The notes beneath the pieces are model-generated. The model worked only from the letters and a program-made list of their open reading frames with translations, did not search any database and had not been told where the DNA came from. A program made the position numbers and the translations under genes. Positions 1 to 64,000 of a DNA stretch of 64,000 nucleotides are shown here, piece after piece (the first letter of the stretch is position 1; each line of letters starts with the position of its first letter). This stretch comes from Lentilactobacillus kribbianus (lineage in GTDB: Bacteria > Bacillota > Bacilli > Lactobacillales > Lactobacillaceae): positions 434,001 through 498,000 of the forward strand of contig NZ_JABEQQ010000002.1 of the NCBI RefSeq assembly GCF_013184075.1. The letters are read 5' to 3'.

Positions 1-149
1 CTATCAAAAAACCATATTAACACGTGAGTATTATTTTTATTCGATTTAATTAAAAGAGGTGTCATTGGTTATTTTATGAAATCCAATTAAACGCTGGTTC
101 ATAAATAATTTATTTAATTTCAATCTAGCTAATCATTAGAAATACAGTC

Positions 150-203
150 ATAAAAATAAAAAGTCAACCGAACATGAACATGTAATTCATGTAGGGTTGA
201 CTA
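150..203 (-). terminator. Terminator of the msrB-msrA operon
   Basis: On the minus strand a stem AGTCAACC pairs with GGTTGACT. An inner stem (ACATGAA with TTCATGT) extends it, and a T-rich tract follows at 150-161. It lies about 75 bases beyond the msrA stop. The candidate dif site lies between msrA and this hairpin. Confidence 0.75.
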
Positions 204-234
204 TTTTCTTACTAAAATGGTAAATTGATATTTT

Positions 235-262
235 ACTTTACATAATATATATTATACGAAGT
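235..262 (-). other. dif: Candidate dif site (XerC/XerD recombination)
   Basis: The plus strand reads as arm ACTTTACATAA, centre TATATA, arm TTATACGAAGT, which gives 28 bases. Read on the minus strand it matches the Firmicutes dif consensus as I recall it at every position except one, near the end of the XerD-side arm. It is intergenic, just downstream of msrA. Almost every gene to its right is transcribed towards it, as expected on the right replichore next to the terminus. A XerC-type recombinase gene lies at 11949-12878. Identification is from memory of the consensus. GC skew over the whole chromosome would settle it. Confidence 0.78.
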
Positions 263-278
263 TAGTCAATTTACTTTT

Positions 279-800
279 TTAGTCGTTCCAATGTTGTTTA
301 ATAAAATCAGCTCGACCACCCATTTCTTCAATTTGATATCTAAATGGATTTTTTTTATAAAAATCTTGATGTTCTTCTTCAGCAGCATAAAATGGTTTAA
401 CATCTTCGATAGTTGTCACAATTGGTTTAGTAAATTTTTCGCTATCAGCTAAACGCTGTTTAGATGCTTCAGCAATTCGGCGTTGTTCTGGACCGTCTAC
501 AAAAATAACTGGTCGATAACTATCACCACGATCTTGGAATTGACCCATAGCATCAGTTGGATCAGTTTGATGCCAATAAATTTCTACTAACTGTTCATAC
601 GAAATAATTTCTGGATCAAAAGTAATTTCAATCGCTTCAGTATGACCTGTTGTATGTGATGCTACTTCTTGGTAAGTTGGATTAACGGTATGGCCACCAG
701 TGTATCCAGAGATTACCTTAATAATTCCAGGCTGTTCCTCAAATGGCTTGACCATACACCAGAAACATCCACCTGCAAAAATGGCTTTTTCAACTGTCAT
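279..800 (-). CDS. msrA: Peptide-methionine (S)-S-oxide reductase MsrA
   Basis: This enzyme reduces the S epimer of methionine sulfoxide in proteins and free methionine in the cytosol, with thioredoxin as reductant. The family motif GGCFWC lies at residues 10-15, with catalytic Cys12 near the N-terminus. The motif GYTGG and a late-domain run [13 protein letters not shown] also fit. At 173 residues it is the usual single-domain length. It is the last gene of a three-gene operon with msrB and a HesB-like gene, so both sulfoxide epimers are covered from one transcript. The ribosome site AAAGGA lies upstream of the ATG. Confidence 0.96.
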
Positions 801-823
801 ATTAGCTCAACCGTCCTTTCAAA

Positions 824-1189
824 TTAATCATTAACTTTAGTAGTAGTTAAGTCTTTTATTTGAACATTTTCATCAATCATACTGGAATCCCCAGAAAGCT
901 GTAATTGATGGTTAGTAGCATTCCAATCTAACTTCAGATGATTGTCCAAATATGGCTTAGAATAACCTTTATAAGCTACCGGACCCATAATCGAGTCTAC
1001 TTGTTGATCATAGTCCAGGACCTCGGCATTTTGATCTACTAAAATTACATTAAAAGCCAGATCAAAAGCACAAGTAGCAAATTTGGAAAACGGTCCAACA
1101 CCATCATCTAGGTTTAATAAAATTTTACCGTGATTAATATTAATTTCGTCCAAACGTTGTTTTGCTGCTGCAGTAATTTCTAAATTCAT
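824..1189 (-). CDS. HesB/IscA-like fold protein lacking cluster cysteines
   Basis: This 121-residue protein resembles the Fe-S biosynthesis (HesB/IscA, PF01521) family seen in lactobacilli: it opens with MNLEITAAAKQRL and has the small all-beta pattern. True A-type scaffolds carry three conserved cysteines. This protein has only one, Cys40, so it probably cannot hold a cluster in the classical way. It sits between msrB and msrA with short gaps of 37 and 23 bases and should be co-transcribed. A role linked to oxidative stress or thiol chemistry is inference from context only. Confidence 0.72.
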   Translation of the reverse strand: MNLEITAAAKQRLDEININHGKILLNLDDGVGPFSKFATCAFDLAFNVILVDQNAEVLDYDQQVDSIMGPVAYKGYSKPYLDNHLKLDWNATNHQLQLSGDSSMIDENVQIKDLTTTKVND

Positions 1190-1226
1190 TAAGGGTCTTC
1201 CTTTCTTATCATAATAGAATCAACAG

Positions 1227-1664
1227 TTATTCAAATAATTGAGTATATTGACCATAACCTTGTTCAATTAAATCCTGTTTAGGAATAAATCTTAAAGCCG
1301 CTGAATTAATACAATAACGTAGTCCGCCACGATCTTGAGGTCCATCTGTAAAAACATGACCTAAATGGGAATCGGCATTTCGACTTCTAACTTCAGTGCG
1401 TTCCATACCAAAGGAAGAATCACGTTTTTCTTTAATATCAGCTCTATCAATCGGTTTAGTGAAGGCTGGCCAACCACAACCAGAATCATATTTATCCTTA
1501 GAACTAAATAATGGTTCTCCACTCACAACATCCACGTAAATACCATCTTCAAAAAATTGATCATATTTACCAGTAAACGGACGTTCCGTAGCAGCATGCT
1601 GTGTAACTTCATAAGATTCTTTGGATAGTTTTTGTTTTAAATTCATATCATCATTAGTTGTCAT
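1227..1664 (-). CDS. msrB: Peptide-methionine (R)-S-oxide reductase MsrB
   Basis: This enzyme reduces the R epimer of methionine sulfoxide and complements MsrA. The signature CGWPAF is at residues 63-68 and the catalytic motif RYCINSAAL places the active Cys at 118. The zinc-binding CxxC pairs of many MsrB proteins are absent, so this is the zinc-free type. Its 145 residues are typical. The chosen ATG is preceded by GGAGG at an 8-base spacing. It is the first gene of the msr operon, behind a good promoter at 1694-1722. Confidence 0.96.
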
Positions 1665-1693
1665 CTAATCTGCCTCCTTTTTAATCTCTATTA

Positions 1694-1722
1694 ATCATAT
1701 TCTTGGTCTAATTATAAATCAA
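1694..1722 (-). promoter_or_regulatory. Promoter of the msrB operon
   Basis: The minus strand shows TTGATT (-35, 1717-1722), a 17-base spacer and TATGAT (-10, 1694-1699), about 30 bases before the msrB start and just after the ppaC terminator. I see no clear operator. Confidence 0.6.
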
Positions 1723-1729
1723 TAAAAAC

Positions 1730-1776
1730 GCTTATAAAAAATAAGTAGAGGAATTGTAATCAATTCCTCTACTTAT
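1730..1776 (-). terminator. Terminator of ppaC
   Basis: There is a perfect 16-bp stem (ATAAGTAGAGGAATTG and its complement) with a 4-base loop at 1741-1776, followed on the minus strand by a T-rich run. It isolates the LysR-ppaC unit from the msr operon. Confidence 0.88.
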
Positions 1777-1790
1777 GTTATTTTTATTTA

Positions 1791-2717
1791 TTAACCTAGC
1801 ACTGCTTGCAATGGTGGAATTACTTGTTTCTTACGAGATACAACTCCCGGTAAGTTAACAAGATTATTTTCAACTTTAGCATTGTAGGCTTCTTCAATAG
1901 CATTAATAGGATCACCTAAAACTAACATTACTGAATCACTAGTTAAAACATTAGTAGCCAATAGTAAGAACATATCATAACCATCAGCGGCCATAATTGT
2001 CTTCATTTCTGCTTCTAATTCGTCTTTACGACTTAATACATCTTCTAAATCAACTGTATTAACTTGACCAATACGAAGGTTCTTACCACCCATTTCATAG
2101 GTTTTGGCATCACCTTGCAAAATATCTTCAGCGGAACGAGCAGCTACATTAGTACCCGCTTTTAACATTTCGATACCATAAGTTTCATAATCATCAATTC
2201 CAGCTAACTTAGCTAACACGGGAACCGCTTGACGTTCCTCATCAGTAGTAGTTGGTGATTTTAATAATAATGTATCTGAGATAATTGATGAAAGCATCAA
2301 TCCGGCAATTTCACGTGGAATTACAACATCATTTTCTAAGAACATTTTATAAATAATGGTACTGCAGCATCCTACTGGTTCTGCCCGGTAATACAAAGGT
2401 TGTGCAGATTGAAAATCAATTTTATGATGATCAATTACACGGGTAACTGTTACATCAGCTAAATCATCCACACTTTGTTTAGCTTCATTATGGTCAACTA
2501 ACACTACTGAATCCACTTCTGGCTTAGCGTTAGTAATTACTCGTGGTGCATCAACGTTAAAGTAATCTAATACGAATTTAGTTTCATCATTAGGGGTTCC
2601 TAAAGCGACCGCTTCAACGTCGTCTCCCAATTTATTTGCTAAATAAGCATATTCAATGGCACAACTAATAGCATCAGTATCTGGGCTTTTGTGTCCAAAA
2701 ACAAGTTCTTTACTCAT
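1791..2717 (-). CDS. ppaC: Manganese-dependent inorganic pyrophosphatase
   Basis: This family II (DHH) cytosolic pyrophosphatase hydrolyses pyrophosphate from nucleotide, aminoacyl-tRNA and polymer synthesis. Metal-ligand motifs are visible in order: GHKSPDTDA near the start, DHNEAKQS, and DHHKIDF. The C-terminal DHHA2 part has the substrate-binding SRKKQ motif. The ATG at 2717 is preferred over an in-frame GTG 9 bases upstream, because AGGAG lies 8 bases before it and family members begin MSKELVFGH. The gene starts 20 bases after the LysR gene stop, so the two are probably co-transcribed. Confidence 0.95.
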   Translation of the reverse strand: MSKELVFGHKSPDTDAISCAIEYAYLANKLGDDVEAVALGTPNDETKFVLDYFNVDAPRVITNAKPEVDSVVLVDHNEAKQSVDDLADVTVTRVIDHHKIDFQSAQPLYYRAEPVGCCSTIIYKMFLENDVVIPREIAGLMLSSIISDTLLLKSPTTTDEERQAVPVLAKLAGIDDYETYGIEMLKAGTNVAARSAEDILQGDAKTYEMGGKNLRIGQVNTVDLEDVLSRKDELEAEMKTIMAADGYDMFLLLATNVLTSDSVMLVLGDPINAIEEAYNAKVENNLVNLPGVVSRKKQVIPPLQAVLG

Positions 2718-2736
2718 GTAATCCACTCCTAATTGT

Positions 2737-3711
2737 TTATTTAGAATTAGTTAATTTTCTTAACCTAGTTAAATAATCCTCGTCTGCTAGGTATTTGTCA
2801 AACTCTTCAAGAAAATAATCAATTCTAGGTATTTCATCTTTGTTCTTACGGTAAACAAAGCTTAAATCAAATTGAACTTTAGGCTCTAATTCAGTATACC
2901 AAGTTTGACTAGCTTCCAACACCTTAGAATCAATACCATCTAAGTACGATAATGGTAGTGCTGTATTGGTCTTAGTGTCAATAGCAAAATGCAAAACTTG
3001 ACCAGGTAATGTAAAACGGCCAGCAATCTTAGGAAAATCTACCATTTGATTTTTAAATGCTTCATGCAATGTAGCATTTAAAAAGTAACCTTGCGGATAA
3101 ATAACCCAAGGTGTATTAACAGTATCTTTAAACCGCACATATTTACGATTGCTAAGTGATTCTTCGTGGTGTACAAACATTAAGTCATCAGCCATAATCT
3201 TTTTCGAATCATATGGTTGCCAGTTTTTAATTGAAGCATCTGGTAAATACATAATAGCTAAATCAATTCGATTATTCTCCAAATTTTCCCAAATTTCTTT
3301 TCTAGTTAACATATGAAAAGTAACTGTTAAATCAGGATTTTGCTTATATAAATCAACCGTAAAGGCTTCTAATACTTTAGTTTCAATGGAAGCTAGAATA
3401 CCGATATTAATTTCACCGGTTGACGCACTAGAAGACTGTTGAATTTCGTCTGTAGCTTCGTTGAGTAATTCATAAATTTCGCGGGTAGTCCTTAACATTG
3501 TAAGTCCGGCTTCAGACAATCTTAGTTTTTTACCAACGGAGTAAAATAATGGTGCACCAACTGTTCGCTCCAATTTTTTAATTTGTTGCGTTAAGGCTGG
3601 TTGAGTGATTCCCAAAATTTGAGCAGCCTGAGTATAATTCATTGTTTCTGTCAGCTGAAGAAAATAACTTAGCGTTTTAGAAGAAAAAATGCTTTCTTGC
3701 GTGGTTTTCAT
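2737..3711 (-). CDS. LysR-family transcriptional regulator
   Basis: This is a 324-residue LTTR. The N-terminal winged helix-turn-helix includes TQAAQILGITQPALTQQIKK (about residues 27-46), and the rest is a periplasmic-binding-protein-like effector domain. Its target and ligand cannot be read from sequence. LysR regulators often act on a divergent neighbour, but here the upstream gene parC is co-directional and the gene runs straight into ppaC. Control of ppaC or autoregulation is possible but unproven. Its own promoter lies at 3765-3793. Confidence 0.9.
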   Translation of the reverse strand: MKTTQESIFSSKTLSYFLQLTETMNYTQAAQILGITQPALTQQIKKLERTVGAPLFYSVGKKLRLSEAGLTMLRTTREIYELLNEATDEIQQSSSASTGEINIGILASIETKVLEAFTVDLYKQNPDLTVTFHMLTRKEIWENLENNRIDLAIMYLPDASIKNWQPYDSKKIMADDLMFVHHEESLSNRKYVRFKDTVNTPWVIYPQGYFLNATLHEAFKNQMVDFPKIAGRFTLPGQVLHFAIDTKTNTALPLSYLDGIDSKVLEASQTWYTELEPKVQFDLSFVYRKNKDEIPRIDYFLEEFDKYLADEDYLTRLRKLTNSK

Positions 3712-3764
3712 TTTTTGGGCTCCTTATCTGTTTAGTAATTAAAGTTGCTAGAATTATTAACCAT

Positions 3765-3793
3765 AATATAATCTCTCTTGTATGCCCAAGCAA
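3765..3793 (-). promoter_or_regulatory. Promoter of the LysR-ppaC unit
   Basis: The minus strand carries TTGCTT (3788-3793), a 17-base spacer and TATATT (3765-3770). It lies in the 103-base gap between parC and the LysR gene. No obvious T-N11-A operator is convincing. Confidence 0.55.
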
Positions 3794-3814
3794 ACAATTA
3801 CACTTATGGCTATC

Positions 3815-6256
3815 TTATTTTATAATTAATTCTAAAATTTTGCGTTTAATTGCTACGGGATGGCCCTCAGCATCAATATCAATTACAAATGAACCATTAG
3901 AATGACGACCACTGTTATTAAATTCATTAGGTAAAATATCATGAATTCGACTTCTATCAGTATAAATAATTAATGGGGCATCATTAGCTTCAATTAATGT
4001 AAAGTCAGCGATTCTATGGGGATCATTTTTTAGTTCTCTTAGCACCATTACCCCACGACGAGCTCGTGAAGTGGTTGGTACTTCACTAGCCTTCATTTTC
4101 TTGAATGAGCCTCGTTGAGTAACTAGAGCAACTTCCGAATCATCAGTGACAACTGCAGCATCAACCACAAAATCATTATCACCTAAATTCATCGATTTAA
4201 CACCAGTAGTGCGAGCTCCATTCACCGGAATTTCTCCTAGGTCGTATTTTAATCCATAACCTAAGTGAGACATTAATAAGACGTCCTTAGCCACATCAGC
4301 TAACGTTAAGTACTTAACCATCACTACTTTAGCATTTTTTTGCTTCAATTTTTCATACGTAAAGGCATGTTTTTTATAGGTTCTACCTGGAGTTAGATTT
4401 GAAAAATCAACTCTCTTAATATAACCATCATCTGTAGCAATTAGAAATTGTCCCGTTTCCTTGAGTGATTTAAACGAATAAGCGGCAATAATTTGTTCGT
4501 CGGTATCCAATCCAACCGTTTGTGACAAGTGTTCACCGGTATCTTTCCAACGAACGTCAGCAATTTCATGAACTGGTCGATAAATTAAATTTCCCTTATT
4601 AGTAAACATAAATAAGTGATCACGCGTATTAACGCGAGCTAAAAATACCGGATGATCAAATTCCTTTAGACCGCTGTCATCACTACTAGAAGCGCTATAT
4701 GAACGAAGACTACTTCGTTTAATGTATCCTTCATAACTGACTAAGGCCACCACGTCCTCATCTGGAACCGTTACTGTGGTACTAATTTTTAGATCACTGA
4801 TTTCAGCCTGGATTTCAGAAAGACGATCATTACGATAGTTTTTTAAAATTTGGCGGAATTCTTTTGCCAAAATTCGATTAAGTTCAGTGTCATCGTTTAA
4901 AATTAGTCGATATTCTTCAATACGTTTAGCTAATTCTGCTGCCTCTTTTTCAAGTTGGGTAACATCTGTATTAGTTAAACGGTAAAGTTGCAAAGCCACA
5001 ATGGCATCTGCTTGTTGTTCAGAAAAATCGTATGTTTTAACTAAGTTATCTCTTGCATCTTTACGATTTTTACTTGCTCGAATAGTTTTAATCACTTGAT
5101 CTAAAATCGAGAGAGCTTTAATCAAGCCATCAACAATGTGTTGGCGAGCTAATGCTTTTTTGAGATCATACTCGGTCCGCTTCTTAACTACTTCTTGTTG
5201 AAAACTCAAGTAAGCCGTTAACATTTGTTTCAAAGAAACTCGTTCGGGACGCATATTATTAATGGCCACCATATTGAAGGTGTAAGAAATTTGTAGATCA
5301 GTATTTTTAAATAGATAATTTAAAATACCTTGTGAATCTACGTCACGCTTAAGTTCAATTACAATTGTTAATCCGTCGCGATCACTTTCGTCGCGAACTT
5401 CAGCGATTCCTTCTATTTTTTTGGTCAATCTAATTTCATCAATTCGTTTAACCAACTGTGCCTTGTTAACTTCATACGGAATTTCCGTTACCACAATTTG
5501 TGATTTATTACCACGAATTGGTTTTATCTCCGTTTTAGAACGAACGACAATTTTACCATGCCCAGTTTCATAAGCTTTTTTGATGCCAGCAACTCCCTGG
5601 ATAATGCCACCGGTTGGAAAATCGGGTCCCTTAACAAAATCCATTAATTTTTCGGTGGAGGCATTAGGATGTTTTTGTAAATACAAAATAGCATCGATAA
5701 CTTCACCTAAGTTATGTGGTGGAATATCAGTGGCATATCCGGCAGAAATTCCCGTTGAACCATTAACTAATAAATTAGGAAATCTAGCTGGCAAGACAAC
5801 TGGTTCATATTCAGTATCATCAAAGTTTAATACCCAATCAACCGTTTCTTTATCAATATCTCGTAACATTTCACCCGATATTTTGCTTAAACGGGCTTCA
5901 GTATACCGCATGGCCGCAGGTGGATCACCGTCCATAGAACCATTATTACCATGCATTTCAATCAGTGGTTCTCTAACCTTCCAATCCTGACTCATTCGAA
6001 CCATGGCTTCGTAAATAGAACTATCACCATGGGGATGGAAATTACCCATAACGTTTCCGACGGACTTGGCAGATTTACGGAATCCTTTATCGTAAGTATT
6101 GCCATCCTTATTCATTGCATACAAAATTCGTCGCTGAACTGGTTTTAACCCATCACGAATATCTGGAAGGGCTCGTTCTTGAATAATTGATTTTGAATAA
6201 CGGGCAAAACGATCACCCATAATATCTTCAAGCGTTAAATCTTCAATTGTGCTCAA
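3815..6256 (-). CDS. parC: DNA topoisomerase IV subunit A
   Basis: This is the DNA-cleaving subunit of topoisomerase IV, which unlinks daughter chromosomes. The catalytic Tyr118 is in [11 protein letters not shown]. The quinolone-determining stretch [10 protein letters not shown] has Ser79 and Glu83, the usual unmutated type. The C-terminal part carries the repeated beta-pinwheel blades. The 813 residues are normal. The start appears to be TTG (6254-6256) behind AAGGG, giving MSTIEDL. It follows parE by 18 bases in the standard parE-parC pair. It is distinguished from gyrA by its position beside parE and its pinwheel sequence. Confidence 0.95.
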
Positions 6257-6274
6257 TATTTCCCTTCCTTTCTA

Positions 6275-8236
6275 TCATTCAGAAGGCGCCGTATTATCTA
6301 AAATACTGCCCTCTTCTTCTAAATTAAATTTAACATTAGCTTCAATCCAATCACGTCGTCGATCAACTTTATCACCCATTAGTGTAGTAACTCGACGTTC
6401 AGCTAAGGCGGGATCATCAATTCGAACTCTGATTAAAGTTCTAGTAGCTGGATCCATTGTTGTTTCCCATAGTTGATCCGCATTCATTTCACCCAACCCT
6501 TTGAAGCGTTGAAGGCTGGCATTTTTGCCAAAATTCTTTTCTACTTGAACTAGTTGTTCGTTGGTCCAAGCATATTCAACTTTTGTCTTATTGCCGCCAC
6601 CTTGTTGCATTTTATATAACGGTGGTAACGCAATATAAATTCGACCAGCATCAATCATTGGTCGCATATATTTATAAAAGAATGTAAGTAATAACGTTTG
6701 AATATGAGCACCATCATCATCAGCATCTGTCATGATAATGACCTTGTCATAGTTAGCATCCTCGATATTAAAGTCAGCACCAACCCCAGCACCAATGGTG
6801 TATATCATGGTATTGATTTCTTCATTCTTCATAATTTCAGGTAATTTGGCTCTTTCAGTGTTTAAAACTTTCCCTCGCAACGGTAAGATCGCTTGATGTT
6901 TTCGATCACGTCCTTGCTTAGCCGAACCACCGGCTGAATCACCCTCGACTAAGAACAATTCGTTTTTACTATAGTCCTTCGACTGAGCCGGCGTGAGTTT
7001 ACCAGAAAGTAATCGTTCCTTTTTCTTCGTCTTTTTGCCATTACGACTCTCATCTCGAGCCTTACGAGCTGCTTGACGGGCCTGACGGGCTCGTAGCGAC
7101 TTGTGAACTAACGTCTGGGCAAATTCACCGTTCTCCATTAAAAAGTAGCCTAATTGCTCATTAACTATCGTGTCAACGATGCTTCGAGCCTCAGGCGTAC
7201 CGAGTTTTTCTTTGGTTTGACCTTCAAATTGTAAAATACTTTCAGGCACTCGTAAGGAAATTACCACAGATAGGCCTTCCCGCACGTCACTACCATCTAA
7301 ATTTTTATCTTTTTCTTTTAGTAAACCAATTTTACGAGCATATTCATTAAAAGCTTTAGTCCAAGCTGATTTAAGACCGGCTTCATGAGTACCACCATCT
7401 TTAGTTCGAACATTGTTAACAAAAGATAACATATTTTCAGAGTAACCATCGTTATATTGGGCGGCCACTTCTACTTCCACGTTATCCTTATTACCATCAA
7501 AATACATGATATCGCCTAAAGTATGTTTATCTTCATTTAAGTAAGAAACAAATTCTTTAATTCCTTCTTCATAATGAAAGGTTTCTTCTTGTTCCATACC
7601 CTCACGTTCATCAGTAAGCGTAATTTTGGTACCTTTCAATAAGAACGCAGATTCTCTTAAACGTTCAGATAATGTCCCAAAATTAAATGTGGTAGTGGTA
7701 AAAATAGTCGAATCTGGCTTAAATGTTAGCATGGTTCCACTGGGTAATCCGGTTTTACCAATTTTCTTAAGAGTTCCCTGTGGATGTCCACCATTTACAA
7801 AATCTTCTTCATATTTAATCCCATCACGAACAATTACTACTTTCAACCATGACGAAAGTGCATTAACAACACTAGCACCAACCCCATGTAAACCACCAGA
7901 AGTTTTGTAGCCACCTTGCCCAAACTTACCACCAGCATGAAGCATGGTTAAAATGACTTCGGGAGTAGGCTTACCAGAAGCGTGCATACCTACTGGCATA
8001 CCCCGCCCGTGGTCTTTAACTGTAATACTATTGTCACTATGAATAATGACGTTAATTTCATTACCGTAGCCTGCTAATACTTCATCAACAGAGTTGTCTA
8101 CGATTTCATATACTAAATGATGTAATCCTCGTCCATCAGTGGAACCAATATACATTCCTGGTCTTTTACGGACAGCATCCAGCCCTTCAAGAATCTGAAT
8201 TGAAGAGTCATCATACTTTTGTTTTCCTTTTGCCAT
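6275..8236 (-). CDS. parE: DNA topoisomerase IV subunit B
   Basis: This is the ATPase subunit of topoisomerase IV. It has a GHKL ATP-binding domain (KRPGMYIGST, VDNSVDE, GRGMPVG, GGLHGVGASVVNA), a transducer domain, and the TOPRIM region with EGDSAGGSAKQGRDR and the metal motif TDADDDGAHI. The length of 653 residues fits ParE or GyrB, and adjacency to parC selects ParE. The ATG has GAAGGAG upstream. It is transcribed divergently from plsY across a 153-base gap. Confidence 0.95.
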   Translation of the reverse strand: MAKGKQKYDDSSIQILEGLDAVRKRPGMYIGSTDGRGLHHLVYEIVDNSVDEVLAGYGNEINVIIHSDNSITVKDHGRGMPVGMHASGKPTPEVILTMLHAGGKFGQGGYKTSGGLHGVGASVVNALSSWLKVVIVRDGIKYEEDFVNGGHPQGTLKKIGKTGLPSGTMLTFKPDSTIFTTTTFNFGTLSERLRESAFLLKGTKITLTDEREGMEQEETFHYEEGIKEFVSYLNEDKHTLGDIMYFDGNKDNVEVEVAAQYNDGYSENMLSFVNNVRTKDGGTHEAGLKSAWTKAFNEYARKIGLLKEKDKNLDGSDVREGLSVVISLRVPESILQFEGQTKEKLGTPEARSIVDTIVNEQLGYFLMENGEFAQTLVHKSLRARQARQAARKARDESRNGKKTKKKERLLSGKLTPAQSKDYSKNELFLVEGDSAGGSAKQGRDRKHQAILPLRGKVLNTERAKLPEIMKNEEINTMIYTIGAGVGADFNIEDANYDKVIIMTDADDDGAHIQTLLLTFFYKYMRPMIDAGRIYIALPPLYKMQQGGGNKTKVEYAWTNEQLVQVEKNFGKNASLQRFKGLGEMNADQLWETTMDPATRTLIRVRIDDPALAERRVTTLMGDKVDRRRDWIEANVKFNLEEEGSILDNTAPSE

Positions 8237-8312
8237 TCGTTCACAGACTCCTTCTTTTATAGCAATCTATCTTATAGTAACCTAAAAATTTAACTTTGAA
8301 AATGAAATTTTA

Positions 8313-8341
8313 TTGGAGTAACCCCGTAAACATGCTAAAAT
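8313..8341 (+). promoter_or_regulatory. Promoter of plsY
   Basis: TTGGAG (8313-8318), a 17-base spacer and TAAAAT (8336-8341) precede plsY. A short inverted repeat, ATTAAAG with CTTTAAT (8340-8364), begins at the -10 box. Confidence 0.55.
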
Positions 8342-8389
8342 TAAAGCCATTGTACGACTTTAATGTCATGAATTTAAAAGAGGGTAAAT

Positions 8390-9022
8390 ATGAATTCAAA
8401 TTTCATCCAAATCACCATAATGCTTATCATTTCTTATCTATTAGGAGCTATTCCTAATGGCGTTTGGATTGGTAAAGCTTTTTTTCATAAGGATATTCGT
8501 CAATTTGGCTCTGGTAACATTGGTACCACTAATACATACCGGGTACTTGGCCCGATTGCTGGCACGGTAGTAATGGTTTTAGATATTTCCAAAGGGGCCA
8601 TTACCACCCTTTTGCCAACCCTAATGCACAATTATACTATTTCACCATTAATTTATGGAGTTATGGCAATTCTGGGTCATACCTTTTCAATCTTTGATCA
8701 TTTTAAGGGGGGAAAAGCCGTAGCCACTAGTGCTGGAATGCTATTAGCCTATCGTCCCGAACTATTTTTATTAGCAGCAGCCATTTGGTTATCGTTGATT
8801 TTTATTACTAGCATGGTTAGCCTAGCCAGTATGATTGCCTTTACTATTATTACTATTGTGACCTTTATAATTGACGAAACCTTTTTAGGTATACTAGCAT
8901 TATTTCTGACGATATTTATTTTTTACCGCCACCGTAACAATATCAAACGAATCTTAAACGGTAATGAAAGCTTGGTACCCTTTGGATTATATTATTGGTG
9001 GCAAACAACTCACAAAAAATAA
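8390..9022 (+). CDS. plsY: Acyl-phosphate:glycerol-3-phosphate acyltransferase
   Basis: This integral membrane enzyme makes 1-acyl-glycerol-3-phosphate from acyl-phosphate supplied by PlsX (gene at 23396-24430), the first committed step of phospholipid synthesis. The three PlsY motifs are present: GSGNIGTTN, GHTFSIFDHFKGGKAVAT and a late FIFYRHRNNIKR segment. At 210 residues with several hydrophobic helices it matches the family. The ribosome site AGAGGG precedes the ATG. It stands alone, with its own promoter and a bidirectional terminator. Confidence 0.95.
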   Translation: MNSNFIQITIMLIISYLLGAIPNGVWIGKAFFHKDIRQFGSGNIGTTNTYRVLGPIAGTVVMVLDISKGAITTLLPTLMHNYTISPLIYGVMAILGHTFSIFDHFKGGKAVATSAGMLLAYRPELFLLAAAIWLSLIFITSMVSLASMIAFTIITIVTFIIDETFLGILALFLTIFIFYRHRNNIKRILNGNESLVPFGLYYWWQTTHKK

Positions 9023-9054
9023 GATGACTCTTAATTGAGTCATCTTATTTTTTT
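9014..9054. terminator. Bidirectional terminator between plsY and the epimerase-like gene
   Basis: The stem AAAATAAGATGACTC pairs with GAGTCATCTTATTTT around a 6-base loop. T-runs on both strands serve the convergent plsY (+) and the epimerase-like gene (-). Confidence 0.9.
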
Positions 9055-9928
9055 AGAAAAAGGTTAGGCTATATTTAGTATCAAACTGCTCTTGTGCCGG
9101 TAGCGTATTAATACCAAATTTATGTTCCAGTTGACCGGATGCGTCCACCGTATCAGCAATTCCCCACCATGGTTCCAAACAAACAAATGGAGCTTCCTTG
9201 GGATATGGTGACCAAATACCAAGGTATGGTGCGTCAAATACGGTCATTGCTACACCACGGTCATCTAAGTTAGAAGCCAACATAACAGTAGTTTCACGAT
9301 TATTTAACATTAAAACCTGTGCATCTGCCTTAAACAAATCACGGTCAAGCATTAAAGGTTTAGTTAAATCAATCGTTTTTAAATTATAAGGGTTACTTAA
9401 TGGCGCTTCTAAAGGAACTCGTTCATATTTTTGAGCCGGAGCTACTTTTACAAAATAATTGGTAAAATCACCGCCAGCCGCATCTAGCGGAACGTTAAAG
9501 CCGGGATGAGCTCCTAATGCAAAATACATTAATTCAGATCCACAATTAATCACATTGAATGTCACCATTAATTGGTGTTGCTCCAAAGTATAGCTTACCC
9601 TTAGTTCAAAATGAAATGGATACATTGTCAAGGTCTGCTCATTATCTCTTAATAATAACGTTACCGTTTCATCAGTTTGAGATTCCACTACAAAATGTTG
9701 ATCACGAGCAAAGCCATGTTGACTCATTTGATAGGTTTGATTTTGGTACTGATAACTATCATCTTTTAAGCGACCCACAATTGGAAATAAAACCGGGGCG
9801 TGTCGACCCCAGAATTTTTGATTTCCTTGCCAAATATATTCAAGTTGATCATCACTAGTAACACTAACTAATTCGGCCCCTAATTCATTAATTTTGGCAC
9901 TTAAAAATTCATTGTGTAGTACTAACAT
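9053..9928 (-). CDS. Aldose 1-epimerase family protein (LacX-like)
   Basis: This 291-residue protein belongs to the galactose mutarotase-like superfamily and looks closest to the LacX/YihR-like group. It has an N-terminal stretch IWQGNQKFWGRHAPVLFPIVG, a central HPGFNVPL with the conserved histidine, and a C-terminal CLEPWWG motif. It probably interconverts sugar anomers, but the substrate cannot be told. It follows hslU by 13 bases and may be read from the same transcript, which ends at the terminator at 9014-9054. Confidence 0.85.
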   Translation of the reverse strand: MLVLHNEFLSAKINELGAELVSVTSDDQLEYIWQGNQKFWGRHAPVLFPIVGRLKDDSYQYQNQTYQMSQHGFARDQHFVVESQTDETVTLLLRDNEQTLTMYPFHFELRVSYTLEQHQLMVTFNVINCGSELMYFALGAHPGFNVPLDAAGGDFTNYFVKVAPAQKYERVPLEAPLSNPYNLKTIDLTKPLMLDRDLFKADAQVLMLNNRETTVMLASNLDDRGVAMTVFDAPYLGIWSPYPKEAPFVCLEPWWGIADTVDASGQLEHKFGINTLPAQEQFDTKYSLTFF

Positions 9929-9941
9929 ATTCTTCCTCCTA

Positions 9942-11357
9942 TTAAAGGATATAGCGAGAAAGATCTTGATTTTGAGCTAACTTGCCTACCTTATCATCCA
10001 CATATTTTTCAGTGATGGTAATCTCTCCCATTTGCATGTCTGGGCCTTCGTAGAGAATATCTTCTAATAGTTTTTCTAAAATTGTATGCAACCGGCGAGC
10101 TCCAATATTATCCGTATTATGGTTAACGTTAGCAGCAATATCTGCAATTTTGTTAATAGCTTCAATCGTAAAAGTTACTTTAACGTTGTCAGTTCCGATC
10201 AAGGCAATATACTGTTTAATTAGGGCATTATTAGGTTCCGTTAAGATTCTAACAAAATCATCTTTTGTTAAATCACTTAGTTCCACTCTAATCGGAAACC
10301 GACCTTGTAGTTCTGGAATCAGGTCACTAGGCTTGCTATCAGCAAACGCTCCTGAGCCAATAAATAAGATATGATTGGTATTGACAGAGCCATACTTAGT
10401 ATTAACGTGGGCTCCTTCAACAATTGGTAAGATATCTCGTTGGACCCCTTCTCTTGATACTTGTCCACTTGATTGGGCATTACTACCGGTAATCTTGTCA
10501 ATTTCATCGATGAAAATAATTCCAGTATTTTCAGCATTTACAATGGCATCATGATAAAGATCGGCTTGGTTAACTAATTCTTCGGCCACCTCTTTAGTTA
10601 AGATATCTCTGGCCTCACTAACAGTAACAGTTCGCGTAATTTTTCGCTTGGGCATTAACTGTGATAAGGAATCATTTAAATCAATTCCCATTTGATTCAT
10701 CATGTTATTATTGCCAGCCATGGATTGGGCGGGATCATCAATTTCAATTTCCACCATATCATTTTCCAATAAACCAGCGCGTAATTTATCTGAAACCGTC
10801 ATTCGTTTTTCTCGGATATCATCAGTGATTTCTTCTGATTCACTCATAGGCCGATTAAAATCAAACTGACCTTTTTGCAATGCGGCGAGCATTTCTTGTG
10901 CATTTTTTAAATTATCCGCTTCTTGTTTCTTTTTATCGACAGGAACTAATAATTTAACTAATCGATTATTAGCTTCTTTCACAGCATCAGCATTAACTTT
11001 TTTATATGCCTTTTTCTTTTCAATCTGCACGGCATTTTCTACTAAATCCCTTACCATTGATTCTACGTCACCACCAACGTAACCAACTTCCGTAAACTTA
11101 GTAGCTTCTACTTTAACAAACGGAGCATTAACAATTTTGGCTAACCGGCGAGCAATTTCAGTTTTCCCGACTCCAGTTGGTCCAATCATTAATAGATTTT
11201 TAGGTGAAATTTCTTCTTGCATTTGGGCTGATAATTTCATTCGCCGAATGCGATTTTGTAATGCTACCGCCACTGCTTTTTTAGCATCATTTTGACCTAC
11301 AATGTATTGATCTAGTACATTAACTATTTGTTTAGGCGTTTCAATCGTATTTTCCAT
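9942..11357 (-). CDS. hslU: HslU ATPase of the HslUV protease
   Basis: This AAA+ unfoldase (ClpY/CodX) feeds substrates to the HslV peptidase. Near the N-terminus are QNDAKKAVAVALQNR and the Walker A motif GPTGVGKTEIARRLA. The inserted I domain follows, then Walker B IIFIDEIDKI, sensor region GRFPIRVEL, and a C-terminus ending SRYIL. The C-terminal tail that inserts into HslV is intact. The length of 471 residues is normal. The order xerC-hslV-hslU matches the Bacillus codV-codW-codX arrangement. Confidence 0.96.
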   Translation of the reverse strand: MENTIETPKQIVNVLDQYIVGQNDAKKAVAVALQNRIRRMKLSAQMQEEISPKNLLMIGPTGVGKTEIARRLAKIVNAPFVKVEATKFTEVGYVGGDVESMVRDLVENAVQIEKKKAYKKVNADAVKEANNRLVKLLVPVDKKKQEADNLKNAQEMLAALQKGQFDFNRPMSESEEITDDIREKRMTVSDKLRAGLLENDMVEIEIDDPAQSMAGNNNMMNQMGIDLNDSLSQLMPKRKITRTVTVSEARDILTKEVAEELVNQADLYHDAIVNAENTGIIFIDEIDKITGSNAQSSGQVSREGVQRDILPIVEGAHVNTKYGSVNTNHILFIGSGAFADSKPSDLIPELQGRFPIRVELSDLTKDDFVRILTEPNNALIKQYIALIGTDNVKVTFTIEAINKIADIAANVNHNTDNIGARRLHTILEKLLEDILYEGPDMQMGEITITEKYVDDKVGKLAQNQDLSRYIL

Positions 11358-11382
11358 TCAAACAGCTCCCTATCTATATCTA

Positions 11383-11925
11383 TTATAATTCTTCTGAAAT
11401 CACGTTTTGGTTGGTAAAGATATCAATATTACCAGCAATCCGAATTGCGGCTTCAGCGATATCTCTAGCGCTCATATCAGTAGCATGATGCTTCATAGCT
11501 GTGGCTGCTGCTAAAGCAAAATTACCACCAGAACCGATGGCTAAAATATCATCATCTGGCTCGATAACTTCGCCAGAACCGGATACTAACAACAAGTCTT
11601 GATTGTTCATGACAATCAATAGTGCTTCTAATTTTTGTAAGGCTTGATCGCTACGCCATTCTTTAGCCAGTTCTACGGAAGCTCGTTTCAAATCACCATC
11701 ATATTGGCTTAACTTTCGTTCAAATCGTTCTTCTAGGTTGAATGCATCTGCCACACTTCCAGCAAATCCAACGACTACTTGATCGTTAAAAATTTTCCGA
11801 ACTTTGTGAGCTGTACCCTTCATGATCACTTTTTCACCCATTGTAACTTGTCCATCACCAGCCATAGCTAAATGACCATTGTGACGCACAGCAACAATAG
11901 TAGTTGCTTCAAATTTGATTGGCAT
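11383..11925 (-). CDS. hslV: HslV peptidase subunit
   Basis: This is the proteasome-like peptidase partner of HslU (ClpQ/CodW). The N-terminus reads [17 protein letters not shown], so a short propeptide precedes TTI. The catalytic N-terminal nucleophile should be Thr8 or Thr9 after processing, as in CodW-type proteins that carry a few leading residues. Other family stretches are [19 protein letters not shown] and [12 protein letters not shown]. The length of 180 residues is typical. AAAGGAG lies upstream of the ATG. Confidence 0.95.
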
Positions 11926-11948
11926 AAAAAAACTCCTTTATTGATTAT

Positions 11949-12878
11949 TTAATCATCATTATTATTTCGTGGAAAAAATTTTTGATAATCCTGCAAGAGG
12001 TGCTCTTTAGTAACGTGTGTATAAATTTGAGTTGATGATAAACTACTATGGCCCAATAGTTCCTGAACCGTTCGCATATCAGCACCATTGTTGAGCATGT
12101 GGGTTGCAAACGTATGTCGTAACATATGAGGATGAATACTTGTTGTCATCGAGCTTCGTTTAACAATTTGATTTAAAACATATTCAATCCCACGGGATGT
12201 CAATGGCTTGCCTTGACTATTTACAAATAGATTATCATGTTTTACCTGATTTTTTGCCATTAATTTGCTACGTCCTTGATTTAAATAAGTGATCAAAGCA
12301 TCGTGTGCATAACGACCAAACGGAATATAACGTTCTTTGTTACCTTTTCCATAAACTAATAATAATTTTTGAGTTAAATTAACACTACTTAGTTTTAAAT
12401 TGGCACATTCACTAACCCGAATTCCAGTTCCATAAAGAATTTCTAATAATGCTGTATCACGTTGAGCTAGTTCAACTCTACCATTATTAGCTGCAGCTTC
12501 AAATAATACCTGCATTTCATTTTGAAAGAAGAATCTGGGTAGTTGTTTATTATGCTTCTTTAATTGAACAAACTCAAACGGATTTTGCTTAATAACCTCA
12601 TTTTTTTCCAAAAAATTAAAAAATGATCTTAATGCGGAGACACGCTGTGAAATGGTACTCCAAGCGTAATCGTGATCGTATAAATAACTTAAGTACGCTT
12701 CCACTGTTAAATTATCCGTATTGGCCAATAATAAGTGCTCATTTATTTCTGAATTTGATAAAAAAGTTTGAAAACTATCTAACGCTTCCTGATAGGATTT
12801 AATTGTTTCTGGTGAATACTGCCGGTCACTTTTTAAATATTTTAAAAACCATTTTATCTGTTCATTATTTTCTATCAT
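11949..12878 (-). CDS. xerC: Tyrosine recombinase XerC (CodV type)
   Basis: This site-specific recombinase acts with XerD at dif to resolve chromosome dimers. The N-terminal SAM-like core-binding domain (about residues 1-100) precedes the catalytic domain. Catalytic residues are all visible: Arg in GTGIRVSE, Lys in YGKGNKERYIP, His and Arg in HMLRHTF, His in LLGHSSL and Tyr in QIYTHV. At 309 residues and sitting next to hslV-hslU it is the chromosomal enzyme rather than a phage integrase. The candidate dif site lies 12 kb away in the same window. Confidence 0.94.
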   Translation of the reverse strand: MIENNEQIKWFLKYLKSDRQYSPETIKSYQEALDSFQTFLSNSEINEHLLLANTDNLTVEAYLSYLYDHDYAWSTISQRVSALRSFFNFLEKNEVIKQNPFEFVQLKKHNKQLPRFFFQNEMQVLFEAAANNGRVELAQRDTALLEILYGTGIRVSECANLKLSSVNLTQKLLLVYGKGNKERYIPFGRYAHDALITYLNQGRSKLMAKNQVKHDNLFVNSQGKPLTSRGIEYVLNQIVKRSSMTTSIHPHMLRHTFATHMLNNGADMRTVQELLGHSSLSSTQIYTHVTKEHLLQDYQKFFPRNNNDD

Positions 12879-12900
12879 AAACTACCTACTTTTTGATATG

Positions 12901-12941
12901 AAAAAAGGCTGATATCAAGTAAAAACTTGAATCAACCTTTA
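12901..12941 (-). terminator. Terminator of rplS
   Basis: On the minus strand AAGGTTGAT-TCAAG pairs with CTTGA-TATCAGCCTT around an A/T loop and runs into T6. It lies 12 bases past the rplS stop and before xerC. Confidence 0.82.
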
Positions 12942-12952
12942 AACAGTAATAA

Positions 12953-13312
12953 TTAACGAGCACGACGTGATTCTGTAATACGAGCGGCCTTACCTTGAAG
13001 GTTACGCAAGTAGTAAAGTTTAGCACGACGAACTTGACCATAACGAACAACTTCGATGTGATCAACACGTGGTGAGTTTACTGGGAAAATCCGTTCAACC
13101 CCAACACCGTTACTTACTTTACGAACAGTATAAGTTGCTTGAATGCCGGCACCTTTACGCTTGATAACAACGCCTTCAAATAATTGAATACGTTCACGAG
13201 TACCTTCAACAACCTTTGCAAAAACCTTAACTGTATCACCAGCACGAAAATCAGGAATGTCATCTCGTAATTGTGATTTGTTAATTTGAGCGATTAATTT
13301 GTTCTGACGCAT
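12953..13312 (-). CDS. rplS: 50S ribosomal protein L19
   Basis: This large-subunit protein lies at the interface with the 30S subunit. The 119-residue sequence carries the family stretches [31 protein letters not shown] and [13 protein letters not shown]. It follows trmD, the conserved bacterial order, but a 106-base leader with its own hairpins separates them. It therefore probably has a separate promoter and leader-mediated control. Confidence 0.97.
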
Positions 13313-13410
13313 AAATAAATCTTCCTTTCACTAGCATTCATTATCGATTGGACAGCGGAATACTGTTTTTGGTATTAACCAAGTTATAGTCTAACACACT
13401 GCTGGAATCA
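13313..13410 (-). promoter_or_regulatory. rplS 5' leader, candidate L19 autoregulatory element
   Basis: The 106-base trmD-rplS gap holds a hairpin ACACTG/CAGTGT near 13397-13415, a TATAAC -10-like box and a conserved-looking GAATGCTAG just before the ribosome site. Firmicute L19 mRNAs often carry a leader motif (L19 leader family). Assignment here is by position and partial resemblance only. Confidence 0.4.
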
Positions 13411-13418
13411 GTGTAAAG

Positions 13419-14180
13419 TTATTTTTCTTGACGGTCTTCCTCTTCTTCTCTCACTTCACGTAATAGCTGTTTTTGCAAACTAGTTAATTTAGAATGATCT
13501 ATTAAATCTGGTCGCCGCAAGTAAGTCCGTCTGAGTGACTCTTTTTGATTCCATTCAAATATTTTTTTATGATCACCATTCATTAACACTTCTGGTACTT
13601 TCATACCCCTAAATTCGGCTGGCCTGGTATATTGCGGCTCTTCTAGTAAGCCGGTGGAAAATGAATCTTCAACACTGGATTGATTATTTCCTAATACTCC
13701 TGGTAATAAACGCGTCACAGCGTCAATCATGACCATCGCAGGGAGTTCGCCCCCAGTCAAAATGAAGTCCCCAATTGAGTATTCGTCAGTAACAATAGAA
13801 CGAATTCGTTCATCATATCCCTCATAGTGACCACAAATAAAGGTTAAGTGGTCTTCTGTAGAAAGTTTTTCGGCTTCGTGTTGATTAAACGTAATACCCG
13901 CTGGATCAACCAAAATAACCTTACCAGTTGGAATTCCTTGTTCCCGATTGTGCGATTGGATATCATCATAAGCATCCAAAATTGGTTGAGCTTGTAATAA
14001 CATACCTACTCCACCACCAAAAGGATAATCATCTACGTGACGGTGTTTATCTTTAGTATATTCTCTGAAGTTAGTTACTGAAAGATCTAATGATTTATTA
14101 TCAATGGCTTTACCAATAATAGATTCTTTCATTGGCCCTTCAAACATTTCCGGAAAGAGACTTAAAACATCAATTTTCAC
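13419..14180 (-). CDS. trmD: tRNA (guanine37-N1)-methyltransferase
   Basis: This SPOUT methyltransferase makes m1G37 next to the anticodon and prevents frameshifting. The knotted AdoMet site appears as [11 protein letters not shown] and [16 protein letters not shown]. The N-terminus [13 protein letters not shown] is classical. The GTG start overlaps the rimM stop by one base (TAGTG), so translation is coupled. The length of 253 residues is normal. The acidic tail [12 protein letters not shown] is a small lineage-specific feature. Confidence 0.96.
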
Positions 14181-14698
14181 TATTCTAAGCCCTCCAATAG
14201 TTCTACGGTAACTTGTTTATTAGCCAAATCAATTTTTTTAATCACATCGTCAATTTTAGGTAACAATAAATCTTTTTGACCATCACGTTGAACTACCCAA
14301 ACATCGTTGGCTCCTGGAGCCAAGATTTCTTTAATGGTACCTAAAGTCTGACCGGTTTCGGTCACCACGTTCAAGCCAATAATTTGATGGTAATAATATT
14401 CTCCTTCGGCCAAATCATCGTCACTTAATTCAGCTTCGCTAATCATTAATATAGCTGGTTTTAAATATTCAACATCATTAATGGAAGGATGATTCTTAAA
14501 GTGTAAAATAATAAAGTTTTTGTGCTTTCTAACCCCATCAATTTCGAGTGAGATTAGGTCACTACGATCAACTAATTTTGCGTAAACAACGTTTCCTTTT
14601 TGAAAACGACTATCAGCGAAATCAGTAATCGGAATGACTCTAACTTCACCTTTAATTCCTTGAGTATTAACCAGTTTACCAACGTTATAATATTCCAT
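14180..14698 (-). CDS. rimM: 16S rRNA processing protein RimM
   Basis: This 30S maturation factor binds S19. The N-terminal RimM domain ([19 protein letters not shown]) is followed by a PRC-barrel ([31 protein letters not shown]). The length of 172 residues is typical. It is separated from the upstream khpA by a good intrinsic terminator, so rimM-trmD may depend on read-through or a weak local promoter. Its ribosome site is AGGAGG. Confidence 0.95.
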
Positions 14699-14724
14699 TA
14701 TTTACCTCCTACTTCAAAATATAG

Positions 14725-14772
14725 GTAATAAAAAAGGATCTTAAACAAAACGACAGTTTCATTTAAAATCCT
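14725..14772 (-). terminator. Intrinsic terminator between khpA and rimM
   Basis: On the minus strand AGGATTTTAAA-AAAC pairs with GTTT-TTTAAGATCCT around TGTC and runs into T6. The stem starts within the khpA stop codon. It may limit rimM-trmD expression relative to rpsP. Confidence 0.75.
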
Positions 14773-15019
14773 ATTGTTTATTGTCATCAACGACTAATCT
14801 AACTCGATTACCAGCTTGAACTGGCAAACTGTAAACAATCGTACGAATAGTCTGTATTACATGGCCCTGCCGACCAATTACTCGGCCAATATCATCTGCA
14901 GCTAACTGTACATGATATTCCTCAAAACGTTCCGTCGATTGACGAGAGACGCTAATTTCTTCAGGAAATTCAACGAGCGGCGAAATAATAGTTTTGATTA
15001 AATTATCAATACTAACCAT
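14771..15019 (-). CDS. khpA: KH-domain RNA-binding protein KhpA
   Basis: This small single KH-domain protein (YlqC family) acts with KhpB/Jag in post-transcriptional control of cell division and wall growth in related cocci and lactobacilli. The KH loop GRQGHVIQ (GxxG) lies in the second half. The ATG at 15019 gives 82 residues beginning MVSIDNLIKTIISPLV, as in the family. An in-frame GTG 9 bases upstream is less likely. It follows rpsP by a short gap and ends within a terminator. Confidence 0.92.
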   Translation of the reverse strand: MVSIDNLIKTIISPLVEFPEEISVSRQSTERFEEYHVQLAADDIGRVIGRQGHVIQTIRTIVYSLPVQAGNRVRLVVDDNKQ

Positions 15020-15035
15020 GATTATCACTCACTTT

Positions 15036-15311
15036 TTACTTTTTAGTGTACTTAGCTTCGTGATACTTCTTCATGATACCAGCATCTGAAAGAATGTTAC
15101 GTACAGTATCAGATGGTTGGGCACCATTGTTCAACCAGTTAAGGATTTCTTCTTCCTTAAGGGTGATTTGAGCTGGTTCAGTCAATGGGTTGTAAGTTCC
15201 AACGTTTTCGATGAAACGACCATCACGAGGGCTGCGTGAATCAGCAACAACTACTCGATAAAAAGGACGCTTTTTAGAACCCATTCGCTTAAGACGAATT
15301 TTAACTGCCAT
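15036..15311 (-). CDS. rpsP: 30S ribosomal protein S16
   Basis: This small-subunit assembly protein has the hallmark N-terminus [20 protein letters not shown] and [14 protein letters not shown]. The 91-residue length is normal. The gene has its own strong promoter at 15345-15373 and a good ribosome site AGGAGG. Expression of rpsP-khpA can therefore exceed that of ffh upstream. Confidence 0.97.
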
Positions 15312-15344
15312 GTGTTACACCTCCTGTAATTTCTTAACGTTAAT

Positions 15345-15373
15345 AATATAACAGTATTTTAAGGGGTTGTAAA
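15345..15373 (-). promoter_or_regulatory. Strong promoter of rpsP
   Basis: The minus strand shows TTTACA (15368-15373), a 17-base spacer and TATATT (15345-15350), about 35 bases before the rpsP ATG. This is one of the best promoters in the window. Confidence 0.75.
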
Positions 15374-15406
15374 GGTTTTTTTCTTTACACCACTCAAATG
15401 CCGTTA

Positions 15407-16849
15407 TTAACGTCGCTTTCGCTTCTTTTTTGCTCGTTTTCGTTGATTTTTTTTCAGTTTGCGACCTACTTGTTTCATAGCCAACTTGGATAACGCATTT
15501 CCGCCACCCATACCAGCAGCGTTCATCATATTTTGCATATCGCCCATATTACCATTGGAAACTTTGTTCATCATTGTTTTCATCTGATTAAATTGCTTAA
15601 TCATTCGGTTAACTTCCTGAATCGGGCGACCTGAACCACGGGATATCCGACGACGTCTAGATGGATTTAAGACATCTGGATCTTCGCGTTCTTGAGTAGT
15701 CATGGAGTAAATAATAGCTTTTATGTGCTCCATATCCTTAGGATCCATGTTCACGTTTTTTAATGCTGGATTATTTGCCATACCTGGAATCATTTTCATT
15801 AATTCATCTAATGGTCCCATTTTTTGAATTTGACTTAACTGATCTAAGAAATCATTGAAATCAAACGAATTTTCCTTAATTTTTGCCGTTAATTCAGCGG
15901 CTTGTTTCTCATCATACTCTTGTTGGGTTTTTTCAATCAGAGACAACATGTCTCCCATGCCCAGAATACGTGATGACATTCGATCAGGATAAAAGACGTC
16001 TAAATCAGTCATCTTTTCACCTTGACCAACAAACTTAATTGGTTTATCCGTCACAGCTCTAATGGATAAAGCAGCACCACCACGAGTATCACCATCAAGC
16101 TTAGTTAAAACTACCCCTGTAATGCCCAGAGCATCGTTAAAACCTTCGGCAGTAGCTACCGCATTTTGCCCTGTCATAGCATCGACTACTAATAAAATTT
16201 CGTCTGGATTAATTTCTGCCTTAATGTTTTTTAATTCATCCATTAAGTTAGTATCAATTTGAAGACGACCAGCCGTATCGATAATGACATAATCATTATG
16301 ATCTTCGCGAGCTTTTTCTAGCCCTTTCTTAGCAATCTCGACTGGATCAACGTCGGTCCCTAATTGAAAGACTGGTACACCAATTTGATCACCAACCGTT
16401 TGTAACTGATCAATCGCAGCTGGGCGATAAACATCATCAGCAACTAATAATGGACGTGCATTTTGTTCATTCTTTAATTTTAAAGCGATTTTACCAGCAG
16501 TCGTCGTTTTACCGGCACCTTGTAGTCCGACCATCATAATAACAGTCGGAATCTTATCTGATTGATTGAGCGGAACAGCTTCTTCACCCATCATTTGGGT
16601 TAATTCTTCGTCAACAATCTTAACGATTTGTTGGGAAGGATTTAAACCTTCTAAAACTTTGGCTCCTTTAGCCCGTTCCTCGACAGTTTTTACAAATTTT
16701 CGAACGACCGTAAAATTAACATCAGCTTCAAGTAAAGCCAACCGAATTTCTCGCATGGTTGTTCTTAAATCTGCTTCAGAAACTTTTCCCTTACCGCGGA
16801 GATTGCGCATTGCTTTTTGTAATCTCTCCGTTAAACCTTCAAAAGCCAT
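15407..16849 (-). CDS. ffh: Signal recognition particle protein Ffh
   Basis: This SRP GTPase binds signal peptides and 4.5S/6S-like SRP RNA and docks on FtsY. Domains run N helical bundle, G domain with P-loop GLQGAGKTTTAGK and DTAGRLQ, TKLDGD and GQGEK, then the methionine-rich M domain with MTTQEREDP and SRRRRISRGSG. The basic tail KKNQRKRAKKKRKRR is longer and more charged than usual. The length of 480 residues fits. It follows ylxM with 14 bases between, a classic pair. Confidence 0.96.
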   Translation of the reverse strand: MAFEGLTERLQKAMRNLRGKGKVSEADLRTTMREIRLALLEADVNFTVVRKFVKTVEERAKGAKVLEGLNPSQQIVKIVDEELTQMMGEEAVPLNQSDKIPTVIMMVGLQGAGKTTTAGKIALKLKNEQNARPLLVADDVYRPAAIDQLQTVGDQIGVPVFQLGTDVDPVEIAKKGLEKAREDHNDYVIIDTAGRLQIDTNLMDELKNIKAEINPDEILLVVDAMTGQNAVATAEGFNDALGITGVVLTKLDGDTRGGAALSIRAVTDKPIKFVGQGEKMTDLDVFYPDRMSSRILGMGDMLSLIEKTQQEYDEKQAAELTAKIKENSFDFNDFLDQLSQIQKMGPLDELMKMIPGMANNPALKNVNMDPKDMEHIKAIIYSMTTQEREDPDVLNPSRRRRISRGSGRPIQEVNRMIKQFNQMKTMMNKVSNGNMGDMQNMMNAAGMGGGNALSKLAMKQVGRKLKKNQRKRAKKKRKRR

Positions 16850-16863
16850 TTACTTCACCACTT

Positions 16864-17205
16864 TCATTCTTCTTCAGTGATCTCTAAACTATCCACTAAA
16901 TGATTTAGTGTTTGATCATCTGCATAATTTTCTTTGACATATTGTTGAATTGCATCCAGTTTTTGATTACGTTGCTGAAAACTATGAAAGAGACCTAATT
17001 TTTCTTCATACTGCTGCAATATTTTTTCAGAACGTCTGACATTGTCATACACTGCTTGCCGACTAATATCATATTCTTCGGCAATTTCACCTAAAGAGTA
17101 ATCATCAACGTAATAACGCTCTAAATAATTAACTTGTTTGTTAGTTAGCAGTGGTTGGTAAAATTCAAATAATGAATTAATATAATTATTTTTTTCTAAT
17201 TCCAT
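16864..17205 (-). CDS. ylxM: YlxM-type helix-turn-helix protein
   Basis: This small DNA-binding-like protein is always found before ffh in Firmicutes. The sigma-factor-like HTH is visible in [20 protein letters not shown] and [19 protein letters not shown] (about residues 19-57). The length of 113 residues is typical. The homologue is thought to influence the SRP pathway, but the exact role is not settled. It has a likely promoter in the ftsY gap at 17245-17273. Confidence 0.9.
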
Positions 17206-17244
17206 GCCACAACTCCTTCATAACACCGTCACGGTGCCAAAATA

Positions 17245-17273
17245 AGCCTACCGATTTTTGATTATTTAGTCAA
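17245..17273 (-). promoter_or_regulatory. Likely promoter of ylxM-ffh
   Basis: The minus strand has TTGACT (17268-17273), a 17-base spacer and TAGGCT (17245-17250) in the 72-base ftsY-ylxM gap. The -35 is good and the -10 is moderate. Confidence 0.45.
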
Positions 17274-17277
17274 TCCT

Positions 17278-18753
17278 TTATTCAGAAATCAACCCTTTAA
17301 ATAAACCATATACAAAATCATTAGCATTAAATTCACGAAGATCGGTTACTTTTTCACCTAAGCCAACATATTTCACCGGTAAATGTAACTCGCTCCGAAT
17401 GGCCAAAACTATTCCACCCTTAGCAGTCCCATCCAGCTTAGTCAAAACAATTCCAGTTACATCGGTTGCTTCTTTAAATAATTTAGCTTGATTTAAGGCA
17501 TTTTGCCCAGTAGTACCATCCAACACTAATAATACCTCCTGGGGAGCATCTGGGATTTCACGAGTAATAACTTTTTTCATTTTGGCTAATTCATTCATCA
17601 AATTAACTTTGTTTTGTAAGCGCCCGGCAGTATCTACCATTAAAATATCATACGATTCTGATTTGGCCTTTTTGACACCATCAAATACAACAGCAGCTGG
17701 GTCCCCTTGTTCCTTACCTTTAACTATATCTACACCATCGCGTTCAGCCCAAACATTTAATTGTTGAATGGCACCGGCTCGAAAAGTATCTGCGGCAGCT
17801 AACAAGACTTTCTTTCCTTGATCCTTATACATTTTCGCCATTTTACCGATAGTCGTTGTTTTACCAACGCCATTGACTCCAACAAATAAAATAACTGTAG
17901 GCCCTTCTTTCGCCATATTAATTTCATTTGATTCACCGTTGCCAGCGTTATCGTAAATATCAATCATTTTTTTAACAACAACATTTTGAACTTCTTTGGC
18001 CTTTTTTACATTACGTAATTTAACTTCATCACGCAATTCATCAGTAATTTGAAGCGCCATTTCATAACCAACATCAGATTCAATTAACATATCTTCTAGA
18101 TCATCAAAAAATGATTCGTCAACACTTCTAAAATTAGCAAATAATTTATTAAGACGTTGGCCTAATGTTGACCGTGACTTAGCTAATCCACGTTCATAGA
18201 TTTGATCATCATCTTTATTAGTGGCTTCAGTTTCATTTTCTGGTTTATCTTGGTCATTATTTAATTCAACTTCAGTTGTGGTTTTTACCGTAATATTTTT
18301 TTCGTTAATCGCTTCACTGTTTTGTTCATTATTTTCTGATGTTAACTCAGCTTCAACCGGCAGCTCTTGGCTATCTTTACTTTCACTTGTAACATGCTCA
18401 ATTTCAGCTTGGTCTTCTTGATTGTTACTATTAGTAACTACTTCATCAGACACAACCGATTCTGGTTCACTATCGCTCACTTCACTACTAGTGTTATCAA
18501 GCACTTTTGGTGTTGCTTCAGTGTTATTAATTTCTTCTTGGGTATTAACCTTGACTGATTCTGTTGATTCGTCCGGTTCTTCATCTATTGCATCTTCAGA
18601 ATGGTCTGTTTGGTCTGCTACGCTTTTAACAACAGTTTCTGGATCATCATCTGGTGTTGTGTTTTCTGCGTGATCTTCCGGTGTTTTAACCGGCTCTTCT
18701 TTAGTTTCTTGTTCCTTTTTACTTCTACGTTTGAATATATCAAATAATCCCAT
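17278..18753 (-). CDS. ftsY: SRP receptor FtsY
   Basis: This membrane-docking GTPase is the SRP receptor. The C-terminal NG domain (about residues 190-491) has GVNGVGKTTTIGK, DTFRAGA, DTAGRLQ, TKLDG and VGLGEK. The N-terminal A region is about 190 residues, very rich in Glu, Asp, Ser, Thr and Asn, with a basic start (MGLFDIFKRRSKK) suited to membrane contact. Such acidic A regions vary widely between species. The gene follows smc by 20 bases in the rnc-smc-ftsY operon. Confidence 0.96.
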   Translation of the reverse strand: MGLFDIFKRRSKKEQETKEEPVKTPEDHAENTTPDDDPETVVKSVADQTDHSEDAIDEEPDESTESVKVNTQEEINNTEATPKVLDNTSSEVSDSEPESVVSDEVVTNSNNQEDQAEIEHVTSESKDSQELPVEAELTSENNEQNSEAINEKNITVKTTTEVELNNDQDKPENETEATNKDDDQIYERGLAKSRSTLGQRLNKLFANFRSVDESFFDDLEDMLIESDVGYEMALQITDELRDEVKLRNVKKAKEVQNVVVKKMIDIYDNAGNGESNEINMAKEGPTVILFVGVNGVGKTTTIGKMAKMYKDQGKKVLLAAADTFRAGAIQQLNVWAERDGVDIVKGKEQGDPAAVVFDGVKKAKSESYDILMVDTAGRLQNKVNLMNELAKMKKVITREIPDAPQEVLLVLDGTTGQNALNQAKLFKEATDVTGIVLTKLDGTAKGGIVLAIRSELHLPVKYVGLGEKVTDLREFNANDFVYGLFKGLISE

Positions 18754-18773
18754 TATTTTATCACTCCATTATT

Positions 18774-21700
18774 TCAATCTGTCATTACTACCGAAACTAG
18801 GTTAGAAACACCGTAATTTTGCATCGTAACTCCATACATCTGATCTACAAATACCATAGTTTCTTTTCGGTGAGTAATCACGATAAATTGAGTTTCATTA
18901 GTAAAAAACTTCAAATACTTAGCAAATCGTTCAACATTAGCTGGATCCAAGGCAGCTTCTACTTCATCTAAAATACAAAATGGTACTGGTTGAATTTTTA
19001 AAATAGCAAATAATAATGAAATAGCCGTCAGTGCTTTTTCGCCACCTGATAATAATGATAATGGTCGATTCTTTTTACCAGGAGGCATTGCCATGATATC
19101 AATTCCAGAAGTTAACGGTCGATCTGGATCAGTCATAATTAACTGAGCCTTACCACCACCACCAAACATTTCTTTAAAGACAGTATTAAAAGCCAACGCT
19201 AATTGCTTAAAGGACTCTTCAAACTGCTGGGCACTTAATCGATCAATTTTATGGATTGTATTCTGTAAATTTTTCAGTGAGTCCTGCACGTCTTGTCGTT
19301 GTTTAATCAAAAAATGATAACGTTTATTCACTGAATTGTATTCATCAATAGCCCCTACGTTGACAGCTCCAATTTCATTCAAGCCCTTTTCTAACAATGC
19401 AATTTTAGTAGCCACTTTGGAACTTGTTAACTGTGCTCCCTTAAGTTGAATTAGTTGGTTATCCGTATAGTGGTATTCTTGTTTCAACTTAATTATTAGT
19501 TCTTCCAGACGTTGTTTTAGCGTACTCGTATTTTGTCGCTGAGTTGCCACTTGCTGAATGATAGTAGCCACCTGAACTTCTGCTTGATTTAAAGTATCTT
19601 GCCAATTAGTTAATTCATCCGATAAAGTTATTTGTTGTTGTTTTAAATTATTGTCAGAAGTAGCTTGTTTTGACAACCGTTCTTTACAATCAATAATTTG
19701 TTGTTCAACTTCTTTAATCTCAGCATCAGTAACCATATTTTGCTGTTTTTGATTATCTTTAAAATTTTGCAATTGTTGCTTAGTTGAATTAAGCAATTTA
19801 CTAATTTGTTCAATATTAATCGAGATATAACTTTGTTGTTGGTTTAATTTACTTAAAGACTCAGTTTCTGTAGCTTGCTTAGCTCGTAGATTTAATTGAA
19901 TTGTTGTTTTCTCATTAATTGTTTGATTTATTTGCGTAATTTTCCGATTAACTCGCTCCAAATCAACAGTTAACTGCTGATTAGTTAATTTCAAACGTTT
20001 AATATCTTGTAGACTATTTTGCCGTTGTTGTATTTGATTTTTGCTAATTGTTGCTTGATTGATTAGTGTATGTCTAGATGCAATGACATTTTCTTTTTCG
20101 CGTTTTTTTTGATTTAATAATTCTAATCGATCACTAATTTGTTGCTTTTGATTATCAATTTCTTGCTCTAATTTTCTTTTATTAGCCTGGTTAGCAGTTA
20201 AATTAACTTCTTGTTGTTGGCCCAATAATAATACATCCTGATACTTTTGCTTAGTAGCTTTTACCTGTTGTTTATCAGCCAAAAAATGGCCAGTACCATG
20301 ACGTTGCGCTCCACCAGTAAGTGTTCCACCAGGATTAACTACTTGACCATCTAGCGTAACTACTTTAATTCGTTGATGCGCGGTTTGATTAATGGTTAAC
20401 GCATTAGTTAAATTATCAGCTACAACTGTGTTACCCAACAAAAACCATTGGATTTTAGTTAATTTTTCATTTATCGAAACCAAATCGGCCGCAACACCAA
20501 TGTACCCTGGTAATTGTTTGATTTGATTTAACAAATGTGCTTCAATCTTATGTTCCTTTAAGGATTGAATGGGTAAAAACGTGACCCGTCCTAGCTTATT
20601 TTTAGTCAAATAAGAAATTGCCTCTTTAGCAACACCATCATTGTCTACAATAATATTCTGTAATCGCCTTCCTAAAGCTGTTTCGATGGCCAATGTATAA
20701 CGATTACTAGTGTCAATAAAATCAGCAACTGTTCCCCATAAACCGTTAAAATCATTTCGTTGTTTTAATAAATTTTGAACACATTGATGGTACGAATGGT
20801 GTTCTTGAACTGACCGGTCTTCGTAGGTAAGCTGAGACTTTAGTTGTTCCTTTTGATTGATCAATTGTTGCCACTTTTGGGTGGTCAATTCTAATTGTTT
20901 TTGCTGTTCTTGACGCTGTTGCTGCAGTTTATTTAATTGTTGTTTTTGCTGATCTAAATTTAACTCGAGGGTCTCAATATCCTGCTTTAGAGTATTAATT
21001 TGCTTTTCTTGAATTGCAATTTGTTTTTGTTGCTCTTGTTTTCTTCTAATAAAATTAGCCGTTTCTTGCTCCTGTTGGCTTTGCTGCTTTTGAAGTTCTT
21101 CAACTCTAGTGACACCCACCGTTTGTTGTTCTAACAGCTTAAGCCGTTGATCTTGTATCTTGGCCAAATCTGACTGTAATGGTTTAATGTTCAACTCAAT
21201 AATTTGACGTTGATATTGATCCAAAAGGCCATTTTTTTGGGTTATTTGCTGATCTAGTTCCCTTTTTTGTTGTTGCCATTGTGCTAACTCATCTTCTTGC
21301 TTACTAAGACTTTCGTTAGCCTGTTGAATTTGGTTAGCTAAATTATTTACCGCTTGTCGTTGATATTGTTGCTGCTGCTTAATTAATTTTAACTGACCTT
21401 CTAATTGTTCTTTTTTAACCATTTCTTTATTGTGACGGTCACGCTGAGTATCATTATCTTGCTCAATCATTACTATCTTTTGCTTTAAGGCAGTAATATG
21501 CCCTTGAGCCGTTTTAATTTGTTGCTGTGCCTGATTTTTGGTTTCAGTTAAATTTTCTAAATTGTTTGATTTTAATTCTAACTGACTTAATAAAGAAGCA
21601 TATTGGCTACCTATTTGTTGCTCTTTTAATGTATCCAATTGTTGCTTTTGAGTTAAATAATCAGCAGCAATGTCACTTTCATCTTTTAACTTCGGTAAAC

Positions 21701-22301
21701 GTTGTTCTAATTCAAAAATAATATCATTTAGCCGAGTTAAATTATCATTGGTACTTTCAATGTTTGATTGGGTCGTCTTTTTTTGTTGTTTATATTGATA
21801 GATACCGGCCAGATTTTCAATAATATATCGACGTTGTTCAGCAGTACTGCTTAAAACCCCCTCAACATTTCCCTGAGAAATAATCGAATATGCGTCAGCG
21901 CCTAATCCTGAATCCATAAATAGTTCTGTAATATCTTTGAGCCGACATTCTTGATTATTAATCCCGTACCAACTGTCACCGTTACGAAACAATTTTCTAG
22001 TAACTGCGATTTCTTTATAAGGGGTTTTTAAATACTGATCTGAATTATCCAAAATAATTGTAACTTTAGCTAAATTCATTGCCTTGCGATTCTCGGCACC
22101 GGAAAAAATAACATCCGTCATTTTTTGTCCTCGTAATGTTTTAGCTGACTGTTCCCCTAAAACCCAGCGAACCGCCTCAGCAATATTGCTTTTCCCACTA
22201 CCATTGGGACCAACAATTGCGGTAATACCATCGGGCATGTTAATGACCGTTTTATCTGCAAAAGATTTAAATCCAGAAATTTGAATAGATTTTAATTGCA
22301 C
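18774..22301 (-). CDS. smc: Chromosome partition protein SMC
   Basis: This SMC ATPase organises and separates chromosomes with ScpA and ScpB. The N-terminal head has Walker A GPNGSGKSNIAEAVRWVLGE. Two coiled-coil arms flank the hinge (about residues 500-670, including LWGTVADFID and GGTLTGGAQR). The C-terminal head has LSGGEKALTAISLLFA and Walker B FCILDEVEAALD. The length of 1175 residues is normal. The arms are strikingly rich in glutamine rather than the usual Glu/Lys mix. The start is GTG, just after rnc. Confidence 0.96.
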   Translation of the reverse strand: MQLKSIQISGFKSFADKTVINMPDGITAIVGPNGSGKSNIAEAVRWVLGEQSAKTLRGQKMTDVIFSGAENRKAMNLAKVTIILDNSDQYLKTPYKEIAVTRKLFRNGDSWYGINNQECRLKDITELFMDSGLGADAYSIISQGNVEGVLSSTAEQRRYIIENLAGIYQYKQQKKTTQSNIESTNDNLTRLNDIIFELEQRLPKLKDESDIAADYLTQKQQLDTLKEQQIGSQYASLLSQLELKSNNLENLTETKNQAQQQIKTAQGHITALKQKIVMIEQDNDTQRDRHNKEMVKKEQLEGQLKLIKQQQQYQRQAVNNLANQIQQANESLSKQEDELAQWQQQKRELDQQITQKNGLLDQYQRQIIELNIKPLQSDLAKIQDQRLKLLEQQTVGVTRVEELQKQQSQQEQETANFIRRKQEQQKQIAIQEKQINTLKQDIETLELNLDQQKQQLNKLQQQRQEQQKQLELTTQKWQQLINQKEQLKSQLTYEDRSVQEHHSYHQCVQNLLKQRNDFNGLWGTVADFIDTSNRYTLAIETALGRRLQNIIVDNDGVAKEAISYLTKNKLGRVTFLPIQSLKEHKIEAHLLNQIKQLPGYIGVAADLVSINEKLTKIQWFLLGNTVVADNLTNALTINQTAHQRIKVVTLDGQVVNPGGTLTGGAQRHGTGHFLADKQQVKATKQKYQDVLLLGQQQEVNLTANQANKRKLEQEIDNQKQQISDRLELLNQKKREKENVIASRHTLINQATISKNQIQQRQNSLQDIKRLKLTNQQLTVDLERVNRKITQINQTINEKTTIQLNLRAKQATETESLSKLNQQQSYISINIEQISKLLNSTKQQLQNFKDNQKQQNMVTDAEIKEVEQQIIDCKERLSKQATSDNNLKQQQITLSDELTNWQDTLNQAEVQVATIIQQVATQRQNTSTLKQRLEELIIKLKQEYHYTDNQLIQLKGAQLTSSKVATKIALLEKGLNEIGAVNVGAIDEYNSVNKRYHFLIKQRQDVQDSLKNLQNTIHKIDRLSAQQFEESFKQLALAFNTVFKEMFGGGGKAQLIMTDPDRPLTSGIDIMAMPPGKKNRPLSLLSGGEKALTAISLLFAILKIQPVPFCILDEVEAALDPANVERFAKYLKFFTNETQFIVITHRKETMVFVDQMYGVTMQNYGVSNLVSVVMTD

Positions 22302-22309
22302 AATGACCC

Positions 22310-23011
22310 CTACTTATCTACTTCACTATAGTGAGTTAATGCTTGTTGAGCTGCCTTTTGTTCAGCTCCTTTTTTAGAATGACCTACTCCAACACCAAGT
22401 TCTTGACCGCCTACGGTTACACTAACCTTGAATTGACGATCATTTTCCGGACCAAATTCATCTAACAGTTCATAATCAATGGCAACCGGACCATCATGTT
22501 GAGCTAATTCTTGTAGTTCAGTTTTATGATCAAAAAATTCGTCAAAGGCCCCTTGATCTAGCTTAGGAAAAACTACTTGATGACAAAACTTTTCTACTGC
22601 TGCCTTGCCTTGGTCTAAATATAATGCTCCTACAAATGATTCAAAAATATCGCACAAAAGTGAATCACGTTCACGAGCATGGGCCTTTTCTTCACCTTTT
22701 CCCAAACGAATATATTGGTCAAAATGACATTCTCGAGCAAAACTACTAAAACTTTGTTCGTTAACCATTGCTGCCCTTAAACGGGTTAATCGTCCTTGCG
22801 GTAACTTTGGATATCTCAAAAAAATGTATTCAGAAACCACTAATTGTAAAACTGCGTCACCCAAAAATTCAATTCTTTCATAAAATTTCAAGTGTTGTTG
22901 CTTATGCTCATTTACGTAAGAAGCTTGCGTAAAGGCCTCATCTAATAAATCCGTATTTTGAAAATTAATATTAAAATCCTTTGATAACATTTCCTTTAAA
23001 CCAGGTATCAT
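22310..23011 (-). CDS. rnc: Ribonuclease III
   Basis: This double-strand-specific RNase processes rRNA precursors and structured mRNAs. The catalytic signature ERIEFLGDAVLQL lies near residue 45 and the second metal-binding stretch LLCDIFESFVGALYLD near 118. A C-terminal dsRNA-binding domain ends GHSKKGAEQKAAQQAL. The length of 233 residues is typical. The gene is separated from acpP by a terminator and begins the rnc-smc-ftsY run. Confidence 0.96.
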   Translation of the reverse strand: MIPGLKEMLSKDFNINFQNTDLLDEAFTQASYVNEHKQQHLKFYERIEFLGDAVLQLVVSEYIFLRYPKLPQGRLTRLRAAMVNEQSFSSFARECHFDQYIRLGKGEEKAHARERDSLLCDIFESFVGALYLDQGKAAVEKFCHQVVFPKLDQGAFDEFFDHKTELQELAQHDGPVAIDYELLDEFGPENDRQFKVSVTVGGQELGVGVGHSKKGAEQKAAQQALTHYSEVDK

Positions 23012-23037
23012 TTTGTTCCTCCATAATTGGTAATATA

Positions 23038-23081
23038 AGAAAAAATTGAAATTAATTCCTACAGGAACAATTTCAATTTCA
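23038..23081 (-). terminator. Terminator of acpP
   Basis: On the minus strand GAAATTGAAATT-TTCC pairs with GGAA-AATTTCAATTT-like sequence around TGTA, followed by a T-rich run. It lies just after the acpP stop and before rnc. Confidence 0.75.
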
Positions 23082-23086
23082 AAGAT

Positions 23087-23332
23087 TTATTTACTTTGTT
23101 TTTCAAAAATGTAATTAACTGCTTCATCGATAGTATTAAGATTTTCAGCATCTTCGTCTGAAATTTCAGCATCAAAAGTGTCTTCTAATTCCAATACAAA
23201 TTCAACAAAGTCAATTGAATCAGCATCCAAATCAGTTTTAAAATTTAATGTTCCAGTTATCTTATCTCGTTGAACATCAAATTGATCTGCTGTAATATCA
23301 GCAATTTTATTAAAAATTTCTTCTTTTTCCAT
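23087..23332 (-). CDS. acpP: Acyl carrier protein
   Basis: This acidic 81-residue protein carries growing acyl chains on 4'-phosphopantetheine. The attachment serine is in DADSIDFVEF, with Ile in place of the usual Leu of the DSL motif. It follows plsX in the plsX-acpP order. The fabD and fabG genes found between them in Bacillus are not here, so the fatty acid synthase genes must lie elsewhere or be missing. GGAG-like sequence upstream is weak. Confidence 0.94.
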   Translation of the reverse strand: MEKEEIFNKIADITADQFDVQRDKITGTLNFKTDLDADSIDFVEFVLELEDTFDAEISDEDAENLNTIDEAVNYIFEKQSK

Positions 23333-23395
23333 TTAAATTACACCTAACTTATCATTAATTTTGCAGTCTTAATAATCACATTATAACAAATAAGA

Positions 23396-24430
23396 TTATT
23401 TTTTGGTGCTTAATTTAATTTCTTCTAATTCAGCTTGATGATCCGCAATGTACTCCTCTAACGAAGCAATTAAACCAGAATTAACAATCATCTTAATTTG
23501 ATTAATTGTATTTTTTATCGTATCTGCTTTACTGCTACCATGAGTTTTAACTACTGGAGCTTTAACCCCCAGCAACACAGCCCCACCATACTTAGAATAA
23601 TCCATTTTAGAAACCATTTGATTCAAGCCATTCTTTAAAAGTAAGCCGCCAATTTTGGCCTTGATTCCATTATCCATAATAGCCGACTTTAACATTGAAC
23701 CCATTGCTTTGGCTGTACCTTCAATAGCTTTTAAAGTTGCATTACCAGTAAAGCCATCAGTAACCACCACGTCTGCCGGACCATTTAAAATATCACGAGA
23801 TTCTACATTGCCTACAAAATTAAAGGTTGAATTATTGGCTAGTAAGTCATGGACTTTACGGTGATTCATATCACCTTTATCTGCTTCAGTACCATTATTT
23901 AATAAACCAATTCTAGGATTAGTTAACCCCATTACCTTCTGACCATAAAATTCACCCATTAGCGCATATTGATACATATTTAATGGCTTAGTATCTGCAT
24001 TAGCTCCCACGTCTAACATAACAAAATGGCCATTATTTTCTGTTACTACTGGCAATTCCGTGGTTAAGCCCGGTCGGTCAATTCCCTTAATCCGTCCCAC
24101 AATAAAGAGGCCCGCAGCTAAAACTGCTCCTGAATTACCGGCTGAAAAAAAGGCATCTGCTTTTTGATCTTTAACAGCTTGAGCCGCTAGAACTAAACTT
24201 GATTGTTTTTTGGTTCGAACCGCTTTAACGGGCTCATCTTCCATGGTAATGATCTCTGGAGCATCAATGATTTCAATTTGTGCGTCATTATCCAAATACT
24301 TTTTAATTTGATCAGTTTGACCAAATAATAAAAACTCTAGGTCTGGATTTTCTTCGCGAGCCAACATTACACCCTTAACTACTTGTTCAGGGGCAAAATC
24401 GCCTCCCATTGCATCAACAGCAATTTTCAT
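23396..24430 (-). CDS. plsX: Phosphate acyltransferase PlsX
   Basis: This enzyme converts acyl-ACP to acyl-phosphate for PlsY. The ATG at 24430 gives the family start MKIAVDAMGGDFAP; an in-frame start 12 bases upstream is unlikely. Other family runs are SAGNSGAVLAAG, LDVGANAD and TDGFTGNATLK. The length of 344 residues is normal. The gene starts only 8 bases after the recG stop. PlsY is encoded separately at 8390-9022. Confidence 0.95.
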   Translation of the reverse strand: MKIAVDAMGGDFAPEQVVKGVMLAREENPDLEFLLFGQTDQIKKYLDNDAQIEIIDAPEIITMEDEPVKAVRTKKQSSLVLAAQAVKDQKADAFFSAGNSGAVLAAGLFIVGRIKGIDRPGLTTELPVVTENNGHFVMLDVGANADTKPLNMYQYALMGEFYGQKVMGLTNPRIGLLNNGTEADKGDMNHRKVHDLLANNSTFNFVGNVESRDILNGPADVVVTDGFTGNATLKAIEGTAKAMGSMLKSAIMDNGIKAKIGGLLLKNGLNQMVSKMDYSKYGGAVLLGVKAPVVKTHGSSKADTIKNTINQIKMIVNSGLIASLEEYIADHQAELEEIKLSTKK

Positions 24431-24438
24431 ATAGTGCC

Positions 24439-26463
24439 TCACATATTATTTAATTTATTAGTTTGTAAATACTTAGCTAATTGTACATTCTCTGGCTTAC
24501 TTTGCCAATTTTTTTCGCTGACAATTTGGCGGGCCTCATTAGCAGCAACGGTCAATATATTCATATCCCCAATTGGATCACCTAGTCTAAATTCCGGCAG
24601 ACCTGATTGTTTAGAGCCAACTAAATCTCCTTGGCCTCTTAACTCCAAATCTTTTTGGGATAAGAAAAAACCATCAGTGCTTTGGACAATGGCATTCATT
24701 CTTTCTTTTCCTAATTTATTCTTTGGATCGGCAATTAAAATACAATAAGATTGATCAGCTCCTCGACCAACACGCCCCCGCAACTGATGCAATTGGGCCA
24801 AACCAAAATGATCAGCGTCCAAAATAACCATAGTATTAGCATTAGCAACATCGACCCCCACTTCAATTACCGTTGTGGCAACCAAAAGTTGGTAACGTCC
24901 TTGCTTAAACTGTTGCATAACTTCATCTTTTTCATCATTGGTCATTCTGCCATGAAGTAATCCGACATTGAATTCCTCACCAAAAATTGTTCGAAAACGT
25001 TCATATATTTCAGTAGCATTTTTCATATCCACTGCATCTGACTCTTCGATTAACGGTGCTACAACATATACTTGATGAGAAGCTAACAACTGTTTTTTAA
25101 TGAACGCTAATGCCTGGTTAGTTTTAGCAGCGGGTAACCAAGTGGTTTTAATAGATTGTCGTCCGGCTGGTAATTCATCAATAATAGAAGTATCCATATC
25201 ACCATACATTGTAATGGCCAACGTTCGTGGAATTGGCGTTGCTGTCATGGACAAAAGATTCACTGCTGAACCCTTTGCTTTTAACGCCTTACGTTGATTA
25301 ACCCCAAAGCGATGCTGTTCATCAATTACCGCTAACCCTAAATTTTGATAACGTACTTCAGTTTGAAATAAGGCGTGGGTACCAACAATTAAGTTGATTT
25401 GACCATCTTCAATTCTGGGTAACAATAACTTTCTAGCCGCTGGTTTAGTAGAACCTGTAAGCAAACCAACATTAACTGCCGTATCCTTAAATAAATTAGC
25501 CAACTTATTTGCATGCTGTTGAGCCAAAATTTCGGTAGGTGCCATTATTGCCGCTTGCTTACCGCCTAAGACCGTCATTAATACTGCAATAGCTGCAACA
25601 ATAGTTTTGCCACTCCCAACATCACCCTGTAACAGTCGATTCATTTCTCTAGGGGCCTTTAAGTCCGCTTTGATTTCATTAATAACTTTAATTTGGGCAT
25701 TAGTCAGTTGGAATGGTAACTGATCAATAAAATGATTGATTGATTGATCATCAATTTCAATTTGAGCTACAGAATTAATAATCCGTTTTTGTTCACGCAT
25801 TTCTTGTAATTGCATTTCATAAAGAAAAAACTCCATAAATTTACCAGTTCGTAGAGCCAATTGAGCTGATTTAGGTGATTTAGGAAAATGCAAATTATAG
25901 ATAGTGTCATGAAAATTTTCTAAGTGATAATGTTTTCGCAATTTCTCCGGAACGACATCCACAATTACCGATTGATAATCATCAAAGGCTTGCTGGATCA
26001 GCTTTTGAATTGTATTTTGCTTAATTTCCTTACTAGCCGGGTAAATTGAAGCAAACTGATTGCCGCCATCGTGAATGATTTTAATACCTTGAATCTGGTG
26101 TCGAACCTGGTTAAAAGTACCGTAAACAATGATTTCAGTATTAGCCTCAATTTGTTTTTTAATCCATGGCTGGTTAAAAAAAGAAACTGTTATTGGTGAA
26201 TTATTAACTAGCAATTGGACATTCACAATAGCCCGTTTACGACCAAAGCGTACAATAGTCGGCTCTCCTAATACGATCCCTTTAACTGTTACTTTTTGAC
26301 CATCTACGGCTTGTTTCAGGTCTATTAACGACATATCGTCATAACGCCTAGGAAAATAGGTTAATAGGTCCCTAACGGTATTAATTCCCAATTTATTTAA
26401 AGCAACTGCTTTTTTAGGGCCTACACCATTTAATTCTGTAATTGCATCATTTAATTTTTTCAT
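24439..26463 (-). CDS. recG: ATP-dependent DNA helicase RecG
   Basis: This branch-migrating helicase remodels stalled forks and Holliday junctions. The N-terminal wedge/OB domain precedes helicase motifs: LQGDVGSGKTIVA (Walker A), VIDEQHRFG (DEQH box), SMTATPIPRT and a late GRVGRGADQSYC. The ATG at 26463 with AAAGGA upstream gives MKKLNDAI and 674 residues. A longer in-frame reading would run through the terminator hairpin and is rejected. The gene leads recG-plsX-acpP. Confidence 0.95.
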   Translation of the reverse strand: MKKLNDAITELNGVGPKKAVALNKLGINTVRDLLTYFPRRYDDMSLIDLKQAVDGQKVTVKGIVLGEPTIVRFGRKRAIVNVQLLVNNSPITVSFFNQPWIKKQIEANTEIIVYGTFNQVRHQIQGIKIIHDGGNQFASIYPASKEIKQNTIQKLIQQAFDDYQSVIVDVVPEKLRKHYHLENFHDTIYNLHFPKSPKSAQLALRTGKFMEFFLYEMQLQEMREQKRIINSVAQIEIDDQSINHFIDQLPFQLTNAQIKVINEIKADLKAPREMNRLLQGDVGSGKTIVAAIAVLMTVLGGKQAAIMAPTEILAQQHANKLANLFKDTAVNVGLLTGSTKPAARKLLLPRIEDGQINLIVGTHALFQTEVRYQNLGLAVIDEQHRFGVNQRKALKAKGSAVNLLSMTATPIPRTLAITMYGDMDTSIIDELPAGRQSIKTTWLPAAKTNQALAFIKKQLLASHQVYVVAPLIEESDAVDMKNATEIYERFRTIFGEEFNVGLLHGRMTNDEKDEVMQQFKQGRYQLLVATTVIEVGVDVANANTMVILDADHFGLAQLHQLRGRVGRGADQSYCILIADPKNKLGKERMNAIVQSTDGFFLSQKDLELRGQGDLVGSKQSGLPEFRLGDPIGDMNILTVAANEARQIVSEKNWQSKPENVQLAKYLQTNKLNNM

Positions 26464-26469
26464 TATTAA

Positions 26470-26518
26470 TCCTTTAAAAAGACAAGGGGTCGGGAACATT
26501 ATGTTCTCCGACCCTTTG
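26470..26518 (-). terminator. Terminator between fakA-like gene and recG
   Basis: On the minus strand AAGGGTCGG-GAACAT pairs with ATGTTC-CCGACCC and is followed by CTTGTC then T5. It directly precedes the recG ribosome site, so recG expression needs read-through or a local promoter. Confidence 0.75.
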
Positions 26519-26528
26519 GATAAATAAA

Positions 26529-28217
26529 TTATTCAACCGAAATTAAAAATGGATAAACCGGTTGATCACCTTCATGAATTTCAACTTCTAATTCATCATC
26601 AAGGTTCAAGATACCATCAGCCACTTGTTGAGCATGATCTTCATCAGTATCATTTCCCCAAAGGATAGTGATTGCTTCGCTATCTTCATCAAGCATTTTT
26701 GCGACCATATCGATGGATGTTTGAACCAAATCTGTTCCAATAACAGCGATTTTGCCATCAACGATTCCCATTAACTGACCTTTTTTAATTTCTAAGTCAT
26801 TTAAACTAGTATCACGAACCGCAGTCGTAACTTGACCAGATTTAACAGTTGCTAAATTAGCAGCCATCATTTCTTCATTTTCAGTTAATGATCCTTCTGG
26901 ATTATAACCCAGCATAGCCGTGATTCCTTGAGAAACAGAAGTGCTATGCACAATTGCCGTTGGAATATCTACTACTTCAGCCGCTTGTTCGGCAGCTAAA
27001 AAGATGTTTTTGTTATCTGGTAGTACAATAACGTTCTCGGCATTAGCTTGTTTAATCAAGTTGACGATATCTTCCGTGCTAGGGTTCATCGTTTGACCAC
27101 CACTGAGTACTTCGCTGACGCCCATGCTCTTCAATAACTTAGTAATACCCTCACCACTAGCAACGGCAACCACGGCTGTTGTTTTAGGTTGTTCTGGTTC
27201 ACTAGAAACTGCAGGCATGTTTTCTTCGTCTTGTTCGATAATAGTTTCTTGTTGTAAACGCATGTTATCAACTTTAACTTTAGCTAGATCCCCGAATTCT
27301 TGTCCCCAAGCGATTACCTTACCGGGATGTTCAGTGTGTACGTGAACTTTAACAATTTCTTCGTCGTTGACCACCAAGAGTGAGTCACCTAGATTAGCAA
27401 GATAATCATAGAAAGTTTCATAATCAAAATCTTGATCAACTTGCTTGCCCCGTCCAATTCGAACCATGATTTCAGTACAATAGCCATAAACAATATCATC
27501 CGGGTTTAACTTACTTTGAACGCTTTGATGGTGCGCAGCATCAATCATTTCCGTCATTTCAGCATCGTTAGGTTGGTGACTATCCTCACTGGCAACAGTT
27601 CTACCATTTAAAATGTCATCAAAAGCTTCTAAAACAAAAGTCAAGCCTTGTCCACCAGAATCAACAACACCAACTTGTTTTAATACTGGTAGTAATTCTG
27701 GGGTCTTTTTTAATGCTATTTGTGCATTTTGATAAATAGCATCCATTACTGCTACCACATCATCAGTAGCAGCTGCCGTTTCTTTACCGGCCTGTGCTGC
27801 CATTCTAACTACCGTTAAAATGGTTCCTTCAGTCGGCTTCATCACTGATTTATATGCTGTTTCAGTCGCACTAATGAAAGCGTCTGCTAAATCTTGCGCT
27901 CCCAAAGCTTCTTTTTCACTAGTTGATTTAGAAAAGCCGCGGAAAATCTGAGATAAGATAACGCCAGAGTTCCCCCGGGCTCCCATCAATAATCCTTTGG
28001 CTAGTGAGTTAGCCAAATCGCCAACTTTAACGCTAACGTCTTGATTGACGTACTTTTCCCCGCTGCTTAATGATAGTGACATATTGGTTCCAGTATCTCC
28101 ATCAGGAACTGGGAAAACGTTTAATGAGTTAATAAATTCAGCATTATTATTAAGTTTATTAGCTGCCGCTTGAACCATTGCGGTAAATTCAACATTTGTA
28201 ATCTTTGATACTTTCAA
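26529..28217 (-). CDS. fakA: DAK2-domain fatty acid kinase subunit (FakA/YloV family)
   Basis: This is the ATP-binding subunit family that phosphorylates fatty acids presented by FakB, feeding PlsX/PlsY with exogenous acyl chains. The N-terminal DAK2 domain has FPVPDGDTGTNMSLS and GARGNSGVILSQ, and the C-terminal part ends in the FakA tail. TTG at 28217 is the likely start: GGAGG lies 8 bases upstream and the protein then begins MKVSKITN, 562 residues. A longer ATG-initiated reading would overlap the upstream gene by 32 bases. No fakB is in the window. Confidence 0.9.
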   Translation of the reverse strand: MKVSKITNVEFTAMVQAAANKLNNNAEFINSLNVFPVPDGDTGTNMSLSLSSGEKYVNQDVSVKVGDLANSLAKGLLMGARGNSGVILSQIFRGFSKSTSEKEALGAQDLADAFISATETAYKSVMKPTEGTILTVVRMAAQAGKETAAATDDVVAVMDAIYQNAQIALKKTPELLPVLKQVGVVDSGGQGLTFVLEAFDDILNGRTVASEDSHQPNDAEMTEMIDAAHHQSVQSKLNPDDIVYGYCTEIMVRIGRGKQVDQDFDYETFYDYLANLGDSLLVVNDEEIVKVHVHTEHPGKVIAWGQEFGDLAKVKVDNMRLQQETIIEQDEENMPAVSSEPEQPKTTAVVAVASGEGITKLLKSMGVSEVLSGGQTMNPSTEDIVNLIKQANAENVIVLPDNKNIFLAAEQAAEVVDIPTAIVHSTSVSQGITAMLGYNPEGSLTENEEMMAANLATVKSGQVTTAVRDTSLNDLEIKKGQLMGIVDGKIAVIGTDLVQTSIDMVAKMLDEDSEAITILWGNDTDEDHAQQVADGILNLDDELEVEIHEGDQPVYPFLISVE

Positions 28218-28248
28218 GTGCTTATCCTCCTTGGTCAATTTAAATTTA

Positions 28249-28611
28249 TTAGTCGGCGAGTACTTGGACTCCCTGGACAACTACATTGACCGAGTTAGCG
28301 GTAACACCAAGCATACTTTCCAGGTTGTACTTAACTTTTGATTGAACATTTTTAGAAACTTCTGAAATCTTAGTTCCATAACTAACAATGATATAAACTT
28401 CAATAGAAATACCATTATCATTTTGGGTCACAACAACACCCTTAGAGTAATTTTCTCGTTTCAAAATATCATTAACATTATCACGTAATTGATTACGACT
28501 GGCCATACCAACCACGCCATAGTTATCGGTAGCAGCTCCACCCACTACTGTTGAAATAACGTCGTTATCAATGTCTACTGTTCCAAACTGTGTCTTAATT
28601 TTTACGGCCAT
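28249..28611 (-). CDS. Asp23/Gls24 family protein (YloU-like)
   Basis: This 120-residue member of the Asp23/Gls24 family precedes the fakA-like gene, as yloU precedes yloV in Bacillus. Family runs are GMASRNQLRDNVNDIL, NGISIEVYIIVSYG and VNVVVQGVQVL. Members are linked to envelope stress or scaffolding, but the precise role is unknown. AAGGAGG lies upstream. It is divergent from rpmB. A second family member lies at 48459-48896. Confidence 0.9.
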   Translation of the reverse strand: MAVKIKTQFGTVDIDNDVISTVVGGAATDNYGVVGMASRNQLRDNVNDILKRENYSKGVVVTQNDNGISIEVYIIVSYGTKISEVSKNVQSKVKYNLESMLGVTANSVNVVVQGVQVLAD

Positions 28612-28712
28612 AATTCACAGCCTCCTTGAAATTAGCTATTTTGACAATTAACATCAACCTATAATACCACAACTAAAATCAAAACTAAAATTAATGATGT
28701 AAAAGTAAGCTG

Positions 28713-28730
28713 TCAAGTATAATTACTTGA
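28713..28730. repeat. Perfect palindrome in the yloU-rpmB divergent gap
   Basis: TCAAGTA, TAAT and TACTTGA form a perfect 7-bp-arm palindrome that embeds a TATAAT-like hexamer. It lies about 100 bases before the yloU-like gene and just before the rpmB promoter. It could be an operator or a small hairpin. Confidence 0.4.
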
Positions 28731-28740
28731 AAGAAAACTA

Positions 28741-28769
28741 TTGCAATAACGGGGTAACTATGATAAATT
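28741..28769 (+). promoter_or_regulatory. Promoter of rpmB
   Basis: TTGCAA (28741-28746), a 17-base spacer and TAAATT (28764-28769) lie about 60 bases before the rpmB ATG. Confidence 0.55.
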
Positions 28770-28830
28770 ATTTAAGTGGAATAAAGCAGAGCTAAAAAAA
28801 TATACTGCTAAGAAAGGGGATTTGTTACCC

Positions 28831-29016
28831 ATGGCTAAAGATTTTATCAATGGCAAACGGACTCACTTCGGTAACAAACGTTCACACGCCTTGAACGCTA
28901 GTCGTCGTAGCTGGAAGCCAAATTTGCAAAAAGTTCGTATTCTTGTTGACGGTAAACCTAAGAAGGTTTGGGTTTCTGCACGAACTCTTAAATCTGGAAA
29001 AGTTACTCGAGTTTAA
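28831..29016 (+). CDS. rpmB: 50S ribosomal protein L28
   Basis: This 61-residue large-subunit protein has a normal sequence, starting [20 protein letters not shown] and ending with [12 protein letters not shown]. The ATG at 28831 with AAAGGGGA upstream is chosen over an in-frame TTG 9 bases earlier. It has no zinc-binding cysteines, so it is the Cys-minus type. It stands alone with its own promoter and terminator, opposite the surrounding strand bias, as in many Firmicutes. Confidence 0.96.
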
Positions 29017-29022
29017 TTTTCG

Positions 29023-29049
29023 AAGGTCAACACTTGTTGATCTTTTTTT
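29023..29049 (+). terminator. Terminator of rpmB
   Basis: AAGGTCAAC and GTTGATCTT pair around ACTT and run into T7, starting 7 bases after the rpmB stop. Confidence 0.8.
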
Positions 29050-29063
29050 ATATCTAAGTTTTA

Positions 29064-29097
29064 TAAAAAAGGACATCCGTAAGGATGTCCTTTTTTT
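29064..29097. terminator. Bidirectional terminator between rpmB and thiN
   Basis: AAAAAAGGACATCC, GTAA and GGATGTCCTTTTTTT form a perfect hairpin with T-runs on both strands. It ends the thiN transcript on the minus strand and backs up rpmB on the plus strand. Confidence 0.92.
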
Positions 29098-29105
29098 GCT
29101 GTTCA

Positions 29106-29759
29106 TTAAATATCTTTGCTCTGAATAACTGCTACCATACCACTAGTAAAACTAAAATGACCAGTGGTACCCAAAAACTCATTACTGGCAAACGAAATTG
29201 GTCGATCAGCATTAAAATTTTTCAAAGTATATTTTTCATCTGGTAATTGTAAATCAGTCACTGGTGTAAGTGTTACGAACGCCAAATACTTTTTATCCGT
29301 TTCTTTGACTAAATCATATTCTCCGGGTAAATAAAAGCTAATTGTATTTTGTCGATCAATCAAACGAATTTTAGGTGCGAACGGCTTAAACCTAGGTTCT
29401 AAAACTAACCATAAATTAGACAAAAAATGATCAATGCGGCCTCCCGTAGCACCATAAATATCAATTTGATCTGCTTGATATTCATTTAACGCAACTTCTA
29501 ATCCTAATTGCGTATCAGTATCGTCTTTTTCTGGAATGGACTGACGAATGTCTAAAACATGTTGTTTGACCAATTTAAGTTCAGCAGCACTCATAGAATC
29601 AAAATCACCAATAGCCACAAGCGGGTCAATTCCAGCCGTAATTAAATGCAGATTACCTCGATCAATACCAATCCAATCACCCATTACTTGATTTTGCTTT
29701 AATTCAGCAGGCCACAATTCGGTTGGTCCGCCCACCAACAAATTGATTTTTGCAGTCAT
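29106..29759 (-). CDS. thiN: Thiamine diphosphokinase
   Basis: This enzyme pyrophosphorylates thiamine to thiamine diphosphate. Family stretches are GIDRGNLHL, AIGDFDSM and SIPEKDDTDTQLGLEVAL, plus YGATGGRIDHFLSNL. The length of 217 residues fits. As in Bacillus (yloS) it follows rsgA and rpe. No TPP riboswitch is visible before it, in line with a salvage enzyme embedded in a housekeeping operon. It starts 2 bases after the rpe stop. Confidence 0.94.
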   Translation of the reverse strand: MTAKINLLVGGPTELWPAELKQNQVMGDWIGIDRGNLHLITAGIDPLVAIGDFDSMSAAELKLVKQHVLDIRQSIPEKDDTDTQLGLEVALNEYQADQIDIYGATGGRIDHFLSNLWLVLEPRFKPFAPKIRLIDRQNTISFYLPGEYDLVKETDKKYLAFVTLTPVTDLQLPDEKYTLKNFNADRPISFASNEFLGTTGHFSFTSGMVAVIQSKDI

Positions 29760-29761
29760 AA

Positions 29762-30415
29762 TTATTTAGTAGCGTCTTTGATGGCTGTAATACGTTCAGC
29801 AGGATCATCTGCACCGAAAACATATGATCCGGCAACGGCAACAGTGGCACCGGCTTGATAAGCGGCAACGACTGTTTCATTATTAACCCCACCATCAATT
29901 TCAATGTCAAAATTAAGATTTTGTTCTTTTTTAATTTGATTTAATTCAGCAATCTTATTAACTGTTTCTGGTAAGAATTGTTGACCACCAAATCCGGGGT
30001 TAACAGTCATTACTAATACTTGATCCACCATGTAAAGTACCGGTTTGATCATTTCCACTGGAGTACCAGGGTTAATAACTACCTCTGTCTTAGCACCAGC
30101 ATTTTTAATCATTTGTAATGCCCGATGAATATGTGGCGTAGCTTCCACGTGAACCCCAACAATATCAGCACCAGCATTAACATAATCTTCAACGTAACGT
30201 TCTGGATTTTCTACCATTAAATGTACATCTAAAATCATTTTAGTGATTGGTCGAATAGCTTTCACCCAACCAGCACCATATGAAATTGCTGGCACAAATA
30301 ATCCGTCCATAACATCAATATGCAAGTATTCGGCTCCAGCTTGATCAACCTTTTCAATATCTTTTTGTAAATTTACATAGTCTGCACTTAAAATCGAAGG
30401 TGCTACTTTAATCAT
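29762..30415 (-). CDS. rpe: Ribulose-phosphate 3-epimerase
   Basis: This TIM-barrel enzyme interconverts ribulose 5-phosphate and xylulose 5-phosphate in the pentose phosphate or phosphoketolase route. Motifs include VAPSILSAD, HIDVMDGLFVP, HLMVENPE, VNPGFGGQ and IDGGVN. The ATG at 30415, 8 bases after GAGG, gives MIKVAPSIL. The slightly longer reading from a TTG is less likely. It lies between rsgA and thiN. Confidence 0.95.
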   Translation of the reverse strand: MIKVAPSILSADYVNLQKDIEKVDQAGAEYLHIDVMDGLFVPAISYGAGWVKAIRPITKMILDVHLMVENPERYVEDYVNAGADIVGVHVEATPHIHRALQMIKNAGAKTEVVINPGTPVEMIKPVLYMVDQVLVMTVNPGFGGQQFLPETVNKIAELNQIKKEQNLNFDIEIDGGVNNETVVAAYQAGATVAVAGSYVFGADDPAERITAIKDATK

Positions 30416-30432
30416 TTCCAATTCCTCACTTT

Positions 30433-31320
30433 TTATTTATAATTTGGTTTTCTATTTTTAATATCAGTATAAAGTTGTAGGTAGTTCTCGTAACGGCTTC
30501 GCATAATTTCACCGTTCTCAACTTCCTTTTTAACTTCACAGTCAGGTTCATTTACATGCACACATCCACGAAAACGGCAAAACTTAGACGCTCGTTTAAA
30601 TTCAGGGTAGTAATTAGCTAGCTTATTTGCTTGTAATTCAAACGGATCATAAGAAGAAAAGCCAGGTGTGTCAGCCACCAACCCACCAGCAACTGGTAGC
30701 AATGAAACTTTTCTAGTAGTATGTTTCCCACGATTTAATGCTTGAGAAATTTCACCGGTAGCTAATTTTAACTCAGGCGCCAAATGATTCAGTAATGTTG
30801 ATTTACCGGCCCCGGTTTGGCCCATAATGACTGTTTCTTGGTCACTTAAAATATTTTGCAACTCATTAAGGGACTCTTCATCAAACGGCTTTACTGGTAA
30901 GACCACCTGATATCCAATCTTTCGATAATTTTCAGCCAATTTTTGAAAATCGGCAAATTTTTGATCAGATAATAAATCCGTTTTAGAAAAATAAATAATC
31001 GGTTTAATATCACCTATTTCCACGGCTACTAATTGACGATCCAAAAGATTACTAGAAAAACTGGGCTCAGCAGCAGCAGTAGTTACCACGGCTTGATCAA
31101 CGTTAGCAATTGGTGGTCTAACAAGGGAATTCTTTCTGGGTAAGATATTTAAAATATACCCCTGACCACTATCATCTACTTTAAATTCGACTATATCACC
31201 TACCAGTGGGGTGATTTTTTTATTACGAAAATTTCCCCGCGCTCTGGTACGATAGACCGTTCCCTCAGAAATAACGTCATAAAAACCACTAAGAGATTGT
31301 TGAATTTTTCCTTTTTTCAA
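30433..31320 (-). CDS. rsgA: Ribosome small-subunit biogenesis GTPase RsgA
   Basis: This circularly permuted GTPase checks late 30S maturation. An N-terminal OB fold is followed by the G motifs in permuted order: YFSKTDL (G4-type), [15 protein letters not shown] (G1), TPGFSSYDP (G3). A zinc motif [14 protein letters not shown] ends the core. The start is TTG (31318-31320), with GGAGG 7 bases upstream; no nearby ATG offers a complete OB fold. The length of 295 residues is normal. Confidence 0.95.
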
Positions 31321-31334
31321 TAATTCACCTCCAA

Positions 31335-31378
31335 AAAAAGTTACTTCATCACTATTATAAGCGAAAAAGTAACTTTTT
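31335..31378 (-). terminator. Long-loop hairpin between prkC and rsgA
   Basis: AAAAAGTTACTT and AAGTAACTTTTT pair across a loop of about 20 bases and a T-run follows on the minus strand. The loop holds a TATAAT hexamer, so the element may combine termination of prkC with a start point for rsgA. Confidence 0.5.
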
Positions 31379-31397
31379 AGGTAGTTATTATTTCATT

Positions 31398-33464
31398 TTA
31401 ATGAGAATCCACGGTTACATTACTATCCTCAATGATAGTTTTATCGTTTCTAACAATTTTATATTTTCCCACTTCATTCTTGGTCAACTTGAAGGGTAAT
31501 GTAATTTCAGAATCCTTAGTAATAATCATTTGTTTATAAACATTTTTATATTTATGATCGTGATCCTTTAAATAAATCAAAATAATGTTAGATGATTGAC
31601 CATCTTCAATCTCATCGGAACTACTGTCATCACGAACGTCAGAACCGGAACTTTGTTCGTAATCATCACTTTCTTCTGCATTTTTGGTGTACGCCATTTT
31701 AGTAGGAATAGACTGATTACTTTGCCCATCCGTTTGATCATCAAACGGAATTTTTATTCTTACATTAAATTGATGTAATTCATCTTGTTGCTCTCGTTTA
31801 CCACGAGATAAGTAAACGATAACACTACTACCTTGTCGAATTATTTGACCTGCTGCTGGACTTTGATGATCCACTCGGTTTTTCTTAGTTTTATTGGAAT
31901 AAACATAATCAAAAACTGGATTCAAGCCATTTTTGTTCATATAACTGATTACTTGATTTTTAGTCATACCATGTAAATTAGCTAAAGTCACCTGACTTAT
32001 TCCAGTTGAAACGACAAAAGTCAAGGTAGATCCCTTTGGTACCATCGAATCGCCGGCTTTAAAATCCTGTTGTAAAATTTGCCCAGCCTGGAAGGTTTCA
32101 GATGACGCATTACGTTTTTTAACATTAAATCCTTTAGCTTCCAGTTTATCAGCCGTCATTTGATAATCTTGTCCCACATAGTTCTCTAATTGAAATTTCT
32201 TCGGACCAGCACTAACTATCAATTTAATTTTAGCTTGCTTGGAAACCTTTGTATTTGCCTTAGGATCAGTCGCAATAACCTTATTTTTCGTAATCTCATC
32301 ACTGGCTTGATACGTTATTTTTCCAGCCATTAAATCACTCTTTTGCAGCTGTTCAATGGCGGCTTGTTGACTAAGGCCCACTACTGATGGGACTGTGGTC
32401 CTACTCCCAATCGCGGCTAAAGCCGTGGTTAATAATACTAATAAAACTAAGATACTAATAATAATCCAGCGACGGCGATGGTGCTTACGTCTTTTAGGTA
32501 CACTTTTGGATTGATTTCTTTTATTTTGTTTACCATCACTGGTTTTTAAATTAGCTGCAGTTAACGGTTTAAAAGGCATCACCTTAGTTTCTTCCGTGGC
32601 TGCCTCAGCACTATTAATAGAGAATCTAGCTTCATTAGCTCGAGATTGATCTAAGGCAGTTTGTAGATCCTGTGCCATTTCAGAAACATTATCATATCTA
32701 TCCGCAGGATTTTTAGTAGTAGCTTTTAAAACAACATTTTCCAAAGCTTGTGGAATTCTGGGATCAAAATCTCTAACTGAAGGAATTGGATTTTGAGAAT
32801 GTTTAATGGCAATGGAAACAGCTGTTTCACCGTTAAACGGTACTTTTCCAGTCAACATTTCGTATAGAATAATACCTAACGAGTATATATCCGATTGTTG
32901 GTTAGCGATGTGTCCTTTAATTTGCTCTGGTGATAGATAATGTATTGAACCGACAATGGAACGAGTTTGGGTCATTGTATTTTCTGATTCAGCTTTAGAA
33001 ATACCAAAATCAGTTATTTTCACATAACCTTGTTTATCAATCAAAATATTTTGTGGCTTCAAATCTCGATGAATAATGTTGTGATCGTGAGCTTCTTTAA
33101 CTGCCACAAACACTTGCTCCATAATGTCTACTACTTTTGCATACGGAATGGGAAAATTTTGCTTGATATATTGTTTTAGATTTTGGCCATCGACAAACTC
33201 CATAACAATGTATTGCATCCCTTCGGTATCACCAAAATCATAGACACCAACAATATGAGAATTATTCAATTCTGAAATTGCCGCTGCTTCATGACGAAAG
33301 CGTTGTTGTGCTTTTTGATCATCGCGAAAATCTAGACGTAACACTTTAATGGCTACCTGACGATTTAAATAGGTATCGGTAGCCAAATAGACATCTGCCA
33401 TCCCACCTTCGCCTAAACGATGTTCAATACGATAGCGTTCACTCAATAAAAAGCCATTATGCAT
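31398..33464 (-). CDS. prkC: PASTA-domain Ser/Thr protein kinase (PrkC/StkP type)
   Basis: This membrane kinase senses muropeptides or lipid II and regulates wall growth and division. The kinase domain (about residues 10-270) has GEGGMADVY, VAIKVL, HRDLKPQN (from about 133) and DFGIS. A basic stretch and one transmembrane helix (about 335-355) are followed by three PASTA repeats (first starts VPSVVGLSQQAA). After these comes an acidic Ser/Asp-rich linker and a final beta-rich segment of about 60 residues, not part of the core family. It follows stp with an overlap. Confidence 0.94.
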   Translation of the reverse strand: MHNGFLLSERYRIEHRLGEGGMADVYLATDTYLNRQVAIKVLRLDFRDDQKAQQRFRHEAAAISELNNSHIVGVYDFGDTEGMQYIVMEFVDGQNLKQYIKQNFPIPYAKVVDIMEQVFVAVKEAHDHNIIHRDLKPQNILIDKQGYVKITDFGISKAESENTMTQTRSIVGSIHYLSPEQIKGHIANQQSDIYSLGIILYEMLTGKVPFNGETAVSIAIKHSQNPIPSVRDFDPRIPQALENVVLKATTKNPADRYDNVSEMAQDLQTALDQSRANEARFSINSAEAATEETKVMPFKPLTAANLKTSDGKQNKRNQSKSVPKRRKHHRRRWIIISILVLLVLLTTALAAIGSRTTVPSVVGLSQQAAIEQLQKSDLMAGKITYQASDEITKNKVIATDPKANTKVSKQAKIKLIVSAGPKKFQLENYVGQDYQMTADKLEAKGFNVKKRNASSETFQAGQILQQDFKAGDSMVPKGSTLTFVVSTGISQVTLANLHGMTKNQVISYMNKNGLNPVFDYVYSNKTKKNRVDHQSPAAGQIIRQGSSVIVYLSRGKREQQDELHQFNVRIKIPFDDQTDGQSNQSIPTKMAYTKNAEESDDYEQSSGSDVRDDSSSDEIEDGQSSNIILIYLKDHDHKYKNVYKQMIITKDSEITLPFKLTKNEVGKYKIVRNDKTIIEDSNVTVDSH

Positions 33465-34206
33465 CACTATTCACCTCGCCATCATTTTGAACTAACAACA
33501 CGGTAATATTGTCAGCTCCACCATTTTGGTTAGATAATGTAATCAAGTTTTGACACTTAACTGATAATGGTACATCCATTGCTAATATTTTTTGAATTTG
33601 TTCACTTGAAACCATATTCGTCAAGCCATCGGTACATAAAAGAATTAAGTCACCAACGGTAGAATTATAATAATAATAATCAGCATTAGCATCATTATTA
33701 ATGCCCAAGCTCTTAGTAATTATATTTTTATAAGGGTTTGTTTCCGCTTCATCTGGAGTCATATTGCCACTCTTAACCAACTCATTTACATAGGAGTGAT
33801 CCTCGGTTAATTGAATTAACTTATTTTCATGTAAAACGTAGCCTCTACTATCTCCTAAGTTAGCTAGCAATAACTGTTGTCCTGCAATGAGTGCCGCTAC
33901 GATGGTAGTGCCCATTTCCGCATATTTAATATCTTCATTGGCTTTTTTAATAATGAGTTCGTTAATCTCAACCAATTCTTGAGCGAACCATTTTTTAGCT
34001 TCGTCCAAATTAGAAAAATCAGTCTTTCTAAAATGGTTACCTAATTGAGATACTGCCATTTTAGAAGCTACTTCACCAGCATTATTCCCGCCAATTCCAT
34101 CTGCTATTAAAGCCAGTAATAACTGATCTGAGTTAAGAAAGGAACCTACTGCATCTTCGTTTTTAGCTCTCACCATTCCTCGTGACGACTGATAAGCAAT
34201 TTGCAT
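33457..34206 (-). CDS. stp: PP2C-type Ser/Thr protein phosphatase Stp
   Basis: This Mn/Mg-dependent phosphatase reverses PrkC signalling. Metal-binding motifs are VRAKNEDAVG, ALIADGIGGNNAGEVAS, ANLGDSRGYV, CTDGLTNMV and GGADNITVLLV. The ATG at 34206 is preferred, since GGAG lies 8 bases before it and family members start close to this point. A GTG 9 bases upstream is also open. The stop overlaps the prkC start by 8 bases, the usual phosphatase-kinase pair. Confidence 0.95.
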   Translation of the reverse strand: MQIAYQSSRGMVRAKNEDAVGSFLNSDQLLLALIADGIGGNNAGEVASKMAVSQLGNHFRKTDFSNLDEAKKWFAQELVEINELIIKKANEDIKYAEMGTTIVAALIAGQQLLLANLGDSRGYVLHENKLIQLTEDHSYVNELVKSGNMTPDEAETNPYKNIITKSLGINNDANADYYYYNSTVGDLILLCTDGLTNMVSSEQIQKILAMDVPLSVKCQNLITLSNQNGGADNITVLLVQNDGEVNSDA

Positions 34207-34219
34207 TTTAATCACTCCA

Positions 34220-35572
34220 TTATTTGGTTCGGATTAATGAACTAACATAAAATCCATCTGATAAATAATCATCAGGATAAATTCTCAAATCCGGTTCATT
34301 TCTATTAGGCTTTAAGTTTAAATCTGTTTTGGTCATTTGTAATTGAAAGTTCGGATGATTTTGCAAGAATTTCTGAACAACCTCTATATTCTCCTGATTT
34401 ACAATCGTACAGGTACTATAAGTAATTTGACCACCAATTTTCACCTTATTGGCCATAGCATTTAAGATTTCAAATTGAACTTGACTAAGTTTATCAATAT
34501 CACTTGGTTGTTTTTGATATCTGATTTCTGGCTTTCTTCTAATTAATCCCAGACCAGAACAAGGAGCATCTACCAAGATTTGGTCAAAACTTTCATCATC
34601 AAATCGTTCATCAACTTTACGGGCATCTAAAGCCTCTGTTTTAATAACATCTGCCACTTGTAGTCGTTTAGCATTGGCTTGAATTTGCTTTAATTTATTT
34701 TCATGAATATCTAATGCTGTAATTTGTCCCCCTTGATCAGCAGACAATCTAGTTGCTATTTGAGTAGTCTTACCACCAGGAGCGGCACAGGCATCTAAAA
34801 TTTGATCACCAGGATTAATAGTCATTGATTCTACTGGTAACATCGCACTTTCATCTTGGATTGTAAATTTACCGTCCACAAACGCTAACGTATTAGTTAA
34901 TGTTTCACTACCAGATTCAACAATTAATGCTTCACTGGCAACCTGACTAGAATGAACGTCGTAACCATCATCTTCTAATTCCGCCTTGAGCGTGGCCACA
35001 TCAGTTACTTTAGTATTTACCCGAATAGATTGCTTGGGAGCCTGGTTAATAGTTGAAAAAATAGATGCTACTTTTTCGACGTCTAATTGTTGACTTAACA
35101 TGTCTACTAACCATTCGGGGACACTACTAACAACAGAAATTCTTTCTATTGGGTCCTTAATCTCTACTAGATCTGGCAACCCTTTTCTATCCATCGCGTG
35201 TAAAATACCCGTAACCATCCGTCGAATACCATCATGCCCCAGTTCTTTGGCCACTTTGATAGTTTCATCAAAAATTGCTCGCTTGGGTACTCGATCCATG
35301 TACTGCATTTGATACATCGCTGTATAAAGTAATACCAATACCCAATCATCGGTTTTATCTGGACGTTTTAAGAATGGTTTAATCTGGTAGGCAAAAGTAA
35401 GTTGATGCTGTAAAACTCCATATACTAACGAAGTATAAAAGCGACGATCAACGGAACTTAAATCAGCGTGTCGTAAATCTGAATCAACTTGTAAATTAGA
35501 GTATGCCCCATTTTGAGTACGTACTAACGTCTTAACCGCCAGTTCACGTGGATTTGTAATTATTTTATTCAT
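34220..35572 (-). CDS. rsmB: 16S rRNA (cytosine967-C5)-methyltransferase RsmB
   Basis: This methyltransferase has an N-terminal NusB-like RNA-binding domain (about residues 1-140) and a C-terminal Rossmann catalytic domain. AdoMet motif LDACAAPGGKTTQ, the PC motif VDAPCSGLGLIRR and the TC motif YSTCTI carry the two catalytic cysteines. The 450 residues are standard. It overlaps fmt by 8 bases, and the order fmt-rsmB-stp-prkC-rsgA is widely conserved. Confidence 0.95.
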   Translation of the reverse strand: MNKIITNPRELAVKTLVRTQNGAYSNLQVDSDLRHADLSSVDRRFYTSLVYGVLQHQLTFAYQIKPFLKRPDKTDDWVLVLLYTAMYQMQYMDRVPKRAIFDETIKVAKELGHDGIRRMVTGILHAMDRKGLPDLVEIKDPIERISVVSSVPEWLVDMLSQQLDVEKVASIFSTINQAPKQSIRVNTKVTDVATLKAELEDDGYDVHSSQVASEALIVESGSETLTNTLAFVDGKFTIQDESAMLPVESMTINPGDQILDACAAPGGKTTQIATRLSADQGGQITALDIHENKLKQIQANAKRLQVADVIKTEALDARKVDERFDDESFDQILVDAPCSGLGLIRRKPEIRYQKQPSDIDKLSQVQFEILNAMANKVKIGGQITYSTCTIVNQENIEVVQKFLQNHPNFQLQMTKTDLNLKPNRNEPDLRIYPDDYLSDGFYVSSLIRTK

Positions 35573-36515
35573 TTGTGATTACCTGTTGTCCTTCAGTTAT
35601 TTTTTGACCACTTCCATTTAAAAACTGGGTAATATCTTGTTTAGGTTTACCAGCCGGTTGAATATTTTTTAAAGCAATAATAGTTTGATCACCAGCGGCA
35701 ATGAAAAGATCGTGTTTAGCCTTTTTAACTACCATCCCTGGTAATAAATCAGTAGTTTCATTGATAACTTCCGTTTGCCAAATCTTTGTGCGCTTACCAT
35801 TAAGAATGGTAAATGCTCCTGGATTAGGTCTTAAAGCCCTTACCTTAGCATCTACTAATTTAGCTGGTTTCGTAAAATCAAGTTGTTCCTCTCCTGGTTG
35901 AATGTTTGGTGAAAACACTACTTCTGCTTCTACTTGGGATTTAGGTTCGATGCTGCCATCCATAACTCTAGGTAACGTTGCTAACAATAGGTCACGGCCA
36001 ATGAAGCTAAGTTTATTAAATAAACTTTCAACGTCGTCATTATTTTGAATGGGTAAACTTTGTTGTGCCAAAATATCACCAGCATCCATTTTTTTGACCA
36101 TGTACATAATGGTAATTCCAGTTTCTTCATCACCATTCATCAAAGCATATTGAACCGGAGCACCACCCCGATACTTAGGAAGTAAAGAACCATGAACGTT
36201 AACTGCTGCAATTTTAGCAGCGTTAAGCAACTTAGTTGGTAAAAATTGACCAAAAGCTGCTGTAATAATGAAATCTGGAGCAATATCAATCATTTGTTGT
36301 AATTCATCACTACCACTAATTTTTTCTGGTTGTAACACCGGAATATTTAACTGAGTTGCCAGTTGTTTTACTGGTGACGCCATAATTTTGTGCTTGCGTC
36401 CCACTGGTCGATCAGGTTGTGTTACTACCGTCTTTACATCATAGTTATTATCTACTAATCCCTGTAAAACAGGTACCGCAAATTGAGGAGTGCCCATAAA
36501 TATTACTGAAGTCAT
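35565..36515 (-). CDS. fmt: Methionyl-tRNA formyltransferase
   Basis: This enzyme formylates initiator Met-tRNA using 10-formyl-THF. It starts MTSVIFMGTPQFAVPVL, with the catalytic NVHGSLLPKYRGGAPVQ stretch and a C-terminal OB-type domain. The length of 316 residues is typical. It is encoded between priA and rsmB. Folate one-carbon donors for it depend on folD (47100) and the cyclo-ligase (59417) found elsewhere in this window. Confidence 0.95.
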   Translation of the reverse strand: MTSVIFMGTPQFAVPVLQGLVDNNYDVKTVVTQPDRPVGRKHKIMASPVKQLATQLNIPVLQPEKISGSDELQQMIDIAPDFIITAAFGQFLPTKLLNAAKIAAVNVHGSLLPKYRGGAPVQYALMNGDEETGITIMYMVKKMDAGDILAQQSLPIQNNDDVESLFNKLSFIGRDLLLATLPRVMDGSIEPKSQVEAEVVFSPNIQPGEEQLDFTKPAKLVDAKVRALRPNPGAFTILNGKRTKIWQTEVINETTDLLPGMVVKKAKHDLFIAAGDQTIIALKNIQPAGKPKQDITQFLNGSGQKITEGQQVITNE

Positions 36516-36542
36516 ACTTTACCTACTTTCTGTTGTTATTAA

Positions 36543-38942
36543 TTACATAAAATCAAGGGGTTCATTATCAATGCCGATTTGGACACCTTTTTTAGCTTTA
36601 TTTTGCGCATCATACAATAAATCAGTCAAAGTTAGATGCAATTCTGGTTCACGTCGATATTTAACGATCAACTGATAATAATATTTATTATTAACTCGCT
36701 TAATCATTTTAGGTGTAGGACCCAAAATAATAGTCTGCTCTGATAATTGGTTCACCAACGTTTGCTGAATTTCATAAGCCACTTTCAGCGCTTGGGTTTC
36801 TTCCTTAGAACTAATTGTGATTTTGACCGTGTAATAATACGGTGAATACTTCCCTTGTTGCCTGACTTTCATCTCAGTTTCGTAAAATTTTTCGTAGTCC
36901 TGCGTTTTAGCCAATTGAATCGCATAGTGATCTGGATTAAAAGTTTGGATAATAACATTTCCCTGCTTATCTGCCCGACCAGCCCGACCAGCAACTTGAG
37001 TTAATAATTCAAAAGTGCGTTCACTAGAACGAAAATCAGGAAATTCCAGAGCAGAATCCGCATTTAAAACTCCTACTAAGGTAACATTGGGAAAGTCTAA
37101 TCCTTTAGCAATCATTTGAGTTCCAACTAAAATATCGGCTTCTTGTTGACCAAATCGTTGAATAATTCGCTCATGAGAGCCTTTTTTTCTAGTAGTATCC
37201 ACATCCATTCTCACGACTTTAGCAGTGGGAAAAAGCTGGTTAACATCTTCTTCTAGTCGTTGACTGCCCATACCATGTTGTCGTAATTTTTCACTACCAC
37301 ATTCTGGACATTTATTGGGCATTGGTTGACTAAAACCACAGTAATGACAACGTAGTGAATTAGTATCTTTATGATAAGTCAGTGATATATCACAATTAGG
37401 GCATTGTGGTACATGTCCACAACTACGGCAGAGGACAAACGAAGCATAACCTCGGCGATTTAACATCAAAATAACTTGCTCATGTTTTTGTAACCGGTCA
37501 TCAATAGCTGATATTAGTGGTTGAGATAAATCACTGGGGGCGCCATTAGCAATTTCATTTTTCATATCAATAATATCAACGTGCGGTAATGCGTGATCAT
37601 TGATTCTTTTAGGAAGCAACAGTCGCTGATAAATCCCCTTATAAGCACGAGCACGAGATTCTAATGAAGGAGTAGCACTCCCCAACACTACCGGACAATG
37701 ATGGTATTGAGCCCGCCATTTGGCCACGTCTCTGGTATGGTAACGAGGGTTATCGGCTTGCTTATAACTGCTATCGTGTTCTTCATCCATAATGATGACT
37801 CCCAGATTATCAAGCGGGGCAAAAACGGCCGAGCGTACTCCCACTACTACTTTAGCTTGACCAGATTCAATTCGTTGCCACTCATCAAATCGTTCACCTA
37901 CGGACATGGCCGAATGAAGCATTGCCACTTTATTACCAAAGCGACTCCGAATTCGATTAGTGATTTGGGGGGTCAAAGTGATCTCTGGAACTAACAGCAA
38001 TGCTGTTTTACCCAATTTTAAAGCATTAGCAATCACCTGTAAGTATACTTCCGTTTTACCAGAACCGGTAACCCCTTCTAACAAAAAAGTGGTTGGTTGT
38101 TGTTGTATGATTGCTTCGTTAATAGTTGTTACTGCATGATCTTGATCTGGTTGCAATTTTAATGGTTGCGTTGACTGCACTTCTTGTCTAAAAGGATCAC
38201 GATTTTTAACGATAGTTGTTTTTTGCAGCCAACCATTTTGTTCTCCCACCTTAATAGTGCTAGCATTAATTTTTTGCTTGGTTAATTCTGATTGTAAAAT
38301 AGGCTCAGTTAACCGTCCTAATATTGTTAATAAACGTTGTTGACTAGTAGCATTTTTTTTCAAGTGTTGTTTGATTTTGGCCGCTTGCGCCTCATCAATT
38401 AACGATGTAATAGCTAGTTGATTAATTTCACTAGTTTTTTTCGATAAAATATACTCAAACGTTGCTTGCTTAGTTTGAATTAATTTAGCAATAGTTGCTG
38501 TAGTAGCTGAGTCAAGTTGCTTATTTTGATATTCTACTTTATCTTTTTTGCCAAAAATTTGATTAACCATTTCCTCGGCCGAGGGCGTATTAGGCACCAA
38601 ATATTTTTTAACTTTAGTACGCATTCCACCTGGAATCATAGTTTGCAAACAACTAATCAAAAATGAATACGTATCATCTGCCATCCATTGGGCCAATTGT
38701 AATAATTCTTCGTTAATAACGGGTTTTAGATCAATTAATTCAATAATTGGTTTTAGTTGGCCATCAAACTCACTATTATCATTTAATGCCACCACAAAAC
38801 CCACTACTTGCCGTCGTCCAAAAGGTACGACGACTCTCATCCCCACTTTAATAATAGAGACCAGGTTTGCCGGAATTAAGTAACTATATGAGGTATTAAT
38901 CTGAAAGGTTGGAACATCTACAACCACTTGTGCAATTGGCAA
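36543..38942 (-). CDS. priA: Primosomal protein N' (replication restart helicase PriA)
   Basis: This helicase reloads the replisome at collapsed forks. The N-terminal 3'-end-binding domain precedes helicase motifs GVTGSGKTEVYLQ (Walker A) and DEEHDSSYKQ. Zinc-binding cysteines lie in CRSCGHVPQCPNC, CHYCGF and CPECGS. A late AGRAGR motif completes the helicase core. The 799 residues are normal. It sits between coaBC and fmt. Confidence 0.96.
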   Translation of the reverse strand: MPIAQVVVDVPTFQINTSYSYLIPANLVSIIKVGMRVVVPFGRRQVVGFVVALNDNSEFDGQLKPIIELIDLKPVINEELLQLAQWMADDTYSFLISCLQTMIPGGMRTKVKKYLVPNTPSAEEMVNQIFGKKDKVEYQNKQLDSATTATIAKLIQTKQATFEYILSKKTSEINQLAITSLIDEAQAAKIKQHLKKNATSQQRLLTILGRLTEPILQSELTKQKINASTIKVGEQNGWLQKTTIVKNRDPFRQEVQSTQPLKLQPDQDHAVTTINEAIIQQQPTTFLLEGVTGSGKTEVYLQVIANALKLGKTALLLVPEITLTPQITNRIRSRFGNKVAMLHSAMSVGERFDEWQRIESGQAKVVVGVRSAVFAPLDNLGVIIMDEEHDSSYKQADNPRYHTRDVAKWRAQYHHCPVVLGSATPSLESRARAYKGIYQRLLLPKRINDHALPHVDIIDMKNEIANGAPSDLSQPLISAIDDRLQKHEQVILMLNRRGYASFVLCRSCGHVPQCPNCDISLTYHKDTNSLRCHYCGFSQPMPNKCPECGSEKLRQHGMGSQRLEEDVNQLFPTAKVVRMDVDTTRKKGSHERIIQRFGQQEADILVGTQMIAKGLDFPNVTLVGVLNADSALEFPDFRSSERTFELLTQVAGRAGRADKQGNVIIQTFNPDHYAIQLAKTQDYEKFYETEMKVRQQGKYSPYYYTVKITISSKEETQALKVAYEIQQTLVNQLSEQTIILGPTPKMIKRVNNKYYYQLIVKYRREPELHLTLTDLLYDAQNKAKKGVQIGIDNEPLDFM

Positions 38943-38961
38943 TATCGTCTCTCCTTACTGT

Positions 38962-40167
38962 TTAGATGATTTGTTCACCGATGACATTGATTAATTCGGT
39001 AGCAATAGCTAGTTTTGATTCTATTGGTGTTTGAATTTGTTGACCGTTTTTAAAAATAAAAGTAACTTGATTATCATCTGAGTTAAATCCGATATTGATA
39101 TTAGCGACATCATTGGCCACAATCAAGTCTAAATGTTTTTTCAGCATTTTTTTAGTGGCATTTTCTAATAAATCATTAGTTTCAGCAGCAAATCCGACTA
39201 CGAATTGATTTGATCGTTTGATTTTACCAATTTCAGCAACAATATCTGGATTTTTAGTCAAAGAAATATTCATTAAATCATTATCATCATTTTTTTTAAT
39301 TTTTTGTTTGGCTGTTGTTAAAGGTCGAAAATCAGCTACCGCAGCAGCCATTATTAACCCATCGGCATCTGTAAAAGCATCTTTTACAGCATTAAATAAT
39401 TCAGCCGCTGATTCAATATCAATAATTTTCATGCCAGTTGGTCGTGACAAGCTGGTTTTACCAGTCATTAAGATCACTTCGGCCCCCGCCCGTTGGGCTA
39501 CTCGAGCAATTGCATACCCCATCTTACCAGAGGAATCATTACTCAAATATCTTACTGGGTCAATTCGTTCTTTAGTTCCGCCAGCAGTTACAATGATTTT
39601 TTTGCCTTGTAGTTGCTTGGTAACCGATAATTCCATCACTTCTAACCAACTAACAATATCAACTGGTTCTGGCATTCTGCCTTTACCTTCATAACCTTCT
39701 GCTAAAAAGCCAGTTGCCGAATCCATTAATTGAATTCCATCTTCTCGTAATGTACGAATATTTCTCTTAGTGGCCGGATTTTCTAACATATGGGTATTCA
39801 TAGTAGGAACCACATAAATCGGGGCCGTCGTTGCTAGTAGAGCCGAACTAGCAATATCATCAGCAATTCCATTAGCCATTTTAGCAATTAAATCAGCCGT
39901 AGCCGGTGCCACAATAGCTAAATCAGTTTCATCAGCAATTTTAATGTGATTTACGTCACTTGCACTTTCGACCTTAAATTCATCAGTATACACCGTTTGT
40001 TTGCTAAGAGTCATAAAGGTTAGCGGTGTCACAAATTCAGTAGCCGCTTTTGTCATTACAACGGTTACCTGATTACCCTTTTTAATCAATAGCCGTAATA
40101 AGCTCAGAGATTTGTATACCGCAATACTACCACTAACATATAAAGTGATTTTTTTATTAGTTAACAT
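38962..40167 (-). CDS. coaBC: Bifunctional CoaBC (PPC synthetase/decarboxylase)
   Basis: This bifunctional coenzyme A enzyme couples cysteine to phosphopantothenate (CoaB, C-terminal) and decarboxylates the product (CoaC, N-terminal flavoprotein). The N-terminal part has YVSGSIAVYKSL, TPLTFMTLSKQ and PTMNTHMLENPA. The CoaB half has VTAGGTKERIDPVRYLSN and AAVADFRP. The 401 residues are standard. A convincing terminator separates it from rpoZ, so it may start a new transcript towards priA. Confidence 0.95.
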   Translation of the reverse strand: MLTNKKITLYVSGSIAVYKSLSLLRLLIKKGNQVTVVMTKAATEFVTPLTFMTLSKQTVYTDEFKVESASDVNHIKIADETDLAIVAPATADLIAKMANGIADDIASSALLATTAPIYVVPTMNTHMLENPATKRNIRTLREDGIQLMDSATGFLAEGYEGKGRMPEPVDIVSWLEVMELSVTKQLQGKKIIVTAGGTKERIDPVRYLSNDSSGKMGYAIARVAQRAGAEVILMTGKTSLSRPTGMKIIDIESAAELFNAVKDAFTDADGLIMAAAVADFRPLTTAKQKIKKNDDNDLMNISLTKNPDIVAEIGKIKRSNQFVVGFAAETNDLLENATKKMLKKHLDLIVANDVANINIGFNSDDNQVTFIFKNGQQIQTPIESKLAIATELINVIGEQII

Positions 40168-40225
40168 CTAGCCACCCTCTCTTAGTCGTCCAATATTTCT
40201 GAACTCTATTGTACCAAATTTTTAC

Positions 40226-40262
40226 CTAAAAAAATAAACTGAGAATAACAATTCCCAGTTCA
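40226..40262 (-). terminator. Terminator of gmk-rpoZ
   Basis: On the minus strand AACTGGGAAT pairs with ATTCTCAGTT around TGTT, followed by a T-rich run. It sits 20 bases past the rpoZ stop and well before coaBC. Confidence 0.8.
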
Positions 40263-40281
40263 TTTAATAGCTTTTACTTAA

Positions 40282-40500
40282 TTAATCAAAGTCTCGTTCT
40301 TTAGGATCGATTTTTAATACACCGGCTTCAATTTCTTCTAAAGCCTTACCAACGGACTTGTCTGACTTGTATTCAGATTTTGGTAATAATAGTGGTGATC
40401 CTGCATCAATTTCATGAGCACGCTTGCTGGCAAGCATAATCAATGAATAACGAGAATCGATTTTATCTAATAGTTTATCTACAGATGGATAAAGTAACAT
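40282..40500 (-). CDS. rpoZ: RNA polymerase omega subunit
   Basis: This small RNA polymerase subunit aids assembly of beta prime. It has the family stretch [17 protein letters not shown]. At 72 residues it is a typical Firmicute omega. It starts 2 bases after the gmk stop with AGGAG upstream. The gmk-rpoZ pairing is conserved. Confidence 0.95.
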
Positions 40501-40502
40501 AT

Positions 40503-41117
40503 TTAGTCGTCTCCTAACATTGCTTCGTATTCGGGCATTACTCGATTAACTTTTAATCGTTCGCTATTAATGATCGTTTTAATGCGATCAACAGCTAACT
40601 CAACTCTATCATTTAAAACCGCATAATCATAGTTTCGCATCATTTTAATTTCTGACGCCGCCGTTTTGATTCGCTTATTAATGACTTCAATATCATCAGT
40701 TCCACGACCAACTAATCGATGTTTTAATTCTACCAAATCAGGAGGAGTTAAAAAGACAAAGATTGCGTCAGGAACGTTAGCACGAATTTGCATAGCTCCA
40801 TTAACTTCAATTTCGAGAAATACATCTTTACCAGATTCTAGGGTTTGATTAACGTACTTTAATGGTGTTCCGTAATAATTGTCAACATACTTGGCATATT
40901 CTAACATTTCACCATTTTTAATATTTTCTTCGAATTCTTCTTTACTGACGAACCAATAATCAACCCCATTTTTTTCACTATTTCGGGGTTTTCTTGTCGT
41001 CATCGAGGTTGAATACTCAAAATCAATGTCTGGTTCTTCAAATAGTGCCTTCCGAACGGTTCCTTTACCGACACCGGAGGGTCCTGATAATACGATTAAC
41101 ATTCCTTTTTTGGTCAT
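40503..41117 (-). CDS. gmk: Guanylate kinase
   Basis: This enzyme phosphorylates GMP to GDP. The P-loop is [12 protein letters not shown] (about residues 9-20), with the GMP-binding segment [10 protein letters not shown] and the lid region VGRGTD. The length of 204 residues is typical. It starts the gmk-rpoZ unit, divergent from the YolD-like gene across 160 bases. AAGGG precedes the ATG. Confidence 0.96.
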
Positions 41118-41217
41118 CGAATTAATCCCTTCAATAAATTGTTAATACTAACTATTATCTCTTTTTCTGGGGTGTTTGACAACCTATTTAAGTAAAAAAG
41201 TGGAAACAAAATACGGC

Positions 41218-41246
41218 TTGCATTTTAGAACGTTTGTTCGTATAAT
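41218..41246 (+). promoter_or_regulatory. Promoter of the YolD-like gene, overlapped by an SOS box
   Basis: TTGCAT (41218-41223), a 17-base spacer and a perfect TATAAT (41241-41246) lie 31 bases before the ATG. The spacer contains the LexA-type palindrome GAAC-GTTT-GTTC at 41228-41239. Confidence 0.82.
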
Positions 41247-41266
41247 GAAAACACAAACAAATGTTC
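41228..41266. promoter_or_regulatory. Two LexA (SOS) boxes
   Basis: Box 1 is GAACGTTTGTTC (41228-41239), a perfect match to the Gram-positive GAAC-N4-GTTC core, between the -35 and -10. Box 2, AAACAAATGTTC (41255-41266), has one mismatch and lies just after the -10 box. Together they bracket the -10, so LexA binding should block transcription. Confidence 0.78.
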
Positions 41267-41277
41267 GAGGTGAAAAA

Positions 41278-41580
41278 ATGCAAAATCAAAAGAGCAACTT
41301 AGCAAACATCACTCAATTTGCCCAACAACAATATCAAAAATTATTCAGTCCTATTAATAATATCGAATTCAAGCAAATGCCACTTTTTCAAATTGAATTA
41401 TTTTTACAACAAACCATTCATGATCAGTTGATCGTTCAACTAGATTTTAAAGATCAATCTAATCCAATTATTGGACAAATTTTCAAATTAAATCAAGAAA
41501 GATACTTAATTACTACCCAAAATAAAAAAATCAATAAACTACTTTTTATTAATGAAATTAAAGCCATTCATCAAATTTAA
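41278..41580 (+). CDS. YolD-like family protein under SOS control
   Basis: This 100-residue protein matches the YolD-like pattern: an Ile-Glu-Phe segment, KQMPLFQIELFLQQTIHDQ, then a small beta fold ending in FINEIKAIHQI. YolD-like proteins are usually linked to Y-family polymerases or other SOS genes in Firmicutes, though their exact activity is not known. The ATG at 41278 is preferred: GAGGTG lies just before it and the promoter ends upstream, while the longer open frame would start inside the promoter region. It is one of the few plus-strand genes and faces recN convergently. Confidence 0.72.
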   Translation: MQNQKSNLANITQFAQQQYQKLFSPINNIEFKQMPLFQIELFLQQTIHDQLIVQLDFKDQSNPIIGQIFKLNQERYLITTQNKKINKLLFINEIKAIHQI

Positions 41581-41590
41581 GCTAAATACT

Positions 41591-41622
41591 AAAAGACGAA
41601 GACAATTAACTTCGTCTTTTTT
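41591..41622. terminator. Bidirectional terminator between the YolD-like gene and recN
   Basis: AAAAGACGAAG and CTTCGTCTTTT form a hairpin with T-runs in both directions for the convergent genes. It lies at the recN stop codon. Confidence 0.9.
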
Positions 41623-43327
41623 ATTTGCTTGTAGAAATAATTTCTTCTTTTTCTTTAACAGCTAAATCAATTAATTCATTGGCATGTTCTTCAGTTAACT
41701 TAGTAATTTGCGTTCCAGCAAACATTCTTGCTATTTCTTGGACACGTTCTGCTGGATTTAATTCACGTAAGAAAGTTTGGGTGCGTTTATTACTGGTTTT
41801 TTTACTAATAAAATAGTGATGATCACTCATCGCCGCTACCTGGGGTAAATGGGTAATACATAACACCTGAGATTTTGTTGAGATAGTAAATATTTTATTA
41901 CCAATAGCTTGAGCTACCCGTCCAGAAACACCAGTATCTACTTCATCAAAAATAATAGACGTAACACCTGCTGCTTTGGCAAACATAGTCTTTAAAGCCA
42001 ACATCAACCGTGATAATTCACCACCAGATGCACTTTTCACCAAAGGTAACATCGCCTCGCCAGGATTAGTTTGAATAAAGAATTCCACTTGATCTAATCC
42101 TTGATTGGTTAACTTAGGTGTTGAAGTGATTTTCACTTCAAACACCGCTTTATCCATATATAAATCAGCTAATTGTTGATGAACTGCCCGTTGCAATTTA
42201 CTTGCTGCTCGTTGTCTTTCTGCACTAATACTCGTCGCTATCGTTAATAGTTCTGCTTCTAATTGAGCTACCCGCTGATTTAAATCATCATCTTTACCCT
42301 GATTGCCCTGCATCTTGGTGTATTCGGTACTAATTTCGTCGTAATAACTCAAAATTTGATCAATACTATCACCATACTTACGCTTTAGTTGAAAAATGGC
42401 ATTTAAACGCTGTTCTACTTGATCTAACTCATCTTGATCAAATTCCTGTGTACTAAGTTCTGCTGAAATATCACTACTAACATCTTGCAAAGAGTAATAG
42501 GCAGTATCTAGTTCTTCGCTAATTTTTTTAAAATTATCGTCTAATGAACTAATTCCTTGCATAGCATTCATTGCTTGTCCAATAAAATCTAACGGACTAG
42601 TATCTTCAGTTCCATTAATATTAACAAAACTCGCCGCTAACGCATCATGCATTCGTTGAAAGTTATTTAACCGATCTCTCTTCAACACTAATTCTTCTTC
42701 TTCACCAGTATGAAGTCCTGCCGTCTCAATTTCTTTCATTTGAAATTGCAGCATGTCGATTCGTTGTGCCCATTCTTTTTCATTTTGACTTTTTTCTTTA
42801 ATTAGACGTTGCAATTCTCGGTACTCATCATATTTAGTATGGTATTTAACTAAATTCTGTTTCAGTTTATTAGTCCCAAATTCGTCTAATAAATGAATAT
42901 GATTATCCGGATTCATTAATTCTTGTTGATCATTTTGTCCTTGAATATCAACAATTGTTGCTCCAATTTTTTTCAAAATTCCCAAGGTAACTAACATACC
43001 ATTAATTCTAGCGCTAGTTCGCCCACTGGCAAAAATTTCTCGTTCAATAATAATCGAATCATCTTCATATTCAATTCCAAATTGATCTAAGTAAGCATAA
43101 GTAAGACTTCCCTTAGGAAAACTAAATTGGCCTTGAACAATTGCTTTTTTAGCCCCAGTTCTTACAAAATCATGGGATGCTCTACCGCCAGCTAATAATC
43201 CAACCGCATCAATAATAATTGATTTACCAGCCCCAGTTTCACCGGTTAAAACCGTCATCCCATCTTGAAATTGAACATCGAGATGTTCGATAATTGCAAA
43301 ATCAGTAATAGAAAGTTCTAATAACAT
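41621..43327 (-). CDS. recN: DNA repair protein RecN
   Basis: This SMC-like ATPase acts early in double-strand-break repair. The N-terminal head has Walker A TGETGAGKSIIIDAV and the C-terminal head SASGGELSRLMLALK with Walker B IIFDEVDTGVSG. A coiled coil of about 200 residues joins them. The length of 568 residues is normal. It is last in the folD-xseA-xseB-ispA-tlyA-argR-recN run. I see no SOS box directly before it. Confidence 0.96.
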   Translation of the reverse strand: MLLELSITDFAIIEHLDVQFQDGMTVLTGETGAGKSIIIDAVGLLAGGRASHDFVRTGAKKAIVQGQFSFPKGSLTYAYLDQFGIEYEDDSIIIEREIFASGRTSARINGMLVTLGILKKIGATIVDIQGQNDQQELMNPDNHIHLLDEFGTNKLKQNLVKYHTKYDEYRELQRLIKEKSQNEKEWAQRIDMLQFQMKEIETAGLHTGEEEELVLKRDRLNNFQRMHDALAASFVNINGTEDTSPLDFIGQAMNAMQGISSLDDNFKKISEELDTAYYSLQDVSSDISAELSTQEFDQDELDQVEQRLNAIFQLKRKYGDSIDQILSYYDEISTEYTKMQGNQGKDDDLNQRVAQLEAELLTIATSISAERQRAASKLQRAVHQQLADLYMDKAVFEVKITSTPKLTNQGLDQVEFFIQTNPGEAMLPLVKSASGGELSRLMLALKTMFAKAAGVTSIIFDEVDTGVSGRVAQAIGNKIFTISTKSQVLCITHLPQVAAMSDHHYFISKKTSNKRTQTFLRELNPAERVQEIARMFAGTQITKLTEEHANELIDLAVKEKEEIISTSK

Positions 43328-43348
43328 CGCTGCTTCCTTTCTACGCTG

Positions 43349-43798
43349 CTAAACCATTGCGTCAATTTTAGTGCTAAATTGATTGGCCATTTCCTCACTC
43401 ACACAAATTACTAAAACGGTATTATCGTCACTGATAGTTCCAAAAATTTCGTCATAGTTCATTTGACTGAGCAAACTCGAAATAACTGGACCACTACCCG
43501 GAATTACTTTTAATAAAATTAAATTAGTTTGAATTTTCATGGAAATAAAGGATTCCGTAATGGTTTGAACCAGTTTTCGTTCCGCGTTTACATTTTTTTG
43601 AGCGGGCATGCTATAACGATATCCCCCAACACTAGATGGTACTTTCACCAACTGCATTTCTTTAATATCTCGAGAAATGGTTGCCTGCGTCACATTCACG
43701 CCCTGTGCATTCAGTAATTGGACAAAATCAGTTTGCCGTTGAATATTATGGTCAACTAATAACTGTCGAATGATATTTTGACGTTCTTGCTTTTTCAC
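43349..43798 (-). CDS. argR: Arginine repressor ArgR/AhrC
   Basis: This hexameric regulator senses arginine and, in some hosts, aids ColE1-type dimer resolution. The N-terminal winged helix has TDFVQLLNAQGVNVTQATIS followed by RDIKEM. The C-terminal oligomerisation domain has GTISDDNTVLVICVS, where arginine binds between Asp residues. The length of 149 residues is typical. No arginine pathway gene is in this window. Its place before recN is a conserved Firmicute arrangement. Confidence 0.94.
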   Translation of the reverse strand: MKKQERQNIIRQLLVDHNIQRQTDFVQLLNAQGVNVTQATISRDIKEMQLVKVPSSVGGYRYSMPAQKNVNAERKLVQTITESFISMKIQTNLILLKVIPGSGPVISSLLSQMNYDEIFGTISDDNTVLVICVSEEMANQFSTKIDAMV

Positions 43799-43812
43799 AG
43801 TCTTACCTCCAA

Positions 43813-44631
43813 TTACTCTTGATTTTTCAAATCAGTATAGGCATTATCAATAGCTTGTTCAATTGATGTTTGGCTTAACATTTGAGGATTATCCGTTGAC
43901 TTCAAATGTACTAAAAATTCAATATTACCGCTACCACCCTTAATCGGTGAATAATCTAATCCCAAAATCGAATAACCATTTTCAAGGGCAAAATTCAAAA
44001 TTTTATTTAGTACATCTTGGTGGACCTTTCGATCTCTAACAATACCATGTTTACCGACATTAGCTTTACCAGCCTCAAATTGCGGTTTAATTAACGCAAC
44101 GACATCACCTTCTGGCAGCAAAATCTCCTTTAAAGGTGGCAAAATTAACTCCAACGAAATAAAAGAAACATCAATAGAGGCGAATTCTGGTTGACCGTGA
44201 TCAAAATCAGCTAATTTAGAATAGCGAAAGTTAGTGTGCTCCATAACGATTACTCGTTCATCTGAACGTAACTTCCAAACTAATTGGTTACTACCCACAT
44301 CTAAGGCATAACTCAACTTAGCTCCGTTTTGAAGCATCACATCCGTAAAACCACCTGTAGAAGAACCAATATCTAAAACTGTTTTATCGGCTACGTTAAT
44401 ATTAAAAACCTTCAAAGCCTTTTCTAGTTTCAAGCCACCTCGGCTAACATAGGGCATTGGTTTGCCCTTAATGTGTAGTTCAGTATCTACTGGAATCTTT
44501 ACTCCTGGCTTATCTAGTCGTTCTTCGTTATCACCCAAAACTTCTCCGGCCATAACGGCTCGTTTAGCTTTTTCACGAGTATCAAACAAGCCTTGAGTAA
44601 CTAATAAAACATCTACTCTTTGCTTTTCCAT
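43813..44631 (-). CDS. TlyA-family RNA methyltransferase (YqxC)
   Basis: This protein has an N-terminal S4 RNA-binding domain (MEKQRVDVLLVTQGLFDTRE) and a C-terminal FtsJ-type Rossmann fold (LDIGSSTGGFTDVMLQNGA). Bacterial TlyA proteins 2'-O-methylate rRNA, but in Firmicutes the target is not well established. The length of 272 residues fits. The start overlaps the ispA stop by one base (TAATG). Confidence 0.9.
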   Translation of the reverse strand: MEKQRVDVLLVTQGLFDTREKAKRAVMAGEVLGDNEERLDKPGVKIPVDTELHIKGKPMPYVSRGGLKLEKALKVFNINVADKTVLDIGSSTGGFTDVMLQNGAKLSYALDVGSNQLVWKLRSDERVIVMEHTNFRYSKLADFDHGQPEFASIDVSFISLELILPPLKEILLPEGDVVALIKPQFEAGKANVGKHGIVRDRKVHQDVLNKILNFALENGYSILGLDYSPIKGGSGNIEFLVHLKSTDNPQMLSQTSIEQAIDNAYTDLKNQE

Positions 44632-45524
44632 TAATAATCTCCATCCAATTTAAAATACGTAAAAAATGATTTCAACAAATCTACGTTAACATTGTTAAGT
44701 GCCCCAGCTTTAGCTAAAGCAATCTTACCTAATTCAATTGTTTCTCTTAGTTTAACTTTGGACTCCGATAAACCTAACAAATTAGGATAAGTATTTTTAT
44801 TTTCGTCTTGATTAACAGGTTTGCCCAACTTGGTCTCAGTACTAGTAACATCTAAGATATCATCATAAATTTGAAAAGCCAGACCAAATAAATCCGCAAA
44901 CTCTAAAAACAACTGTCGCCGCTGTTGGGTAACATTAGCCATTATTAACCCCGCAGCAATAGCATCTTGAATCAAAGCCCCAGTTTTTCGTCGATGTAAT
45001 AACTGTAGCTGAGTTAAGGATAATTGTTTACCTTCATTAGTCACGTCATCGACTTGACCCGCTACCATTCCTGCTGGTCCAGCATCTTTGGCTAACTCTA
45101 AAGTTAATTGTGCCTTTTGAGTATCAGACAAGTCTCCGTCAGTTAACCATTGAAAAGCCAAAGTTAATAACCCATCTCCAGCTAAAATAGCAGTAGCCTC
45201 ACCAAATTTAACATGGCTAGTGGGTTGATTACGCCTTAAATCATCATCATCCATGGCGGGTAAGTCATCGTGAATCAACGAATAAGTATGCAGTAACTCC
45301 AATGCAGCAGCAGCTCGTAAACGGCTACTAGAAATTTCCACCTTAAAGGTATTTAAAACAGCCAACGTGAGTAATGGTCGCATCCTTTTACCACCAGCAT
45401 TAACTGAGTAAGCCATTGATTCTGCTAATAATGGTTGTGGAACGGATAACGGTATTTCACGTTTCACATAATCATTAATCACTGGAAGCCACTTTAATTC
45501 AAAATCGGTTAACATACTACTCAT
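44631..45524 (-). CDS. ispA: Polyprenyl (farnesyl/geranyl) diphosphate synthase
   Basis: This enzyme builds short isoprenoid diphosphates for undecaprenyl phosphate and related lipids. First and second Asp-rich motifs are HDDLPAMDDDDLRR and YDDILD. The ATG at 45524 overlaps the xseB end by 8 bases and is preferred; a longer reading starts 18 bases upstream. This gives 297 residues. It is conserved in place between xseB and tlyA. Confidence 0.93.
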   Translation of the reverse strand: MSSMLTDFELKWLPVINDYVKREIPLSVPQPLLAESMAYSVNAGGKRMRPLLTLAVLNTFKVEISSSRLRAAAALELLHTYSLIHDDLPAMDDDDLRRNQPTSHVKFGEATAILAGDGLLTLAFQWLTDGDLSDTQKAQLTLELAKDAGPAGMVAGQVDDVTNEGKQLSLTQLQLLHRRKTGALIQDAIAAGLIMANVTQQRRQLFLEFADLFGLAFQIYDDILDVTSTETKLGKPVNQDENKNTYPNLLGLSESKVKLRETIELGKIALAKAGALNNVNVDLLKSFFTYFKLDGDY

Positions 45525-45756
45525 TGGTATCAGTCTCTTCATTCACTTCAAATGCACTTTCGTTGCCGTCTTTATCGACAATTTTGGCCATTGTGGTTTC
45601 AGCCTGAGTCAATGTTTTTTGCAATTCGGTGGTTAACTCAATCCCCTTTTTAAATTGATTCATGGATTCTTCCAAAGGAGTATTTCCTTGTTCTAATTGA
45701 TTAACAATTTGTTCTAATTCTTGCATTTTTTCTTCAAATGTCTGATTACTTGCCAT
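45517..45756 (-). CDS. xseB: Exodeoxyribonuclease VII small subunit
   Basis: This 79-residue subunit pairs with XseA to degrade single-stranded DNA. It has the family stretch FEEKMQELEQIVNQLEQGN (about residues 6-24) followed by PLEESMNQFKKG. It overlaps xseA by 11 bases and ispA by 8, so translation is tightly coupled. Confidence 0.95.
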   Translation of the reverse strand: MASNQTFEEKMQELEQIVNQLEQGNTPLEESMNQFKKGIELTTELQKTLTQAETTMAKIVDKDGNESAFEVNEETDTNE

Positions 45757-47110
45757 TATCTATGTTTTCCTCTCGTTTAACTTGAATGGGGGTTACTGAT
45801 GCTTGTCCATCTTTAAAATGAACCGTGAACGATTGCTTGGTCCCCACTTTAATTTGATTAACACTAGTTAATAATTTACCGGAATCATCCGTTGTATAAG
45901 TATAGCCACGACTTAAAATTTTTAAGGGACTTAAATGATCCAATGATTCTGCCAATAGTTTTAATTGTTGAGTTGGTGTCGATATAATATTTTTCATTAC
46001 TTGATTTAAACGCATCGAATTTAATTCTAATTGCTGCTGTGCCTGTTGAATCTTAGTTAAAGGTGTAGCCAATTTTAATCGGGATTGATTAACCGTTAAT
46101 AATTCTCTTTGTTGGTGTAACTGTTGGTTAAGATTTTGGCGAAGTCGAGTCGACAATGTATCCAGCCGTTGACTGTAGCTCTCGTATATTCGTTGTGGTT
46201 GCTTAAATATTGGCGAAGCAATTAAATGAGTTAGATTGGTTTGATAACGATTTAAAATACCGTTAATCCCATTGGTTAATCGTACTTGATCAGTAGCTAA
46301 TTCGGCCAGTAATTGATCTAATCGCGGAACTGCTAATTCGGCTGCTGCCGTTGGTGTAGCCGCACGTTGGTCAGCTACCAAGTCGGCAATAGTAGTATCC
46401 GTTTCATGTCCCACGGAAGAGATTACCGGTATTTGACTGTTAAAAATCGCTCTAGCCACAATTTCCTCATTAAATGGCCAGAGATCTTCAATAGAACCAC
46501 CGCCTCGACCAATAATTAACGTATCAAAGCCACCAATTTGATTAACTCGATTGATTTGATTGGCAATATCAACAGCAGCTTCATTTCCTTGTACTAAAGC
46601 CGGAAATAATGTAATTTGGGCAATTGGGAAACGGCGTCGCACTGTAGTAATGATATCTCGAATTACAGCTCCACTGGGAGAAGTTACCACGGCAATTTGT
46701 TTAGGGATTACTGGCAATGCCTTCTTAGGAGCATTAAAAAGGCCCTCTTTAGCTAATTTTTGTTTCAATTGTTCTAATGCCTGATAAAGCTGACCCACAC
46801 CATCAGGTTCCATTCTTTCAACATAAATTTGATAACTACCAGAAGGTTCATAGACAGAAATATGTCCTACTACTAATACCTTCATACCTTCCTCTGGTTC
46901 AAATTTTAATTTATTAAAAGCAGACTTAAACATAATTGCACTAATTTTCGCATGATCATCCTTGAGACTGAAGTATTGATGAGCATTAGGCCGTAATCGA
47001 AAATTAGAAATTTCACCAGTCAAATAAACTTTACCTAAATAGGGATCATAGTCAAACTTTCGTTTTAAATATTTAGTTAATGCACTAACTGATAAATACT
47101 CATTTGCCAC
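45746..47110 (-). CDS. xseA: Exodeoxyribonuclease VII large subunit
   Basis: This catalytic subunit cuts single-stranded DNA at both ends. The N-terminal OB fold (YLTGEISNFRL, HQYFSLKDDHAKI) is followed by the nuclease core VVTSPSGAVIRDI, GRGGGSIEDLWPFN, SSVGHETDTTIAD and DQRAATPTAAAELA, then a coiled coil. The length of 454 residues is normal. The start is GTG, overlapping the folD end by 11 bases. Confidence 0.95.
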   Translation of the reverse strand: MANEYLSVSALTKYLKRKFDYDPYLGKVYLTGEISNFRLRPNAHQYFSLKDDHAKISAIMFKSAFNKLKFEPEEGMKVLVVGHISVYEPSGSYQIYVERMEPDGVGQLYQALEQLKQKLAKEGLFNAPKKALPVIPKQIAVVTSPSGAVIRDIITTVRRRFPIAQITLFPALVQGNEAAVDIANQINRVNQIGGFDTLIIGRGGGSIEDLWPFNEEIVARAIFNSQIPVISSVGHETDTTIADLVADQRAATPTAAAELAVPRLDQLLAELATDQVRLTNGINGILNRYQTNLTHLIASPIFKQPQRIYESYSQRLDTLSTRLRQNLNQQLHQQRELLTVNQSRLKLATPLTKIQQAQQQLELNSMRLNQVMKNIISTPTQQLKLLAESLDHLSPLKILSRGYTYTTDDSGKLLTSVNQIKVGTKQSFTVHFKDGQASVTPIQVKREENIDNGK

Positions 47111-47963
47111 TATTTAGCCCCCATTTAGTTAATTCAACTGTTTGTTGCATTAAGGTCGCAATTGTCATCGGACCAACTCCACCTGGAACTGGTGTAATAT
47201 ATCCCGCACGATCAAAAACATCGTCGTAATCAACATCACCGACCAAATGACCAGTTTCATCAATATTTTGACCAACATCAATAATAACAGCACCCTGTTT
47301 GATACTCTTTGCTTGCAATAAATGCAATGTTCCGGTAGCAGCCACAATCACATCAGCGGTTTTAGTATATTCTAAAATATCTGTAGTATAGCGATGTAAA
47401 ACTGTGATGGAAGCCCCAGCATTCAATAATAACGCCGCCATTGGTTTACCAACAATAGCACTTCTACCAATAACTACTGCTTTTTTACCTAGTAGATCGA
47501 TATTATATTCCTTTAACATGGTCATAATACCTTTAGGAGTACAAGCCACTGGATAATTAGTTGTATCATCTAAAAATAATTTACCGACATTATAGGGATG
47601 AAATCCATCTACATCTTTTTCTGGTTTGATTTTTCTAGTTATTTTTCGTTCATCAATATGAGTAGGCAAAGGATCTTGAACCAAAATACCATTTATGGCA
47701 TCATCATCATTTAATTGTTGCACAATATCAATTAATTCTGTCTCAGTGATTGTATCAGCTAACTCAATTACCTTAGAATTAATGCCTAACCTTTGGGCAG
47801 TTTTATTCTTATTTCGAACGTAACGTTGACTAGCCTCATCGTTACCAACAATCACCACCGCTAATCCTGGAGTAATGCCCATTTCTTTTAAGTGTTGAAC
47901 TTCCATTTTAGTTTGTTCGTTGGTTTTTTTTGCTAATTGTTTACCATCAATAATAGTTGTCAT
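47100..47963 (-). CDS. folD: Bifunctional methylene-THF dehydrogenase/cyclohydrolase
   Basis: This cytosolic enzyme interconverts 5,10-methylene-THF and 10-formyl-THF. Motifs include VGNDEASQRYVRNK with the catalytic Lys, the substrate stretch GILVQDPLP, DVDGFHP, and GRSAIVGKPMAALL with PVPGGVGPMTIATLM. The length of 287 residues is standard. A terminator after nusB separates it from the efp-nusB group. It heads the folD to recN run. Confidence 0.96.
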   Translation of the reverse strand: MTTIIDGKQLAKKTNEQTKMEVQHLKEMGITPGLAVVIVGNDEASQRYVRNKNKTAQRLGINSKVIELADTITETELIDIVQQLNDDDAINGILVQDPLPTHIDERKITRKIKPEKDVDGFHPYNVGKLFLDDTTNYPVACTPKGIMTMLKEYNIDLLGKKAVVIGRSAIVGKPMAALLLNAGASITVLHRYTTDILEYTKTADVIVAATGTLHLLQAKSIKQGAVIIDVGQNIDETGHLVGDVDYDDVFDRAGYITPVPGGVGPMTIATLMQQTVELTKWGLNSGK

Positions 47964-48017
47964 ACTTTACCTCCCAAATAAAAATACCTAAACCTTATTT
48001 TAGACTATTAGAACACA

Positions 48018-48053
48018 AAAAAATAGATTTACCAAAAATGTAAATCTATTTTT
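48018..48053 (-). terminator. Terminator of nusB
   Basis: On the minus strand AAATAGATTTAC and GTAAATCTATTT pair around a 7-base loop and T7 follows. The stem starts inside the nusB stop region, and it lies before folD. Confidence 0.88.
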
Positions 48054-48459
48054 CCATATTGTTTAATTCGCTAGATAAAACTCCGTTAACAAATTTTCGA
48101 GATTGATCATCACTAAACTTCTTGGTTAATTCAACCGCCTCATTTAATGATACTTTACTTGGCACGTCAGCTACATAATGCATTTCATAAATCGCTAATT
48201 CCAAAATAATCAAATCTACTTTTGCTAATCGATTTAATGACCACCCTGAATGTAAGTGACCCGTGATAGTTTCATCAAGAATCGCCTTTTTGTCCGTTAC
48301 GCCATCTACTAATTCGACTAAGTATTCTGGAATTTCTTCACCAAAACGATTATCCGTTAAAGCTTGATAAAAACTTTCACGATCAATTTCAGGATTAGTA
48401 TTTAGGGCAAATAACGTTTGAAAGGCAATTTCTCTAATTTGATGTCGATTAATTTTCAC
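48046..48459 (-). CDS. nusB: Transcription antitermination factor NusB
   Basis: This all-helical RNA-binding protein works in rRNA antitermination with S10. It has REIAFQTLFALNTNP at the start, and a later run VDLIILELAIYEMHY plus FVNGVLS. The length of 137 residues is normal. The start appears to be GTG, overlapping the stop of the Asp23-like gene by one base (TAGTG). Confidence 0.95.
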   Translation of the reverse strand: MKINRHQIREIAFQTLFALNTNPEIDRESFYQALTDNRFGEEIPEYLVELVDGVTDKKAILDETITGHLHSGWSLNRLAKVDLIILELAIYEMHYVADVPSKVSLNEAVELTKKFSDDQSRKFVNGVLSSELNNMEK

Positions 48460-48896
48460 TATTCTTCACCATCTTCATTATTAGCAAATGGGTTGTTAGG
48501 ATCCACACTACTATTTTCAGCTTGAACCGGAACAACACCTTGAACATGGACATCAACTTGTTGCACTTTTAAATCCGTCATGAATAACAATTGTTCTTTA
48601 ACTTTATCCTGAATTTCTAAGGCTACCTTAGGAACTGAAACCCCATAATTCAAGTAAACAAATATTTCAACAATTAATTGATCGTTATCACGACTAACTT
48701 TCACGCCTTTACTATGATCTTTTCTGATACCTAGTAATTCGTTGACACTTTTATACAATGAACTTTGCATGCGGCTTACACCATCAACTTCGGCAGCTGC
48801 AATTCCAGCAATGATTTCCAGTACTTCTGGAGTAATTTCAATTTTTCCCAAGTCAGGATTGTCAGATTGCAAAACAATATTAGTTTCTTCAGCCAT
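48459..48896 (-). CDS. Asp23/Gls24 family protein (YqhY-like)
   Basis: This 145-residue protein belongs to the Asp23/Gls24 family in the efp-yqhY-nusB position conserved in Firmicutes. Family stretches are KIEITPEVLEIIAGIAA, GVSRMQ and IVEIFVYLNYGVSVPK. Its Bacillus counterpart has been linked to lipid metabolism control, but the mechanism is unclear. A paralogue lies at 28249-28611. The gene has GGAGG upstream. Confidence 0.9.
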   Translation of the reverse strand: MAEETNIVLQSDNPDLGKIEITPEVLEIIAGIAAAEVDGVSRMQSSLYKSVNELLGIRKDHSKGVKVSRDNDQLIVEIFVYLNYGVSVPKVALEIQDKVKEQLLFMTDLKVQQVDVHVQGVVPVQAENSSVDPNNPFANNEDGEE

Positions 48897-48923
48897 AACA
48901 ACGCCTCCGTTTAAATTTTAGTT

Positions 48924-49484
48924 CTAGCCCCGTGAAATGTAAGTTCCATCAGTGGTGTTAATAACTAATTTATCACCCTGGTTAACAAAGAATGGAACTT
49001 GAAGAGTTAAACCAGTAGTCATAGTAGCAGGTTTAGAACCACCTGAAGCAGTATCACCCTTGATACCAGGTTCAGTTTCAGCAACTTCCAATGTTACTGT
49101 ATTTGGTAATTCAACTCCAAGAGTTTCATTACCAAATTGAGTAACGTTAACTTCCATATTTTCTTGCAAGTAGTTTAATTCTTCTTGAATGTTTTCTGCT
49201 GGAATAGAAAGTTGATCATAAGTATCCAAATCCATGAATACGTGATCAGTACCATCAGCATACAAGTATTGCATCTTCTTAGTATCAATTTGTGCTTGTT
49301 CCATCTTAGCACCGGCACGGAAAGTCTTTTCTTGAACGGCACCAGTTCTTAAGTTCTTAAGCTTTGAACGAACAAATGCGCCACCCTTACCAGGTTTAAC
49401 GTGTTGGAAACTAATAATTCTCCAAATTGCACCATCAACTTCGATGGTCAATCCATTTTTAAAATCAGCAGTTGAAATTGCCAT
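48924..49484 (-). CDS. efp: Elongation factor P
   Basis: This factor rescues ribosomes stalled at polyproline. Three beta domains are present. The loop [12 protein letters not shown] holds the lysine position modified in many bacteria. The C-terminal SRG-type end reads DGTYISRG. The length of 186 residues fits. AGGAGG precedes the ATG. A TATAAT box lies at 49519-49524 on the minus strand with a weak -35, and a small hairpin (AAGTAT/ATACTT, near 49498-49512) lies in the leader. Confidence 0.96.
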
Positions 49485-49576
49485 GTTTATTCCTCCTAAA
49501 GTATGTAATACTTCGTCTATTATATAATACTTTTTGATTAAAAAGCCGATTAATCCTTAATAAATATTATTTGATA

Positions 49577-49606
49577 AAAAAAAGGCCTAAAAATTAGGCC
49601 TTTTTT
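49577..49606. terminator. Terminator of rplU-prp-rpmA
   Basis: AAAAGGCCTAA and TTAGGCCTTTT pair around AAA, with T-runs on both strands. It lies 9 bases after the rpmA stop. Confidence 0.9.
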
Positions 49607-49614
49607 GATTAGAT

Positions 49615-49914
49615 CTATTTAGTAGCAGCTTCTTCAGCAACTGGATAAACAGAAACTTGGCGTTTGTCGCGACCCATGCGTTCAAAACGAACAACACCGT
49701 TTACCAAAGCAAACAAAGTATCGTCACCACCGCGGCTTACGTTTTTACCTGGGTAAATATGAGTACCACGTTGACGGTAAATGATTGAACCACTAGTAAC
49801 AGTTGAGCCATCAGCTGCCTTAGCGCCTAAACGACGACCAGCTGAGTTACGACCGTTGGTAGTAGAACCTCCCCCTTTATGGTGAGAGAAGAATTGCAAG
49901 TTCATTGCTAACAT
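49615..49914 (-). CDS. rpmA: 50S ribosomal protein L27
   Basis: This large-subunit protein reaches the peptidyl transferase centre. The N-terminus [18 protein letters not shown] carries a Firmicute-type extension ending NLQFF, which the protease Prp removes. The core [20 protein letters not shown] and [13 protein letters not shown] is standard. The length of 99 residues includes the extension. The protease gene is immediately upstream in the same operon. Confidence 0.96.
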
Positions 49915-49939
49915 AAAATTACACCTCCAAAATTAACTT

Positions 49940-50275
49940 TTAATCAATGATTTCTGTTTGAATGTAATTACTATAATTAGTGGTTACATCCAATAACCCG
50001 TTTTCAAAGGTTTGCAAAATTGCATTCACTTCGAGGTACTTATTATTATCAGTAATTAGCGGAATCTTAACTTGTAGATAACCACCATTTTCGTCATCAC
50101 TAACAACTTCAGGTGTGATTTTAGCCACTTCCTGCAAGCCGTTCACTGTTGAAATTGACAGAACTGAAACAGCTGCACAAACAATATCTTGTCCGTATTC
50201 GCCAGCATCAGCGTGACCTGTTATGATAAACTCAACAATCTGATTTTGATTATGGGTAATTCTAGCTTTAATCAT
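49940..50275 (-). CDS. prp: Ribosomal-processing cysteine protease Prp
   Basis: This essential small protease cleaves the N-terminal extension of L27. The catalytic His and Cys are in ITGHADAGEYGQDIVCAAVS (His21 and Cys34 or nearby). The length of 111 residues is typical. It is located between rplU and rpmA as in other Firmicutes (ysxB position). Confidence 0.93.
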   Translation of the reverse strand: MIKARITHNQNQIVEFIITGHADAGEYGQDIVCAAVSVLSISTVNGLQEVAKITPEVVSDDENGGYLQVKIPLITDNNKYLEVNAILQTFENGLLDVTTNYSNYIQTEIID

Positions 50276-50294
50276 CCAGCTTTACTCCTAATAA

Positions 50295-50603
50295 TTAAGC
50301 GTTGATTGAGTCAATAACAACCTTGGTATATGGTTGACGATGACCCTTCTTAGAACGGGAACCCTTCTTTGGCTTGTAACGGAAAATAGTGACTTTCTTT
50401 TCGCGGCCTTGCTTTTCAACAGTTGCGCTAACAGAAGCACCGTCAACGAGTGGAGTACCAATCTTAGTACTGTCACCGCCAACCATTACAACTTGATCAA
50501 AAGTAACTTTGTCGCCTTCGTTTGCGTCAAGCTTTTCAACGTAAACTATGTCACCTTGTGAAACCTTATATTGTTTACCACCAGTAATGATAATTGCGTA
50601 CAC
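50295..50603 (-). CDS. rplU: 50S ribosomal protein L21
   Basis: This large-subunit protein has the family start [18 protein letters not shown] and the C-terminal [20 protein letters not shown]. The likely start is GTG at 50603, because AGGAGG lies 8 bases upstream and the family begins here. An in-frame GTG 9 bases earlier overlaps the ribosome site. It is preceded by a strong promoter and a structured leader. It is first in rplU-prp-rpmA. Confidence 0.96.
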
Positions 50604-50612
50604 AGTGTGCAC

Positions 50613-50712
50613 CTCCTTATTTTTGCTTAGACTCGCCGAGTTAAGCGCCCCAAAAGGGAACTTAGTAGCTCAAGTCGTGCGGTTGTAGCTGTGGAAGCCA
50701 CAATTACAACAG
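50613..50712 (-). promoter_or_regulatory. L21 ribosomal protein leader
   Basis: The untranslated leader of about 100 bases folds into clear hairpins: GTTGTA/TACAAC enclosing GTGG/CCAC, and CTTA-ACTC/GAGT-TAAG close to the ribosome site. L21 leaders of this kind are known in Firmicutes and are thought to bind L21 for feedback control. Position and structure fit. Confidence 0.7.
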
Positions 50713-50717
50713 TTGCA

Positions 50718-50746
50718 ATTATACAAGAACATTATGTATTCGTCAA
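50718..50746 (-). promoter_or_regulatory. Strong promoter of rplU
   Basis: The minus strand has TTGACG (50741-50746), a 17-base spacer and a perfect TATAAT (50718-50723). It begins right after the terminator of the small peptide gene. Confidence 0.85.
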
Positions 50747-50750
50747 CTAA

Positions 50751-50778
50751 ATAAAAAACAGCCCAAGATTTGGACTGT
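50751..50778 (-). terminator. Terminator of the 38-aa peptide gene
   Basis: On the minus strand ACAGTCCAA and TTGGGCTGT pair (one mismatch) around a short loop and run into T6. It lies just after the peptide stop codon and before the rplU promoter. Confidence 0.75.
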
Positions 50779-50782
50779 CTTA

Positions 50783-50899
50783 CTATTTTCGGGAAGCTAG
50801 ATGCTTACTATTTTCCCTAATGGACGTCGAGTTATTAATAAAAAACTGAATAAAACCAGCAGCAATTACTGTAAAAATTAAAAAAATGACAATTCCCAC
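50783..50899 (-). CDS. Small membrane peptide, 38 aa, unknown
   Basis: A GTG start at 50899 follows a full AGGAGG at 8 bases, the strongest ribosome site pattern one could ask for. The peptide begins MGIVIFLIFTVIAAGFIQFF, one likely transmembrane helix, then a polar, basic tail ending ENSKHLASRK. It has its own terminator and an inverted repeat upstream. I do not recognise it. The shape (hydrophobic helix plus short charged tail) resembles type I toxins of the Fst kind and also small membrane regulators, but no antitoxin RNA is evident. It is too short for routine gene calling. Confidence 0.6.
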   Translation of the reverse strand: MGIVIFLIFTVIAAGFIQFFINNSTSIRENSKHLASRK

Positions 50900-50917
50900 A
50901 ACTTCCACCTCCTAGAA

Positions 50918-50946
50918 TAACAAATAACTTTGTAACCTATTTGTCA
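50918..50946. repeat. Imperfect inverted repeat before the 38-aa peptide gene
   Basis: TAACAAATA and TATTTGTCA form 9-bp arms with one mismatch, 11 bases apart, 19-47 bases upstream of the peptide start. It overlaps the expected promoter region and may be an operator. Confidence 0.4.
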
Positions 50947-51071
50947 CAATCAATTATCACCTTTAGTTAAAAATCTGGCAATTGATATGCTCACTAATTT
51001 AATAAAAATCAACAAAATATATCTTTATTTAATAAATAAACCTAATATTACTAAAATCAAACAATTAATGA

Positions 51072-51101
51072 TTGACTAATTTCGACTTTTTATTCTATAA
51101 T
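51072..51101 (+). promoter_or_regulatory. Promoter of tRNA-Arg
   Basis: TTGACT (51072-51077), an 18-base spacer and TATAAT (51096-51101) lie 28 bases before the tRNA. Both hexamers are strong. Confidence 0.8.
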
Positions 51102-51128
51102 TATGGATGTTGTTGATTAAAACATTTT

Positions 51129-51202
51129 GTTGCAGTAGCTCAGCTGGATAGAGCAACGGTCTTCTAAACCGTAGGTCGAGGGTTCGAATCTCTCCTGCAA
51201 CA
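51129..51202 (+). tRNA. tRNA-Arg (anticodon TCT)
   Basis: The acceptor GTTGCAG pairs with CTGCAAC. The D arm is GCTC/GAGC, the anticodon stem ACGGT/ACCGT has loop CTTCTAA giving anticodon TCT (reads AGA), and the T arm GAGGG/CTCTC has loop TTCGAAT. The discriminator is A and CCA is not encoded. It is a single tRNA with its own promoter and terminator. No integrase or duplicated 3' end is beside it. Confidence 0.97.
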
Positions 51203-51240
51203 TTTTATAGTTACATAGCTTGAGTTGAACAAACTAAGGA

Positions 51241-51281
51241 AACGAGCTAACCCTTTAAAATCATGGGTTAGCTCGTTTTTT
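51241..51281 (+). terminator. Terminator of tRNA-Arg
   Basis: AACGAGCTAACCC and GGGTTAGCTCGTT form a perfect 13-bp stem followed by a T-run. About 155 bases beyond it (to 51436) hold no gene or clear structure. Confidence 0.9.
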
Positions 51282-51436
51282 GTCGTTCTTTAAAATTCAC
51301 AATTTTACATAGATTAGCATAGTTTTGTAAAACATTTACCAATTTTTTGCCAATTTAAAAAATCAGTTGTTCCCTTACGTATCTACAACGATGAAACTGA
51401 ATAATTTAAAATTAGTCAATTTAACTATAATAAGTT

Positions 51437-51465
51437 AAAAAGCAACCCTCAAGGGGTTGCTTTTT
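51437..51465. terminator. Terminator of the dUTPase operon
   Basis: AAAAAGCAACCC and GGGTTGCTTTTT pair around a 5-base loop. The T-run on the minus strand ends the three-gene unit at 51464-53842; it could also act on the plus strand. Confidence 0.9.
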
Positions 51466-52003
51466 AATAATTATTTTGTTGTCTTTGTTTATTAACTTCA
51501 TTTTTAGCAAAAAAAGCAGCTTGAATTTCATCTGTGGTAAAACCAAAATCAACTAGACCGAATTTTAAGAATAAATGCCAAGCATGCTTATAGCTACTTT
51601 CACTATGAGCAAAATAAGCTTTAAAGATCATTTGTTTCAAAATTAAATATTGTTTATCTAAAAATTCTTCTGCTTTTTTGGCTGTTATGGTTGTTAATTC
51701 AGATTGTGAATCAACAATTATCTTATTCCAATTTTTCAAATTAGCAATCAATAAAAAGAAATCCATCGCGTCGACATACTCATTTAATAAGGTTGCTCGT
51801 GAAGTTAATCCTTCGTCTTGCTTACCCCGATGAGTTTTCCAAACTTTAAACCATTCAGAAGTGTTAGCCATTTCACTTAATTCAACATCCAAAGCTACAA
51901 AAGCATTAGCTAAACGGTGATCTGGTTGCCAGACTAACTGACGTTTCATTTCAATTTGTCGATTTAATTCAACGGATGCTGCCAACATTTTTTGTAAATC
52001 CAA
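51464..52003 (-). CDS. All-alpha dUTP diphosphatase
   Basis: This 179-residue helical protein matches the dimeric dUTPase family (dUTPase_2, MazG-like fold). It shows LNRQIEMKRQ, ALDVELSEMANTSEWFKVWK with the metal-binding Glu residues, and LLNEYVDAMDFFLLIANL with a further Glu and Asp. It should hydrolyse dUTP to dUMP and keep uracil out of DNA. It is the last gene of an operon with two unrecognised genes, 11 bases after the second. The pairing is unusual and its meaning unclear. Confidence 0.85.
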   Translation of the reverse strand: MDLQKMLAASVELNRQIEMKRQLVWQPDHRLANAFVALDVELSEMANTSEWFKVWKTHRGKQDEGLTSRATLLNEYVDAMDFFLLIANLKNWNKIIVDSQSELTTITAKKAEEFLDKQYLILKQMIFKAYFAHSESSYKHAWHLFLKFGLVDFGFTTDEIQAAFFAKNEVNKQRQQNNY

Positions 52004-52014
52004 ATTTAATCCTC

Positions 52015-52953
52015 CTAGCCAAAGATGTATGGATCAGAAATGATAGCTAATTCCTTATTATTTTTTAAATACCAGTCACTGATAAACGGATAATCCAAAA
52101 TAAGTCCTAACCAGCTTTCTTTTTGTGGTTCATCATGAACTAATGCTCCCCACTTAGGATGACTGTCGCTACCGTCATTTTTGACAACTAACTTAATATC
52201 ATTATCCAAATTCAAAATAGCTTCGCCATTGTCACCAGCCATTAACATGTAATTGCTTTGAGCAGCGTCAACGAATAATTCATCTAGAACCTCTTCACTA
52301 ATGGCTCCGGCAGCAAAGGTGTAAAATTCACCATTGATGCTATCCAAAATATTAAAATCAACTCGGAATCCAAATGATTCCTTCAAAATTTTAGCAAAAT
52401 CAATTAATACCGAGACAGCATTTTTAATGTTGGCTACTTCGGTTCCTTCAAGGGTAACTACGAAATAACTAACCAATGCCGTACTGTTAAACAACAATTC
52501 CTTACGTTGTAAGTCTAAGTAAAACAATGGCTTTTGATTTCTAGTAGGAGCAAAAAAGAAACCGCTATTACTCTTACCTGATTTGAAAAAGGCAAAATTA
52601 TCGTCATTAAGTAATCGGAATTGGGCCTGAAGTTTTTCTACTCGTTTAACAGAATTAATCGCAAAGTTTTGCGGCACTTGATTTAAATCAAGCAAACGCT
52701 GCATGAAAACTAGTTGTACATCTTCATCGGAGTATTGATGTGGAAAAGTTAAAAATTTACTGTCTAGCTTAAAATCAGTCAAACCAATAGCTGCTTCTAA
52801 TAAACTTTGTGAATGTTTAGTATCTACTAAAGTAGAAAACAATTCCACATAATCTTCGCCGTGTTGTAACCCTGATTTAATGGCACTACTATAACGGTTA
52901 AGTGTTTGGTTGTTGGTAATAACTTTGGTTTCACTTTCTGTTTTACTAGTCAT
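52015..52953 (-). CDS. Conserved-looking unknown protein, 312 aa
   Basis: I do not recognise this protein. The ATG at 52953 overlaps the upstream stop by 8 bases and follows AGGTGA. It is cytosolic in character: no signal peptide, no transmembrane helix. It mixes helical segments (RVEKLQAQFRLLND) and beta-rich ones (FYLDLQRKELLFNS, GEAILNLDNDIKLVV). It ends WLGLILDYPFIS and NKELAIISDPYIFG. Tight linkage with the upstream coiled-coil protein suggests a complex; dUTPase linkage suggests DNA or nucleotide care. Both are inference. Confidence 0.6.
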   Translation of the reverse strand: MTSKTESETKVITNNQTLNRYSSAIKSGLQHGEDYVELFSTLVDTKHSQSLLEAAIGLTDFKLDSKFLTFPHQYSDEDVQLVFMQRLLDLNQVPQNFAINSVKRVEKLQAQFRLLNDDNFAFFKSGKSNSGFFFAPTRNQKPLFYLDLQRKELLFNSTALVSYFVVTLEGTEVANIKNAVSVLIDFAKILKESFGFRVDFNILDSINGEFYTFAAGAISEEVLDELFVDAAQSNYMLMAGDNGEAILNLDNDIKLVVKNDGSDSHPKWGALVHDEPQKESWLGLILDYPFISDWYLKNNKELAIISDPYIFG

Positions 52954-53842
52954 TATCACTCACCTGCTTTTCTTCAGCATTATTGCCTAAGAAGCTTAAT
53001 AAATAGTTTTTGTAAAGCGTCCGAGTACTATCGTTAAATTCAGCAAAAGTACCGAAAATTTGCTTAAGACTTTGACGTTCAAAGCCCAAAATTGTTTCTT
53101 CTTTAGATAATTTCAAAATTTCATTTTCATTACTCTTAATTTTTTTATTAGCATCGTTGGCCTGGTTATCAAGATTATCGATTTCAACTAACTGTTCTTC
53201 TAGGACTTGTTTTTCTTCTTTTTGTTTAGCAGATTCCCAAGGCATAGCTGAACGACCTTCTATTTCTTGCATCTGTCCTTGAAGTTTAGCTCGTTGCTTG
53301 TTTCGATCAGGTTGTTCAACTACTAAGTTAGTCAAATGATCATTTTCAGCGGCTAACCGTTGCATTGCTGCTTCATTAACTCGCTTACCCTCAGCTTCTA
53401 AATTAAAAGATTGAGCTAATTTATCATATTCCTCTTCATCAAATTCAAATGCCACGTTAATTACATCTAACTTGCCAAATAAACGATGATCCCACCAGTT
53501 ACCAAAGTAGACATCAAATTGTCCCAATTCGTACTCATGGTAATAAAAGAATGGATAAGTTTCCCCTAAATAATCAATTAACTTATAGCTTAAATGATGA
53601 CTTAACTCTGGAGTTAAATTTTGGGCCAAAGAAAAATCATATGTAGCGTTATCATTTAAATCAGGTTCTACATCTAATTGTTGATTATATTTATTATGAT
53701 TAATCAATTGGTAAACGTGTAAATCGTTACCATCTTTAATCGAATTTTGTAGATCAGTCAAATAGTCAACTTTACCAGTTAATGCACTAGCTAGTTGGCT
53801 ATCATTTTGTTCAAATTGATCGTTATTATTTTCTTCGACCAT
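52946..53842 (-). CDS. Coiled-coil unknown protein, 298 aa
   Basis: I do not recognise this protein. The N-terminal half (about residues 1-150) is acidic and rich in aromatic residues (YPFFYYHEYELGQFDVYFGN). Residues about 165-255 look like a coiled coil rich in Glu, Gln, Lys and Asn (LAAENDHLTNLVV, KQVLEEQLVEIDNLDNQ, KKIKSNENEILKLSKEE). The last 50 residues are helical. It starts the three-gene operon with the 312-aa protein and the dUTPase. The coiled coil could be a structural arm or a dimer interface. Confidence 0.6.
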   Translation of the reverse strand: MVEENNNDQFEQNDSQLASALTGKVDYLTDLQNSIKDGNDLHVYQLINHNKYNQQLDVEPDLNDNATYDFSLAQNLTPELSHHLSYKLIDYLGETYPFFYYHEYELGQFDVYFGNWWDHRLFGKLDVINVAFEFDEEEYDKLAQSFNLEAEGKRVNEAAMQRLAAENDHLTNLVVEQPDRNKQRAKLQGQMQEIEGRSAMPWESAKQKEEKQVLEEQLVEIDNLDNQANDANKKIKSNENEILKLSKEETILGFERQSLKQIFGTFAEFNDSTRTLYKNYLLSFLGNNAEEKQVSDND

Positions 53843-53965
53843 AATTATCCCTCGATATAATTTATTATTGCGTATATTTAGTGACTCTTCCTTATCTATT
53901 AATGTTATATGAAAATTTTAGATAAATAAAGGTCTTTTAACATTTTTTCCCTTTTATAAAGAAAT

Positions 53966-53999
53966 GAAAAAAGCATCCCTCAAAAGGAACGCTTTTTAC
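53966..53999 (-). terminator. Terminator of glnR-glnA
   Basis: On the minus strand AAAAAGC-TTCC pairs with GGA-GCTTTTT around a short loop and T6 follows. It lies right after the glnA stop. Confidence 0.82.
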
Positions 54000-54002
54000 C
54001 AC

Positions 54003-55346
54003 TTAATACTTATCTAAATATTGCTCTCGTTCCCAATCGGAAACCTTGGTTCGATAAGTATCATATTCGAGATTTTTGGCTTCAATAAAGCTTTGTGACA
54101 ATCGTTTACCTAAAGCGTTTAAAACAACGTCATCTTGTTTCATGTACTTTAAAGCATTATGCAAAGTATCAGGTAGATTTTCAATATGATTTTGCTTTCT
54201 GTCATCAGCATCCATACTGTAAATGTTACGATCAACACTTTCTTCAGGTAAAATATTATTTTTCAGCCCATCTAAGCCAGCTTCCAAAACAGCAGCAATA
54301 GCTAAATAAGGATTAGCAGCTGGATCCACACTACGTAATTCAATTCTAGTGGAATTTCCTCGAGCACTTGGAATTCTAATTAATGGTGAACGATTAGAAC
54401 CAGACCATGCTACATATACAGGTGCTTCATATCCTGGTACTAAACGTTTGTAAGAGTTAACAATAGGATTGCAGACAGCTGTGTAGGCTCTAGCGTGACT
54501 CAATAATCCACCTAAGAAGTGATAAGCTGTTTGAGACAATTTCATTTCACCATCTTCATCATAAAAAACGTTACCATTGTCATCAAATAGTGACATATTC
54601 AAATGCATTCCTGAGCCATTAATGCCACTCAGTGGTTTAGGCATAAAGGTAGCATAAAGACCATACTTACGTGCAACTGTCTTCACCACTAGTTTAAATG
54701 TTTGAATATTGTCTGCTGCTGCTAAGGCATCTTCATATTTAAAATCAATTTCATGTTGTCCCGGAGCAACTTCATGATGGGCAGCTTCAACATCGAAGCC
54801 CATCTCCTCTAAAGTCATCACAATTTCTCGACGACAGTTTTCACCCAAATCCATTGGTGCCATATCAAAATAACTCCCCTTATCATTTAATTGGGTTGTG
54901 GGTTCACCATTTTCATTCATTTTAAATAAGAAAAATTCAGGTTCAGGGCCAATATTAAAATCTTTAAATCCGGCCTTTTTCATATCTTCTAAAACTCGAA
55001 TTAAGTTATTACGCGGATCGCCAGCAAATGGTTCCTTGTCGGCAGTATAAACTTCACAAATCACCCGAGCAATCTTACCTCGTTCTGAACTCCAAGGAAA
55101 TACCATCCAAGTACTTAAATCGGGATACAAGTACATATCACTTTCTTCAATCCGGACAAATCCTTCAATGGAAGAACCATCAAACATAATTTTATTGTCT
55201 AATAATTTCTCTAGTTGAGTAATGGGCACCTCAACGTTTTTAATCGTGCCAAAAAGATCTGTAAACATTAATCTTAAAAAACTAACATTTTCTTCTTTAA
55301 CCATTTGGCGAATATCATCTTTGGAATAATTATGTTTGGTAGCCAT
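54003..55346 (-). CDS. glnA: Glutamine synthetase type I
   Basis: This dodecameric enzyme makes glutamine from glutamate, ammonia and ATP. Motifs include [51 protein letters not shown] and [13 protein letters not shown]. It is the Firmicute GSI-alpha type of 447 residues, without the adenylylation loop Tyr context of enteric enzymes. It follows glnR by 33 bases with no terminator, so both are controlled from the GlnR box at 55785. Confidence 0.96.
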
Positions 55347-55379
55347 TAGTGAAAAAACCTCTTTTAATTTTATTGTAAT

Positions 55380-55724
55380 TTATAAGGAATGAGTTGTATC
55401 AAAACCAGCACTTCTCATTAAATCAGCGTGAAGTAGTTGACGAGCAGCACTATCCGAAAGTTCAGTTTGACGTCGATATGACTGCTTACGCTCCAAATCG
55501 ATAATATCATGCACCGTCATCCCACTTTCCAGATAATCCTTAATCTGTAGTAAACGATCAACATCATTTAACGAAAAAAGACGCTGATTGCCCTCGCTAC
55601 GTTTCAAACTAATCAATTGCTGTTTTTCATAATAACGAATTTGGCGCGAAGAAAGTGCCGTTAACTGCATTACCGTTTTCATTGGCAGCACTGCCATTGA
55701 CCGTCTTAATTCGCTTTCACTCAT
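55380..55724 (-). CDS. glnR: Nitrogen repressor GlnR (MerR family)
   Basis: This regulator represses glnRA when glutamine synthetase is feedback-inhibited. The MerR HTH shows TVMQLTALSSRQIRYYEKQQ and an arm NQRLFSLNDVDRLLQIKDYL. The C-terminal tail that senses GlnA ends MRSAGFDTTHSL. The second ATG (55724) has the better spacing from AGGAGG, giving 114 residues; the first ATG is one codon earlier. A perfect GlnR box and promoter lie upstream. Confidence 0.94.
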   Translation of the reverse strand: MSESELRRSMAVLPMKTVMQLTALSSRQIRYYEKQQLISLKRSEGNQRLFSLNDVDRLLQIKDYLESGMTVHDIIDLERKQSYRRQTELSDSAARQLLHADLMRSAGFDTTHSL

Positions 55725-55749
55725 CATTGCCCTCCTAAATTATGGATTT

Positions 55750-55777
55750 ATCATAACACTTACTGAGGTAGCGTCAA
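55750..55777 (-). promoter_or_regulatory. Promoter of glnRA
   Basis: The minus strand has TTGACG (55772-55777), a 16-base spacer and TATGAT (55750-55755), with the GlnR box 7 bases upstream of the -35. Confidence 0.72.
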
Positions 55778-55784
55778 TAATCGA

Positions 55785-55801
55785 TGTCAGCTTTTATGAC
55801 A
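55785..55801. promoter_or_regulatory. GlnR operator
   Basis: TGTCA, seven bases, TGACA: this matches the known GlnR/TnrA-type consensus TGTNA-N7-TNACA exactly. It sits immediately before the glnRA promoter, so autoregulation is expected. Confidence 0.88.
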
Positions 55802-55807
55802 TGAATC

Positions 55808-56737
55808 CTAATTATTTTTCAACCATTGACTAACATCATTAAAAATGGCCGTAAGTTCTTCTGGTTGTTGAACTAAGTCGTACCACTGATTAACAGCCGT
55901 TTTATTGCGAAACCAAGTTAATTGCCGCTTAGCATAATGTCTAGAATCTTGTTTAATTTGATTACTAATTAAATTTAAAACAGTAGCATCGTGATTAAAT
56001 TCATAATGATTAAATTCACGATAGCCGATTCCTTTGCTGGCAGGTAATTCAAAGCCACCATTATCTAGTAACCATTTGGCTTCATCAATTAACCCCTGCT
56101 TCATCATTAAATCAACTCGTTGATTAATACGTTCATAAAGTAATGTGCGGTTCGTATTTAGTCCAATGATAAAAGCGTCTAAATCAGTGGTCTGATTAGT
56201 TTGTTGCGTGATAGAATTTCCAGTTTGAGTCTTTACTTCAATTGCTCGAATGACCCGAACCGCATTAGTCAGATCAATTTTTTCGATAGCTAAAGGATCT
56301 ATTTGATTTAATCTTTGAACTAAAGCATCTAAACCTTTGTCTTGTTGTAATTGTTGCAGTTCCTTACGTAAAACCGGATTATAATTTCCGTCACCACCTA
56401 AAGTCAATCCATTCAATAGTGCTTGAATATAAAAACCGGTTCCTCCCACGATAATAGGTATTTTCCCTTTAGCAACAATGGTTTCAATAGCTATACTAGC
56501 ATCAGTCACAAAATCTGCAGCAGAGTATCGTTCGTCAACGTTTTTTATATCAATTAAATGATGAATAATACCAGCTTGTTCATTTGGCATAATTTTAGCC
56601 GTACCAATATTTAAGTGTCGGTAGACCTGCATCGAATCCCCGGAAATAATTTCACCATTAAATTTTTGTGCAAGTTTTAATGATAATTCCGTTTTACCAA
56701 CTGCGGTAGGTCCTATAATTACAATTATTTTGGTCAT
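55808..56737 (-). CDS. miaA: tRNA dimethylallyltransferase
   Basis: This enzyme adds the dimethylallyl group to A37 of tRNAs reading UNN codons. The P-loop is VIIGPTAVGKTELSLKLA, with ISGDSMQVYR, GTAKIMPNE, VGGTGFYIQALL and the late KQDSRHYAKRQLTWFRNK. The ATG at 56737 with AAGGGTGAC upstream gives the family start MTKIIVIIGP and 309 residues; a longer reading adds 10 residues. It precedes glnR on the same strand. Confidence 0.95.
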   Translation of the reverse strand: MTKIIVIIGPTAVGKTELSLKLAQKFNGEIISGDSMQVYRHLNIGTAKIMPNEQAGIIHHLIDIKNVDERYSAADFVTDASIAIETIVAKGKIPIIVGGTGFYIQALLNGLTLGGDGNYNPVLRKELQQLQQDKGLDALVQRLNQIDPLAIEKIDLTNAVRVIRAIEVKTQTGNSITQQTNQTTDLDAFIIGLNTNRTLLYERINQRVDLMMKQGLIDEAKWLLDNGGFELPASKGIGYREFNHYEFNHDATVLNLISNQIKQDSRHYAKRQLTWFRNKTAVNQWYDLVQQPEELTAIFNDVSQWLKNN

Positions 56738-56840
56738 TAATGTCACCCTTATCATTTTTTTAATCAATTTAGTAGATATCGTTCATTAAATAAAGCATAA
56801 TAGAATGTGTAAGAATAAATTACGAATGGAGGCCACTCAC

Positions 56841-57017
56841 ATGTCAAAATTTTCTAGTGGATTAGCTGTTGGTATTTTAGGCACCGTGGCAGTTTTTGCT
56901 GGTAGTTTGCTTTCCTTTAAGAAAACGGTTGTTGAACCAATCGAAGTCCAAGAACAAAAATTCGATGACAATCGTAAAAAAGCGATGCGCAAAAGTCGTT
57001 CTGCTCACCATGGCTAA
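56841..57017 (+). CDS. DUF3042-family small protein
   Basis: This 58-residue protein resembles the DUF3042 family of lactobacilli. It has an N-terminal hydrophobic helix (SSGLAVGILGTVAVFAGSLL) and a charged tail with NRKKAMRKSRSAHHG. The ATG at 56841 has TGGAGG upstream by 8 bases; an earlier in-frame ATG lacks a ribosome site. Its function is unknown. It stands alone on the plus strand between miaA and the rhodanese-like gene. Confidence 0.8.
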   Translation: MSKFSSGLAVGILGTVAVFAGSLLSFKKTVVEPIEVQEQKFDDNRKKAMRKSRSAHHG

Positions 57018-57030
57018 AAATTAATAATAC

Positions 57031-57066
57031 AAAAGGGTTTGAGCCCAATGCTCAAACCCTATTATT
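57031..57066. terminator. Bidirectional terminator after the DUF3042 gene
   Basis: AGGGTTTGAG and CTCAAACCCT pair around a 7-base loop with T-rich flanks on both strands. It serves the converging DUF3042 and rhodanese-like genes. Confidence 0.85.
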
Positions 57067-57472
57067 TTGTCTTTTTTTCTTTTCCATCCCAGTTTTGATA
57101 ACCAGTTTTTAAAATGAATAGTTTTTGATAGCCTTTTTTATGTAAAAATAAAGCGGCTTGTTTACTAACCGTGCGACCTTGATCATACAAATAAACTGGT
57201 AAGTCAGCTCTAATTTGTTGATAGTAAGTTCTAAGTGTTGAATAAGGCATATTTCTAGCCCCCAAGATATGACCCGCATCAAAGTTCTTCTTTTCACGTA
57301 AATCAATCACTTGAGCTTTTCTAATTCCTTGCTTCAATTCGTCGTTAGTTAAATACTTAGCTACTTTGCTAACTTGATAACTTTGATACAGTCGATAACA
57401 TAGCCAAACTACCAAAATAATAATTAAAACAATCAAAAGCCATGTGTTCGTTGTTGTTAATCCAATAATCAC
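57062..57472 (-). CDS. Membrane-anchored rhodanese-like protein lacking the catalytic Cys
   Basis: One N-terminal transmembrane helix (about residues 10-28) precedes a rhodanese fold (about 40-132: VIDLREKKNFDAGHILGARN, then GYQKLFILKTGYQNW). The active-site loop, normally beginning with Cys, reads YDQGRTVSKQA here, with Asp where the sulfur-carrying Cys should be. It is therefore probably not a sulfurtransferase. The start appears to be GTG with GGAG 8 bases upstream. It follows glucokinase by 14 bases, in one operon with the genes up to 59977. Confidence 0.85.
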   Translation of the reverse strand: MIIGLTTTNTWLLIVLIIILVVWLCYRLYQSYQVSKVAKYLTNDELKQGIRKAQVIDLREKKNFDAGHILGARNMPYSTLRTYYQQIRADLPVYLYDQGRTVSKQAALFLHKKGYQKLFILKTGYQNWDGKEKKTK

Positions 57473-57486
57473 GTTCCAAACTCCTT

Positions 57487-58467
57487 TTAGGCGCCAATTG
57501 CACCATCATTTTTTAATTGAAGGACTAGTGAAGCCGCTCCAATTACTCCAGCATCGTTACCTAACTGGGCAAGTTTAATTTTAGTGGAATCTCGAACAGA
57601 TGGGAAGGAATTTTTTTGGAAATAGCGGGTAGTCGGTTGTAACAAGGTGTTACCAGCATTAGAAACTCCACCACCAATAATAATATTTTCTGGATTCAAA
57701 GTATTGCCTACATGTGATAAAGCTAATCCTAAATACTTACATACTCGATCCACAATTTGGTTAGCCAAAATATCACCCTGATCGGCTAGGAAAAAGACTG
57801 CCTTTGACGAAATCTTTTGATTAGAATCAATTTGCTCTTTTAAGCGTGAATTACCCATAAAATCCTTAGCCATATCAATGGCAACATTCACCACGCCAGT
57901 AGCTGAAGCATATTGTTCCAGACAACCTTTTTTACCGCAAGTGCATTGAAAACCATCTGGAACAACGGTAACGTGACCAATTTCACCGCCACCACCGTTA
58001 ACACCATGCACTAGCTGACCGTTAGTGATAACCCCACCACCAACACCTGTACCTAAGGTAACAAATACAACATCTTCGGCGTCATCACCGGCTCCTTGCC
58101 AGTATTCGCCCATTGCGGCCGAATTAGCATCATTTTCAATTACAAATGGTAATCCAATGCCAGCTTGAATTTGTTTTCTAACTGGTTGTTTAGTTCGCCA
58201 ATTCAAATTATAGGCACCAATTACCGTTCCATTGTCACGATCTACCGCTCCTGGAGTTCCCATTCCAATGCCTAAGAAATCACTGACTTTGTAGTCTTCC
58301 TTGCTAATTTGTTTATTAATTGATTTAACAATATTAGGAACAATATGACTACCATCATCACTAATATCTGTTTTAATACGCCATTTAGATAAAATATTTC
58401 CGTCTGTATCTAAAAAAGCAAACTTGGTGGTAGTACCACCCAAATCAATTCCAATTAACTTTTGCAC
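57487..58467 (-). CDS. glcK: Glucokinase (ROK family)
   Basis: This enzyme phosphorylates glucose to glucose 6-phosphate. It begins MQKLIGIDLGGTTTKFAFLD, with sugar-binding GGGGEIGHVTV and the ROK zinc motif CTCGKKGCLEQYASATG. The length of 326 residues is normal. The start is GTG, overlapping the yqgQ stop by one base. It sits in the conserved yqgP-yqgQ-glcK order known from Bacillus. It should serve free sugar entering without a PTS. Confidence 0.94.
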   Translation of the reverse strand: MQKLIGIDLGGTTTKFAFLDTDGNILSKWRIKTDISDDGSHIVPNIVKSINKQISKEDYKVSDFLGIGMGTPGAVDRDNGTVIGAYNLNWRTKQPVRKQIQAGIGLPFVIENDANSAAMGEYWQGAGDDAEDVVFVTLGTGVGGGVITNGQLVHGVNGGGGEIGHVTVVPDGFQCTCGKKGCLEQYASATGVVNVAIDMAKDFMGNSRLKEQIDSNQKISSKAVFFLADQGDILANQIVDRVCKYLGLALSHVGNTLNPENIIIGGGVSNAGNTLLQPTTRYFQKNSFPSVRDSTKIKLAQLGNDAGVIGAASLVLQLKNDGAIGA

Positions 58468-58682
58468 TATGAATCACTCCCGTTACTTTTTTGTTCTTCA
58501 ATACGATGTTGTTGCGTTAATATCAGTTTGGCTTGAATAAACTCTCTTTGAGTAATTAGGCGTGCCTGGTGAAGCTTGTCTAACTCTAACGCCATGACCT
58601 CAATATCCCATAACCGTTTGCCAACATAAACGTATATATTAAACTTTTTAAGTAATTGCTGAACATCATATAGCGTTTTCAT
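58467..58682 (-). CDS. yqgQ: YqgQ-family protein (DUF910)
   Basis: This 71-residue protein has the YqgQ pattern LYDVQQLLKKFNIYVYVGKR then LWDIEVMALELDKLHQ. It is a small helical protein whose function is unknown, always found just before glucokinase in Firmicutes. It overlaps glcK by one base. Confidence 0.9.
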   Translation of the reverse strand: MKTLYDVQQLLKKFNIYVYVGKRLWDIEVMALELDKLHQARLITQREFIQAKLILTQQHRIEEQKSNGSDS

Positions 58683-58733
58683 TATCTCACATCCTTACCA
58701 AAATTTCGCTATTTTACCTTAAAAAAGCAAAAT

Positions 58734-59390
58734 TTAACCTACCATTCCAAAATGAAATAAAGCTACTGCCACAATAATTAAGGTTACCAATGCCACGATT
58801 CGTTTAACTGGACTGATAACGCCATTGGTAAAACCAGTAACATAAGCGCCCAGGTAACCACCAATTAGCCCACCTAAATGACCAGCTAAATCAACTCCAG
58901 GACTGATTAAATCCATGGCAATATTTAAACCAATCAAAATTAAGAAAGTTTGGCTTAAGGACTTAATATACTGATTATCGGGATAACCATCATTTAGGAC
59001 TAAAAAGGAACCAAAAAGGCCAAAAATGGCGGTACTAGAGCCAGCCGAAATACTGTCACTAAAAGCAAAGCTAGCTAAATTTCCCATCACTCCACTCACC
59101 AAAAAAAGAACTAAGAAACGCCAATGGCCAAAAACACCTTCAACAATTCGCCCCACAAAATAAAGGGTAATGCCGTTCATTAAAATATGCATTAACCCCA
59201 TATGAATAAATATTGGCGTAATTAAGCGCCAATACTGACCCATTTGAATCAATGGATTAAACTTGGCACCAAATCGTACCAAATTGGTCGGATCAGTTGT
59301 CCCACCCGTCAAGGACATTACCAAAAAAATCAGTACCATAATTATTAGTAATCCATAGGTAACAAATGGCATATTTTTAATTTTATTCAA
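58734..59390 (-). CDS. Rhomboid family intramembrane serine protease
   Basis: This multi-helix membrane protease (GluP/YqgP group) cleaves transmembrane substrates. It has HMGLMHILMNGITLYFVGR, the catalytic Ser in SAGSSTAIFGLFG and catalytic His in GHLGGLIGG. The length of 218 residues is a short core form without the N-terminal and C-terminal extra domains of Bacillus GluP. It lies between the cyclo-ligase and yqgQ genes. Confidence 0.93.
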   Translation of the reverse strand: MNKIKNMPFVTYGLLIIMVLIFLVMSLTGGTTDPTNLVRFGAKFNPLIQMGQYWRLITPIFIHMGLMHILMNGITLYFVGRIVEGVFGHWRFLVLFLVSGVMGNLASFAFSDSISAGSSTAIFGLFGSFLVLNDGYPDNQYIKSLSQTFLILIGLNIAMDLISPGVDLAGHLGGLIGGYLGAYVTGFTNGVISPVKRIVALVTLIIVAVALFHFGMVG

Positions 59391-59416
59391 TTTTATCTCC
59401 TTAAACGTTTATTACG

Positions 59417-59977
59417 TTATTTTTTGAGATTAGTGATTACTCGTTGTATTTTAACATCATGTATATTAACCGGCCAGTCCGGTTCAACATAATATTGCGG
59501 TTTAGTACTCAAAGCGACGGTTTGTCCACCATAATCAGCTAAATAACGATCATAAAATCCAGCGCCAAAGCCTAAGCGGTCCCCAGCAGTGGTAAATGCT
59601 AATCCCGGAATAATCATTAAATCTATTTGGTCTTTCGCCACAACTTTTCCATTAACTGGTTCAAACACCCCAAACTTAGTTTTGACCAATTTAGTTGAAG
59701 AATTTAATTGAACGAACTCCATTTGAAAATTTTCCATAGTTCGTGGAATAACGACTTGTTTCTTATAACGTTTAATTTCAGCAATTATTGGTTTAGTATC
59801 AAATTCACCAGCCATACTAACGGAAGTAGCAATTATATTGGCTTTGAGAAACTGTTCAGATTGAAATAACTGCTTTAAAAGATTTTGCTGTTCTACTTGC
59901 AAATCAGCATTGTCATTTTGATAATATTGATTTAATTTAGTTAATTGTTTCGCACGAACCGTAGCTTTATCATTCAT
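59417..59977 (-). CDS. 5-formyltetrahydrofolate cyclo-ligase
   Basis: This ATP-dependent enzyme (YqgN) returns 5-formyl-THF to 5,10-methenyl-THF. It has VVIPRTMENFQMEFV, LIMIPGLAFTTAGDRLGFGAGFYDR (nucleotide and substrate site) and a late QYYVEPDWPVNIHD. The length of 186 residues is typical. It follows rpmG in the operon. It pairs in function with folD and fmt in this window. Confidence 0.93.
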   Translation of the reverse strand: MNDKATVRAKQLTKLNQYYQNDNADLQVEQQNLLKQLFQSEQFLKANIIATSVSMAGEFDTKPIIAEIKRYKKQVVIPRTMENFQMEFVQLNSSTKLVKTKFGVFEPVNGKVVAKDQIDLMIIPGLAFTTAGDRLGFGAGFYDRYLADYGGQTVALSTKPQYYVEPDWPVNIHDVKIQRVITNLKK

Positions 59978-60003
59978 CTAAGTGATCACCTCATTTTAGG
60001 TAA

Positions 60004-60040
60004 ATAAAAAAGGTTTGGGTAAATTACCCAAGCCTTATTT
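60004..60040 (-). terminator. Terminator of rpmG
   Basis: On the minus strand AAGGCTTGGGT pairs with ACCCAAACCTT around a short A/T loop, with T6 after. It overlaps the rpmG stop codon. Confidence 0.85.
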
Positions 60041-60184
60041 TGTTTCTCGATGTAATGTAACTTTGCGTTGACGTGGGCAATACTTATCAAGCTCCAAACG
60101 ATCAGGATTGTTACGACGATTTTTGCTGGATAAATAATTACGTTCGTGGCACTCAGTACATTCTAAAGTAATGTGTACTCGCAT
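60035..60184 (-). CDS. rpmG: 50S ribosomal protein L33
   Basis: This 49-residue protein starts [17 protein letters not shown] and has [14 protein letters not shown] at the end. It keeps a zinc-type CxxC pair at the start (CTEC) but only one Cys later, so the second zinc pair is incomplete. GGAGG lies 9 bases before the ATG. Its position next to the formyl-THF cyclo-ligase and a PBP2 gene matches rpmGA of Bacillus. Its short length leaves it out of many gene calls. Confidence 0.93.
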
Positions 60185-60254
60185 TGAGTAATACCTCCAA
60201 ACTTTTCTAAAGTGAAGCTATCAAATAGCTCTAACCTAAGATATTTTATCATTT

Positions 60255-60283
60255 ATTAAACCAAATTACTAGGAAAAAAGCAA
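60255..60283 (-). promoter_or_regulatory. Likely promoter of rpmG
   Basis: The minus strand shows TTGCTT (60278-60283), a 17-base spacer and TTTAAT (60255-60260) in the gap between the PBP gene and rpmG. A small hairpin (GAGCTA/TAGCTT) follows in the leader. Confidence 0.45.
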
Positions 60284-60300
60284 TTAAATGTTAAGTATTT

Positions 60301-62352
60301 TTACTTAACAGTTGAAGAAGACTGAACATCCTTCCAATAATCGGCATAAATTTTCTTAGCTAGGTTCATATTATTACTTTCGGCATCCACCCCTAAATTA
60401 GGCATTGCCAAGGCAACCACTACTTCTGGATCTTTGGATGGTGCATATGAAGCCAAACTAAGAGTGACCGTTTCATTACCATTATAGAAAGTTTGAGCTG
60501 TCCCAGTTTTAGCTGAAATTTCTGGTTTAATGGAAGCTAATCGACCACCAGTCTTATACGTATTAGTTCCATGTACTACTTGATATAGCCCACGTTTAAC
60601 TAATTTTTTCTCAGCATTAGTCATTGGAATGGTGTTTAAGACCTTTGGCATTACCGTAGCCTTAACTGCTCCCAATTCACCCTTGGCATTAGTACCTCGA
60701 ATAGACTCTACTACGTGCGGTTGAATTCGATAGCCACCGTTAGCAATGGTTGACATGTATTGAGCTACTTGAATCATGGTATACGCGTCGTAGTTACCAA
60801 AGGATAAATCTAAGGCATTTCCAATATGAGAACTTGTACTTGGACCGGCGATCCCAGTTGATTCACCAGGAATATCTACTCCAGTCTTAACTCCAAGACC
60901 GAATTGTTGGAAATAACCCCGCATTTTATTGAAAATACTAGTAGACATGCTCAATGCACCACCAGCACTATAATTAAATTTAGCTTCCTTCATAGCTAAT
61001 TGCATCATATATGAGTTAGAAGAAACTTCCAAAGCGCCGGCAGCATCTACCGCCATGTTTTGGCCACCATTTTTATTAAACCATGATGTTTTCTTAACAC
61101 CACCAATATTAATTGGCATATCGGTTAACACACTATTGGTTGGAGTAATAACTTTATCCATTAAAGCGCCAGAAACCATCGCACCCTTAACCACCGAACC
61201 CATTACAATTGAATTGTTGATGGTCCCTAAAACATTCGTAGTCATCTTAGAGGTCGAGGGGTTACGATCAACTCCCCCTAATCCAATAATCGCACCATTT
61301 TTAGGATTCATCACGACAGCATAGGTTCCAGTGGAATAACCACCAGCGGAAGCCTCAGCTGCCTTTACATCAGCTTGTAAATCTTTTTGGAATTTAGAAT
61401 TAATGGTTAATTGGAGGTTATCTCCTTTTTGACCACCGTATTTTTTAATTTGTTTAGTGATTTGATTATCGCTATTTAATTTAACATCAGTTTGAGATTT
61501 GCTACCGCTCAAAACAGTTTCATATTGTTTTTCCAAAAAGGTCTGTCCGACACTGTCATTTCTAGAATATCCCTGGGCTAATAATTGATTAACTGAGCCA
61601 CTTGGTAATCCCGTCTTTTCATTAGAAACCGTTCCGGCAATATTTTGAATAGACTTACCATTAGGATAATCCCGACTCCAACTAGTACCAACATTAACTC
61701 CTGGCATTTCTGACAAATGTTCGCCAACTTGAGCTAATTCAGATTGAGTCACTCCGGTATCTTTAATATAAGTTGTAGATAATTGATAAGCGCCACTCAT
61801 TTTAGCAAAAATAGTAGCAGCATTTTTCATTTTTTTAGTAAATTTAATGTTGTCCGAATTTTCAACATATTCCAATGCTTTATCATAACGAGCGTCCGCA
61901 CTATAATTCTTGATCCCTTTTAACTGAGCCAAAGTATTTTTTAAATTATTTTCGTCGGCCAAATAATAATCGGCTTTTTGTCGTTTCGTTAACGACGATG
62001 TTGATACTTTAACGTATTGACTCAAGGTGTTAGCCGTTTTATAGATTTTACTAGATAATTCGTTAACGCCTTTTGTATAAGTAATGGCTTGATGGGCTTT
62101 GTTTCCCACCAAAACTTTTCCCTCAGAGTCATAAATCATCCCGCGCTGAACATTGCCAGTCATCGTTGTCGTATCCGACTTATCTACTTCTGCTTTATAT
62201 TTGGTACCATTAACCACTTGCAGATATACTAATTGGGCCAATAGGGCTGCAAATAAAATTCCTACCAGAGTAAAAACGATATTTAATCGAAATGGTAGTG
62301 TTGACGCCTTTTTCTTTTTGTTTTGATTGTTCTTCTTTTTAAATATTTTCAC
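60301..62352 (-). CDS. pbpA: Class B penicillin-binding protein 2 (elongasome transpeptidase)
   Basis: This cell-wall transpeptidase has a basic cytosolic start, one transmembrane helix (about residues 24-46), a dimerisation domain, and the transpeptidase domain. The SxxK motif is in MGSVVKGAM, SxN in VSSNSYMM and KTG in SAKTGTAQTF. The 683 residues and position beside rpmG match Bacillus pbpA (PBP2A), so a lateral-wall role is likely. The start is GTG with GAGGAG upstream. It has no PASTA domains at the C-terminus. Confidence 0.92.
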   Translation of the reverse strand: MKIFKKKNNQNKKKKASTLPFRLNIVFTLVGILFAALLAQLVYLQVVNGTKYKAEVDKSDTTTMTGNVQRGMIYDSEGKVLVGNKAHQAITYTKGVNELSSKIYKTANTLSQYVKVSTSSLTKRQKADYYLADENNLKNTLAQLKGIKNYSADARYDKALEYVENSDNIKFTKKMKNAATIFAKMSGAYQLSTTYIKDTGVTQSELAQVGEHLSEMPGVNVGTSWSRDYPNGKSIQNIAGTVSNEKTGLPSGSVNQLLAQGYSRNDSVGQTFLEKQYETVLSGSKSQTDVKLNSDNQITKQIKKYGGQKGDNLQLTINSKFQKDLQADVKAAEASAGGYSTGTYAVVMNPKNGAIIGLGGVDRNPSTSKMTTNVLGTINNSIVMGSVVKGAMVSGALMDKVITPTNSVLTDMPINIGGVKKTSWFNKNGGQNMAVDAAGALEVSSNSYMMQLAMKEAKFNYSAGGALSMSTSIFNKMRGYFQQFGLGVKTGVDIPGESTGIAGPSTSSHIGNALDLSFGNYDAYTMIQVAQYMSTIANGGYRIQPHVVESIRGTNAKGELGAVKATVMPKVLNTIPMTNAEKKLVKRGLYQVVHGTNTYKTGGRLASIKPEISAKTGTAQTFYNGNETVTLSLASYAPSKDPEVVVALAMPNLGVDAESNNMNLAKKIYADYWKDVQSSSTVK

Positions 62353-62479
62353 AGTTTTATTAGCTCCTCACATGATAAATATTTTATCAAATTTTAGTAT
62401 CAAAAACTACCACACTCGCTAATCTTTAACATATTGTGATAATCTAAAAATAACAATTTAACGCCGAAAGGAAGTTTAT

Positions 62480-64000
62480 ATGAAATCAAATAAACGAATC
62501 TTATCAGTCAGTTTCTTTATCCCTGTTTTAATTACCATTTTTTACTTTGCCTGCCGGCACATGGCCCCCTTTGGCAGTTCCTCAATTTTAACTGTCGATT
62601 TAGGCCAACAATATATTGATTTTTTTGCATATTTCAGAGAAACCATTCTCCACAATCCTCGTGGCATTTTCTATACTTTTGCTCAAGGACTTGGCGGCAA
62701 TATGTTCGGCACTTGGGCCTATTATCTAATGAGTCCGTTAAATTGGCTTTTATTATTTTTCCCCACGCAACAATTACCCAGCGCCATTTTATTGCTAACC
62801 GTTTTAAAATACGGTCTAGCCGGTTTAAGCAGTGCTTATTTATTATTACAATTAAAGCAAATGGATAATCGTTACATTCCAGCATTTTCTACTTGCTATT
62901 CATTAATGGGCTGGATGGTGGCTAATCAATTAAACATCATTTGGCTAGATGCTATCATTATCTTGCCGTTAGTATTTTTGGGCGTTATCCGTTTGATTGT
63001 ATATCAAAAAGCAGCTACATATATCCTATGGTTAACCCTAATTTTAATTATTAACTACTATTTTGCCTATATGATTGCCATCTTCATTACGCTGATGGTT
63101 TGGTTCATTAATTTTAATCACTCTAACAATCGTCAGCAATTTTGGCTCACTGAATGGCGTTGGTTCAAAGCTTCATTAATCAGTGGTGCCCTAGCAGCAT
63201 TTAGCTTAATTCCAACGTATTTATCTTTACGAAATAGTAAAATGAACTATTCCACTAATCTATTTCATTTTAAAGTGGAATATAATCCCTTACAATTTTT
63301 TGGTAAATTTTTTAACGGTTCTTTTGACTTTAAGCAACTCCCCAGTGGTACTCCTAATCTCTTTGTAGCCAGCTTTATCTTAATTTTAGTAGGATATTTT
63401 TATTTTTCTAATAGCATTACGCTTCGTTTAAAGCTAAGTCATTTGGCCATCACTTTGTTCATGTTTGTATCCATGTGGTTTGCCCCACTAGACCTGTTAT
63501 GGCATGCTGGTCAAATGCCAGTTTGGTATCCTTATCGCTTTTCTTTCGTCTTTTCTTTTTGGTTAATTATTACGGCTTATTATACTTGGTCAATTATTTT
63601 GCAAAATCAATTAGAAAAAGGAGCCCTTATGAAAACTTTGATTGTAGCTGTTATCATCATTGCAGCTATTGGTCTTATCATAAAACAACTCGAATACCTA
63701 ACCATTCCTAATTACCTAATTGGTATTGGTTACTTTATCCTTACCGCTATCCTTTTAGTAATACTGGCAAAGCAGTCTTTATATCAGGATAAATATTTAC
63801 CCGTTGTAGTAGTTAGTTTAGTAGCAGTTGAAATGACAATCAATTTTGTCAATTCATTAAATAACCTCTCTTACTTGAATAGTAACGAATATAGTTCATA
63901 TGCTCAAATGGTTCAAAAACAAGCACGGTTACTTCAATCAAACGACTCCTCATTTTATCGAATTGGCAGTACCTTTGCTCGAACTAAAAATGATCCCTTT
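62480..64000 (+). CDS. YfhO-family membrane protein, 5' part
   Basis: This open frame runs from ATG at 62480, after GAAAGGAAG, to the window end (507 codons, cut off). It is a polytopic membrane protein with many hydrophobic helices. The N-terminal loop FGSSSILTVDLGQQYIDFF and GGNMFGTWAYYLMSPLNWL are typical of YfhO. The last residues, YRIGSTFARTKNDPF, fit the large extracellular domain. YfhO proteins act in glycosylation of lipoteichoic acid or other wall polymers. It is divergent from the PBP gene. Confidence 0.88.
   Translation, partial: MKSNKRILSVSFFIPVLITIFYFACRHMAPFGSSSILTVDLGQQYIDFFAYFRETILHNPRGIFYTFAQGLGGNMFGTWAYYLMSPLNWLLLFFPTQQLPSAILLLTVLKYGLAGLSSAYLLLQLKQMDNRYIPAFSTCYSLMGWMVANQLNIIWLDAIIILPLVFLGVIRLIVYQKAATYILWLTLILIINYYFAYMIAIFITLMVWFINFNHSNNRQQFWLTEWRWFKASLISGALAAFSLIPTYLSLRNSKMNYSTNLFHFKVEYNPLQFFGKFFNGSFDFKQLPSGTPNLFVASFILILVGYFYFSNSITLRLKLSHLAITLFMFVSMWFAPLDLLWHAGQMPVWYPYRFSFVFSFWLIITAYYTWSIILQNQLEKGALMKTLIVAVIIIAAIGLIIKQLEYLTIPNYLIGIGYFILTAILLVILAKQSLYQDKYLPVVVVSLVAVEMTINFVNSLNNLSYLNSNEYSSYAQMVQKQARLLQSNDSSFYRIGSTFARTKNDPF

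Follow-up and report, generated by a model that had tools for sequence, protein, structure and literature searches.

The window analysed is a stretch of 64,000 nucleotides (G000:C2:434001-498000, window base 1 being C2:434001) from the 1,509,660-base, 3-contig assembly G000 of Lentilactobacillus kribbianus. It opens with a dif site beside msrA, the gene for peptide-methionine (S)-S-oxide reductase, and holds a xerC gene further in. Just left of the window edge lie a third recombinase gene, xerS, a LexA-type box and a perfect dyad (Table 1). Labels of the form G stand for genomes and g for genera in a set of 397 Lactobacillaceae genomes, and L for named loci.

Table 1. Features of the dif-xerS locus and the Xer genes of the genome (window positions unless preceded by C2)
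Feature	Position	Strand	Description
dif	235-262	minus	ACTTTACATAA-TATATA-TTATACGAAGT; 11-6-11 layout, 28 bp
XerC arm of dif	262-252	minus	ACTTCGTATAA; named by analogy with known dif sites
dif centre	251-246	minus	
XerD arm of dif	245-235	minus	TTATGTAAAGT; named by analogy with known dif sites
msrA	279-800	minus	TIGR00401, 202.8 bits (cut-off 108.1); adjoins dif
xerC	11949-12878	minus	TIGR02224, 348.5 bits (cut-off 335.15)
xerD	C2:372822-373721	plus	Over curated cut-off; outside the window
xerS	C2:432420-433484	minus	NF003462, 467.7 bits (cut-off 267); 354 aa; left of the window
LexA-type box	C2:433496-433507		GAACATACGTTT; xerS promoter region; only 0-mismatch match of the pattern in the genome
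XerS-type dyad	C2:433570-433601		ACTTTCATTAAAA-CAAGCA-TTTTAATGAAAGT; perfect 13-6-13, 32 bp; between xerS and dif

Scoring of dif relied on a degenerate Firmicute pattern. The site matches it on the minus strand with 0 mismatches, and chance was rejected since none of 100 dinucleotide shuffles of the window equalled this match. The description of the site as a near-perfect Firmicute dif in an earlier note on this DNA is thereby borne out, its score of 27 of 28 positions hanging on the choice of consensus. When up to 3 mismatches were allowed the site was the sole match in the whole genome, so that the genome-wide search proposed in the same note brought up no second dif. Also as claimed there, the site is intergenic; 16 bases separate it from the end of msrA. 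Within Lentilactobacillus a single dif with at most 3 mismatches is found in 22 of 24 genomes and is letter-identical in 14 of these 22; the two genomes without it are 86% and 88% complete.

Several minor features surround dif. It is flanked by a 9-bp inverted repeat (GTAAATTGA/TCAATTTAC, window 220-228 and 266-274) with a T run at 275-280; by eye, this repeat is absent from the 21 other dif-bearing genomes of the genus. A terminator-like hairpin (AGTCAACC...GGTTGACT) lies left of dif at window 162-202, so that the 3' end of the msrA transcript may include dif. Window 253-264 (TATACGAAGTTA), which takes in the right dif arm with its edge, equals 12 letters of the arm of phage P1 loxP.

The placement of the window at the replication terminus, inferred earlier from dif, is supported by base composition. 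GC skew is negative in 16 of 16 4-kb blocks of the window and positive in 32 of 35 such blocks over the 140 kb to its left. In the 283 kb of contiguous sequence the cumulative skew reaches its maximum at C2:432056, 2.2 kb from dif (C2:434235). A skew switch far from the site, which by the earlier note would have refuted the placement, is thus not observed. In 10-kb samples of the rest of the genome, the other change of sign falls on contig C1, between the 550- and 600-kb samples. Assuming an end-to-end join of C1 and C2, which the skew signs suggest, dif would lie about 770 and 720 kb from the presumed origin on the two arms. The genome thus carries a unique intergenic 28-bp site of 11-6-11 layout at the skew switch together with XerC and XerD, and no difference from the XerCD/dif system of Firmicutes was found in it. 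A dif at the terminus is in itself ordinary, and this is a plain member of that system, unusual only in the neighbouring XerS module. The original reading of the locus is therefore supported but was incomplete, the window edge having hidden a recombinase gene and a dif-like site 0.6-1.8 kb to the left.

A phage-integrase domain search of the genome gave 8 matches, three of which are Xer proteins by curated cut-offs. The XerC-type gene already noticed in the window is one of them, and xerS starts 750 bp from dif. Across an alignment of 11 XerS sequences, the Arg, Lys, His, Arg and Tyr characteristic of tyrosine recombinases are invariant. A further His, found in both difSL-type XerS rows, is replaced by Gln in the nine other rows, which separates the protein studied here from the difSL type. 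Two short tyrosine-recombinase genes lie on contig C3 (17,341 bases), perhaps a plasmid.

The xerS start codon is 85 bp downstream of the dyad, which lies 633 bp from dif and 1.5 kb from the skew maximum; a scan of 20 stretches of the genome at up to 6 mismatches matched it alone. When both strands of 283 kb were compared with the commonest difSL read from streptococcal loci (CTTTCCGAAAAACTATAATTTTCTTGAAA), the dyad scored highest, with 21 of 29 positions identical without gaps and runners-up at 20 of 29. Of 1000 Markov-resampled intergenic regions, one reached 21 and two held a perfect 13-bp repeat with a spacer of 4-8. The same 283 kb contain 9 perfect 13-6-13 repeats, several of them terminator-like, so symmetry alone is no proof. 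Taken with its position and its resemblance to difSL, the dyad is a likely XerS target and a candidate recombination site. Dyad matches with 3 mismatches in G000 (C2:406178), G015 and G008 were taken as chance.

A close known relative of the module is XerS/difSL of streptococci and lactococci, whose site has an 11-bp centre and unequal arms according to a 2017 review (PMC5357621). XerS of that system has about 356 aa, close to the 354 aa of the protein found here, which passes the curated cut-off, and in both systems the site is just upstream of xerS and near the terminus. The sites differ in that difSL has 31 bp and an 11-bp centre, whereas the dyad, as read here, has symmetric arms, a 6-bp centre and another sequence. 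A further difference is that XerS replaces XerCD there, whereas the Lentilactobacillus genome keeps XerC, XerD and dif. XerH/difH of epsilon-proteobacteria, as outlined in the same review (PMC5357621), is similar in having a single recombinase and a site near its gene, but XerH is distant in sequence (5jjv matches with 35.7 bits only). A precedent for the combination is Lactobacillus helveticus DPC 4571, where XerC, XerD and XerS occur together, with xerS near the skew switch, and were regarded as a possible intermediate (Kono et al. 2011, PMC3025954). Neither dif nor an XerS site was found there, whereas both are proposed here. The Xer/dif literature surveyed, largely open-access and covered in part, names no XerS site for Lactobacillaceae.

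Within Lentilactobacillus, XerS passes the cut-off in 20 of 24 genomes, two of these genes being broken. DNA upstream of xerS in this set includes sequences identical to those of named Lentilactobacillus loci, which points to this genus. The 19 XerS-positive genomes other than G000 bear a different dyad, AACTTAATAAAA-n6-TTTTATTAAGTT (0-3 mismatches), at most 1.9 kb from xerS. Dyads of this type are missing in three of the four genomes without XerS, the reversed control of the pattern matching in 3 of the 24 genomes. The fourth (G014) has a single 2-mismatch match, 51 kb from dif, which was taken as chance, the reversed control also matching in that genome.

Across the family, XerS passes the cut-off in 137 of 397 genomes and 14 of 40 genera, and 120 further xerS loci were fetched, leaving out the XerS-positive fragment G092. 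A strict rule (AAAA-n6-TTTT, at least 7 of 9 outer pairs symmetric, at most 450 bp upstream of xerS) found a site in 60 of 139 xerS loci, one g12 locus having been skipped for insufficient flank, as against 0 of 1390 resampled regions; it found 0 sites in the downstream control regions where the flank sufficed. The 37 distinct sites give 452 symmetric cells out of 481 (shuffled mean 334, maximum 355), a count inflated by the relatedness of the sites and by the rule itself, which requires symmetry, and hence weaker than it appears. Up to four symmetric pair types occur per position, and changes of whole arms between lineages keep the dyad (ACTTTCATT/AATGAAAGT, AGTGTTGTT/AACAACACT, AACTTAATA/TATTAAGTT). 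A 14-bp core, AAAACTATAATTTT, is common to difSL and the dyads of g54, g6 and g39.

Whole genomes were searched as well. At up to 2 mismatches, 49 of the 397 genomes contain the pattern CATTAAAACTATAATTTTAATG; all of them are XerS-positive, and the pattern is found in 0 of the 260 without XerS (Fisher p 2.7e-26, relatedness ignored), its reversed control matching in 9 genomes. The match in G390, on a contig other than that of xerS, may be chance, and this genome has its own site at xerS. In g6 one site each was found in 18 of 18 XerS-positive genomes, 1.5-77 kb from xerS in 17 of them, and in 0 of 4 XerS-negative ones. In g37 one AACTTAATAAAA-type site is present in 12 of 12 XerS-positive genomes (10 exact, 2 with 2 mismatches), kilobases from xerS or on another contig in 10, and in 0 of 3 genomes lacking XerS; this search is noisy at 3 mismatches, where 4 of 38 XerS-negative genomes outside g37 match and the reversed control matches in 17 of 80. 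By all rules together, 110 of 137 XerS-positive genomes have a site, 10 of them contributed by the AACTTAATAAAA-type search and 100 by the others. The 27 without one by these rules include g12 (5/5), g35 (3/3) and Dellaglioa, and about four Levilactobacillus sites among them narrowly miss the rule. As a separate observation, the g54 genomes G352, G393 and G414 have two, two and three over-cut-off XerS genes, and two of the three copies in G414 have different upstream dyads.

The XerS of G000 is 79-82% identical to 17 Levilactobacillus records and 53-57% identical to five named Lentilactobacillus, among the 80 records kept in a scan of named genomes. Were the dyad the XerS target, the version seen in G000 would be expected in Levilactobacillus too. 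This prediction held in part. In 12 of 17 Levilactobacillus loci, CTACTTTCATTAAAACAAATATTTTAAAGATAGTAG or a variant precedes xerS, and a Levilactobacillus-type dif (ACTTTCGATAA, or the same with one letter changed) lies 0.75-1.2 kb away; the other 5 have neither dyad nor dif within the fetched flanks. By eye, neither was seen within the flanks of the Dellaglioa locus, of one of two Companilactobacillus loci and of 6 of 8 Secundilactobacillus-named loci, the last being a count over seven loci of that name with the dyad in S. paracollinoides alone. The genome studied here combines a dif of Lentilactobacillus type with an XerS module of Levilactobacillus type. XerC of this genome shares 56% identity with XerC of the congener G017, and XerD 71% and 63% with XerD of the congeners G014 and G012. 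An identity of about 81% for XerS across genera, as against these lower values for XerC and XerD within the genus, points to acquisition of the xerS module by horizontal transfer between genera. When L083, L102, L108 and G000:C2:432420-434262 are compared, xerS is found to the side of the XerC arm of dif in Lentilactobacillus but to that of the XerD arm in G000 and Levilactobacillus, an arrangement that may reflect more than one arrival beside dif. In L109 and L120, the loci of Levilactobacillus suantsaii and Companilactobacillus versmoldensis, the DNA upstream of xerS is much alike and the fetched flanks hold no dif and no dyad, which may mark a moving copy.

The box upstream of xerS belongs to a short pattern, with 25 genome matches at up to 1 mismatch against 12 for the control. 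Boxes with 1 mismatch start 27-65 bp before three classic SOS genes, namely ruvA, uvrB and that of DNA polymerase IV. GAACN4GTTC is the LexA box of Bacillus subtilis and GAACN4GTTT is among the boxes of Clostridioides difficile (PMC4234289). When GAACN4GTTC-like boxes (at most 1 mismatch) were sought within 130 bp upstream of xerS, they were found in g32 (24/24), g4 (6/6), g37 (9/12), g12 (4/5) and g54 (12/28). They are rare in g1 (1/19, G000 itself), g6 (1/18) and g42 (1/6) and absent in g39 (0/10), g9 (0/3), g3 (0/3), g35 (0/3), g41 (0/1) and g48 (0/1); the downstream control regions gave 3 in 139. The box, a further difference from XerS/difSL, is thus present upstream of xerS in several genera of the family and suggests that xerS may be under SOS (LexA) control in these. 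Several genera with XerCD retained have it often, and it is nearly missing where XerD and dif have been lost, a distribution that would suit a damage-inducible auxiliary. This is no rule, however, as most xerS genes of g1, g42 and g9 lack the box although XerCD is retained there.

With at most 3 mismatches, and bearing in mind that a diverged dif could escape the pattern, dif is missing in 53 of 397 genomes: 36 of 137 with XerS and 17 of 260 without, 8 of the latter 17 being less than 90% complete. Genes of the XerC/XerD class were counted in 80 genomes, namely 69 of the 137 XerS-positive ones (all 36 without dif and 33 of the 101 with it) and 11 XerS-negative ones. Among the 36 genomes with XerS and no dif, 31 have no over-cut-off XerD; at E 1e-55, XerC/XerD-class matches are lacking altogether in 13 of these, and the other 18 have one weaker match. 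The remaining 5 keep two genes of this class, as do 33 of 33 sampled genomes with both XerS and dif and 11 of 11 sampled genomes with dif and no XerS. XerS with neither dif nor an over-cut-off XerD occurs in members of g6, g9, g35, g39 and g48 and in one g54 genome. XerCD alone, both systems, and XerS without XerD coexist within one family, and the genome of the window is in the two-system state.

These data are probably best accounted for by a dif served by XerCD and an adjoining module of XerS/difSL type, with the dyad as its likely target and a possible boost from the SOS response. XerC and XerD would resolve chromosome dimers at dif. XerS protomers would bind the two arms of the dyad, and in a chromosome dimer the two dyads would recombine across their centres in the manner of XerCD at dif, a reaction presumably dependent on FtsK. 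XerS would be raised after DNA damage, when recombinational repair yields more dimers. In pneumococcus XerS takes part in chromosome dimer resolution (PMC4287498), which by homology supports such a role here.

Joint loss of dif and XerD in XerS-positive lineages of five genera could also mean that XerCD/dif is already idle in two-system genomes and that XerS does the work, as was suggested for L. helveticus by Kono et al. (2011, PMC3025954). This is improbable, as 14 of the 22 dif-bearing genomes of the genus share a letter-identical dif and all 22 match within 3 mismatches, and every sampled genome with both XerS and dif keeps its two XerC/XerD-class genes.

Less probable still is that XerS and the dyad form a mobile or parasitic module near the terminus, without a role in dimer resolution. 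Patchy spread (137/397), the signs of transfer between genera and the extra xerS copies of some g54 genomes would fit such an element. Against it, 31 of the 36 XerS-positive genomes without dif have no over-cut-off XerD, and in the 13 without any XerC/XerD-class match XerS is the sole Xer candidate. The site also lies at or near the skew switch in three genomes: in G000; in G017, a congener with both systems, where the local skew maximum falls 61 bp from dif and 0.7 kb from the dyad; and in G090, which has neither dif nor an over-cut-off XerD, where the dyad is 2.0 kb and xerS 15.7 kb away from this maximum. In G195 the local skew peak is not at the dyad. The stretches examined in G090, G017 and G195 were of 140, 120 and 120 kb.

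The least probable of the three alternatives, a dyad acting as an operator or RNA hairpin in the xerS leader and not as a recombination site, would suit most Lentilactobacillus loci, where it comes straight after a -10-like box, some 90-120 bp ahead of the start codon, but the dyad lies upstream of promoter-like sequence in G000 and Levilactobacillus (by eye), it resembles difSL, and the usual distance of kilobases between site and gene in g6 and g37 means that it is not simply an xerS operator.

Beyond the reading of XerCD at dif with an adjoining XerS module at this locus, a wider proposal appears evenly balanced: that many lactobacilli combine a housekeeping XerCD/dif with XerS and co-evolving symmetric sites, SOS-induced in several genera, and that the module moves with its site and has repeatedly replaced XerCD/dif. 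The locus bears on how a near-universal two-protein machine gives way to a one-protein machine with another site. A dif beside what looks like a second separation system may show how one such machine supplants another. The proposed site tracks XerS across 397 genomes, and food bacteria show all three states.

Elsewhere in the window, at 41228-41266, two LexA-type boxes lie before or within the start of a plus-strand ORF (41245-41580, 111 aa). A lexA gene beside them was considered and rejected, the nearby minus-strand gene being that of guanylate kinase. The ORF is divergent from the latter and is possibly an SOS gene of unknown function.
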